In this document: positions 1 to 34,577 of the stretch, piece after piece | How the letters are laid out: each line of letters begins with the position of its first letter | Numbering within the stretch: the stretch's first letter is position 1 | DNA from: an uncultured Candidatus Marinamargulisbacteria bacterium | Lineage (GTDB): Bacteria; Margulisbacteria; Riflemargulisbacteria; GWF2-35-9 | Length of the DNA stretch: 34,577 nucleotides | Reading direction: 5' to 3' | Assembly: GCA_903910705.1 (NCBI GenBank) | Contig: CAIWAN010000003.1 | Coordinates: 1-34,577, forward strand | Program-made: the position numbers and the translations under genes | Notes under the pieces: generated by a model | The model's database searches: none | Told to the model about the DNA's origin: nothing | Seen by the model: the letters and a program-made list of their open reading frames with translations, nothing else

Positions 1-229
1 AAATAGTATAACGATGCTCCTTCATGGAAATTATTTTTGGGTGTGTCATAGTTATATATCGTTTATAAAAACAGAGTATTGCAAGCAAAAGTATTATTCA
101 TGATGTTTGGGTTGGAAATACACCAAATTCTTTCATTGTAAAATTGTAAATATAAATGAAATTCCTAAAAATCCCACACGATAGATACTCAGTTAGTCTG
201 AGTCTAAATATCATCGAGGAGGAATTAGA
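1..229. other. Non-coding AT-rich leader region
   Basis: I see no gene here. The stretch is AT-rich and ends in a strong Shine-Dalgarno sequence, GAGGAGGA at 216-223, six bases before the ATG of the phosphohexomutase gene. I could not place a convincing -35/-10 pair. Confidence 0.5.
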
Positions 230-2119
230 ATGAATAAGAAAATCGTAGCGACCTCAAAGAAACAGGATCTTGCGAAATTGGGAAAGGCTAATAATCTGAA
301 GGATTTATGTCCAAGTGATTCTCGTCTCGATCAAGTCATCCAATTGCTCAAGAAAGATAGATTTTGGGATGCAGCTCTTCTGATAGGAGAATTCTATAAC
401 TCCTTAGATAATAAGACTTATAGTGAAGCCATAAAATTGTCTAAAGAATTGATTGATGACATTCGTGCGACGATGGGTGTTCGTGCAAAAAACCGTAAAG
501 ACGCAACGACTGTCGTGTTCGGTACCTCTGGGTGGCGTGGAAAGATCGGGGAGGATTTTACCGTTTACAATGTTCATAAGGTCACTCGAGGAATCATCGA
601 TATGATGCGAACAGATGAATTCTTGAAAACAAATGGATATTTGAGCTTTGAGGATGTTCAAAGTCATGGAATCGTTGTATTCCGTGACAATCGTTTTATG
701 GGTGACGAATTTATGGATGTCGCGATGAAAGAACTCGCCAATGCAGGTATCAAAATATATTTTGCAGGGGAATGTCCTACAGGCGTCGGTTCAGCCTTGG
801 TAACCGAACTTGGTGCTGCCGGTTCGATCAACTTTACTCCGTCACACAATCCAATGGATTATGCGGGATTAAAGTTCAATCCAGCCGATGGGGGGCCAGC
901 GGATACAAACCTGACCAATATCATAGAGCAAAAATCGAAGCAGTACATGTCACTAGGTGATCATTTTATTGCTTCAAATCCGAATATTAAAGAAATCAAT
1001 GGGGGGCGAAATTATGTTGAGGTTAATGATGCTAAAATATTTTCAGCATATATCGAAAAACAGTTTGCTTCAGGTAAAGGCTTGCTCGATATTGTTTCAA
1101 TTAGAAAATTTCTAAGTGAAAAGAAAGATGACCTCTATATTTTAGTGGATAATATGCACGGTTCGTCCCGAGGGAAACTTCAGGAAATATTAGGAAATGA
1201 TCTTGTTGCTGATCTTGTCAAAAATGGTGCCATGGAGTTTATTAATACTGAAGACGATTATTCTTTCCATGGGGTTAAACCTGAACCTAATGAAAAGAAT
1301 CAAAAAGTGATCATCGATCGAGCCAAGGCAAAGGTAGAAGCAGAGCCAAAACGTCGTATGACCTTAGTCGTTTCATTGGATCCAGATGCTGATCGTATCA
1401 GATTTGGAACGGCCAACTCTGATATCAACATGAATACGTTTGGAGCGATCGCTTACGGTTATTTGCTTAAAAAAGGGATTTTGGGGCCTATTGCAACTAC
1501 ATTGCCATCCTCGAAGTTTGCTGTCGCTATTGCAAATATATATAATCAAAAAGTTTATGAGACATTGGTCGGGTTTAAGTGGTTCCGACCACTTATTGAT
1601 GCTCTTGTAAAATATGAGGAATCTGATGGGATCTCTTTTATGGGGCATACTCAGGAAAAGGATGGTATCGCCGGATTTTTGATGGCTTTACAAATTATGA
1701 AAGATCAAAATAAGGATATTTACTCTTTCTTCAAGGATCTTCAGGCGGAGTTCGGATATTATTATGCTAAACAAGCCCCACAAGAGGTTAAGAGTATTAC
1801 AATTGATGAGTGGCGGGTTTTAAGAAAAGACATTGAAAAAGATCTGCAGCTTAAGTACCAAGATGCGAAAACATTTTGGATCAATGGTGTCGAAAAAAAG
1901 GTTGTTAGTACAAGAGTCGATGATGGAATTATGATGGTTTTTGATGATAACAGTTGGATATTAGTAAGATCATCAGGTACGGAAGCAAAGTTTAGAGTTT
2001 ATTATGAAATTACGAGTAGAACTGAATTAACAGAAGCACAAGTCTCCCAAACTCAGGAACAATATGCAAATGCTGGCTTGGCTATTTTGAACCAAGCTTT
2101 ATCAGTCAAAGGTCGATAG
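230..2119 (+). CDS. Phosphoglucomutase/phosphomannomutase family protein
   Basis: This is an alpha-D-phosphohexomutase, a cytoplasmic enzyme moving phosphate between C1 and C6 of a hexose phosphate and linking glycolysis to cell-envelope sugars. The four family signatures appear in order. TSGWRGK is near residue 100. The phosphoserine loop TPSHNP is near 205. The Mg-binding DPDADR is near 385. The phosphate-binding RSSGTEAKFR is near 585. The usual GEESG sugar-binding loop is replaced by GHTQEKDG, so the substrate may differ from that of E. coli Pgm. At 629 residues it exceeds the common 450-550, because about 90 unrecognised residues precede the first catalytic domain. The ATG has a strong SD at 216-223. 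It stands alone with a hairpin after the stop. Family is certain; sugar specificity is not. Confidence 0.9.
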   Translation: MNKKIVATSKKQDLAKLGKANNLKDLCPSDSRLDQVIQLLKKDRFWDAALLIGEFYNSLDNKTYSEAIKLSKELIDDIRATMGVRAKNRKDATTVVFGTSGWRGKIGEDFTVYNVHKVTRGIIDMMRTDEFLKTNGYLSFEDVQSHGIVVFRDNRFMGDEFMDVAMKELANAGIKIYFAGECPTGVGSALVTELGAAGSINFTPSHNPMDYAGLKFNPADGGPADTNLTNIIEQKSKQYMSLGDHFIASNPNIKEINGGRNYVEVNDAKIFSAYIEKQFASGKGLLDIVSIRKFLSEKKDDLYILVDNMHGSSRGKLQEILGNDLVADLVKNGAMEFINTEDDYSFHGVKPEPNEKNQKVIIDRAKAKVEAEPKRRMTLVVSLDPDADRIRFGTANSDINMNTFGAIAYGYLLKKGILGPIATTLPSSKFAVAIANIYNQKVYETLVGFKWFRPLIDALVKYEESDGISFMGHTQEKDGIAGFLMALQIMKDQNKDIYSFFKDLQAEFGYYYAKQAPQEVKSITIDEWRVLRKDIEKDLQLKYQDAKTFWINGVEKKVVSTRVDDGIMMVFDDNSWILVRSSGTEAKFRVYYEITSRTELTEAQVSQTQEQYANAGLAILNQALSVKGR

Positions 2120-2148
2120 TTCAAATTTGCCTGTAATCTGACGCTATA

Positions 2149-2172
2149 GGCCAATGGCTAACCCCATTGGCC
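2149..2172 (+). terminator. Terminator-like hairpin after phosphohexomutase gene
   Basis: A perfect 9-bp stem, GGCCAATGG at 2149-2157 and CCATTGGCC at 2164-2172, closes a 6-nt loop 29 nt after the stop codon. Only a weak T-rich stretch follows (TTCGTT), so it may terminate inefficiently. Confidence 0.6.
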
Positions 2173-2223
2173 TTCGTTAAATAACCCGCCTATTCCGCAA
2201 TATCTTGATGAAAGGACGGAGTC

Positions 2224-2283
2224 TTGCATTTCCTCGTTCCCTCATGCTACCATTTCTTTAACATAACAAAAAAGTTATATTAA
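2224..2283 (+). promoter_or_regulatory. Candidate abiE promoter and operator
   Basis: TTGCAT at 2224-2229 and TACCAT at 2248-2253 form a weak -35/-10 pair with an 18-nt spacer. TG one base before the -10 makes it an extended -10. Just downstream is an inverted repeat, TTAACATAAC at 2258-2267 and GTTATATTAA at 2274-2283, with 9 of 10 positions complementary across an A6 spacer. AbiEi antitoxins are known to repress their own operon by binding inverted repeats at the promoter, so I infer this is the operator. An SD-like AAGGAAA follows at 2282-2288. Confidence 0.45.
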
Positions 2284-2292
2284 GGAAACGAC

Positions 2293-2934
2293 ATGAAATA
2301 TCTGGATTTCAAAAAAGCCTTTAATTTTTTGCCCTATTTTACGCCTTCTCAGTTGGTGGGGGAGGGTTGGGCGCTGCCGACTATTCGTAAGCAACTGTTG
2401 GATTGGGAAAAGAAAAACAACGTTATTCAATTAAAAAAGGGTCTTTATTGTTTTTCGGATTCGACGTTGCCTTTTCAGCGTGAGGTTATTGCTAATAGGT
2501 TGGTTTCACCGTCCTATATCAGTTTGGAGTTCGCTTTGTCTCGATATGGTCTGATCCCCGAGTTTGGGGGAGCGATTACCTCGATAACCACTAAAAAACC
2601 ACAACACTTTCAAACCGAGCTAGGTGCTTTTTCATATCGCCATGTGACACTTTCCTTGTTTGATGGGTTTATTGAGGAAAGGCTTCCTTCAGGACTAGCC
2701 TATTTGATGGCGAAACCTGAAAAGGCAGTACTCGATTTCTTGTATTATCGTCTCTCTGATATCAACCCCGAGGACAGCCAAATATTTGATTCTTCTTTTC
2801 GTTTTCAGAACCTAGACATCTTAGATAGGGATCTATTGCTGCGATATGCGAAAGCAAGTCGAGTCAAAAAACTGGTCTCCGTGGTTGAAAACTTGAGACA
2901 ATTTATCTCAAAGGAAGGGTATCGCCCGCTATGA
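2293..2934 (+). CDS. AbiEi-type antitoxin/transcriptional regulator
   Basis: A 213-residue protein resembling AbiEi-family antitoxins. The N-terminal ~60 residues look like a winged helix-turn-helix (LVGEGWALPTIRKQL, then a basic wing KKGLYCF). The following segment (VIANRLVSPSYISLEFAL, then a domain ending PEKAVLDFLYY) is typical of this family. AbiEi represses its operon and antagonises the partner AbiEii nucleotidyltransferase in a type IV toxin-antitoxin/abortive-infection system. The stop codon overlaps the partner start in ATGA, so the pair is translationally coupled. A palindrome lies between promoter and start. Assignment rests on domain order plus the AbiEii-like partner. Confidence 0.75.
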   Translation: MKYLDFKKAFNFLPYFTPSQLVGEGWALPTIRKQLLDWEKKNNVIQLKKGLYCFSDSTLPFQREVIANRLVSPSYISLEFALSRYGLIPEFGGAITSITTKKPQHFQTELGAFSYRHVTLSLFDGFIEERLPSGLAYLMAKPEKAVLDFLYYRLSDINPEDSQIFDSSFRFQNLDILDRDLLLRYAKASRVKKLVSVVENLRQFISKEGYRPL

Positions 2935-3737
2935 TTGAAAATCTGCGTCAACAAATACAATCGGTCAGCTCGGTTGATATGAAATTGTCGATCGTTCGTG
3001 AATATTTACAGTTACTGATCCTTCGTATCATCGAAGAACGTGGCTACTCAAAACATATTGCTTTTGTCGGCGGCACCTTGCTTCGCATTTTATATGGACT
3101 CAACCGGTATTCAGAGGATCTTGACTTTTCGTTGGTTCAGCCTCAAGACTTTTCCTTTGATAATATGCTGAAATCGATCGAAAAAGACCTTCGATTGTAT
3201 GGTTTTTCCGTTTTATTGACAAAAAAAGACACCCATATCGTCATGAATAGTTTTATCAAGTTCCAAGATGTGCTGTTCCCGTTAGGGTTGTCGACACAAA
3301 AGAGTCAAATTTTATCGATCAAATTAGAGATCGATTCTCGCCCACCCAGTGGTTATCAAACCGAGTCAACCCTGATTCAGAATCATTTCTTGCTGAACGT
3401 GTTCCATTTTGATAAGCCTTCTCTTTTTGCGGGGAAACTTCATGCTATCTTATGTAGGCCTTACGCAAAAGGGCGTGACCTGTATGATCTGGTCTGGTTT
3501 TTAGGGCAACCCATCACCCCAAATTATTATTTGCTAAGCAATGCCTATGAACAAACCGAGCATGAGCGGATTGATTTTGACGCTAGCGTTTTATCACAAA
3601 AACTGACCTCAAAAATCGAAGGACTGGATTTTAGCAAAATTCTGCCCGATATCACACCATTTTTAATCAATACGAATGAACAACGGTTTTTAGCGAAAGA
3701 GGTTATCCTTCAGGCCATCAAGCAATCGCTACCCTAA
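2931..3737 (+). CDS. AbiEii-type nucleotidyltransferase toxin
   Basis: A 268-residue nucleotidyltransferase of the AbiEii/AbiGii family. The polymerase-beta-like signature is visible at residues ~45-67: VGGTLLRILYGLNRYSEDLD, with the GG(T) loop and the D-x-D metal pair (EDLDFS). The C-terminal part contains KLHAILCRPYAKGRDLYDLVW-type sequence, normal for the family. AbiEii toxins transfer nucleotides and halt growth, in some cases during phage infection. The start overlaps the antitoxin stop by 4 nt. The 3' end overlaps the convergent trmB gene by 20 nt. Such tight packing suggests either long residence or insertion directly against trmB. Confidence 0.8.
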   Translation: MIENLRQQIQSVSSVDMKLSIVREYLQLLILRIIEERGYSKHIAFVGGTLLRILYGLNRYSEDLDFSLVQPQDFSFDNMLKSIEKDLRLYGFSVLLTKKDTHIVMNSFIKFQDVLFPLGLSTQKSQILSIKLEIDSRPPSGYQTESTLIQNHFLLNVFHFDKPSLFAGKLHAILCRPYAKGRDLYDLVWFLGQPITPNYYLLSNAYEQTEHERIDFDASVLSQKLTSKIEGLDFSKILPDITPFLINTNEQRFLAKEVILQAIKQSLP

Positions 3738-4335
3738 ATTCCACCCGATAGATCGGCCACTGATTCTTTAGGCATTGCGCCTCGAAATAGGACTGTATGC
3801 CCAGTGGGTTAGGGTGATGAACGCCGTTCTCGTTGAGGATAATGGTGAAGTGGCCGTTCTCGTTGATATAGCTGAGCGTATCAAGATACAGGTTCTCGAC
3901 ATCGGTCTGAAAGAGTATCGTTGCTCCGTGTTTAAGTTTAGCAGGGATCTCGCTTAGGAACTTGGCGTTAATGATACGTCGTTTGTGATGGCGGGGCTTG
4001 AACCAAGGATCGCAAAAGAACGTCGTGACTCGGTCGAGGCTATTGTCGGGGATAATATCGAGGTTCATCAGTGAGCTAGCGGCAACAACCTTGCAATTGG
4101 GTAAGGCCTGCTCTTCGATCAGCTTCTCGATCTTCTCTACAAGCGGCGTGCGGACTTCTAATCCCAGATAATTCCAGTCGGGGTTTTGCTTGGCCGATTC
4201 GAGAATAAACTCCCCATGAGCAAACCCAATATCGAGATGAAGCGGCTGTTTTGGGGCAGGGTATTGTTCCTCTATTTGCAATTTAGGCATTTCTCTGTGA
4301 AAATTGAACGGGTTTGTGTGCTTTCTAACGCGCAT
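3718..4335 (-). CDS. trmB: tRNA (guanine-N7)-methyltransferase
   Basis: TrmB makes m7G46 in tRNA using S-adenosylmethionine. The SAM-binding loop is LDIGFAHGEF (residues ~33-42) and the acidic strand is GLEVR. The substrate/catalytic segment CDPWFKPRHHKRRI (~109-122) matches the family PDPW-x-K-x-RHxKRR motif, with C in place of the first P. The length of 205 residues is normal. The ATG (4333-4335 complement) is preceded by AAGGG, which belongs to the end of the dispersed repeat at 4343-4383. The repeat therefore seems to supply this gene's ribosome binding site. It is convergent with, and overlaps, the toxin gene by 20 nt. Confidence 0.88.
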   Translation of the reverse strand: MRVRKHTNPFNFHREMPKLQIEEQYPAPKQPLHLDIGFAHGEFILESAKQNPDWNYLGLEVRTPLVEKIEKLIEEQALPNCKVVAASSLMNLDIIPDNSLDRVTTFFCDPWFKPRHHKRRIINAKFLSEIPAKLKHGATILFQTDVENLYLDTLSYINENGHFTIILNENGVHHPNPLGIQSYFEAQCLKNQWPIYRVEFRVAIA

Positions 4336-4342
4336 GAGCAGA

Positions 4343-4383
4343 ACCCTTCCGCCCTTCGGGCACCTTCCCTTGGCAAGGGAAGG
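4343..4383 (-). repeat. Dispersed repeat, left inverted copy beside DUF559 gene
   Basis: Read on the minus strand, this 41-nt element begins with the palindrome CCTTCCCTTGCCAAGGGAAGG, continues GTGCCCGAAGGGC, and ends GGAAGGGT just before the trmB start. Related copies in the opposite orientation lie at 4752-4813 and 9193-9235. With the 4752 copy it forms inverted repeats around the DUF559 gene. Confidence 0.7.
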
Positions 4384-4401
4384 AGAGTGTGATTAGCTAA
4401 T

Positions 4402-4815
4402 ATGAAACGAATATACAACAGGAGTGATCAAAAAGAAAAGCGAAAGATTCTTCGTCAGAATATGACGGAAGCTGAAATCGTTTTATGGAATGCCTTACGA
4501 ACGAGTGATTTGATAAGTTGTAAGTTTGTCCGACAATATAGCGTTGAAGCTTTTGTGTTAGATTTTTATTGTCGACGACTAAAGTTAGCGATTGAAGTTG
4601 ACGGAAGCATTCATGATGATTTATCTGCAAAAGCTTATGATGCGCAACGAACGAGAATATTGTGTCGATATGGTATTAAAGTTGTTCGCTTCACAAACGA
4701 CCAAGTGCTACAATCAATCGGCACTGTCATTGATACAATAAAGCATCTTATCCTTCCCTTGCTAAGGGAAGGTGGCAGCGTGGACCGTGAAACGGTCGGG
4801 CTGACGGAAGGGTAA
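4402..4815 (+). CDS. DUF559/Vsr-like endonuclease-fold protein
   Basis: A 137-residue protein of the DUF559 family, distantly related to Vsr and PD-(D/E)XK nucleases. Visible hallmarks are RQNMTEAEIVLWNALR near the N-terminus, KFVRQYSVEAFVLDFYC with the acidic D, and LAIEVDGSIHD with the E-x-D metal-binding pair. The end is GIKVVRFTNDQVL. The last ~20 residues are read out of the flanking repeat and are probably not part of the fold. An SD-like AAGGAG at 4380-4385 is rather far from the ATG. The gene sits between inverted copies of a short repeat, which suggests a small mobile or selfish unit. The biochemical role of DUF559 proteins is largely unknown. Confidence 0.7.
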   Translation: MKRIYNRSDQKEKRKILRQNMTEAEIVLWNALRTSDLISCKFVRQYSVEAFVLDFYCRRLKLAIEVDGSIHDDLSAKAYDAQRTRILCRYGIKVVRFTNDQVLQSIGTVIDTIKHLILPLLREGGSVDRETVGLTEG

Positions 4816-4864
4816 GTATTTTGAAACAGCGTGGACCGTGAAACGGTCGGGCTGACGGAAGGGT
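4752..4864 (+). repeat. Dispersed repeat, right copy with exact 38-bp direct duplication
   Basis: The element starts with the palindrome CCTTCCCTTGCTAAGGGAAGG at 4752-4772. It contains an exact 38-bp unit twice, at 4776-4813 and 4827-4864 (offset 51 bp). Each unit carries the hairpin GACCGT-GAA-ACGGTC and ends GGAAGGGT. The first copy encodes the C-terminus and stop of the DUF559 gene. The second ends 5 nt before the TTG start of map and provides its SD. Confidence 0.85.
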
Positions 4865-4869
4865 GTCTC

Positions 4870-5619
4870 TTGAAAAACATTCTCATCAAAACCCCGCAGC
4901 AGATCGAGGGGATTGCGGCGGCTGGGAAGCAAGTCGCCAACTTCTTTGATTTCATTCGGCCCCACGTTAAGGCTGGTGTTAAAACCATTGAGTTGGACAA
5001 GTTAGCCGAACAATTCGTCGAACGGGAAAAGGGGGTCGCTGCGTTTCGAGAGGTACCCAATTATTTCCATAGCATTTGCGTCTCCATCAACGAACAGATC
5101 GTCCACGGTATCCCAGGCGAACGGGTCATCGCGGAGGGCGACCTCGTCAAAATTGACTTCGGCTTTAAAAAGAACGGCTTTATTGGCGACGCGTGCCGCA
5201 CTTTTGTTGTGGGCGAGGTGCCGAATCGAGTCCGTGAGTTGGTCGAGGTGACCGAAACCGCCCTGAATAAGGCGATCGAGGTTTGTCGGATCGGCAAACG
5301 CATTGGGGATATCGGCTTTACAATTCAGCGTTATGTCGAAAGCCATCGATTCAGTGTGGTACGAGAATATGTCGGCCATGGGGTTGGCATCGAATTGCAC
5401 GAGCCGCCGAACGTCCCTCATTATGGCCACAAAAACACCGGAACCGAACTCAAAGAAGGCATGGTGATTGCCATAGAGCCCATGATAAACATGGGGACGT
5501 GGCGTTCGAAGCCCTTGGCAGATGGTTGGACGGTCGTTACAATGGACGGCAAATGGTCGGCTCAGTTTGAGCATACGATCGCCATCACCAAAGACGGCCC
5601 AAGGATACTAACCATTTAA
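4870..5619 (+). CDS. map: Type I methionine aminopeptidase
   Basis: Removes the initiator methionine from nascent proteins in the cytoplasm. With the TTG start at 4870 the protein has 249 residues and all metal/catalytic residues fall at family positions: H79 (VHGIP), D96 (IDFG), D107 (GDACRT), H170 (GHGVG), E203 (AIEPM) and E234 (QFEHT). An upstream in-frame GTG at 4831 would add 13 residues encoded by the repeat. I reject it, because GGAAGGG at 4857-4863 is well spaced for the TTG. It is probably the first gene of an operon with the BCCP-like gene and the cyclase. Confidence 0.92.
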   Translation: MKNILIKTPQQIEGIAAAGKQVANFFDFIRPHVKAGVKTIELDKLAEQFVEREKGVAAFREVPNYFHSICVSINEQIVHGIPGERVIAEGDLVKIDFGFKKNGFIGDACRTFVVGEVPNRVRELVEVTETALNKAIEVCRIGKRIGDIGFTIQRYVESHRFSVVREYVGHGVGIELHEPPNVPHYGHKNTGTELKEGMVIAIEPMINMGTWRSKPLADGWTVVTMDGKWSAQFEHTIAITKDGPRILTI

Positions 5620-5651
5620 CCCTATCGGGCAATTTGAAAGGAACGAACCAA

Positions 5652-6041
5652 ATGAACTTGAAACACATTGAATCCATTGTCGAACTTTTTGAAAAGGCCT
5701 CTATCCATAAATTGGTCATTGAAGAAGCCGATCTCTCGTTGTCCTTAACGCGAGGACAGAGTGTCCCCGCCGTTCCCGTTGTTTCTACCCCTGTTGTTTC
5801 GGCTCCGGTTGTGCCTAGTCCCCTTCTCGTTTCACTAAAATCAACGGGTGTTGGTTTTGTGAAGGTAAAGGTCAACGAAGGCAACTCGATCAAAAAAGGT
5901 CAGGTGGCGTTCAGCATCACCTCTATGAATATCGAAAACGACTACAAAGCCGAGCAAGATGGCATCGTCCACCAGATACACGTTGATGATGGGGGCGCCG
6001 TTGAGTTCGGACAAAAACTCATCGACCTCAATGTTGGGTAA
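5652..6041 (+). CDS. Biotin carboxyl carrier (AccB)-like protein lacking the biotinyl lysine
   Basis: The architecture is that of AccB: an N-terminal helical segment (NLKHIESIVELFEKASIHKL, residues 2-21), a Pro/Val-rich linker (~38-58) and a C-terminal biotinyl/lipoyl fold (~64-129) ending AVEFGQKLIDLNVG. In AccB the modified lysine lies in E-A-M-K-M/L. Here the same place reads T-S-M-N-I, so position 93 is Asn (codon AAT at 5928-5930). As written it cannot be biotinylated there. It is followed by a cyclase gene rather than accC. The ATG at 5652 has AAAGGA upstream; a TTG at 5634 is an alternative start. Fold assignment is firm, but carrier function is doubtful. Confidence 0.75.
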   Translation: MNLKHIESIVELFEKASIHKLVIEEADLSLSLTRGQSVPAVPVVSTPVVSAPVVPSPLLVSLKSTGVGFVKVKVNEGNSIKKGQVAFSITSMNIENDYKAEQDGIVHQIHVDDGGAVEFGQKLIDLNVG

Positions 6042-7902
6042 ATCTCCTCGCACCCCTCGCCACAATGAGGGGCAGGATTTTCCACTCATCAAAGCGCTTT
6101 GTATTTCCGTTCTCGTCGCCCTCCTAACGCTGACCCCGATTATTCATATCCTGAATTTATCCTCCTATAACTCAAAATTTCACATGCGGGGGCCTCTCCC
6201 CACCTCGGATAACATCCTAATTGTTGCGATTGACAATGAATCGATCGACTGGCTGATGAAATGGCCTTGGACGCGCCGTACACATGCCAAACTCGTCGAT
6301 CTCCTCAAAGATGCCGGCGCAAAGTTGATCATTTATGATGTGTTTTTTGATTCCCCCACACAGTTCGATCCCCAAGATGATATCGATCTCGCAACGTCAA
6401 TAAAACGAGCAGGGAATGTCCTCCTTGCGTCCAGTTATCAAAAGATCGAAAAGAATGCCCAGTTCCAAGTGCTACGACTTCCGTTCAAGAAACCGATCCC
6501 GATTCTCAATAATGCCGCGCTTGATCTAGGCGTTGTCCATCCGGACCCAGATGCGGATAGTGTTGTGCGTCGGTTTCAACTTGTTTTTCAGTCAAAAGGG
6601 GATACGTTCTATGCTTTGGGGCTTCAAGCCGTTCGACGTTTTGAAAATAACTTTCATGTTAATTTAGAATCGACCAAAAAAATTCTTGTCGGCAAGCATT
6701 CGATCCCACTTTATCAAAAAAAGATGTTGATCAACTACCATGGTCCCAGTAAAACCTTTAAGACGATCCCTTTTGCTCGCGTTTTCGATCCGGCAGATCC
6801 GCAATTTAAAGGGGAAGAGCTCAAAGATCATCCCGAATGGTTCAAAGATAAGATCGTCTTGATCGGCGCATCGGCGCTTGAACTTCATGATGTATTCTCG
6901 ACCCCCTTCGATAAAGAACTACCGGGTGTCGAGATCCATGCCAACGTCATCGAGACCATCCTAAAGGATCAATATATTGAGGTGTTGAACGCCGGGTGGG
7001 TCTTTTTGTCCATGATCCTGATTTCTTGGGTAAATATCCGTTTTGGGAAACGCATGAAAATACGGCCATTTTTCGGATTGATGGTCTTTCAAACGCTAGC
7101 GATCTATATCGCGTCCTTTTCTGCTTTTATTTTTACTCGACTTGAAATGCCGACCTATACGCTTCTGATAACCCTTTGGCTCACCTTTCTGTTGCAAACG
7201 ATCATAAAATTTGTCCAAGAAGAAAAGGAAAAGAAAAAAGTCCGTGATGTTTTCTCCCAATATGTCGCGCCGTCGGTTGTAAACGAGATATTATCTCATC
7301 CCGAATCGATCGAATTAGGCGGAGAAATGCGCGAAGTGACGATTTTCTTTAGTGACATCCGCGGCTTTACGACGTTTAGTGAGGCCCATACCCCCAAAGA
7401 AGTCGTTGAACTCTTAAACGAATATCTCGATGCGATGACTCAAGTGATCTTCGAGTTCGGCGGAACCTTAGACAAATATGTCGGCGATGAGATCATGGCC
7501 ATATTCGGCGCGCCGCTACCTCTGGCCGATCATCCTCGTATCGCTGTGGCGTGTGCCATCGCTCAGATGAAAAAGCTGCGAGAGCTACAACAAAAATGGC
7601 GATCGGAGGGAAAAACCGTTCTTGATATTGGGATGGGGCTTAACACGGGGACGGTCGTTGTCGGCAATATCGGTTCGACGATCCATAAGGACTATACGGT
7701 CATCGGAGATGCCGTTAATTTGGCCGCACGGATCGAGTCTTTAACCCGAACCTACAGTGACGATAAACATATCACCCACCTGCTGATCTCCGAGGATACT
7801 TATCTGCAGGTCAAAGACTATTTTGAGTGCCAATATGTCGATGAGATTACGGTGAAGGGAAAGTTAGAGACCACTAAATTATTTGAGGTTCTCGTTGAAT
7901 AA
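6031..7902 (+). CDS. CHASE2-domain class III adenylate cyclase
   Basis: A membrane cyclase making a cyclic nucleotide, probably cAMP. It has an N-terminal TM helix (~23-43) and an extracytoplasmic CHASE2 sensor (~50-310, with the typical LIIYDVFFDSP and KDKIVLIGASA segments). Three TM helices follow (~320-395), then a cytoplasmic cyclase domain (~435-600). Metal aspartates are in FFSDIRGFT and KYVGDEIMA. GDAVNLAARIE carries the transition-state Asn/Arg. The lysine before YVGDE favours ATP over GTP. I chose ATG 6031, which overlaps the accB-like stop by 11 nt and suggests coupling. An in-frame ATG at 5959 would overlap far too much. CHASE2 ligands are generally unknown. Confidence 0.88.
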   Translation: MLGKSPRTPRHNEGQDFPLIKALCISVLVALLTLTPIIHILNLSSYNSKFHMRGPLPTSDNILIVAIDNESIDWLMKWPWTRRTHAKLVDLLKDAGAKLIIYDVFFDSPTQFDPQDDIDLATSIKRAGNVLLASSYQKIEKNAQFQVLRLPFKKPIPILNNAALDLGVVHPDPDADSVVRRFQLVFQSKGDTFYALGLQAVRRFENNFHVNLESTKKILVGKHSIPLYQKKMLINYHGPSKTFKTIPFARVFDPADPQFKGEELKDHPEWFKDKIVLIGASALELHDVFSTPFDKELPGVEIHANVIETILKDQYIEVLNAGWVFLSMILISWVNIRFGKRMKIRPFFGLMVFQTLAIYIASFSAFIFTRLEMPTYTLLITLWLTFLLQTIIKFVQEEKEKKKVRDVFSQYVAPSVVNEILSHPESIELGGEMREVTIFFSDIRGFTTFSEAHTPKEVVELLNEYLDAMTQVIFEFGGTLDKYVGDEIMAIFGAPLPLADHPRIAVACAIAQMKKLRELQQKWRSEGKTVLDIGMGLNTGTVVVGNIGSTIHKDYTVIGDAVNLAARIESLTRTYSDDKHITHLLISEDTYLQVKDYFECQYVDEITVKGKLETTKLFEVLVE

Positions 7903-7933
7903 CCCCATCAAAATCAGTAATGACTAGCGGGAC

Positions 7934-7962
7934 TTTACTTTTTTCTTTAGATTGAATATACT
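7934..7962 (+). promoter_or_regulatory. Candidate sigma70 promoter for outer-membrane protein gene
   Basis: TTTACT at 7934-7939 and TATACT at 7957-7962 are separated by 17 nt. They match the consensus at 4/6 and 5/6 positions. The implied leader is about 110 nt long, unusual beside the near-leaderless genes elsewhere in this window. Confidence 0.5.
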
Positions 7963-8080
7963 GCAAGTGATGTTTTATTGCGATATGATTACTTTTGAGG
8001 GGGTGATGATTCAATAAAAACTAGGTGCGAAATATCCTGGAATTTGTTTCTAAGGATGAATTAAGAGATAGGAGAAAAAA

Positions 8081-8881
8081 ATGAAAAAAGTAGCAATTAT
8101 TAGTTTAGTCGCCATGATGGCTGTAGGGTTTGCTTTCGAGCCCAAGTTCGACGGAACACTTTCCTCCGGTATTATGGGTGGGGACAATCAGTCGCTTAAC
8201 AACTGGAAGTCCAGATTAAATGTTAGCGGTAAGATCAGCGATGTATCGTCTGTTTATTATCAGCTAGATCTTCAGGCTAATCCAGCAAGCAAAGCCTTGC
8301 TTTATGTAGACACAAAGGCTTTTGGTCAGTCGTTTAGAGTGGGTACTCAGGTTTTTGGACCAGCTAACCTTTATGCTGGACTCTACCAAGATGCTCCCTT
8401 CTATGCAGCGTTCAAAATTAAATCTGATCCAGGCGTTCAAGTGATGACGAATGTTTCTGGGTATGACGTTTCTGCGATTGTCGCTGGTGGATTCGGAACC
8501 TCAACGTCTAAATTAGGTGTCAAAATTGGAACCACGATTGCGGGTCTTAAATTAGCCGCATACGGAACTCAAGTTGAAGGCACATCAACACTTATTTGTG
8601 AACTTCAGACTAGCCTTTATGGTGCTGATGTTTATGCTCAAGGCAGCGGTGCTGTTATGGCAGCTGGTGGAAGCATGATGGTTCTCCCAGGTGTTATTGG
8701 ATTTGCAAACGGAACGGTTGCAACCGATGGAACAAACATTGATAATTTAGGTGGAAACAATCAACAACTTTATACAGTTGGACTTGGCTTACCCCTTAAT
8801 TCCGATGTGCTTGTTGGTGCAGGCGCGATCTTTGGAAACAATTCCAATAGCTCCATGTTTGGTGTTCAGTTAAAAATTTAA
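8081..8881 (+). CDS. Predicted outer-membrane beta-barrel protein of unknown function
   Basis: I do not recognise the family. The 266-residue product starts with a clear signal peptide (MKKVAIISLVAMMAVGFA, cleavage about residue 18). Alternating polar/hydrophobic, Gly-rich strands follow (for example LYVDTKAFGQSFRVGTQVFG and KLGVKIGTTIAGLKLAAYGT), as in porin-type barrels. It ends FGVQLKI rather than in the classic terminal Phe. A strong SD (AGGAG) precedes the ATG. A good promoter and an excellent terminator make it a single-gene transcript, suggesting an abundant surface protein. The beta-barrel call is inferred from composition only. Confidence 0.6.
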   Translation: MKKVAIISLVAMMAVGFAFEPKFDGTLSSGIMGGDNQSLNNWKSRLNVSGKISDVSSVYYQLDLQANPASKALLYVDTKAFGQSFRVGTQVFGPANLYAGLYQDAPFYAAFKIKSDPGVQVMTNVSGYDVSAIVAGGFGTSTSKLGVKIGTTIAGLKLAAYGTQVEGTSTLICELQTSLYGADVYAQGSGAVMAAGGSMMVLPGVIGFANGTVATDGTNIDNLGGNNQQLYTVGLGLPLNSDVLVGAGAIFGNNSNSSMFGVQLKI

Positions 8882-8901
8882 GCTTCATCGCTTAACTTAA
8901 C

Positions 8902-8929
8902 AAAAAAGGGCGCTTCGGCGCCCTTTTTT
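8902..8929 (+). terminator. Rho-independent terminator
   Basis: Textbook structure: A6, then GGGCGC at 8908-8913, loop TTCG, GCGCCC at 8918-8923, then T6. The A and T runs extend the pairing, so it may also act on transcripts from the opposite direction. Confidence 0.93.
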
Positions 8930-8973
8930 ATTTCTTTCCATAGAATCACCTCGATGAAATAAACTTTTTCCAG

Positions 8974-8979
8974 TATAAT
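8974..8979 (+). promoter_or_regulatory. -10 box of tRNA-Ile promoter
   Basis: A perfect TATAAT ends 10 nt before the mature 5' end of the tRNA. The expected -35 position (8951-8956, TCGATG) matches poorly. Confidence 0.5.
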
Positions 8980-8989
8980 CAAATTATTA

Positions 8990-9065
8990 GGGCCCTTAGC
9001 TCAGTGGTTAGAGCGGCCGGCTCATAACCGGTTGGTCGCTGGTTCAATCCCAGCAGGGCCCACCA
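8990..9065 (+). tRNA. tRNA with CAT anticodon, tRNA-Ile2 type
   Basis: A complete 76-nt tRNA. The acceptor stem GGGCCCT pairs with AGGGCCC. The D-arm is present, the anticodon CAT lies at 9023-9025, the T-loop is GGTTCAATCC, and CCA is encoded at 9063-9065. A CAT anticodon may mean Met, fMet or Ile2. The body, including the TTAGCTCAGTGGTTAGAGC segment and the TTGGTCGCTGGTTCAA region, closely resembles the E. coli AUA-decoding tRNA-Ile2 as I remember it. I therefore infer that C34 is converted to lysidine by TilS. It is not initiator-like. Confidence 0.88.
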
Positions 9066-9192
9066 GGCTTCGCTACGAAACGAAGTAAGTTAGCGGAGAC
9101 TGTCCGGCGTAGTTCGTAGAACGAAGACGGACTATGAAGTAATTGTTTTGGCGTTTCGCATCTACGCCTGGCAGGCCAGTAAATATTATATT
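9066..9192. repeat. REP-like palindromic intergenic sequence
   Basis: No gene is seen. Small palindromes follow one another: CTTCG-8 nt-CGAAG at 9068-9085; TCCG...CGGA enclosing GTTC-GTA-GAAC around 9109-9132; then GCGTTTCGCATCTACGC near 9150. The pattern is that of repetitive extragenic palindromes next to a tRNA gene rather than of coding DNA. Confidence 0.5.
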
Positions 9193-9235
9193 CCTTCCTT
9201 TACCACAGGAAGGTGCCCCTAAAAGGCAGAAGGGT
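9193..9235 (+). repeat. Dispersed repeat, third copy
   Basis: CCTTCCTTTACCACAGGAAGG followed by TGCCCCTAAAAGGC and AGAAGGGT aligns with the copies beside trmB and map. As there, its 3' end is the SD of the next gene, here the glycosyltransferase whose ATG begins 7 nt later. Confidence 0.65.
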
Positions 9236-9242
9236 GAATACT

Positions 9243-9959
9243 ATGAAACTATCGATCGTCGTTCCTGCCTATAACGAAGAAAAGAGTATAGCGGATACGC
9301 TTAAGGGGCTTAAAGCCCAGACCTATAAAGATATCGAGTTGATCGTTGTTGATAACAATAGCAAAGACCGCACCGGCGAGATCGCAAGACAATACACCGA
9401 CCGAGTCTATACCGAAACAACACAAGGCTATATCTATGCGGTGATTCGTGGCTCCAAAGAATCCTCGGGTGAATTGATTACCTTTTGTGATGCGGATACC
9501 GTTTATCCACCTGACTGGGCAGCCCGAATCGTCAAACATTTCTTAGATAATCAGATCGTGGCTGTCTATGGTCCTTGTGGCACCTTTGATACCTCGAAGT
9601 GGGGTAGCATCCTTAATCAGATCGGCTACACAGCCTTCTTAATGGTGTCTAAACTCTTTGGTCTCGATAATACCGCTGGGTTTAACTTTGTTATGCGAAA
9701 AGATGTTTTCGATCAGGTTGGGGGCTATGATCCCGCCTACAAAAAAATGTCACCCGACATCGAATTGGGTAAGCGCCTCAAGAAAAAAGGCAAGATCGTC
9801 CTCGATCCCACGATCGTGGTGGCGTCCTCCGCCCGACGTTTCAAAGAAGGCGGAACCTTTCAGACAACATGGATGTTTGCCAAAGCATGGTGGTCGATGG
9901 TTGTCGGGAAAACACCCAATGTGGACTACAATACCTACAATTCGGGAGTCAAGAAGTGA
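9243..9959 (+). CDS. Family 2 glycosyltransferase
   Basis: A cytoplasmic GT-A-fold enzyme, 238 residues from ATG 9243. The nucleotide-sugar binding start LSIVVPAYNEEKSIADTL, the second acidic site VVDNNSKDRT, the D-x-D motif (FCDADTVYPPDW, ~81-92) and the acceptor/catalytic region GGYDPAYKKMSPDIELGKRL identify the family. Sugar and acceptor cannot be told. A GTG at 9213 in frame would start inside the repeat; AGAAGGG at 9229-9235 instead supports ATG 9243. The stop overlaps the hisS start (GTGA). It is the first gene of a dense operon reaching 15898. Confidence 0.88.
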   Translation: MKLSIVVPAYNEEKSIADTLKGLKAQTYKDIELIVVDNNSKDRTGEIARQYTDRVYTETTQGYIYAVIRGSKESSGELITFCDADTVYPPDWAARIVKHFLDNQIVAVYGPCGTFDTSKWGSILNQIGYTAFLMVSKLFGLDNTAGFNFVMRKDVFDQVGGYDPAYKKMSPDIELGKRLKKKGKIVLDPTIVVASSARRFKEGGTFQTTWMFAKAWWSMVVGKTPNVDYNTYNSGVKK

Positions 9960-11206
9960 AGTATTCGACTCCTCGGGGAACACGAGATATTCTCCCCGAC
10001 GAATCTCACGCTTTGCGTTGGATACAGTCCAAGATCGCCGAACTCTTAACGCTTAATAACTATCAAGAGATCCAAACACCTATCTTTGAGAGCGCTGATC
10101 TTTTCCAACGTGCAGTGGGTGAAACCACTGATATCGTCGAAAAAGAAATGTACATTTTTCAAGATAAAGGCGATCGAACCATGGCCCTTCGTCCCGAAGG
10201 GACAGCCTCGGTTGTTCGTGCCTTTTTACAACACAATGCCATCTTTCAAAAACGTAAAGTCACCAAACTCTTCTATCAAGGCCCGATGTTCCGATACGAG
10301 CGACCGCAAACGGGGCGATATCGTCAGTTCCATCAAATGGGTGTTGAAGCGATTGGATCGGTTTCTCCCTATTTAGACGTCGAAACGATGATGATGGGCG
10401 TCGATATTTTTCAGAAGCTAGGGCTTCAAGATGTCAGTTTAGCCGTCAATTCGGTAGGGTGCGAGGTTTGTCGCCCCGTTATTCGTGAACGCCTAAAACA
10501 ATTTGTCGAATCAATCCTTTCGCAGTTATGTGAAGACTGTCAGAGTCGATTCGACCGTAACCCCCTTCGCATCCTAGACTGCAAGAACCCTACCTGCCAA
10601 ACCTATTTCACTGGGCTTCCTGACATTCAATCCGCACTTTGTCATGATTGCAGTGATCACTTTCTGTCGGTGATGACGTTGCTTGACGAACACCACGTTC
10701 CGCACACGATCGATGCTCACTTGGTTCGAGGTCTCGATTATTATACCAAAACCGTCTTCGAGATCCGCTCTAATGTGCTCGGCGCACAGAACGCGATCTG
10801 TGGGGGAGGGCGATATGATAATTTAATCGCTGAGATGGGGGGACGAAAAACTCCTGCTTTTGGGTATGCGATCGGGATGGATCGCCTATATATGGTTCTT
10901 AAAGAAATTCAAGCGTATTTACCCACACAGCCCGTTTCACGTTTTGTTTTGATCGGGATGGGTTCAAAAGCCAAAGAAAAAGCCTTTCAAACAACACTGC
11001 TTCTCCGACAAAAGGGTATTCAAGCCGAGTTTATGTTTAAAGAAGGTAGCGTCAATGATGGCTTAAAAGAAGCGTTGGCTCAGGGAGCGACTTTCGCCGT
11101 TATTTTGGGCGAACAAGAACTGGAACAAGACTTCTATACGGTTAAGCATCTCAAGGAGAAACGTCAATTTACGGTCAAGACCGTCGAAGAGTTGCTTGTG
11201 CTTTAA
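9956..11206 (+). CDS. hisS: Histidyl-tRNA synthetase
   Basis: Class II synthetase charging tRNA-His; 416 residues with GTG 9956 as start, GGGAG 8 nt upstream. Visible features are PRGTRDILPDE at the N-terminus, motif 2 (GPMFRYERPQTGRYRQFHQ), the histidine-A loop VRGLDYYTKTVFE, and motif 3 (AFGYAIGMDRL). The C-terminal anticodon-binding domain follows (FVLIGMGSKAKEKAF onward). The insertion domain has several cysteines (CEVC, LCEDC, LDCK, CHDC), as in many bacterial HisRS. The start overlaps the glycosyltransferase stop by 4 nt, so the genes are coupled. Confidence 0.96.
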   Translation: MKYSTPRGTRDILPDESHALRWIQSKIAELLTLNNYQEIQTPIFESADLFQRAVGETTDIVEKEMYIFQDKGDRTMALRPEGTASVVRAFLQHNAIFQKRKVTKLFYQGPMFRYERPQTGRYRQFHQMGVEAIGSVSPYLDVETMMMGVDIFQKLGLQDVSLAVNSVGCEVCRPVIRERLKQFVESILSQLCEDCQSRFDRNPLRILDCKNPTCQTYFTGLPDIQSALCHDCSDHFLSVMTLLDEHHVPHTIDAHLVRGLDYYTKTVFEIRSNVLGAQNAICGGGRYDNLIAEMGGRKTPAFGYAIGMDRLYMVLKEIQAYLPTQPVSRFVLIGMGSKAKEKAFQTTLLLRQKGIQAEFMFKEGSVNDGLKEALAQGATFAVILGEQELEQDFYTVKHLKEKRQFTVKTVEELLVL

Positions 11207-11229
11207 AATTGTCAGTGGGGGGATAAAAA

Positions 11230-12102
11230 ATGCTAAAGTGGATGCTAATACTGTTATCAACGGTCTGTGCGTTTTCATTCGTTGAACCGCAATATTCGGG
11301 TGTGTTTGATGTCCGGTATATCAAATCAAATGCAGCGAGTGGAGCCGGACTTTTCTCAATCTCCGATTTTGAATTGTTTGCGAATTTTCCCATCGATCCT
11401 CATCGTCGTTTGGTCTATGAAACCCATCTGGCTAGCAACAATATAGAATGGGCTCAACAGTTTTATTTTGATATCGATCCTATATCCCTGCCGGGTAGTT
11501 TTCGTTTGGGTCGTTTCAATCTGCCGTTTGGTCAAGAACCAGGAAGACTGAAAGATAGAGCCTTTATGGCAAATCGTGTCATTTATGATATTCCCTCGCT
11601 TATTCCTAAATCCGAGACTGGGGTTGGCTATTTTCATAACACGCGCCCTTTTTCGGTTGATTTATTTTTCGTCAATGCCAATGATGGAACAGCCAAGACT
11701 ACGGGGGGCGACTTGCGGTTTCTGATCAAAGATACGCTCGACGCGGGCTTTTCGATGATGTGGGCTGATTCTCTTTTTCTTGCTGGAACGGATTATCATT
11801 TTCCCTTAGGGCCTTTCGATTTCTCCGCCGATTATCAGCTGGTTTCGGGTCGGTCATCAGGGGTTCCAATCGAAGGAAATGGTGCCTCTGGTCAAGTGTT
11901 GATTAACATCGACAAGTCAATGGCCATCGGGAGTCAATATTCTGTTTATAACAAAAACGATTCACCCAAAAGCAGTCGACTCTTATTCAATACGACTCTT
12001 CGTTTGAGTTATGATCTAACCATTCGGCTTGAATACATGATCGATCATCTTCTGGGAGTCGATGATAACGTGTTTCAAGCTCAGTGGATGGTCGCTTTAT
12101 AG
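11230..12102 (+). CDS. Predicted outer-membrane porin-like protein
   Basis: 290 residues. A signal peptide (MLKWMLILLSTVCAFSF) is followed by amphipathic strands and aromatic girdle residues. FRLGRFNLPFGQEPGRL recalls phosphate-selective (OprO/P-like) and related porins, but I cannot assign a substrate. The last strands (RLSYDLTIRLEYMIDHLL, then FQAQWMVAL) fit barrel closure. The SD is a G-run at 11217-11222. The gene lies 23 nt after hisS. Its stop overlaps the GTG of the cheW-like gene (TAGTG), so an envelope protein, a translation enzyme and a chemotaxis adaptor appear to share one transcript. Confidence 0.65.
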   Translation: MLKWMLILLSTVCAFSFVEPQYSGVFDVRYIKSNAASGAGLFSISDFELFANFPIDPHRRLVYETHLASNNIEWAQQFYFDIDPISLPGSFRLGRFNLPFGQEPGRLKDRAFMANRVIYDIPSLIPKSETGVGYFHNTRPFSVDLFFVNANDGTAKTTGGDLRFLIKDTLDAGFSMMWADSLFLAGTDYHFPLGPFDFSADYQLVSGRSSGVPIEGNGASGQVLINIDKSMAIGSQYSVYNKNDSPKSSRLLFNTTLRLSYDLTIRLEYMIDHLLGVDDNVFQAQWMVAL

Positions 12103-12566
12103 TGAGTGAGATTTCTCAATATGTTGTGGCGCGGATTCAGGAAGAGTTGTTTGCATTAAATATTCGATATGTCCAAGAGATCCTTAAACAACCTGATATT
12201 ACAAAAGTACCCACCAAGGTTCCCTATTTACTGGGATTGATCAAGCTTCGTAATCAAGCTGTTCCGCTCATAAATGTTAGAAAAAAGTTTTATAACACCG
12301 ATGAGCTTGTTCATTCGCCGGTGGTCATCATCATTCAGGATGCACATCTTAATAAATTAGTGGGATTGTTGGTGGATGAAGTCGAGGAGATCGCGTCGAT
12401 TCCCAGTGATTCGATCGACCATCCGATCCTGTTTTCAGGCCGAGATGGCGAAGAGTCCGTTTCGGGTGTGGCCAATTTGAATTCAGGCCTTGTCATTATT
12501 TTGAATGATGAAAAACTCTTTTCCGATCTTGATTATAAAGCGTTTGAAACGATCACCAAACCTTGA
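12102..12566 (+). CDS. CheW-like chemotaxis coupling protein
   Basis: A 154-residue single CheW domain, the adaptor joining methyl-accepting receptors to CheA kinase. Typical segments are the ALNIRYVQEILKQPDITKVP strand pair, YLLGLIKLRNQAVPLINVRKKF (the family's GxxxxRGxxxPVxDL region) and GLLVDEVEEIASIP. I chose GTG 12102, overlapping the previous stop. ATG 12084 would lengthen the overlap without a better SD. No cheA or receptor gene is in the window. It could serve the MotAB/FliG-like motor encoded 5.5 kb downstream, but that link is only inference. Confidence 0.85.
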   Translation: MSEISQYVVARIQEELFALNIRYVQEILKQPDITKVPTKVPYLLGLIKLRNQAVPLINVRKKFYNTDELVHSPVVIIIQDAHLNKLVGLLVDEVEEIASIPSDSIDHPILFSGRDGEESVSGVANLNSGLVIILNDEKLFSDLDYKAFETITKP

Positions 12567-12567
12567 A

Positions 12568-13719
12568 ATGAATACGCCTGACCTCTTTTCGTCTGCTGGA
12601 GCAGAGAAAAAGTTCTATACTTCGCCACTCGCTCATCGGATGCGTCCGCTCAACTTAGATGAATTCGCGGGACAGGAACATCTGCTTTCAAAAGGGAAAT
12701 TGTTGCGCCGCCTCATTGAGTCCGATCAAATCCAATCTGTTATCTTTTTTGGTCCACCGGGTACAGGCAAAACAACTTTAGCTCGAATTATCGCGAGTCA
12801 AACGCAAAGTCGCTTTGTTCCCCTTAATGCAGTAGAAGCAAAAACGGCCGATGTCCGCACCGTTATCGAGGAAGCCAAGAAAACATGGGACTATTATCAA
12901 CAAAAAACGATTCTTTTTGTCGACGAAATTCATCGCTTCAACAAAAGCCAGCAAGACATTTTGCTTAAGGACATCGAAGAAGGGACGATCCATCTTATCG
13001 GGGCTACAACAGCCAACCCCCTCTATTCGCTTAATGCTGCTCTTGTTTCTCGAAGCCGCTTGTTTGAGTTTAAACCCTTATCGGCCGATAACATGGTGGC
13101 GGTTGCCAAGCGTGCACTTGCCGACCCCAAAGGTTTTGGGAATTTAGTCATCAAGATAACTGACGAGCAATTAAGTCAATTGGTCAGAGCGATCGATGGG
13201 GATTTGCGTCAAGTTCTGACGAGCCTCGAGATCGCGGTACGCTCAACACCACCCAATGATGCCGGTACCCTTGTTATCTCATCCGAGACCATCATCGAAT
13301 CAACGGCTCATAAAGCGAGTGCCTACGATGAGAATGAACACTACGATACCATCTCGGCTTTTATTAAGTCGATGCGAGCGGGATTGGCACAAGATGCGTT
13401 GCATTATTTTGCTCGGATGATTACTGCCGGCGAGGATCCGTTGTTTATTGCAAGACGCATGGTGATTTTTGCAAGTGAAGATATCGGCCTTGCTGATCCA
13501 GTCGCCTTAAACATCGCCTCGTTAGCTTATCGGGCGGTTGAGACTATTGGCTTGCCCGAAGCGCGGATCAATCTAGGGCATGCCGTCGTCTACTTATGTC
13601 GTGCGAATAAAAGTCGAGAAGCCTACGATTTGACCGAAGTCGCGCTTAAGGATGTCAAGGAGAATCCCAATCGTCCAATTCCGAATCATCTTCGCAATTA
13701 CACAATTCCTGAGGTATAA
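12568..13719 (+). CDS. rarA: RarA/MgsA recombination-factor AAA+ ATPase
   Basis: A replication-associated AAA+ ATPase acting at stalled forks, 383 residues. Walker A is GPPGTGKT (62-69), Walker B ILFVDE (115-120) with sensor 1 at IGATTANP, and the arginine-finger region SRSRLFEFKPL. The C-terminal tetramerisation region includes SIRSMRAGL-like FIKSMRAGLAQDAL and MVIFASEDIGLADP, diagnostic of the family. ATG 12568 begins 1 nt after the cheW stop; the in-frame ATG at 12505 would overlap cheW by 62 nt. The stop overlaps the next start (TAATG). Confidence 0.94.
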   Translation: MNTPDLFSSAGAEKKFYTSPLAHRMRPLNLDEFAGQEHLLSKGKLLRRLIESDQIQSVIFFGPPGTGKTTLARIIASQTQSRFVPLNAVEAKTADVRTVIEEAKKTWDYYQQKTILFVDEIHRFNKSQQDILLKDIEEGTIHLIGATTANPLYSLNAALVSRSRLFEFKPLSADNMVAVAKRALADPKGFGNLVIKITDEQLSQLVRAIDGDLRQVLTSLEIAVRSTPPNDAGTLVISSETIIESTAHKASAYDENEHYDTISAFIKSMRAGLAQDALHYFARMITAGEDPLFIARRMVIFASEDIGLADPVALNIASLAYRAVETIGLPEARINLGHAVVYLCRANKSREAYDLTEVALKDVKENPNRPIPNHLRNYTIPEV

Positions 13720-14813
13720 TGAGCCTGATGGCTAGAAAGTACGCACTTCCTGATTGGTTCTTTTTTGGCCTTTTGGTGTTAATCTCGCTTATTTTCCTTA
13801 AAATCATTGCTTGGTTTATCGTCGATATTGTCTTAGCGATCGTCCTCACTCATCTCTTTTATCGCATCTACAAAGGGCTTCAGTCAAAATTAAATTTCTT
13901 TGAGCCGGCCGCAGCCATCACCTGTGTATTGATCAGCTTAGTATTGGTGGTTATCCCCTTGATTGTTCTTAGCTTGCTTCTCTACAAAGAGGCGGCTCAT
14001 CTCTATGTGCTGATAAAAACTAACTGGGCCTACATTGAACGATGGTGGTCGATCGAACACTGGGAAAACCTTCATCTGCAGCTTCCCTTGGTCGGAAATG
14101 TCTCTGATTTGCTTCGTCAGGTTCAGTTCGAGGATCAAGTCACCAAGATCATGAATGGGTTAAGTCATTTTTTGCTAACCTCTTTTGAGCGGATGTTCGT
14201 CGATTTTTCGCTAACGATGCTCCATCTATTGATTACCCTTATTCTGCATTTTTTCTTCTTGCTTGATGGCGAAAAGTTCATTCAGCGCATCCAAGAACTC
14301 TCCCCGTTAAAAAAACATGACGAGGAAGAACTGTTTTCTGAGGTAACACGCATGGTTGATGCGACTCTTATCGGAACGGTCATTATCGCTATTATCGAGG
14401 GGACGCTAGGTGGTTTTCTTTTTTGGGTGTATGGGTTGCCCTCACCGCTTTTTTGGGGGGTCTTGATGATCGCGTTTTCGATCATTCCCATTTTGGGTAT
14501 TCATGGGATCATTTTCCCTGCTATCGTCTATCTGTTTATATCTGGACATTGGATCATGGCCATTTCTTTGTTTTTCATCTCTCACGGTTGCACCACCATG
14601 ACTCAACACTATTTGCGTCCTACCTTGATCGGAAAGCGGGGAGGGGTTCATCCGGGGATCATCCTGCTGAGCATGCTCGGCGGCATCGCGTGGCTTGGGG
14701 TTGCGGGTTTCTTGATCGGCCCGATCATTGCCTCCCTTTTTGTTAGTATCTGGAACCAATTCGGTCGACACTATCATATCGAGATCGATTTATGGGGACG
14801 GGGTAAAGCGTGA
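13719..14813 (+). CDS. AI-2E transporter family (PerM/TqsA-like) membrane protein 1
   Basis: A 364-residue polytopic inner-membrane protein with about eight hydrophobic helices. The family pattern is two N-terminal helices, a soluble segment (~85-135), then a C-terminal helical block ending LGGIAWLGVAGFLIGPIIASLF. The loop QHYLRPTLIGKRGGVHPGII is characteristic. Members are variously reported as AI-2 exporters, Na+/H+ antiporters or permeases, so the substrate is open. It starts within the rarA stop and ends overlapping its paralogue by 4 nt. Confidence 0.85.
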   Translation: MSLMARKYALPDWFFFGLLVLISLIFLKIIAWFIVDIVLAIVLTHLFYRIYKGLQSKLNFFEPAAAITCVLISLVLVVIPLIVLSLLLYKEAAHLYVLIKTNWAYIERWWSIEHWENLHLQLPLVGNVSDLLRQVQFEDQVTKIMNGLSHFLLTSFERMFVDFSLTMLHLLITLILHFFFLLDGEKFIQRIQELSPLKKHDEEELFSEVTRMVDATLIGTVIIAIIEGTLGGFLFWVYGLPSPLFWGVLMIAFSIIPILGIHGIIFPAIVYLFISGHWIMAISLFFISHGCTTMTQHYLRPTLIGKRGGVHPGIILLSMLGGIAWLGVAGFLIGPIIASLFVSIWNQFGRHYHIEIDLWGRGKA

Positions 14814-15898
14814 AGCGTTTCGGCCTTCCGGACTGGTTTTTTATTTCTGCTCTCATTCTGCTAACCGTTTTGTTTTTTAATATGATCGCTTGGATCATGG
14901 TCGACATCATTATGGCGGTCGTTTTAGCGTACCTTTGCCACGCTTTGTTTAAGTTTTTGACAGCTAAATGGCGATTCCCCAACGGGTTGGCGTCATTGTT
15001 CTGTGTTATGGCTACGCTTGTGGGTATCGTGATCCCTGTGTTTCTTATTGGCATGTTGGTCTATTCAGAACTTTTTCATTTTGGTCTGTGGATGAAAACA
15101 AATTGGACTTTAGTTCAAAGTTGGTTCTCTCTTGCCTATTGGGATCGGCTTTATGGTGATACGACTTGGTGGAAAACCCTTAGCGCTCTTTTAGTTCAAG
15201 TTAATGTTGGCGATCAATTGGTCCGCTTGCTTGCGTCGGGTAGTCAAGGTGCGCTTCGAATGATGAATCGAGTTGTTGTCGAATCAGGGGTTGGTGTTTT
15301 TCATATTATCATTGTCATGATCCTTCAGTTCTTTATGGTCAAAGATCAAGCTGCTCTGATCAGTTATATTCAGAAACTTTCGCCCCTGCGTGTTTCGGAC
15401 GAGCATGAGCTTTTCTCAGAGACAGCCCGAATTGTGGATGCGACGATCTACGGAACGCTTGTCTTGGGTTTAGTCGAAGGGTTTTTTGGCGGGACTTTAT
15501 TCTTTCTTTTTGGCTTGCCTTCGCCCATTTTTTGGTCGGTTGTCATGATGCTTTTCTCGATTATTCCTTTTATCGGCATTCAAGCCGTTATTATCCCTGC
15601 GGTGATTATTCTTTTCCTTAATGGGCTATGGCTAAAGGCCCTGATACTCCTTGTGCTTGCTCAGCTTGGGTCGCTCTTTACTCAACAGTATTTGCGCCCT
15701 TATCTAATCGGGACAAGAGGGGGCATGAATCCAGGGATGGTGCTTGTGTGTATTTTGGGTGGGTTCTCGGGGTTTGGTCTATTGGGTTTTATTATGGGGC
15801 CGATCATTGGCTCGCTAGTGGTCAGCATGTGGAATCAGTTCGCTCGACATTACAGCAGTGAGATCGATGCATGGGGTCGTGGAAAGCAACTGAAATAA
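14810..15898 (+). CDS. AI-2E transporter family membrane protein 2 (tandem paralogue)
   Basis: A 362-residue paralogue of the preceding gene. The two share KRFGLPDWFF/KYALPDWFF starts, the SPL-x-x-x-x-E-ELFSE-x-x-R-x-VDAT segment, QQYLRPYLIGTRGGMNPGM and LGGFSGFGLLGFIMGPIIGSL. They are moderately diverged, so the duplication is not recent. It starts at GTG 14810 inside the GTGA overlap with its neighbour. The pair may form a hetero-oligomer; that is inference. It is the last gene of the long operon. Confidence 0.84.
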   Translation: MKRFGLPDWFFISALILLTVLFFNMIAWIMVDIIMAVVLAYLCHALFKFLTAKWRFPNGLASLFCVMATLVGIVIPVFLIGMLVYSELFHFGLWMKTNWTLVQSWFSLAYWDRLYGDTTWWKTLSALLVQVNVGDQLVRLLASGSQGALRMMNRVVVESGVGVFHIIIVMILQFFMVKDQAALISYIQKLSPLRVSDEHELFSETARIVDATIYGTLVLGLVEGFFGGTLFFLFGLPSPIFWSVVMMLFSIIPFIGIQAVIIPAVIILFLNGLWLKALILLVLAQLGSLFTQQYLRPYLIGTRGGMNPGMVLVCILGGFSGFGLLGFIMGPIIGSLVVSMWNQFARHYSSEIDAWGRGKQLK

Positions 15899-15927
15899 TT
15901 GGCGTCAATGTGCGATATATTTATATC

Positions 15928-16290
15928 ATGATGAAAAATAAAGTCATCTCGAGTGGCAAGAGTTATGCCATTTTTCTATCTCAAATGACAAAGGATCTTG
16001 TTTCGACCATTTTTGCTAGTAAAGTCGATTTGCGAAAGATCGATCAAAAATTGCGTCAAGGCGCCAATCCCAATGTTATTATTGATGCCGAAGGCAACAC
16101 CCTTTTGTTAGCGGTGATCGGGGATCTTCAATTAAAAAAGAAAAAAGACATTATTAAGCGGCTGATCCGTTCTAAAGCCGATTCGTCAAAATGTAATTAT
16201 CTCGGCGTTTCGCCCCTTCAATTAGCTAAAGATCTCAATGATGAACAGGTGATAGCGCTTCTTCTTTCTCTCGGTTCAAAGACCGACTAA
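15928..16290 (+). CDS. Small ankyrin-repeat protein
   Basis: About 120 residues with at least two ankyrin-like units: GANPNVIIDAEGNTLLLAVI and the following KADSSKCNYLGVSPLQLAKD/LNDEQVIALLLSLG. It has no signal peptide or TM helix, so it is a probable cytoplasmic protein-interaction module. The start is uncertain: ATG 15928 or 15931 lacks a clear SD, and the frame stays open upstream to 15871, overlapping the AI-2E gene. The partner is unknown. Confidence 0.6.
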   Translation: MMKNKVISSGKSYAIFLSQMTKDLVSTIFASKVDLRKIDQKLRQGANPNVIIDAEGNTLLLAVIGDLQLKKKKDIIKRLIRSKADSSKCNYLGVSPLQLAKDLNDEQVIALLLSLGSKTD

Positions 16291-16358
16291 AGAACCATAA
16301 AAATAGAGTATATAAACTCTGCAACAAATCCGATTCCCGTCCGATAAATTAGTATAAA

Positions 16359-16419
16359 GCAATGATACTGATGGCCGGTGTACCCCCCCAAACCCCCACA
16401 CTACCATCAGTATCATTGC
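16359..16419. repeat. Large inverted repeat with C-rich loop
   Basis: GCAATGATACTGATGG at 16359-16374 is perfectly complementary to CCATCAGTATCATTGC at 16404-16419. An inner GTGT/ACAC pairing extends the structure. The loop contains C7-A3-C5. It has no terminating T-tract. It lies just upstream of a tiny secreted-peptide gene. Role unknown: RNA structure, protein site or mini-element end. Confidence 0.8.
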
Positions 16420-16445
16420 AAACGAAAAAAAAGGGGATGAATTCA

Positions 16446-16586
16446 ATGAATCGAACAAAACACAGTCTTTATCTTCTCATTCTGGGTGTAACTTTCTATT
16501 GCGCACTTCCTGTGCTCGCAATGACGTATGAAGCCCCCTTGGGTGCTCAGATCAGTCATACTCTACAAATATTTGAAAGATCATAG
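16446..16586 (+). CDS. Tiny predicted secreted peptide
   Basis: A 46-residue ORF. AAGGGG at 16431-16436 lies 9 nt before ATG 16446. The product is MNRTKHS, a hydrophobic stretch LYLLILGVTFYCALPVLA that looks like a cleavable signal peptide, and a ~20-residue tail (MTYEAPLGAQ...FERS). No family is recognised. The reading frame also opens upstream through the hairpin, but that part is not credible as protein. It ends just before the mutY promoter. It could be a genuine small exported peptide or a decayed gene start. Confidence 0.4.
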   Translation: MNRTKHSLYLLILGVTFYCALPVLAMTYEAPLGAQISHTLQIFERS

Positions 16587-16588
16587 TC

Positions 16589-16597
16589 TGCTATAAT
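16589..16597 (+). promoter_or_regulatory. Extended -10 promoter of mutY
   Basis: TG-C-TATAAT ends 8 nt before the mutY ATG. Transcription would start about 16604, leaving almost no leader. No acceptable -35 is visible, which an extended -10 can tolerate. Confidence 0.55.
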
Positions 16598-16605
16598 TAG
16601 TCGCT

Positions 16606-17685
16606 ATGACACATAGCGAGAAAGAATGGGCTGTTCGGCTCATTAAATGGTACCACCTCCATAAACGGTCAATGCCTTGGCGAGCTGATCCTACACCCTA
16701 TCATGTGTGGATCAGCGAGATGATGTTACAGCAAACGCAAGTATCGACGGTGATCCCCTATTTCGAGCGGTTTATTGAGAAATTTCCTACGGTTGGTTAT
16801 CTTGCTCGGGCAAACGAACAACAGGTTCTTAAGGTATGGGAAGGGCTCGGTTATTATTCTCGAGCTAGAAATCTTCACAAAGCGGCAAAGGTTGTCGTTA
16901 ATGAGCTTCAAGGTGTGATTCCTGATTCCTTTTTAAACTTGTTATGCTTGCCGGGGCTTGGCCCTTATGCCGCTGCCGCTATTGCGAGCATTGCTTTTGG
17001 GGAAGCTGTGCCGTCCGTTGATGGGAACTTTTTGCGCGTATTTTCTCGATTTTGGGGGATAACCGACCCCATTTCTAATGCAAAAGTTAAAAAAGATATT
17101 TTTACTCGTCTTCAAGATGTTATCTGCCAAGTGGATCCTTCAGCTTTTAATCAAGGTGTGATGGAGTTAGGTGCAACCGTGTGCCGATCAAAAGCCCCAA
17201 AATGCCCTGAATGCCCGTTACAGTTAGATTGTTGGGCAAAAGAACAGGGCAAGGTTGAATCGATCCCTGTTACAAAAAAGGGAGTGAAAGTACCTCATGT
17301 GGAAGTAGGGGCTGCCATTATTTGGCAAGGGGATAAAATATTGATCACCTGTCGTCCTGAAGGTAAAATGTTGGCCGGATTGTGGGAGTTCCCCGGCGGA
17401 AAGCAGGAAGCCAATGAGACGATTAAGCAAACCATTATCCGAGAGATCGTTGAAGAAACGGCTCTAAATATTGAATTGACTCATGAACAAGGTGTTTATC
17501 GCCATGCCTATTCGCATTTTACGCTTAGACTGCATGCTTGGCATGCAACAACCCCTAATGCAAATGAGATAAAGACGGATCTGCCTTTTCAATGGGTTCG
17601 GGTGGATCAATTGAACGATTTTCCCTTTCCAGAAGTCGATCGAAAAATAATTCGAGATTTATGTCGAAATAATTCGTTGGCTTGA
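16606..17685 (+). CDS. mutY: A/G-specific adenine DNA glycosylase
   Basis: Removes adenine mispaired with 8-oxoguanine. 359 residues. The helix-hairpin-helix glycosylase domain has catalytic Glu38 (SEMMLQQTQ), hairpin LPGLGPYAAAA (~115-125) and catalytic Asp139 (VDGNFLRVFSR). The 4Fe-4S ligands C193, C200, C203 and C209 have the family spacing C-x6-C-x2-C-x5-C. The C-terminal NUDIX-like domain that reads 8-oxoG carries a degenerate nudix box (REIVEETALN, with A for the usual G), as is normal in MutY. No SD precedes the ATG, but TATAAT is only 8 nt upstream, so the mRNA is probably leaderless. Confidence 0.96.
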   Translation: MTHSEKEWAVRLIKWYHLHKRSMPWRADPTPYHVWISEMMLQQTQVSTVIPYFERFIEKFPTVGYLARANEQQVLKVWEGLGYYSRARNLHKAAKVVVNELQGVIPDSFLNLLCLPGLGPYAAAAIASIAFGEAVPSVDGNFLRVFSRFWGITDPISNAKVKKDIFTRLQDVICQVDPSAFNQGVMELGATVCRSKAPKCPECPLQLDCWAKEQGKVESIPVTKKGVKVPHVEVGAAIIWQGDKILITCRPEGKMLAGLWEFPGGKQEANETIKQTIIREIVEETALNIELTHEQGVYRHAYSHFTLRLHAWHATTPNANEIKTDLPFQWVRVDQLNDFPFPEVDRKIIRDLCRNNSLA

Positions 17686-17710
17686 ACAACAAGCCGCTCT
17701 CCGCTATAGT
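17682..17710 (+). promoter_or_regulatory. Sigma70 promoter for the coiled-coil/motor operon
   Basis: TTGAAC at 17682-17687 and TATAGT at 17705-17710 are 17 nt apart. The predicted start point, 7 nt on, coincides with the A of the ATG at 17717, and there is no SD. This suggests a leaderless transcript for the first gene of the motor cluster. The -35 overlaps the mutY stop codon. Confidence 0.65.
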
Positions 17711-17716
17711 GTTATT

Positions 17717-20044
17717 ATGACTTCCTCAGCCGAAGAATTCGACCATATCATTAATGTAGCTCGAAAGCAGTCCGACGTTATCTCTAAACATGCTGAAGAT
17801 GAAGCTCAATTCATTCGATCCAAAACTCAAGAAAATATCTCAACTCTGTGGACATTAACACACGACGAAGTCGAGCGTCTTACTCGAGAGATTCGTGATG
17901 AAGCGAGCCAAATTACAAAGATCGCCTCTGATCAGGCTACCGTTATTACGGATCAAGCCAATGATAGTGCGCAGAGGATGTTAGTATTTATTCAACGCCT
18001 GCTAGCGAATGCGACAGGGATGTCTTCTGCTATGATCGAAAAACTGCGCAATATTGACTCCGATATTACCAAAATGATCGAAGAGGCGAAAACAAAAGCA
18101 TTAGCTGATCGGGAATCCATTTTGGACATTGCCAAAAATGAAGCCATGCATCAACTGGAAAGCATGCAGTCATGGGCTGAAGAGGTTCATCATGAGGCGA
18201 TTGCTTATGGGCAGAATCTTGTTCAAGCGGCACAAGAGAATGCCGATAAGATTCGTGCAAAAGGACTCTTTGAAGCCGATCGACTTATTTCAGAAGCCAA
18301 TAAAGAATCATTGCGACGATTAGATGAAGTGAAAGCCTTTTCCGAATCGATCCGACTCTATTCAACCGATCAAGTCAAAACAGAACTTGAAATGTCTGAG
18401 TCCGAAGCACGACTCGTTCTTCAAGGAGCTTATGATCAAATGAGAACGATTCTTGATGATGCTCGTAATTCAGGGACATTGATCCATGAAAGAGCGTCTG
18501 ATCGTTTAGCCTCTGCCATGTCTGAGGCTCTGGATATTGTTGATAACGCACGTCAAAATGGGATTGTTATCGAAGAAAAAGCCTCCGCAGAATTAGAAGC
18601 CGCGAGACAACGTGCGGATCGTTTGATCCTTGATGCCAAAGAACAAGCCCAAACTATTATTGCTGATGCTGAGGGAGTGGTCACGTCAATGATGGATCGT
18701 GCAGAGGATGATGTTCGCGCTATTCGCCAAGAAGCAGAAACTGTTTGCGAAAGTTTGCGTCAACAGGCTATTGATTATCATGATCTGCTTGTTCAGACAG
18801 CTGAGAAAGAATCCGAAGGGATCATGGTCGAGGCAGAGCGTCTAGAATCAGAGATCCTTCAACATGCCCAAGCTACTGCCGATTCTATGGGTGATGCAAC
18901 CGAGTCCAAGGAAAAAATAAATATCCTGATGTCAGAAGCTAGACAAAAGGCAAGTCAGCTTATTGAGCATGCAGAGGCCTGTGCGATCGAGATTGTCCAG
19001 CAAGCCGAATCTGCAGATAATACGATCAATGTAATAAGCGAAATAAGTGAAACAACTGAGACATCGAATATGATCATTTCCGACGCTACTCAAAAGGCAA
19101 CTCAACTGATTGAACAAGCCGAGGCACGCGCGATCGCGATTATTGAAAAGGCCCAATTTGATGCCGATGAAACGATTAATAAAACGAATGATAAAGCTTT
19201 TGAAATTCTTGAAAAAGCCCAACTGGATCTTGATCAAAATGAATCCTTTGAATCAGAACAAACGAAAGCCCTCGCCATTCGTGCTGAGGCCGATCAGTAT
19301 CGCAAGATGCAAGAGGATCAGGCTGCAGATCTCATTCGTGAGGTCGTTTTGTTGATGGGTGAGACTCGAGAAAAGTCGGCTCGCATCCAAGCTCGCGCTG
19401 ATTTGAATCGACTTAATGCTGAAAAAGCCATTAGTAGTGACCATACAAGCCTTGAAATAATTGAACAAGCAAAACTTGATGCTGAGGAGATTATTGTCAG
19501 TGCCACTCAGAAAGCTGAATACCTGCGCACCTTAGCTGAGTCAGACGCTCTTGAGGTGAAAGAATCTGCGGCTCGATATCAACAGGCGATCGTTCAGAAG
19601 AAAACCTATGAAGCTGAAGAAATTCGTGCGAAAGCTATTGTTGAGGCGAAGTCATTTATGGATGAAGTGCGAGCTCACAGTAAACAAGAATGGAATAATA
19701 CCTTGCGTGAAGCCTATAAAATTGCCGAGAAGAAAGATAGTCTTCTTGAGGAATACACTCAGTATGAGCAAGATATCCGATCGAAGATATCCGCTTCTCA
19801 AGCTAAACTCGAACAACTTGAACAACATATTCGTAAGGGACAAGAAGAAGAAGCTCGGATCAAGGCTCGTGTAGAAATTCTCTTAGAGCCTCTTACTCAA
19901 CGTAAGGATCATGTTGGCCAAATGAATGAAAATATTGATGTTTTACACATGAACAAAAACGGACTATTTATTTCAAATCCAAAAGCGAATAAATCGGTAT
20001 CATCGTCAATCGATCAAAAGAGTCAATCGATTTATGCAAGTTAG
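17717..20044 (+). CDS. Giant cytoplasmic coiled-coil protein (motor-cluster scaffold candidate)
   Basis: 775 residues, almost entirely charged alpha-helix rich in Ala, Glu, Gln, Ile and Arg. It has no signal peptide or TM segment. Units of the type A-x-x-I-x-x-x-A-x-x-x-A recur. One ~50-residue unit is visibly duplicated: EARQKASQLIEHAEACAI at DNA 18933 and DATQKATQLIEQAEARAI about 150 nt later. The build resembles bacterial hendecad-repeat filament or polarity proteins (Scy/FilP type) and DivIVA-like proteins, but I claim no orthology. The last ~60 residues are less regular. The motA-like gene starts 7 nt after its stop, so it is very probably co-transcribed with the stator. I infer a cytoskeletal scaffold or track. 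Confidence 0.7.
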   Translation: MTSSAEEFDHIINVARKQSDVISKHAEDEAQFIRSKTQENISTLWTLTHDEVERLTREIRDEASQITKIASDQATVITDQANDSAQRMLVFIQRLLANATGMSSAMIEKLRNIDSDITKMIEEAKTKALADRESILDIAKNEAMHQLESMQSWAEEVHHEAIAYGQNLVQAAQENADKIRAKGLFEADRLISEANKESLRRLDEVKAFSESIRLYSTDQVKTELEMSESEARLVLQGAYDQMRTILDDARNSGTLIHERASDRLASAMSEALDIVDNARQNGIVIEEKASAELEAARQRADRLILDAKEQAQTIIADAEGVVTSMMDRAEDDVRAIRQEAETVCESLRQQAIDYHDLLVQTAEKESEGIMVEAERLESEILQHAQATADSMGDATESKEKINILMSEARQKASQLIEHAEACAIEIVQQAESADNTINVISEISETTETSNMIISDATQKATQLIEQAEARAIAIIEKAQFDADETINKTNDKAFEILEKAQLDLDQNESFESEQTKALAIRAEADQYRKMQEDQAADLIREVVLLMGETREKSARIQARADLNRLNAEKAISSDHTSLEIIEQAKLDAEEIIVSATQKAEYLRTLAESDALEVKESAARYQQAIVQKKTYEAEEIRAKAIVEAKSFMDEVRAHSKQEWNNTLREAYKIAEKKDSLLEEYTQYEQDIRSKISASQAKLEQLEQHIRKGQEEEARIKARVEILLEPLTQRKDHVGQMNENIDVLHMNKNGLFISNPKANKSVSSSIDQKSQSIYAS

Positions 20045-20051
20045 TTAAATC

Positions 20052-20810
20052 ATGATCGATATATCAACTGTCGTTGGTTTTATTGTTGCTTTTTTTCTGA
20101 TCTATGTTGGTATTTCACGAGATGCGAATATCGCTCTGTTTATCAATGGTAGCGCCTTAATTCTTACGGCTGGGGGAACGCTTATAGCTACATTCATCGC
20201 CTTGCCTTGGTCTATGGTTCCCAAGGTGTTAAGGGCGTTCGTTAAACTGTTCGTAGAACCTAAAGCAGAATCTACTGCCGCAACCATAAAGAAAATGGTT
20301 CGATATAGTGAGATCGCTTATTCCCAAGGCGTAGAACAGTTGCCATCGTCGGATGAGTTTAAAAAGGAAGCCTTGTTTGTTCAGAAGGGGTTGATCATGC
20401 TTTCAGACGGACGACCAGAGAACTTTATTAAAGAAACGTTAGACTCTCATATTCGTGAAATGGCTAGTCGGCACAAAATGATCGCGGATACGTTTGTTAC
20501 AGCCGGTAGTTTTGCACCCACCTTCGGTCTGCTAGGAACAGTCGTCGGCATTATTCAAGTGCTTCGTCAAATTACAAATCCCGCGCAAGTGGGGCTCTCT
20601 ATGTCGATTGCATTGTTAACCATATTTTATGGTGTAGTGCTTGCTAATGTTGTTTTTATTCCTTTGTCTCAGAAACTACGTTTTCGTAGTTCCCTTGAGG
20701 TAAAATATAAGCAACTGGTCATTCAGGGTATTGTTTGTATCCATCAGGGAATGATCCCGATCATGGTTGAACAACGATTGAAGGGGTATCTTGAGGAGAG
20801 TAAGTCTTAA
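20052..20810 (+). CDS. MotA/PomA-like stator subunit
   Basis: Inner-membrane channel subunit of an ion-driven motor, 252 residues as in PomA. Two TM helices (~4-22 and ~30-52) precede the cytoplasmic torque domain (~60-145). Two more TM helices follow, with the signature GSFAPTFGLLGTVVGIIQVL (~156-175) including the conserved channel proline. There is no long periplasmic loop. QKGLIMLSDGRP matches the PomA cytoplasmic segment in style. It follows the coiled-coil gene by 7 nt, has no clear SD (likely coupled), and precedes motB by 2 nt. It differs from ExbB/TolQ by topology. Confidence 0.9.
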   Translation: MIDISTVVGFIVAFFLIYVGISRDANIALFINGSALILTAGGTLIATFIALPWSMVPKVLRAFVKLFVEPKAESTAATIKKMVRYSEIAYSQGVEQLPSSDEFKKEALFVQKGLIMLSDGRPENFIKETLDSHIREMASRHKMIADTFVTAGSFAPTFGLLGTVVGIIQVLRQITNPAQVGLSMSIALLTIFYGVVLANVVFIPLSQKLRFRSSLEVKYKQLVIQGIVCIHQGMIPIMVEQRLKGYLEESKS

Positions 20811-20812
20811 GC

Positions 20813-21499
20813 ATGCCGGATCAAGATTTTATTGATCAAAATCATGATATTGAAACAATATTAGCCAATACCAATCGATGGGCCGTCTCTTATGGAGATT
20901 TGATGTCGGTATTGATGTGTCTATTCCTTCTTCTTTATGCTTTTGCGGCGACCAATAATGTAGAAGGTCGAAAGCAACTTGAGCAGATCCAGAAAATGTT
21001 CGGGGGCAATTCTGATAAGCAACTTATGAATGTGGTCAAACAGATCAATCTTGAAGAATCAACGGCTAAAGAAATTCGCGGATTTATTGAGGGTTCAAAT
21101 TTGTCAGGATATGCCGTTATCAAGGTCGACGATTTCCAAATTAAATTGATGATGACTCAAGCGATCATGTTTGAGTCAGGAAGTACATCTATCACTTCAA
21201 AGGTTACCCCTGTTTTAGATAAATTAGCTCAAATGTTAAAGGTTATGGATAATCGGATCGAAATTGAGGGTCATACGGATGATTCCCCCGGAAACAATTT
21301 TGAGATCTCCGTGGAACGGTCGTTATCTGTTATGAACTATTTAATCGCAAAAGGGATCTCGCCTGATCGAATAGCGCTTATCGGAATGGGTTCGTTTCGG
21401 CCTCTGGTTCCTAATAAAAATGATGAAAATCGATCTCGAAATCGACGAGTCGAAATAAACATTCTCAGAAAACAAGCAGATTTACTTAAAAATTCCTAG
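20813..21499 (+). CDS. MotB/PomB-like stator subunit with OmpA-like domain
   Basis: 228 residues. A short cytoplasmic tail precedes a single TM helix with the ion-carrying Asp29 (WAVSYGDLMSVLMCLFLLLY). The DLMS-LMC pattern is closer to Na+-type PomB than to E. coli MotB, so sodium coupling is plausible but unproven. A short linker leads to a C-terminal OmpA-like peptidoglycan-binding domain (IEIEGHTDDSPGNNFEISVERS to NRRVEIN). The linker/plug region is short compared with MotB (~308 residues). It is immediately downstream of motA. Together they should form a 5:2 ion-driven stator anchored to the cell wall. Confidence 0.9.
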   Translation: MPDQDFIDQNHDIETILANTNRWAVSYGDLMSVLMCLFLLLYAFAATNNVEGRKQLEQIQKMFGGNSDKQLMNVVKQINLEESTAKEIRGFIEGSNLSGYAVIKVDDFQIKLMMTQAIMFESGSTSITSKVTPVLDKLAQMLKVMDNRIEIEGHTDDSPGNNFEISVERSLSVMNYLIAKGISPDRIALIGMGSFRPLVPNKNDENRSRNRRVEINILRKQADLLKNS

Positions 21500-21546
21500 A
21501 AAAGCTTCTAGTTAGAGTTTTCATCGGTTAAGATATTTATGAACTC

Positions 21547-23085
21547 ATGTCATATTTGTCAAAATATCAATTAAAGTTAATTCTTGTATGCTTTATAGGG
21601 CTGCAGGTGTTTTCCTTTCCTTTGCAACTTGGGGAGGTCGTCGAATTACAGCGTGATTATGAGGTAAAGGCTCAGTCCGTCCTTAATCGCTATTTCGGTC
21701 CAGATCAAGTCCTTGTTAATGTGATCGTGTTTACAAAAAACTCTAATATCACCACGATCAGTAACTTTAACGAAAAGAATCAGCTTAAGAATCAACCGAT
21801 GAATGGTGATCAAGCTTCAGCAAATAATCTTCCGGGGTATTCTGTTTTATCTGCTCAACAAAACCGAATGTATGATTCTGTTTCGCAGATCAGTCGGGTC
21901 AGTCAACAAACGGCTTCAGAAAAAGATATCTCACGAATTGAAGCAACCTTGATCGTCCCCGTAAAGTTTACGATCCCAGCGGTGCAACAAGCTCAACAAA
22001 TCGTTTCTACCGTTCTAAAGTTGGATACTATTCGGGGGGACAAACTTACGGTAATGAAGCTCGACTTTAAAGATGTTAAGAGTGCTGATCTTCCCTTCTC
22101 GAAGCGTTTTATTCAAACCATTCAATCGAATGAATTCATTAAGATCTACGTCGTTTATGCCTTTATATTGTTAATCGTCCTTATCGTTGTATTGGCGTTT
22201 CTATCGGGCATTTTAATTATTTCTAGTCGACTCAGAAGAAATGCTAATCAAGCGTTATTATCCGATCAGGTGAATGCTAATCAACCTGCTCAAAAAGAAG
22301 AGGATGCTTCCTCCATTGATGAATTGGGCGATATGTTAGGTGCAACGACGGTTAAACAGCCCACCTTTGTATCGACGCCTCAACAAACCGGAAGCAGCGC
22401 ACCTGAAGGGGTTGCTCTATCCTTGCTTCCTATCGATCAATTAGGAAAGTTGGCCTATTTAATAAAAAATGAAGCCATCGAAAAGCAATTGGCTGTTTTT
22501 AATTATCTTCGCCCCGAAGTCGCTGCTCGACTACTTGAATTATTCCCTCTCAATACACAAAAGGCCATCGTTCTTAATCTGAGTGAAGAGCGAAAACTTT
22601 TGCCCGATGATGTAAGGGCTTATGTTGCTGATATTGAATCCCAACTTGACTATACGCTCGGAGGTAAAGCCTTTACTAGCCAATTGTTTGACTTTGTAAA
22701 TGTCGAAACCACGCAAAATATTCTCGACGAAGTTCGTAAAGATAATCGAGGGCTAGCAGATGAAATATCCAAGAGCATCTACGTTTTCTCTGATCTACAA
22801 TTCGTCGAAAAGGGTGTTATTCAATCGATTGTTAGATCGGTGGGTGTTAAAGAGTTCTCTATCGCTATGAGTGACGAACCGGAGGTTTTTAGAGAGGTCA
22901 TCTATAGCTCTGTTTCTGATGGCGTAGGCGAGTTAATTAAACAATCTTTATCACTGCTGCGTCGTCAGCCTCGAAGTGTCGTTGCTGAGGCTAAACAGAA
23001 GGTTGTTCTCTTGATCAAACGTCTCAATAAAGAAGGTCTTGTTGCAGATAAAGGGTTATTAACTAAAGTCTCTAACGACATCTAA
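21547..23085 (+). CDS. Natural FliF(C-half)-FliG fusion protein
   Basis: 512 residues combining two flagellar parts. Residues 1-24 are a signal peptide or anchor. Residues ~36-175 resemble FliF ring-building motif 3: YEVKAQSVLNRYFGPDQVLV corresponds to the FliF ...LEPIVGPGNVRA segment, and KLDTIRGDKLTVMKLDF to ...GLDPERGDSVEVVNMPF. A TM helix follows at 199-226, equivalent to FliF TM2, then a linker. A FliG middle/C-terminal domain fills ~290-512 (LPIDQLGKLAYLIKNE, LGGKAFTSQLF, ISKSIYVFSDL, IQSIVRSV, VVLLIKRLNKEG). FliF RBM1/2 and TM1 are absent. Charged torque-helix residues of FliG appear substituted. It has no clear SD. Located 47 nt after motB. Confidence 0.82.
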   Translation: MSYLSKYQLKLILVCFIGLQVFSFPLQLGEVVELQRDYEVKAQSVLNRYFGPDQVLVNVIVFTKNSNITTISNFNEKNQLKNQPMNGDQASANNLPGYSVLSAQQNRMYDSVSQISRVSQQTASEKDISRIEATLIVPVKFTIPAVQQAQQIVSTVLKLDTIRGDKLTVMKLDFKDVKSADLPFSKRFIQTIQSNEFIKIYVVYAFILLIVLIVVLAFLSGILIISSRLRRNANQALLSDQVNANQPAQKEEDASSIDELGDMLGATTVKQPTFVSTPQQTGSSAPEGVALSLLPIDQLGKLAYLIKNEAIEKQLAVFNYLRPEVAARLLELFPLNTQKAIVLNLSEERKLLPDDVRAYVADIESQLDYTLGGKAFTSQLFDFVNVETTQNILDEVRKDNRGLADEISKSIYVFSDLQFVEKGVIQSIVRSVGVKEFSIAMSDEPEVFREVIYSSVSDGVGELIKQSLSLLRRQPRSVVAEAKQKVVLLIKRLNKEGLVADKGLLTKVSNDI

Positions 23086-23093
23086 TCAGATAT

Positions 23094-25040
23094 CTAATCA
23101 ATCGACGTAAAGTTGATCTTCAACATTTTGGTGCCTTCTACATAATCTTCAATAATGGGTTCGTTCGTTTTGGATATCTCATTAATCAAGCCCTCTATGC
23201 GTTTCTCGTTAGCGTATAAAAGGTCAAGGATAGGAGCGATCTCCTCGAGATCTTCTGGACTAAGTTTTTTTCGTATAAGATTCGTTGCCATTAAAATTGA
23301 GGCAAGCGGGTTTTTGATCTCGTGATTGAGCGTGACGGCCATGGTGGAGATCAAGGCCAGTTGTTCGGATTTTGCTTTTATCAGAAATAAGGTTTTAAGA
23401 TCTGAGGTCATTTCGTTCAAGGACTGCGCCAATTGTCCCATTTCGTCTTTGTTATTCAGTTTGATCTGAAAATCGAGGTTCCCTTTCTTAAATTCGAACA
23501 ACCCTGCACTGATCACTTTGATCGGATTTTCGAAAAGTAGGGCGAGCAGAAGCCCAAGAACAATAAATAAAAGGGTAGACCCAAACAATATCATTAAGGC
23601 GTTCTGTTCGCCCTTCAAGACCCCCGAGAGGGCAATACTCTCCTTCTGTTTTACGACATAGGTAATATCTAGTTTAGGATCGTACATTAAGGCCACAAAG
23701 TAGGGCTCACCCTGATAGGAGAGTTTCTTGAATCCGTTTTGTTTTAGACTGACCCCCCTTAATGCATCGGTGACAGAAAGATAGTCATGTTGCTGAATAG
23801 AGAAGTAATGTGAATTGATAATGTCAATTTCAAGCTGAGTACCCTTTTGAAGCTGTTCAAAGAGTGCTGTTAGGTGGTTGACATTGAAAAAAGCCGCTAA
23901 GCTATAAATACAGGCCGTTTCTTCAGGATTTAGGATGGGGATAGAGACGAACATAAGATCCTTTTGAAAGGAAATATAATTCTTTATCATTAAGTTGTTC
24001 TTGATGGCCAAATCATAGAGTAAAGAAGTAACGGGTGATGATTCTGCATTGATCAAGTTAATATCGCTTTGTACCGCTCTGATATGACTTGGTGTAAGGA
24101 GCATAAGTTCTTTTACGGAAGGGTTTCGTCTAACGGCATCATAAAAGAAGGCGCCCGTGATCATAAGATTGTTGATGTCGATATTGGGGTTCTTTTTGAG
24201 CTGCTCTAAATATTGAGCATTATTTTCGATGGTATTCTCAATTTCTGTTTTCAAACTATAAGCCATCCTAACGAATATTTTGTGTTCATTTTGAATGATA
24301 GCGTTTCGTGTCAGAGTTAAGATCGAGAAAGACGTTCCCAAAATGGCGAGGATAATTAACAAGGTAAATGCTGAAACAAATTTAAAGATCATTCTTGATT
24401 GAATAAACTCAATGATCGATTTTATATTAAACAAGGATCGATGAGCGGTGCGACGCGTGATAAAGTCAATATTGACGATCGATAGCCCAATAAACCCTAA
24501 AAAGGAGAGGATAGAGAAATCGGTTCGAGGTAGAAAAGCAATGAGTGGCAATATCAGAATGAAGAATCGAGAGCTTGGGCGGCTCATTTCGAGATGTTTC
24601 CCATTTAAATTAAAGATGCCGGTCAGCATGAGTAAAATGCCGATATAACCAAATTGATGGGTGATATAGTTTTGAATGTCAATAAAATGGGCGTGAGGAA
24701 CGGGACAAAATATTAAAGCGCCCGAAACCAACGTCAAAGCAATTAGGTAGGAGTTCTGACGGTTTTCAGGTAGCTTATCTTTAATATCTTTAATAAGGAA
24801 AACGCCAATGCCAAAGCTATTTAAAAGAAACAATCGTTCGATGGTGGAAATAAGGGTCTCACTAAAATGACGATCTCCAATAAACATGATCACAAAAGCT
24901 AAAATGATCTGAAGCAATATCAATAATGCGCCGACCTGAATGTTTTTTCCGCGATATTGGAATAAAAATAAGACCCAAATAACAATATCCATTATTAAGA
25001 TAATCGTCGAGAGGTATAGAAATAATGACGAGAGATCCAT
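23094..25040 (-). CDS. Membrane sensor with HAMP and HisKA domains but no ATPase domain
   Basis: 648 residues from ATG 25040. Seven or so N-terminal hydrophobic helices (to ~190) come first, then another TM helix (~225-250), a large extracytoplasmic Cache-like region and a further TM helix. HAMP follows (NPIKVISAGLFEFKKGNLDF...), then a DHp/HisKA helix pair with candidate phospho-acceptor His573 (LNHEIKNPLASI). Only 75 residues follow the histidine, ending EDYVEGTKMLKINFTSID. No N, G1 or G2 box of an HATPase domain exists, and the convergent fusion gene ends 8 nt away, so no broken remainder can lie there. A separate kinase may phosphorylate it. TTG 25049 is a weaker start. Confidence 0.8.
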   Translation of the reverse strand: MDLSSLFLYLSTIILIMDIVIWVLFLFQYRGKNIQVGALLILLQIILAFVIMFIGDRHFSETLISTIERLFLLNSFGIGVFLIKDIKDKLPENRQNSYLIALTLVSGALIFCPVPHAHFIDIQNYITHQFGYIGILLMLTGIFNLNGKHLEMSRPSSRFFILILPLIAFLPRTDFSILSFLGFIGLSIVNIDFITRRTAHRSLFNIKSIIEFIQSRMIFKFVSAFTLLIILAILGTSFSILTLTRNAIIQNEHKIFVRMAYSLKTEIENTIENNAQYLEQLKKNPNIDINNLMITGAFFYDAVRRNPSVKELMLLTPSHIRAVQSDINLINAESSPVTSLLYDLAIKNNLMIKNYISFQKDLMFVSIPILNPEETACIYSLAAFFNVNHLTALFEQLQKGTQLEIDIINSHYFSIQQHDYLSVTDALRGVSLKQNGFKKLSYQGEPYFVALMYDPKLDITYVVKQKESIALSGVLKGEQNALMILFGSTLLFIVLGLLLALLFENPIKVISAGLFEFKKGNLDFQIKLNNKDEMGQLAQSLNEMTSDLKTLFLIKAKSEQLALISTMAVTLNHEIKNPLASILMATNLIRKKLSPEDLEEIAPILDLLYANEKRIEGLINEISKTNEPIIEDYVEGTKMLKINFTSID

Positions 25041-25049
25041 GCTAGTCAA

Positions 25050-25078
25050 ACTATAGGGTGCTGAATCTTTTTTTTCAA
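25050..25078 (-). promoter_or_regulatory. Promoter of the HisKA sensor gene
   Basis: On the minus strand TTGAAA (25078-25073) and TATAGT (25055-25050) are 17 nt apart. The predicted start lies ~3 nt before the ATG at 25040, with no SD, so the mRNA is effectively leaderless. Confidence 0.65.
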
Positions 25079-25099
25079 TATGTTTTAACTAATCAAAAT

Positions 25100-25112
25100 T
25101 TGGGAATACTCC
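25100..25112 (+). promoter_or_regulatory. Shared upstream motif, copy 1
   Basis: The 13-mer TTGGGAATACTCC lies 18 nt before the ATG of the surface protein at 25131. It recurs exactly at 26810-26822 before the PorV-like gene. Flanks also align partly (a TTTA-containing block about 15-20 nt upstream). It may be a -10 region or a regulator site. Confidence 0.45.
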
Positions 25113-25130
25113 AAAATGTGGGGGTGGCCA

Positions 25131-25784
25131 ATGATAATGATTTGGGTTATTAGGTTTTTGCTCGTCTATATGTTTCTTGCCTCGTCGATCTTTGCACAGG
25201 AATTGATCGAAACAGGATTTCTTCGTGATCAATCAGGGCAACCGATAACAGCGGTCCTTCCTATGAAGTATAAGGTTTATAGTCAGTCAACAGGCGGAAC
25301 GGCTATATGGGATTCAGGGATGATGACGGTCTCTGTTAATGATGGTTTTTATTCGGTTCGACTGGGGGCTTCACCTCAACCAACCCTTGATAGCAAGGTG
25401 ATCAGTGACAATCTCGATTATTATATAGGGTTTGAAGTGGATGGAGATACCTTCCCTAGTCGTGAATTGGTCGCCTATCATCCACGGGCAATTCTAGCCG
25501 ATAAAGCATTACATGTAGATTGGTCAAATATATCTGGTATTCCAACGCTCAATACCTCAAATTTCAAAAGAGGGTCGGGTTTTTTCTCGGCGGGTGAAAC
25601 CATGATCAATATTGTCGACGATTTCTGTACGAGTGATACGCTTATCTATCTCAATGTGAGGGGGGCCTTGATGCCAATAGGGGTTTGGAATGTTAACTCT
25701 AGTGATGGCATGATCACAATCCTCAGTGATCGAATCGAAATGAATGTCGTTCCTTTTGACTATGTCATGATCAATAAGAACTGA
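25131..25784 (+). CDS. Secreted protein with stalk-protein N-terminal module
   Basis: About 217 residues. A signal peptide (IWVIRFLLVYMFLASSIFAQ) is followed by a ~100-residue module: LIETGFLRDQSGQPI, GGTAIWDSGMMTVSVNDGFYSVRLG, then YYIGFEVDGDTFPSRELVAYHPRA. The same module opens the stalk protein at 30446, so they are paralogues. Such modules occur in bacterial surface and tail-fibre-like proteins. The C-terminal ~90 residues (SGFFSAGETMINIVDDFC...) are unrecognised. The start at 25131 is favoured by GGGGG at 25120-25124; ATG 25137 is possible. It is divergent from the HisKA gene with an 80-nt shared control region. Confidence 0.65.
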   Translation: MIMIWVIRFLLVYMFLASSIFAQELIETGFLRDQSGQPITAVLPMKYKVYSQSTGGTAIWDSGMMTVSVNDGFYSVRLGASPQPTLDSKVISDNLDYYIGFEVDGDTFPSRELVAYHPRAILADKALHVDWSNISGIPTLNTSNFKRGSGFFSAGETMINIVDDFCTSDTLIYLNVRGALMPIGVWNVNSSDGMITILSDRIEMNVVPFDYVMINKN

Positions 25785-25832
25785 GCAATATGTTACAATA
25801 TCGGCATAAAATCACAGACATGGAGGGGTATT

Positions 25833-26759
25833 ATGCGTCATAAAGTAGCAGTTATCGGTGGGGGATTTGTTGGGGCAACAACGGCTCAGCGTATCGCTGA
25901 GGCAGAGTTAGCGGATGTTGTTTTAGTCGATATCATGGAGGGTATCCCCCAGGGCAAAGGTCTCGATATTCTTGAAGCCTGTCCGATTACAGGTTCAAGC
26001 TCGCGGATTGTTGGAACAAACGATATGGCGGATATTGTCGGTTGCCAAATCGTGGTGATGACCGCAGGATTGCCTCGAAAGCCGGGCATGACTCGAGAGG
26101 ATCTAGTACGTGACAATGCTCGCATCGTTGGAGGGGTAGCCGAGAAGATTAAACAATATGCACCGGAAGCCATGGTCATTGTTGTGACGAACCCACTCGA
26201 TATCATGACCTATTTAATGTTCAAAAAAACAGGATTTGCCGCAAATAAGGTGTTTGGTATGGCCGGCGTTTTGGATACGGCTCGCTATCGCACCTTCCTT
26301 TCGTTAGAACTTGGTGTAACGCCAGAAGATATTTCAGCAATGGTGTTGGGGGGACATGGCGATGAAATGGTTCCTTTGGTGGATTGTACCACCGTGTCAG
26401 GTATTCCTGTGCGTCAATTACTGAGTGAAGAGGTCATACAACAGATTGTTGAACGCACCCGAAAGGGTGGGGGGGAGATCGTTAATCTGTTAAAAACAGG
26501 CTCGGCTTACTATGCCCCCTCTGCGGCGGCCGTCCAAATGGTTAAAGCGGTCTTATTGGATCAGAAGCGTCTTTTGCCCTGTGCAGCTTATCTAACATCT
26601 CAGTATGGGATCAATGATGCCTATGTTGGGGTTCCTGTTGTTTTGGGTGCAAAGGGCGTGGAGAGGATCATCGAACTTCAATTAGAACCGTCAGATCTAG
26701 CTCAGCTCCAAAAATCCGCTCAGATTATTCAAGATAATATTGGGTTGTTGGGACTGTAA
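25833..26759 (+). CDS. mdh: Malate dehydrogenase (LDH-like type)
   Basis: NAD-dependent oxidation of malate to oxaloacetate. 308 residues, typical of the LDH-like MDH class. It has the Rossmann loop GGGFVGATTA with acidic D (VLVDIMEG), the substrate Arg pair in AGLPRKPGMTREDL, TNPLDIMTY, and the proton-relay His in LGGHGDEMVPL. Arg at the specificity loop marks malate rather than lactate. A strong SD (GGAGGGG) precedes the ATG. An extended -10, TGTTACAAT at 25791-25799, is a probable promoter. It is the only metabolic gene within a run of surface-protein genes. Confidence 0.95.
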   Translation: MRHKVAVIGGGFVGATTAQRIAEAELADVVLVDIMEGIPQGKGLDILEACPITGSSSRIVGTNDMADIVGCQIVVMTAGLPRKPGMTREDLVRDNARIVGGVAEKIKQYAPEAMVIVVTNPLDIMTYLMFKKTGFAANKVFGMAGVLDTARYRTFLSLELGVTPEDISAMVLGGHGDEMVPLVDCTTVSGIPVRQLLSEEVIQQIVERTRKGGGEIVNLLKTGSAYYAPSAAAVQMVKAVLLDQKRLLPCAAYLTSQYGINDAYVGVPVVLGAKGVERIIELQLEPSDLAQLQKSAQIIQDNIGLLGL

Positions 26760-26809
26760 GTTCTATCTTTTTATACCCATAAAAAACTAAATGTTTATCA
26801 ATTTGTAAA

Positions 26810-26822
26810 TTGGGAATACTCC
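26810..26822 (+). promoter_or_regulatory. Shared upstream motif, copy 2
   Basis: TTGGGAATACTCC, identical to 25100-25112, lies 12 nt before the GTG of the PorV-like gene. Confidence 0.45.
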
Positions 26823-26834
26823 TAAACGAAAGAG

Positions 26835-28274
26835 GTGGGGCTCATTCGTTTAGGGTTTATTGTATTTATTTCCATTATCATCGGACTACTTAGTTCAGCG
26901 GAAATTATTGGAGGTTATACCGCCGATTATTTAGACTATGGCGTAGGGGCTCGATATCTTGGGATGGGGAGTGTCGGTCGTACGATCGCTATGGATGCCA
27001 ATGCAGGGTATTGGAATCCTGCCCTGTTGCCTCGTGTTCGCGATATTAGTTTAAGTGGCATGACAACCACGTTACTGGGCATGACCAAATATAATCAAGC
27101 GGCCTTATCTATTCCTCTAAATGAATCTGATGTTATTGCGTGTACCTATATCGGGTTTAATGTCGATCAAATGGAGCTTCACGGGATCATTAATGATGCG
27201 ACCTCAACACCTGAAGGGTATTTCACAACACAAAAGAATGCATTGATGATCAGCTTTGGTCATAAGATGAGCCCATCCATTAATGTCGGACTCTCTGGAA
27301 AATATGGCAGCCGTCGAGTTTATAACAGTCAAGATAGTGTGATTGCCATGGATGCCGGCACGTATGCGGATTTTGGTGATTTTCAATGTGGTGGGACGAT
27401 CCGAAATATTGTCGCAATAAAATTGGGCGAACAGACGGATGATAATTATGAACTTGATTTTGATCTTGGAACCAGTTACAAAATGGATCAATTGCTATTT
27501 AGTTTTGACGTGGCACGGATTCTTCGAAAGAATACGTCGTTCTTTGTTGGGGCTGAATATGCAGCCATTAGCATAAAAGATAATTTTGACCTCAAAATAA
27601 GGGCGGGGATCAATAGCAATGAGATGAGTTTAGGGCTGGGCGTTCAGACAACCCCCATATTCTTTGACTATGCTTTCCTCATCCGTCCGCTTAGCCAAGA
27701 GCATCTTTTCTCAATGGGTTTAAGTCTAGAAAATATTGCGATTAAGAATAATGATCAAAATGCGGAAAAATGGACACAAAAAGCATTCGAAGCGATACAA
27801 CGAAACGATTTCTCGCTGGCCAAACGATATATTCAAGCCAGTTTAGATCAAGATCCTCAAAATCAAAAGATGAAAACCATCGATCAGCAGATCGGTCTTA
27901 TTCTCGAGATATTAAGCAATCGCTCGATCAAAGATAGCAATGGACAACGATTGCTTTATGAATCAATGCATCGTTTTATAAAGGGTGATTTTGATATGGC
28001 AGTCGATATCGCGGAGTATTTATCTCGAAAGAACAATTCACTTCAAGTATTTAGTTATAAACAGCTATTAGAAAAAACAACGGGTCATGTTTCAACCTAT
28101 AAAGGCGTTGATCTTGTTCAATATAATTTGGAACTTGCCCAAAAAGAACGATTGGCTGATCATGTCGAAGCAGCTGCAAAATGTCTGAGAACCATTTTAT
28201 TCTTTGAACCTAATCATGTAGAGGTACTAAAACAATTGGGCGATCTTTCTCAACTATTAAAAAAAACAACTTAA
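26835..28274 (+). CDS. PorV/UPF0164-like outer-membrane protein with C-terminal helical repeats
   Basis: 479 residues. After a signal peptide (FIVFISIIIGLLSS), the segment YLDYGVGARYLGMGSVGRTIAMDANAGYWNPALLP matches the opening of PorV/PorQ/UPF0164 barrels, FadL-related proteins that in Bacteroidota assist type 9 secretion. Barrel-like strands run to ~300. The last ~170 residues are helical with TPR-like character (AFEAIQRNDFSLAKRYIQAS; LRTILFFEPNHVEVLKQLGD). The start is uncertain: GTG 26835 overlaps the best SD (GAGGTGGGG), which would better serve a rare ATT at 26844. The next gene encodes a protein with a T9SS/FlgD-like C-terminal domain. Confidence 0.7.
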   Translation: MGLIRLGFIVFISIIIGLLSSAEIIGGYTADYLDYGVGARYLGMGSVGRTIAMDANAGYWNPALLPRVRDISLSGMTTTLLGMTKYNQAALSIPLNESDVIACTYIGFNVDQMELHGIINDATSTPEGYFTTQKNALMISFGHKMSPSINVGLSGKYGSRRVYNSQDSVIAMDAGTYADFGDFQCGGTIRNIVAIKLGEQTDDNYELDFDLGTSYKMDQLLFSFDVARILRKNTSFFVGAEYAAISIKDNFDLKIRAGINSNEMSLGLGVQTTPIFFDYAFLIRPLSQEHLFSMGLSLENIAIKNNDQNAEKWTQKAFEAIQRNDFSLAKRYIQASLDQDPQNQKMKTIDQQIGLILEILSNRSIKDSNGQRLLYESMHRFIKGDFDMAVDIAEYLSRKNNSLQVFSYKQLLEKTTGHVSTYKGVDLVQYNLELAQKERLADHVEAAAKCLRTILFFEPNHVEVLKQLGDLSQLLKKTT

Positions 28275-28351
28275 GAATTTCAAACTTCATGGAATTTTTG
28301 ATGAATAATGGTATTCTAAGTTCTAGATTATACACTTGAGGGAGACCATTT

Positions 28352-30295
28352 GTGATTCGTTGGCTATGGCTGAGTATTTTCATTTTCGTCATAGCTTCAT
28401 CATCTTGGGCTATTGAAAGTCCTCGCTTTAAACTCGATACGATAAAGACCCCCTCATACCTGAGTCAAAATATCACCGCGTCTTTTAATCGTTTCTCCAT
28501 GTTGGATGACCAAGAAATGCTGTTTAGGGTTAACATTCCCAGCAATAATCTCCATCCAACAAGAACCTACCAATCGTTTTTTAGTCAATTCATGGTGTCT
28601 TCACTGTATGGTGGGTTGCCCTATGTTGTGACCTTTAGTCAGAACCCTTTCACGATCACGTTAGGTGCATCGACCCTGATCGATCTTGAGGTCAGTGAAG
28701 AGCTAAGCAGCTGGATCGTTCGTATCGACGGGATACTACAACTCAATTCTGTGTATGATAATCGTCATCTTCTGGTCGAATATACGCCAATTTTAGAGGG
28801 GATGCGATCGCACGAGATGAATCTTAGTATTGCTGATATGGGGTGGAATATTGGCCTTTCAACAATCAATTTTCTGCTTAGGGTCGGAGGAGGGGATGCA
28901 ATCGAACAAACCTTGATTACCGACGATATTATGGCTCAGGTCCGCCCTGGGAAAATAAATTATCCTGCCCTCGTTTTTGATCTAATGGCCCCTGATTACG
29001 AGTATTTGCTTGACGGTGTTTCAATAAATATCGATTCGCAAGAAAGTGCAAGTTTGTTCGACGCCATTTATCTGGTCGATCCGAGTACGAACGAGGTGAT
29101 TGTTAGTTCGTCTATCGTATCGCTAAATGAAACGTTCTTTATGCCCATTTCATCGATGATGATGGTGACGTCGCTCAATGAACGCTTTGAATTAAGGCTC
29201 GACGTCAAATCAACGGCTCCTGTGGGGGCAACCTTCGATGTGAAACTTAATGCTATCTTATGCCATCAAGTGGGGAGTGTGGGTAACTATATCCATATTC
29301 CTGGCACACTTGACGGGGGTGTTATTAAGGTGGTTGACCTTGTTTCTCTTCTGCAGGTTGACGATTTCACCTCGGTAACATCGAGCATCACGGTTAACTT
29401 TAGTGTTGAAACCATAGGCCCGATTCCGACACAGTTCCGCTATCAATTGTTTGATGTCACATCAATGAACCTTTTCTCGCCCATGTTGCTGCCGTTTGAA
29501 TCATTACCCACTTCGGGTATCGTTTATGTGTTGTCTCAAAATGTTATTAGCCCCTTTAGTCTCATTCATGCCCATGACTATCGTTTAGCTGCTCAAATCC
29601 TTAATCCTATAGTCGGGGATTGGACGAGTTCAAATATTTTCAGGGTAGATATCACGCCACCAATGGTGCCTAATAAGCTAAAGATCCAAACCATGACGGC
29701 TATTTCTTCTAATATGACGGGTGCAAAGCTAAATATTGATACCCGTCAGTGGCTTGACCCTGAGTCTGGATTAAAGTGTTATGAGATTTTTCGAAAAAAA
29801 GGCGTCGAAACGGAATGGACGGTTTATGTGTCTGGAAACGTATCTTCAGAAAATGTTACCTCGGTTAATATCGAAGAAGAAAATGAATTCCAATATTATT
29901 ATGCAAGCCGTTTGCAGAATAGGGCGGGGCTCTGGTCTGAATTGAGCGATGCGAGGGATCTCGATCTCCGTTTAGGTGGACTGCTCATTGCCGCTCTATA
30001 TAATTCGCCGAATCCTTTTGATGCACGAAAACAAAGCACAACCATTTATTATACGCTAGGATCAGACAGTGATGTGGATATCGTTCTTTATGATATGTTC
30101 GGCTATTTGATCAAAAAGTGGCACTTCCCATTAGGTGCGACGGGAGGTCAGAAAATGTTCAATACTCTTGTTTGGGATGGTACTAATCAACTCGGAGATA
30201 AAGTCTCTAAGGGGGCCTATATTCTCTTCATGAAAGCAACCGATACGAACGGTGTTACCATGCAGAAGAAATACTCCATCGGTGTTATTCGTTAA
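28352..30295 (+). CDS. Large secreted protein with FlgD-like/T9SS-type C-terminal domain
   Basis: 647 residues from GTG 28352 (SD GAGGGAG at 28338-28344). A signal peptide (WLWLSIFIFVIASSSWA) precedes several beta-sandwich-like segments. A fibronectin-III-like region lies at ~440-530 (LDPESGLKCYEIFRKKG...). The C-terminal ~95 residues are NSPNPFD..., TIYYTLGSDSDVDIVLYDMFG, FNTLVWDGTNQLGDKVSKGAYIL, the FlgD Ig-like fold used as a sorting tail in type 9-like systems. It directly follows the PorV-like gene (77 nt), suggesting secretion or anchoring through it. Specific function unknown. Confidence 0.7.
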   Translation: MIRWLWLSIFIFVIASSSWAIESPRFKLDTIKTPSYLSQNITASFNRFSMLDDQEMLFRVNIPSNNLHPTRTYQSFFSQFMVSSLYGGLPYVVTFSQNPFTITLGASTLIDLEVSEELSSWIVRIDGILQLNSVYDNRHLLVEYTPILEGMRSHEMNLSIADMGWNIGLSTINFLLRVGGGDAIEQTLITDDIMAQVRPGKINYPALVFDLMAPDYEYLLDGVSINIDSQESASLFDAIYLVDPSTNEVIVSSSIVSLNETFFMPISSMMMVTSLNERFELRLDVKSTAPVGATFDVKLNAILCHQVGSVGNYIHIPGTLDGGVIKVVDLVSLLQVDDFTSVTSSITVNFSVETIGPIPTQFRYQLFDVTSMNLFSPMLLPFESLPTSGIVYVLSQNVISPFSLIHAHDYRLAAQILNPIVGDWTSSNIFRVDITPPMVPNKLKIQTMTAISSNMTGAKLNIDTRQWLDPESGLKCYEIFRKKGVETEWTVYVSGNVSSENVTSVNIEEENEFQYYYASRLQNRAGLWSELSDARDLDLRLGGLLIAALYNSPNPFDARKQSTTIYYTLGSDSDVDIVLYDMFGYLIKKWHFPLGATGGQKMFNTLVWDGTNQLGDKVSKGAYILFMKATDTNGVTMQKKYSIGVIR

Positions 30296-30420
30296 AATCT
30301 TGCAATCCACGCTATTAAAGGCCTGTAGCCTGATTTTGTTTCGCTTTTTATTTGAGCGGGTACATTAAAATAAACGACCCCAAAAATAGCTAAAAACCTT
30401 CCAAATACTAGGGAACTAGG

Positions 30421-30426
30421 TATAAT
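30421..30426 (+). promoter_or_regulatory. -10 box upstream of stalk protein gene
   Basis: Perfect TATAAT. Its predicted start point (~30433) lies downstream of the ATG at 30428, so that ATG could not be used from this promoter. This supports ATG 30446, which has GGGGA just before it. Confidence 0.5.
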
Positions 30427-30445
30427 CATGAGTGAGTTTCGGGGA

Positions 30446-31630
30446 ATGAAAAAAATACTAAAGACACTACTTATAGTGTTGGTCTTGGGGGTGGCGTTTT
30501 CGCAAACCCTTATAGAGACTGGCTACCTTCGCAACCCTTTAGGGCAACCTATCTCCAATGTGTATCAAATGAGATTCCAGATCTATCAGCAACCTACGGG
30601 AGGGGCATCGATTTGGGATTCGAACTATCTCTCGGTTTCAGTTAATGATGGACTTTACACGGTACGACTGGGTTCCCCAGGGCAGCCCACCCTCGATCAA
30701 ACGATATTTTCGTCTGCGGGTGATTATTATCTGGGTGTTGAAGTCGATGGGGATGTTTTTCCCGATCGAGAGCTGCTTTCTTATCACGCGCGAGCGATCC
30801 AATCCGACTTGGCGCTTCATTCAAGTACGGCGGATATTTCGATTACAAGCAATTATTCGCTTCAATCAAGTACTGCGGCTATTTCGATCTCGAGTAATTA
30901 TTCAAGTCTATCGAGTTTCTCCCTTACCTCCGATGTCGCGTTAACCTCAAATTATTCATTATTTTCAGCGGACTCAGCTCTTTTTGCTGGTCAAGTCAGC
31001 GGCTTTTATCAGGATGCCTCCAATATCAATTCAGGGACTCTGGCTATAAGTCGACTGAGTGGGGTTGTTGTAACCGATAACTATTTTGGGAACGTCAGTG
31101 TAAACGGCATTGTGAGAGCGACCACGTTTATTGGGGATGGTTCACTGTTAACCGGAATGAGTGGCATATCCGGTCTTAATAGTGCTGATATTGTGACACG
31201 AAACTTTTCAAGTAATCTCACCATTAACGGGTCCGTAGTGGCTGATCAATTTATTGGAGTTGTAGTTGGGACTGCTAGTTATGCCTCCACCGCCAATTAC
31301 GCGATTACGGCGAATTATGCCCTAGAATCCAGTGGGGTTCGTCGTAATCTGTCGCCCATCGCTTCAACTGCCTATCTTGCACAAAATGATACCTTTCCTT
31401 TAGTTGATGCATCGGCAAGTGATGTAACAATTTATTTACCTAACCCAAATACCGTTTCTGGCCGTGAATATCTGATCAAGAGAGTGGATGCATCGGCTCA
31501 TGATGTCGTTATTCTTGGCGCGACGGGTGAATTGATTGAAGGTTTTTCTTCCTATCGTCTAACGACGAAGGATGAATTTGTCATTCTAACCAGTGATGGG
31601 TCGAACTGGTTAATTTCTGGAAATAACTAG
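30446..31630 (+). CDS. Modular secreted stalk/fibre protein A
   Basis: 394 residues from ATG 30446. After a signal peptide (KKILKTLLIVLVLGVAFS) comes the same N-terminal module as the protein at 25131 (LIETGYLRNPLGQPI; SVNDGLYTVRLG; GVEVDGDVFPDRELLSYHARA). A low-complexity Ser/Thr repeat follows, in units like SSTADISITSNYSLQ (~130-190). Next is a fibre-like segment (ATTFIGDGSLLTGMSGISGL), common in trimeric tail-fibre-like proteins. A ~90-residue tip ends SGREYLIKRVDASAHDVVIL...DEFVILTSDGSNWLISGNN, shared with the protein at 31802. Probably surface displayed; trimerisation is inferred from sequence style. Confidence 0.65.
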   Translation: MKKILKTLLIVLVLGVAFSQTLIETGYLRNPLGQPISNVYQMRFQIYQQPTGGASIWDSNYLSVSVNDGLYTVRLGSPGQPTLDQTIFSSAGDYYLGVEVDGDVFPDRELLSYHARAIQSDLALHSSTADISITSNYSLQSSTAAISISSNYSSLSSFSLTSDVALTSNYSLFSADSALFAGQVSGFYQDASNINSGTLAISRLSGVVVTDNYFGNVSVNGIVRATTFIGDGSLLTGMSGISGLNSADIVTRNFSSNLTINGSVVADQFIGVVVGTASYASTANYAITANYALESSGVRRNLSPIASTAYLAQNDTFPLVDASASDVTIYLPNPNTVSGREYLIKRVDASAHDVVILGATGELIEGFSSYRLTTKDEFVILTSDGSNWLISGNN

Positions 31631-31647
31631 CCATGGGAGGTGATGAG

Positions 31648-31746
31648 ATGCTAAATATAGGGAAGAAGAAATCGAGGGGGCATCCATCACGTGGCGCTCC
31701 CATTTTGGGTCGGGGGCATCCATCATATGATGCGAGAGCCTCATGA
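31648..31746 (+). CDS. Very small ORF with near-perfect SD
   Basis: A 32-residue ORF (MLNIGKKKSRGHPSRGAP...). GGAGGTGAT at 31636-31644, 3 nt before the ATG, is among the strongest SD sequences in the window. The DNA contains the 14-mer GGGGGCATCCATCA twice (31676-31689 and 31712-31725), giving a repeated RGHPS. No homologue is recognised. It could be a leader peptide for the next gene or part of an intergenic repeat. Confidence 0.3.
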   Translation: MLNIGKKKSRGHPSRGAPILGRGHPSYDARAS

Positions 31747-31801
31747 CTCATGTAAAAGGTTCTGAGACGTGTGAAAAAAGAAAAATGAAAAGGAGAAAAA
31801 A

Positions 31802-32905
31802 ATGAGATTGAAAATAATAGTGGGGGTGTTGGTCTTAATTTTTGCGAGTCAGGCAATGGCTATTACAAAGAAAGACGGTAATGCCGCGATTCATATTTAT
31901 TCGAGAACCGTGACAGAAGGATTAACGATCTCGCAAAATGGTAACTTGGGGGTTGGGACAACCAACACTACTGAGCGACTCAATGTAGCGGGTGGAGCTG
32001 TATTTTCTGGTACGATCACTGCGAATTTTTTTGTTGGGAACTTTCTCCCTTCTGCGGTGACGGTATCCAATACACTCGTTGTTCAAGGCATAACAACTCT
32101 GGCTACCTTAAATGGAACAGCGGCTAGGTTTTCTGGTGACTTAACGGTTAACGGGCAAGCCATCGTAGGATCGTTGACAACGAATGGAACGATCTCGGCA
32201 AACAAGTTAGCGGTAAGCGGAATAACCACGTTAGCGACCGTGAATGCAACAGATGGAAGTCTATCTGGTGTATTGAGTGTGGTCGGACAAGCAACGGTAG
32301 GATCGTTGACAACGAATGGAACGATCTCGACAAACAAGTTAGCGGTAAGCGGAATAGCCACGTTTACGACCGTGAATGCAACGGATGCAAGTCTATCTGG
32401 TGTATTGAGTGTGGTCGGACAAGCAACGGTGGGATCGTTGACAACGAATGGAACGATCTCGGCGAATAGTTTATCTATTGCGAATCAAGCGGTGGTCGGT
32501 TCCTTAACTACGAATGGAACGGTTAGCGCAAGTATTCTTGCAGGAACGAATGGAACAATAAGTTCAAAACTTGCAGTAGGTGGCGTCTTTGCAGCGAATA
32601 GTCCTCTTCAGGTCAATGGTGCGATCGCTACAGCAGTTGGTAATGGTGCAGGCGCAACACTTTCAAGTTCTGACAGTGTTTTTCTTAGCACAACGGGAAC
32701 AGTTATCCTCCCAGCTGCTGCGGCAGTGACGGGTCGCCAGTATACTATCAAGAAGACCGATAGTTCTGCGGCAGGGGATGTAACGATTGATCCCAATGGC
32801 GCGGAGACCATCGAAGGTGCTTTAACTTATGTTTTGACAACTTTGGATGAATTTGTAGTCATTGTTAGTAATGGAACGAACTGGCTTGTTACTGGAGGCA
32901 ACTAG
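31802..32905 (+). CDS. Modular secreted stalk protein B with 44-residue repeats
   Basis: 367 residues; SD AAGGAG before ATG 31802. A signal peptide (LKIIVGVLVLIFASQAMA) leads to a base module HIYSRTVTEGLTISQNGNLGVGT...FSGTITANFFVGN, also found at the start of the protein at 33026. Tandem 44-residue units (GSLTTNGTISANKLAVSGIT...) follow at about residues 95-240. The C-terminal tip SGRQ-like TGRQYTIKKTDSSAAGDVTI...DEFVVIVSNGTNWLVTGGN matches stalk protein A. Composition (Thr, Ser, Val, Gly, Ala) fits a beta-structured extracellular fibre. No enzyme signature is seen. Confidence 0.65.
   Translation: MRLKIIVGVLVLIFASQAMAITKKDGNAAIHIYSRTVTEGLTISQNGNLGVGTTNTTERLNVAGGAVFSGTITANFFVGNFLPSAVTVSNTLVVQGITTLATLNGTAARFSGDLTVNGQAIVGSLTTNGTISANKLAVSGITTLATVNATDGSLSGVLSVVGQATVGSLTTNGTISTNKLAVSGIATFTTVNATDASLSGVLSVVGQATVGSLTTNGTISANSLSIANQAVVGSLTTNGTVSASILAGTNGTISSKLAVGGVFAANSPLQVNGAIATAVGNGAGATLSSSDSVFLSTTGTVILPAAAAVTGRQYTIKKTDSSAAGDVTIDPNGAETIEGALTYVLTTLDEFVVIVSNGTNWLVTGGN
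32168..32520 (+). repeat. 132-bp tandem repeats inside stalk protein B gene
   Basis: The sequence GGATCGTTGACAACGAATGG recurs at 32168, 32300 and 32432, an exact 132-bp period (44 codons). The first two units differ at only a few bases, indicating recent duplication or homogenisation. A partial, more diverged unit follows near 32500. Confidence 0.9.
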
Positions 32906-32920
32906 TTAATTAGGTTTTTT

Positions 32921-32953
32921 GAGGACGCTTTGGACTTGATCCAAGGCGTCCTC
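32921..32953 (+). terminator. Strong hairpin after stalk protein B gene
   Basis: GAGGACGCTTTGGA at 32921-32934 pairs with TCCAAGGCGTCCTC at 32940-32953: 14 bp with one wobble and a 5-nt loop. The T6 run lies before rather than after the stem, so it is an unusual terminator, or an mRNA-stabilising or processing structure. Confidence 0.55.
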
Positions 32954-33008
32954 AGATAAATGTTCTTTCCAATTTTCCTCGAATCCATAGCCCCCTTTTA
33001 GTCTAATC

Positions 33009-33017
33009 TGATATAAT
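33009..33017 (+). promoter_or_regulatory. Extended -10 promoter of DGR target gene
   Basis: TG-A-TATAAT ends 8 nt before ATG 33026. No SD and no good -35 are seen, so the transcript is probably leaderless. Confidence 0.55.
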
Positions 33018-33025
33018 TTAGAGCA

Positions 33026-34459
33026 ATGCGAAACCCATTCATTCGGCTGATATTCCTTGTCTTCATTTTGTTGTCAGTAGTGGCTTTTCCGATCATTCGA
33101 AAAGCGAGTGATGCAAGTGTTCATATCTACTCGCGAATAGAAGTTCAAGGTATAACCATTTCACAGAATGGGAATGTCGGTATCTGTACCGTATCCCCAA
33201 CCGAGGCACTGTCTGTTTCAGGAAATGGATTATTTTCGGGCACCATTACAGCTAATCGTTTTGTGGGTAATGGCTCTGGCCTGACAAATTTGCCTATTGC
33301 CACCGCCAACTTAGCTTTGACGAGCAACATCGCCATCTCGTTGAATGCCCAAGGGCTGATAGGCGCGATATCGGTTGCCACAGGGAACACCATCATGGCA
33401 ATAACCATTTCAGGCAATGTGGGGATCGGGACAACCGCTCCCACGACGAAGCTTGAAGTCGCCGGCACGGTGAGTGCCTCGGCAGTGGTGGTCAATGGCC
33501 TTGCGAGTGCGGCTAATTTTCTTCCTATTCCGACAGCCAACTGGCCGGACTTTGATGCGGGTTCGCCGTATTTGATCTATGGGGCGTTGTGGGTTGGCTG
33601 GGATGCCACAGCCCAAGTGTGGAAGTACCATAAACAAAACGGGGCGACGGCCCCGCGAGGACTAACCGATCCGGGCAACCCGAACACATGGACGGTGAAC
33701 GGAAGCACGATGGGCTACTTTAACGGCAATCTTTCGAGCCTCCCTTCGGGTACACATATCAACAACAAATATAATCCTGATATGATGGCTTATCGCTGTA
33801 ATCAAGACGACATCCAGATCAAAATAGGATCGGTATGGGTGGATAAATACGCCAATCGTATTCTGGATGTGGGCAGTAGTTATTCGGGCAGTACGCTCAA
33901 GGACGATGGGGCGGACATGCAAGGTAGCGGACAAACGACGTCGCCGTATTGGATGGCGTTCTCGCAAAAGGCGCAATGTAGTACGGGGATGACATGGTTT
34001 ATTGCCCAAATAGCGGCCAACAACGCCGGAAAACGACTGCCCGCCAATGAAGAATGGCAGTCTGCTGCCATGGGTACGGCGCGGAGTGCCGGTAACGGCG
34101 TAGCCAACGGAGATAGTTGGTCGAGTGTTACAGATACGGATCTGTCACGCTATGGTGTTGTCGGGATGGTGGGTAATATCTGGGAATGGGTGGGGACATG
34201 GTGGCAGTCCGGTATAAAGACCACCACCTTTACGCAAGGGGAATCAGCTGCTGCGTGGGGAGCGAGTTATGGGGACGACTATACGTGGAACGTTAATGGT
34301 TCGGCATATGGTAATGCGGGATGGACGAACAACCTCCCCGCTGCGTTGCTTCGTGGTGGCCTTTGGGGCAGCGGGACGAATGTGGGCGTCTTCGCCTTGT
34401 TTGCGTATGACGCTCCGTCGAGTTGTTCTATCATTATCGGGTTCCGGTCTGTTCGCTAG
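33026..34459 (+). CDS. Surface display protein with FGE-like C-type-lectin domain: DGR target protein
   Basis: 477 residues. A signal peptide (FIRLIFLVFILLSVVAF) leads to the base module shared with stalk protein B (HIYSRIEVQGITISQNGNVG... FSGTITANRFVGN) and further fibre segments (ISGNVGIGTTAPTTKLEVAG, ~130-150). The C-terminal half is a formylglycine-generating-enzyme/sulfatase-modifying-factor type fold: RLPANEEWQSAAMGTA (~337), YGVVGMVGNIWEWVGTWW (~377), then RGGLWGSGTNVGVF...GFRSVR at the extreme C-terminus. That ending is the hallmark of DGR-diversified ligand-binding proteins, so this is probably an export-displayed receptor with a hypervariable binding face. No enzymatic role is likely. 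DNA of the C-terminal half is clearly GC-richer than the stalk-coding part. Confidence 0.85.
   Translation: MRNPFIRLIFLVFILLSVVAFPIIRKASDASVHIYSRIEVQGITISQNGNVGICTVSPTEALSVSGNGLFSGTITANRFVGNGSGLTNLPIATANLALTSNIAISLNAQGLIGAISVATGNTIMAITISGNVGIGTTAPTTKLEVAGTVSASAVVVNGLASAANFLPIPTANWPDFDAGSPYLIYGALWVGWDATAQVWKYHKQNGATAPRGLTDPGNPNTWTVNGSTMGYFNGNLSSLPSGTHINNKYNPDMMAYRCNQDDIQIKIGSVWVDKYANRILDVGSSYSGSTLKDDGADMQGSGQTTSPYWMAFSQKAQCSTGMTWFIAQIAANNAGKRLPANEEWQSAAMGTARSAGNGVANGDSWSSVTDTDLSRYGVVGMVGNIWEWVGTWWQSGIKTTTFTQGESAAAWGASYGDDYTWNVNGSAYGNAGWTNNLPAALLRGGLWGSGTNVGVFALFAYDAPSSCSIIIGFRSVR
34352..34456 (+). other. Predicted DGR variable region (VR)
   Basis: Codes residues 443-477. The invariant frame RGG-x-W-x-x-G-T-N...GVFAL-x-x-x-x-APS...IGFR matches the FGE-type DGR consensus as I remember it (RGG-x-W-N-N-G; ALNLNNAPSNS; IGFR). 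Positions where that consensus has Asn are here L, G, S, F, Y, D, S, C, I and I. Their codons (ctt, ggc, agc, ttt, tat, gac, agt, tgt, atc, att) all end in C or T, as expected when AAC/AAT template codons are adenine-mutagenised. The GC-rich 3' end GGGTTCCGGTCTGTTCGC (34439-34456) would serve as the initiation-of-mutagenic-homing site. Template repeat and RT are not in the window. Confidence 0.78.
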
Positions 34460-34470
34460 CAGTTGGCGTC

Positions 34471-34505
34471 CTGCCCCGCTCACTGAGCTTGCCGAAGTGG
34501 GGCAG
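34471..34505. repeat. Hairpin 12 nt after the DGR target stop codon
   Basis: CTGCCCCGCT at 34471-34480 pairs with AGTGGGGCAG at 34496-34505 (one G-T). The 15-nt loop also contains CACT, which can pair with AGTG. DGRs often have a hairpin/cruciform just after VR that aids homing. The inner CACTGAGCTTGCCGAAGTG also resembles a widespread REP-type palindrome, so the role is uncertain. Confidence 0.6.
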
Positions 34506-34545
34506 CACGCCCTTGAACACTTAATGCGGCGCACGGCAGGGTAAT

Positions 34546-34565
34546 CCCCGCCGATCGACGCGGGG
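34546..34565. repeat. Second GC-rich hairpin near window end
   Basis: CCCCGC at 34546-34551 pairs with GCGGGG at 34560-34565 around the palindromic loop CGATCGAC. The window then ends in GCTTGTCGAA, a variant of the motif in the previous hairpin, so a short repeat series may continue beyond the edge. No gene is visible in 34460-34577. Confidence 0.5.
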
Positions 34566-34577
34566 TCGCTTGTCGAA

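Follow-up and report, generated by a model that had tools for sequence, protein, structure and literature searches.

We identified a four-gene module that probably encodes a flagellum-independent, ion-driven rotary motor made of parts of the flagellar engine. It lies in a stretch of DNA of 34,577 nucleotides (the window, contig C3) from a Margulisbacteria assembly of 2.2 Mb that is 97.7% complete. The module consists of a long coiled-coil protein, a MotA-type and a MotB-type stator subunit and a natural fusion of FliF to FliG, and it is likely to work in the way the flagellar motor does. Its gene content, domains, conservation, co-occurrence and co-evolution are established here, and from these we infer ring formation, rotation and output.

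More tentatively, we propose that such modules may be a machine class of their own: MotAB-driven motors that stand alone, with an RBM3-FliG ring as the wheel. Several insulated subtypes would coexist in one cell, at least two phyla would have such motors, and they would drive surface proteins or export with no filament.

A natural FliF-FliG fusion and its stator genes

All four open reading frames listed in a first-pass annotation of this DNA were confirmed. They follow one another closely, only 7, 2 and 47 bases apart (Table 1).

Table 1. Positions of the motor genes, fusion domains and envelope genes in the window
Feature	Position	Strand	Basis
Cytoplasmic coiled-coil protein, 775 aa	17717..20044	+	Hendecad Ala repeat (period 11); weak hits of DivIVA/Scy-like type
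MotA-type stator subunit	20052..20810	+	PF01618, E 1.9e-25
MotB-type stator subunit: plug, OmpA-like peptidoglycan-binding domain, channel Asp29 (codon 20897-20899)	20813..21499	+	
Natural FliF(RBM3)-TM2-FliG(M+C) fusion, 512 aa	21547..23085	+	Pfam, relatives' profile, AlphaFold, Foldseek
Fusion, N-terminal hydrophobic segment (signal peptide or TM1), residues 8-29	21568..21633	+	Hydropathy; model helix 3-50
Fusion, RBM3 domain, residues 30-172	21634..22062	+	Profile, model, fold matches
Fusion, TM2, about residues 194-230	22126..22236	+	Hydropathy maximum 3.46; membrane helix in the model near 195-230
Fusion, FliG middle domain match, residues 301-354	22447..22608	+	Pfam
Fusion, FliG C-terminal (torque) domain, residues 395-498	22729..23040	+	Pfam
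Membrane sensor: weak Cache, HAMP, HisKA	23094..25049	-	Pfam; adjoins window-type rotor in two other genera
PorV/PorQ-family outer-membrane protein, weak C-terminal TPR matches	26835..28274	+	
Secreted protein, C-terminal domain FlgD_Ig / type-IX-like	28352..30295	+	

In Pfam the fusion matches FliG_C (E 1.1e-16) and FliG_M (E 2.1e-4), and the fusion by itself matches the C-terminal part of FliF (PF08345) weakly (0.018). A profile of the N-terminal half of the fusions finds this genome's canonical FliF (2e-10 and 1e-3), the two matches being collinear with RBM3. Furthermore, 22 relatives can be aligned over the whole length of the fusion, with Q43, G51, P96, G97, D165 and the FliG GG pair invariant.

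The first-pass annotation had suggested comparing the predicted structure with FliF RBM3 and with FliG, and both folds were matched by AlphaFold and Foldseek. In the AlphaFold model, a monomer of moderate confidence (pLDDT 63, pTM 0.30), residues 30-172 run helix-strand-(insert)-strand-helix-strand, which is the RBM order. A low-confidence insert (residues 66-125) takes the position of the RBM3 beta-collar, and the FliG helices (residues 296-495) follow the membrane helix. The best PDB fold matches were FliG or FliF in 38 out of 38 cases, including the RBM3/collar structure 6sd1. Sequence and model together argue firmly, at the family level, for the RBM3 half.

The Pfam search to E 0.1 found no RBM1/2 (PF01514) in the fusion, and neither Pfam nor the alignment of relatives revealed a FliG_N, the domain that docks to FliF. 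By sequence and predicted structure the fusion is real, with FliF contributing only RBM3 and TM2 and FliG only its M and C domains. RBM3-TM2 had been described as continuing directly into FliG; the fusion stands and the direct junction does not, as TM2 and FliG_M are separated by about 60 disordered residues.

FliF-FliG fusions made in the laboratory in Salmonella and Vibrio still assemble rings (PMC6079021, PMC11481574), and a Salmonella fusion-deletion mutant still rotates, as cited in PMC9389320. As a minimal rotor, the natural fusion resembles these engineered ones. They are artificial and take their FliF from a working flagellum, whereas the natural fusion keeps only RBM3 of FliF's RBMs.

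The assignment of the two stator genes as PomA/MotA-like and PomB/MotB-like was borne out as well: MotB retains its ion-binding Asp and matches the plug (E 1.6e-11) and OmpA (E 8.6e-20) domains. The protein encoded by the first of the four genes is indeed a long coiled coil, with a hendecad Ala repeat whose autocorrelation peaks at 11, 22, 33 and 44. Its ortholog in a sister species (846 aa, L177) is also found upstream of MotA, and it is weakly similar to coiled coils adjoining other motors. The scaffold role once proposed for it would be confined to the window family; elsewhere a TPR protein is the most frequent partner.

Because long coiled coils could lay tracks, MotAB might instead move along or push a non-closed RBM3-FliG array, as a track or clutch, with no big wheel rotating. 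We regard this as quite unlikely, given that solved structures show FliF to form its rings through RBM3, with 33- and 34-mers among the fold matches. In the rotary motor that we favour, RBM3 would assemble the fusion into an inner-membrane ring with the FliG M and C domains as its cytoplasmic rim. Peptidoglycan-anchored MotA5MotB2 stators would turn this rim by ion flow, as the retained channel residues suggest.

Selection against change in the motor genes of the window is strong. Compared with the sister species, dN/dS is 0.045 for MotA, 0.029 for MotB and 0.116 for the coiled coil; for the fusion, dS is saturated and dN is 0.14.

Distribution of the fusion and number of motors per genome

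Among 74 Margulisbacteria genomes, which are MAGs and in some cases incomplete, the fusion is found in 29, FliG_C in 31, MotB in 29 and flagellin in 8. Two of the 29 fusion genomes are incomplete or variant: in G025 the fusion is split over contigs and in G032 it is a 648-aa form. MotB accompanies the fusion in 28 of its 29 carriers (co-occurrence 28/1/1/44 over the 74 genomes, Fisher p 4e-18 with kinship not corrected).

Flagellin is present in this genome (G000) and in seven relatives among the carriers. The flagellin search of the MAGs gave no match in 21 of the 29 fusion genomes, and in eight flagellin-less genomes (G017, G034, G038, G039, G043, G053, G057 and G061) the fusion is the only FliG_C match. 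Since many filament-less relatives retain it, the engine would probably drive a load other than a propeller.

Searching the gene neighbourhood of the fusion, a check put forward with the first-pass annotation, recovered conserved loci, most commonly in the order TPR protein, fusion, MotA, MotB. The TPR gene is directly upstream of the fusion in 16/16 loci and MotAB directly follows the fusion in most. The proposed pairing of a stator with a membrane-anchored FliG thus holds up, being conserved and outside any flagellar operon.

A collection scan run on the sub-alignment of the 22 diverse fusions gave matches under the taxon names Candidatus Margulisiibacteriota, Marinamargulisbacteria and UBP8, and says nothing on window-type fusions outside the phylum. 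For other groups, 28 genomes were searched. Two Balneolaceae carry RBM3-FliG fusions (634 and 641 aa), and the genes that come next encode a 397-aa protein, a TPR protein, MotA and MotB. A flagellar operon is present as well in one of the two genomes. The FliG of this genome falls outside the Margulisbacteria fusion clade and its MotA groups with the stators of the C57 kind described below (0.998), and therefore the fusion of FliF to FliG may have arisen more than once.

The genome of the window encodes two full FliF, six FliG_C domains, five MotA plus one TolQ/ExbB-like protein, five MotB, two FlhA, three flagellin-N matches and four FliM/N-type domains. A canonical flagellum is encoded on C25, C52, C61 and other contigs. 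The idea of a motor in a cell without export gate or filament therefore does not hold for this genome, where export gates, FliM/N, flagellin and hook are found elsewhere; a cell without a flagellum does fit at least 21 relatives, going by the flagellin search of the MAGs. A complete flagellar set with separate full-length fliF and fliG was the finding that the first-pass annotation had named as speaking against its reading, and this genome has one. Nonetheless the flagellum cannot account for the module, which the 21 flagellin-less relatives retain and whose interface has diverged from the flagellar one.

A second, flagellum-like system on C94 has rod, P and L ring, FliE, FliF, FliH and FliI genes, and its FliG has N and partial M domains and no FliG_C. 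The fusion could be the missing torque ring of a system of this type (FliF, FliE, FlgB/C/G, P and L rings, FlhA, FliI). The FliG that lacks FliG_C would fit, as would the finding that fusion carriers in which FliF was found always have a C94-group FliF or two FliFs; in one family the fusion lies just upstream of a C94-type cluster (L155). We consider this unlikely. The C94-type system does not need the fusion, because it is retained in most of the genomes that have no fusion, MotB or FliG_C. In addition, the fusions have lost the EHPQ FliM-binding motif, several fusion paralogs occur per genome against one C94 system, and the linkage is confined to one family.

Besides both flagellar systems, this genome has four RBM3-FliG motors, which we read as separate machines. 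In addition to the window motor, there is one on C104 made up of a fusion, an extra FliG and a giant secreted protein, one on C68 that has a TPR gene upstream of its 572-aa fusion, and one on C57 in which RBM3 is a protein of its own, accompanied by FliG N/M/C, a FliM-like protein and two TPR proteins. Together with the canonical flagellar motor, this gives five rotors for five MotAB pairs. The one-to-one stators, the strong purifying selection, the conserved gene order and the retained channel residues make it extremely improbable that the module is the decaying remnant of a lost flagellum, a reading that its reduced part set and the flagellar remnants known in other species (PMC12199754) might otherwise invite. 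As a concrete, conserved and stator-matched system, the module bears on how several motors per cell escape cross-talk.

Rotor-stator interfaces and relation to the flagellar motor

Window MotA retains the equivalents of P173 and P222, while R90 and E98 of E. coli are replaced by Y and P. In the fusion, K264, R281, D288, D289 and R297 of the E. coli FliG torque helix are replaced by S, G, Q, S and P, respectively, and comparison with E. coli FliG indicates that EHPQ is not retained in the fusions. The torque charges are present in the canonical FliG of the same genome (C25) and the R90/E98 charges in the MotA on C64. The Asp of MotB and the prolines of MotA are retained everywhere, though FliG torque charges and MotA R90/E98 are jointly lost in module pairs. 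We read this joint loss as pointing to re-specified, insulated interfaces.

The Margulisbacteria fusions form one clade apart from flagellar FliG in the FliG tree (support 0.98), and the MotA and MotB of fusion loci form matching clades (support 0.978 and 0.981). Rotor-stator tree distances, which include shared species history, correlate at 0.79 and 0.87, values reached in 0 of 5000 permutations; within the common subtype the correlations are 0.60 and 0.73. Each rotor subtype would have co-evolved with a stator of its own, across an interface that has been re-specified, and therefore several motors could coexist with a normal flagellum in one cell.

With the flagellar motor (FliF MS-ring, FliG, MotAB) the module shares MotAB with the channel Asp, RBM3 and the FliG M+C fold. 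Unlike that motor, it has no RBM1/2, FliG_N or EHPQ, its torque charges are replaced, it is not tied to a filament, and the window rotor shares its cell with three other RBM3-FliG rotors and the flagellar one. The fusion is set apart from flagellar rotors because it was examined for RBM1/2, FliG_N, torque charges and FliM motif and has none of them. From its sequence we therefore class the motor as a variant within the flagellar motor kind, and do not count it among the flagellar rotors.

FliG, FliM or FliN are reported in filament-less species with a role that is unknown (PMC12199754); that work is a presence survey and describes neither a natural fusion nor the module. The open-licence literature, including that on the phylum, yielded no description of a natural FliF-FliG fusion or of MotAB-FliG without flagella, in agreement with the earlier impression that no system of this composition had been described.

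Envelope and surface neighbours

MotAB-like channels are used without flagella in the AglRQS-Glt gliding motor of Myxococcus, which, unlike the window motor, has no FliG/FliF rotor. GldLM, which serves gliding and type IX secretion in Bacteroidota, is likewise an ion-driven inner-membrane motor, connected to outer-membrane proteins of the PorV type and to secreted C-terminal-domain proteins; it differs from the window motor in having no FliG or FliF ring.

Proteins of similar kinds are encoded downstream of the window rotor. The PorV-family protein scores just below the NF033709 cut-off of 90 (77.7 bits, E 1e-21), and its paralogs in C70 and L191 exceed this cut-off. At E<1e-6, 9/9 matches to it lie in motor loci, and none was found in the flagellar, C94 or other examined loci. 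C68-type motors are flanked by PorV-family paralogs. The C-terminal domain of the secreted protein recurs in giant proteins adjoining the C104 and C68 rotors, and in another genus (L179) both proteins are syntenic with the rotor. The PorV-family protein is likely to be the envelope part, and the secreted protein the surface part, of the window motor system.

TPR genes accompany the common-type, C57, C68 and Balneolaceae rotors. In one C68-type rotor TPR repeats are fused onto the rotor, and in one C57-type rotor SLH domains lie inside the collar. AlphaFold models the common TPR partner with confidence (pLDDT 80), giving a TPR-like fold; a SPOR domain at the end of this protein was considered, and neither Pfam nor a fold search bore it out. 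Output would pass to the periplasmic face via the TPR proteins, joined in the window family probably by the PorV-family outer-membrane protein and the type-IX-like surface protein. As judged from gene neighbourhood, with partners varying by subtype, the role that fits best is a gliding-like or type-IX-like one with the motor as its power source, the most likely job being to move or export surface proteins (gliding-like motility or type-IX-like transport). The module bears in this way on the re-use of ion-driven motors for gliding and secretion.

The membrane sensor adjacent to the fusion gene has no Pfam match to a histidine-kinase ATPase domain and is a possible regulator. CheY-like genes adjoin window-type and C68-type rotors, and a CheW is encoded at 12084-12566 in the window. 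These genes, and the complete flagellum of the same genome, would also suit a module that is an auxiliary part of an ordinary flagellum, for example an extra stator or rotor ring. This we hold to be very unlikely, as 21 fusion carriers have no flagellin match and the flagellar stator-rotor charges are lost on both partners, though in the genome of the window, with its complete flagellum, the module might still serve the flagellum. In the flagellum-independent motor that we prefer, the CheY-like and CheW genes would place rotation under CheY/CheW-type control.

Motors and a flagellum-like apparatus

Most Margulisbacteria genomes carry the C94-type apparatus, named after the contig of its copy in the genome of the window (G000), in most cases with no flagellin, MotB or FliG_C. 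Only the N and partial M domains are present in its FliG, and its FlhA is encoded elsewhere, apart from the cluster. It looks like a non-rotary secretion apparatus of the flagellum type.

In the C57 motor type, named likewise, separate genes encode the RBM3 protein and FliG N/M/C, and in other genera MotAB lie within the same cluster. In another genome, G012, the C57-type rotor parts are found in one fused chain of 825 aa with SLH domains (L188:6793-9267).

Features at the motor loci and in the window (G, genome; C, contig; L, sequence stretch)
Feature	Location	Contents or neighbour
C94-type flagellum-like apparatus	L013 (G000:C94); L144-L163 in other genomes	FliF, FliE, FlgB/C/G, P and L rings, sigma factor, FliH/FliI
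Third motor type (C57)	L015:4693-11125 (G000:C57); L180, L181	RBM3 protein, FliG N/M/C, FliM-like protein, two TPR proteins
Second long coiled-coil protein	L165:6987-8951 (C70)	Adjoins MotAB pair
Giant secreted protein, 2268-2576 aa, Ig-like domains	L014:10782-18512; L197, L198, L200	Adjoins C104 rotor
HAMP/HisKA membrane protein	Window 23094-25049	Adjoins window-type rotor
CHASE2 adenylate/guanylate cyclase	Window 5959-7902	
CheW	Window 12084-12566	
FGE-sulfatase (formylglycine-generating enzyme) domain protein	Window 33026-34459	

Proteins encoded beside stators and rotors

The C70 coiled coil is weakly similar to that of the window, and shares an N-terminal NPD motif with the large coiled coils at loci of the C68 type, another of the RBM3-FliG rotor types. 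No match to an ATPase domain was obtained for the HAMP/HisKA protein. Two other genera keep this protein next to their window-type rotor, at 45% and 35% identity. Also kept across genera is the giant Ig-like protein beside the C104 rotor, a further RBM3-FliG fusion locus of G000, and in the C104 and L197 copies its C-terminal end is a FlgD_Ig, or type-IX-like, domain.

Follow-up and report, generated by a model that had tools for sequence, protein, structure and literature searches.

The window, by which we mean the whole 34,577-nucleotide stretch of DNA analysed here, is contig C3 of a MAG of 2,216,436 bp (119 contigs, 97.7% complete). Its right end is also the end of the contig, and the last gene before that end is the one considered here. 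An earlier note had delimited this open reading frame (33026–34459, 477 aa) and its C-terminal peptide RGGLWGSGTNVGVFALFAYDAPSSCSIIIGFRSVR, both of which translation reproduces, and had interpreted the peptide as a DGR variable region at the tip of a protein with a signal peptide and a fibre stalk. The hydrophobic N-terminus is indeed likely to be a signal peptide, and the stalk matches the Bdellovibrio MAT protein Bd2133 (8ond, phmmer E 1.4e-7), in short stretches only, as well as a PHROG tail fibre (E 4.5e-8). The sequence comparisons described below support the DGR interpretation, and the window gene is almost certainly the target of a complete DGR. Besides the variable repeat (VR) of this gene and a second target, the system comprises a template repeat (TR), a DGR-type reverse transcriptase (RT) and an accessory protein in which Avd and MutS domain I are joined (Table 1).

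Table 1. Coordinates of the features in the window and of the second DGR of the same genome (contig C21)
Feature	Position	Strand	Basis
Predicted DGR target gene, 477 aa (signal peptide, stalk, FGE/C-lectin-type tip)	33026..34459	+	translation; Pfam; C118 paralogue
Likely signal peptide, residues 1–28	33026..33109	+	hydrophobic N-terminus, by reading the sequence
Fibre-like stalk, about residues 40–157, GNVGIGTTAPTTKLEVAGTVSA type	33143..33496	+	phmmer to 8ond; PHROG tail fibre
FGE-sulfatase-type domain, residues 303–476, VR at its end	33932..34453	+	PF03781 E 7.4e-11
Variable repeat (VR), 122 nt	34339..34460	+	15/16 differences from TR at TR adenines; TR = C39:4507–4628, minus
Invariant VR 3′ end, identical to TR, IMH-like	34437..34460	+	VR/TR comparison
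GC-rich inverted repeat, candidate retrohoming hairpin/cruciform	34465..34511	+	DNA fold; role inferred from BPP-1 (PMC3240598)
141 nt identical to C118 end and C39 start (reverse complement); junction to Avd-MSL, RT, TR	34437..34577	+	
Stalk paralogue, 367 aa, other C-terminus, not DGR target	31802..32905	+	43% identity to target residues 10–163
C21, TR	837..944	−	
C21, RT	950..1951	−	
C21, Avd	1951..2298	−	
C21, target	2369..3439	−	

Template repeat, variable repeats and reverse transcriptase

A DNA search of the genome with the 3′ end of the target gene returned near-copies on two further contigs, C39 and C118. The copy on C39, the TR, is 122 nt long, starts 10 nt past the RT stop codon and translates as RGGNWNNGTNVGVFALNANNAPSNWNNNIGFRSVR, that is AALLRGGNWNNGTNVGVFALNANNAPSNWNNNIGFRSVR, with 11 Asn codons. 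Of the 122 positions, 16 are mismatched in the VR of the window; the TR has adenine at 26 positions, and 15 of the mismatches fall there (hypergeometric p=1.8e-11). The VR on C118 (12664–12785) has 18 mismatches, every one at a TR adenine (p=1e-15). The sole non-adenine difference, at 34426, where a G of the TR is a T in the VR and Trp becomes Cys, counts against the DGR reading. Each of the 11 Asn codons is altered in at least one of the two targets, with 10 of 11 changed on C118. The proposal that Asn had been replaced at ten positions of the window protein holds because ten TR Asn codons have changed there and one, the AAT in GTN, has not; the accompanying statement that the codons at these positions end in C or T is true of all changed Asn codons. 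The variable region also lies at the 3′ end of the gene as proposed, but it is slightly longer than the 34352–34456 first assigned to it, ending 1 nt beyond the stop codon of the target, with its last 24 nt the same as in the TR. The near-copy with adenine-sited mismatches and the DGR-clade RT that the earlier note had told readers to look for both turned up in the same genome, on C39; neither a missing repeat or RT nor a scatter of differences away from adenines was encountered.

Read in the sense of the RT, C39 consists of the 141 nt of the window end, a 220-aa accessory gene, a 355-aa RT gene, the TR, 400 nt of intergenic sequence and stalk-protein genes; the accessory and RT genes overlap by 4 nt, and all frames of the cassette are open. 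The RT was found by a family search of the genome. Among its solved relatives the Bordetella DGR RT bRT ranks first (8ub7, E=1.7e-61), far ahead of the GsI-IIC group II intron RT at E 1.3e-23. The motif LPIGNLSSQ can be read in it and, as judged from its sequence, it is of DGR type. An Rfam search of C39 gave no match. The location of the TR 3′ of the RT was considered as an unusual trait and rejected as such, for no arrangement is more frequent in the nearest genome DGRs, 30 of 48 detectable pairs sharing it. RT matches of E 1e-30 or better occur in 8 of 74 genomes of the phylum, this one counted; none of the four other genomes of the family has an RT of this kind at that threshold, and the element is therefore sporadic.

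Two observations concern the stalk genes that follow the TR on C39. Amid them is a pair of small adjacent genes (L007 2229–2935, minus strand) that by eye are nucleotidyltransferase/HEPN-like. Some 150 nt just 3′ of the TR region and before a stalk gene (L007 4121–4273) recur on C79 (L307 388–540) with 91.5% identity, and are perhaps a common leader of stalk genes.

Five nucleotides past the VR of the window there is a GC-rich inverted repeat with a DNA fold of −14.8 kcal/mol (z only −2.0) and a loop larger than the 4-nt phage consensus. By analogy with BPP-1, which needs a hairpin at the matching position for efficient retrohoming (PMC3240598), we regard this repeat as a candidate retrohoming hairpin or cruciform.

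An accessory protein combining Avd and MutS domain I

The accessory protein matches bAvd at residues 25–113 (E 7.4e-14) and, in frame with it, MutS domain I (PF01624) at residues 134–202 (E 1.1e-11), both above the Pfam cut-off, and its NCBIfam DivGenRetAVD score is 66 bits, below the 80-bit cut-off of that model. Against a MutS HMM built without this protein the C-terminal half scores 37.2 bits, and none of 1000 shuffles exceeds 11.2. The Avd half is predicted to fold into a bundle of four helices like that of solved Avd. The predicted structure of the MutS half has low confidence (pLDDT about 60) and its top fold matches, which are to MutS, come at E about 0.1, so the homology of this half rests on sequence. 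The Phe-X-Glu mismatch motif is incomplete, the stacking Phe being kept and the Glu replaced by Lys. In E. coli MutS the Phe is required for specific DNA binding, and the Glu distinguishes mismatched from matched duplex and signals to the ATPase (PMC3848065).

A MutS-like accessory (MSL, PF01624) encoded with a DGR as a separate gene is already known (PMC10053308, which cites a 2018 survey); here, in contrast, MutS domain I is fused behind Avd in one frame. A search of some 360 genomes, in which single-protein scans detect close relatives only, gave no second Avd-MSL fusion in 73 other genomes of the phylum, 248 of the phylum of an Elusimicrobia relative and 40 more, nor was one found among the 160 DGR loci that were the best RT matches, or in viral contigs, phages and plasmids. 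Just one other MSL was met, a separate and apparently frame-disrupted gene in the Elusimicrobia MAG (L171 600–1396), adjoining an intact-looking Avd, a TR, an RT and a target that resembles the one in the window. The fused accessory is the sole part of the system for which no precedent was found, and is possibly a new variant, the 2018 DGR survey being known through the citing paper only. A different joined frame was seen in another genome (G054), where a single open frame on C60 (L060 1216–2061) links the N-terminal portion of an Avd-like protein with the C-terminal portion of a DGR RT, possibly as the product of an internal deletion.

The genome of the host has a full-length mutS-like frame on C8, and the MutS part of the fusion is without the ATPase and clamp domains and without the signalling Glu. 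It is conceivable, though we think it rather unlikely, that the fusion sets a mismatch-binding module on the DGR RT complex and there holds or shields the mismatched cDNA-VR heteroduplex from host MutS, which would make escape from mismatch repair a built-in function of the DGR.

Two targets and one contig junction

The second target, on C118, is a 406-aa paralogue in an open frame after ybeY, and like the window protein it has a likely signal peptide, a stalk resembling those of Bdellovibrio MAT fibres and an FGE/C-lectin-type tip. Third-position identity of the two genes at conserved residues is 1.0 inside the VR and 0.29–0.74 elsewhere, depending on the region, and equal third bases throughout the VR are what would be expected if it is recopied from one TR. 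The TR, accessory gene and RT had been expected to follow beyond the window, in keeping with which the window end and the cassette contig share an exact 141-nt overlap; the overlap fits C118 too, and the physical link between target and cassette rests on a contig overlap common to two targets. Since C3 and C118 both end in the opening 141 nt of C39, a length that is probably the k-mer of the assembler, the cassette probably comes immediately after one of the targets, if not both; the other would either be served in trans or have a collapsed second copy of the cassette behind it. One DGR serving several targets has been reported before.

In relatives the order of genes at this locus is ybeY, dgkA-like, corC-like, pyrG. 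The interval between ybeY and corC contains a short dgkA-like gene in G003 (C84) and G004 (C34), and stalk-protein genes in the sister species G002 (C32) and in the window genome; it is a site where stalk genes sit. No RT like that of C39 was found in G002. Within the window genome, ybeY and the target are the last genes on C118, C91 begins with a stalk gene before corC, and no overlap of C39 with C91 or with the examined part of C116 was found.

The junction bears directly on how many cassettes there are. A recent duplication may have placed the Avd-RT-TR block after each target, the two copies then being merged by the assembly; each target would be served in cis. Such an event would agree with both target contigs ending in the first 141 nt of C39, and because at least 118 identical nucleotides past the TR/VR homology are unexplained by TR copying, and persist despite diverged gene bodies, a duplicated cassette keeps some plausibility; no second outgoing contig was found at either end of C39, though the MAG may miss short contigs, and on balance we consider the duplication possible but doubtful. 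Whether the system still works is a separate matter. Its sporadic occurrence would suit an element that diversified the VRs in the past and is now inactive, but the RT, accessory and both targets have open frames, no synonymous divergence is seen inside the VR and its 24 terminal nucleotides are identical to the TR, making inactivity improbable. A repeated FGE domain of the usual sort, without any DGR, could draw on the frequency of such domains and on the several stalk paralogues of this genome, but the adenine bias of both VRs, together with a near-copy 10 nt past a DGR RT gene, excludes this explanation for practical purposes.

The window gene as target of a complete DGR is thus the reading that we prefer. 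By inference from the BPP-1 DGR, a TR-carrying RNA would be copied by an RT-Avd complex with misincorporation at adenines, and the mutagenised cDNA would replace the VR, guided by the invariant VR 3′ end and the downstream inverted repeat. The fused MutS domain I probably equips the RT complex with a module that binds mismatches or heteroduplexes, although this part is conjecture. The tip of the secreted fibre-like protein would offer 11 Asn codons for rewriting, and its binding specificity would therefore differ between cells.

Known systems and the fibre tip

The system resembles the DGR of Bordetella phage BPP-1 (mtd, avd, TR, brt) in its adenine-limited TR/VR differences, in having a tip protein gene that ends in the VR, in its RT and Avd fold, and possibly in the inverted repeat after the VR. 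Unlike in BPP-1, the TR follows the RT, the accessory has an extra MutS domain I, there are two targets, the target is a chromosomal fibre protein rather than a phage tail protein, and the hairpin loop is larger than the phage consensus.

The same genome has a second DGR, on C21, which shares the order target, Avd, RT, TR and has its own FGE target. It differs in having a plain Avd (115 aa) and an RT 42% identical to that of C39, and in adjoining a resolvase-like gene (3532–4119) and a transposase-like frame (4169–5068). Over the best 70 nt of its VR/TR pair, all 20 differences are adenine differences.

The likeness of the target to Bdellovibrio MAT fibres lies in the stalk sequence and in the presence of related genes with the same stalk and other tips, several paralogues in the genome having the same stalk with other C-termini. 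According to the available text of PMC10769870, the MAT fibres are adhesins that form trimers and differ in their tips; the tip of Bd2740 has a C-lectin fold and trimerises like Mtd. The likeness is limited to short stretches of the stalk, and that text does not mention DGR targeting of MAT. Because the stalk resembles these adhesins, the target is likely to be an adhesive fibre that is secreted and hypervariable at its tip, for which we infer surface display, trimerisation and a ligand.

The system is a genuine DGR of a kind already known, with an accessory variant that is possibly new. A DGR was predicted from reading the C-terminus of one protein, and a search of the other contigs then yielded its template and RT; since the prediction was borne out on C39, a VR cut off at the end of a contig is recognisable even in the absence of its TR. 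The system links a DGR with fibres whose stalks are related in sequence to the MAT adhesins of Bdellovibrio and whose tips are exchangeable, and a natural fusion of Avd and MutS domain I would let the passage of heavily mismatched cDNA through mismatch repair be tested directly.
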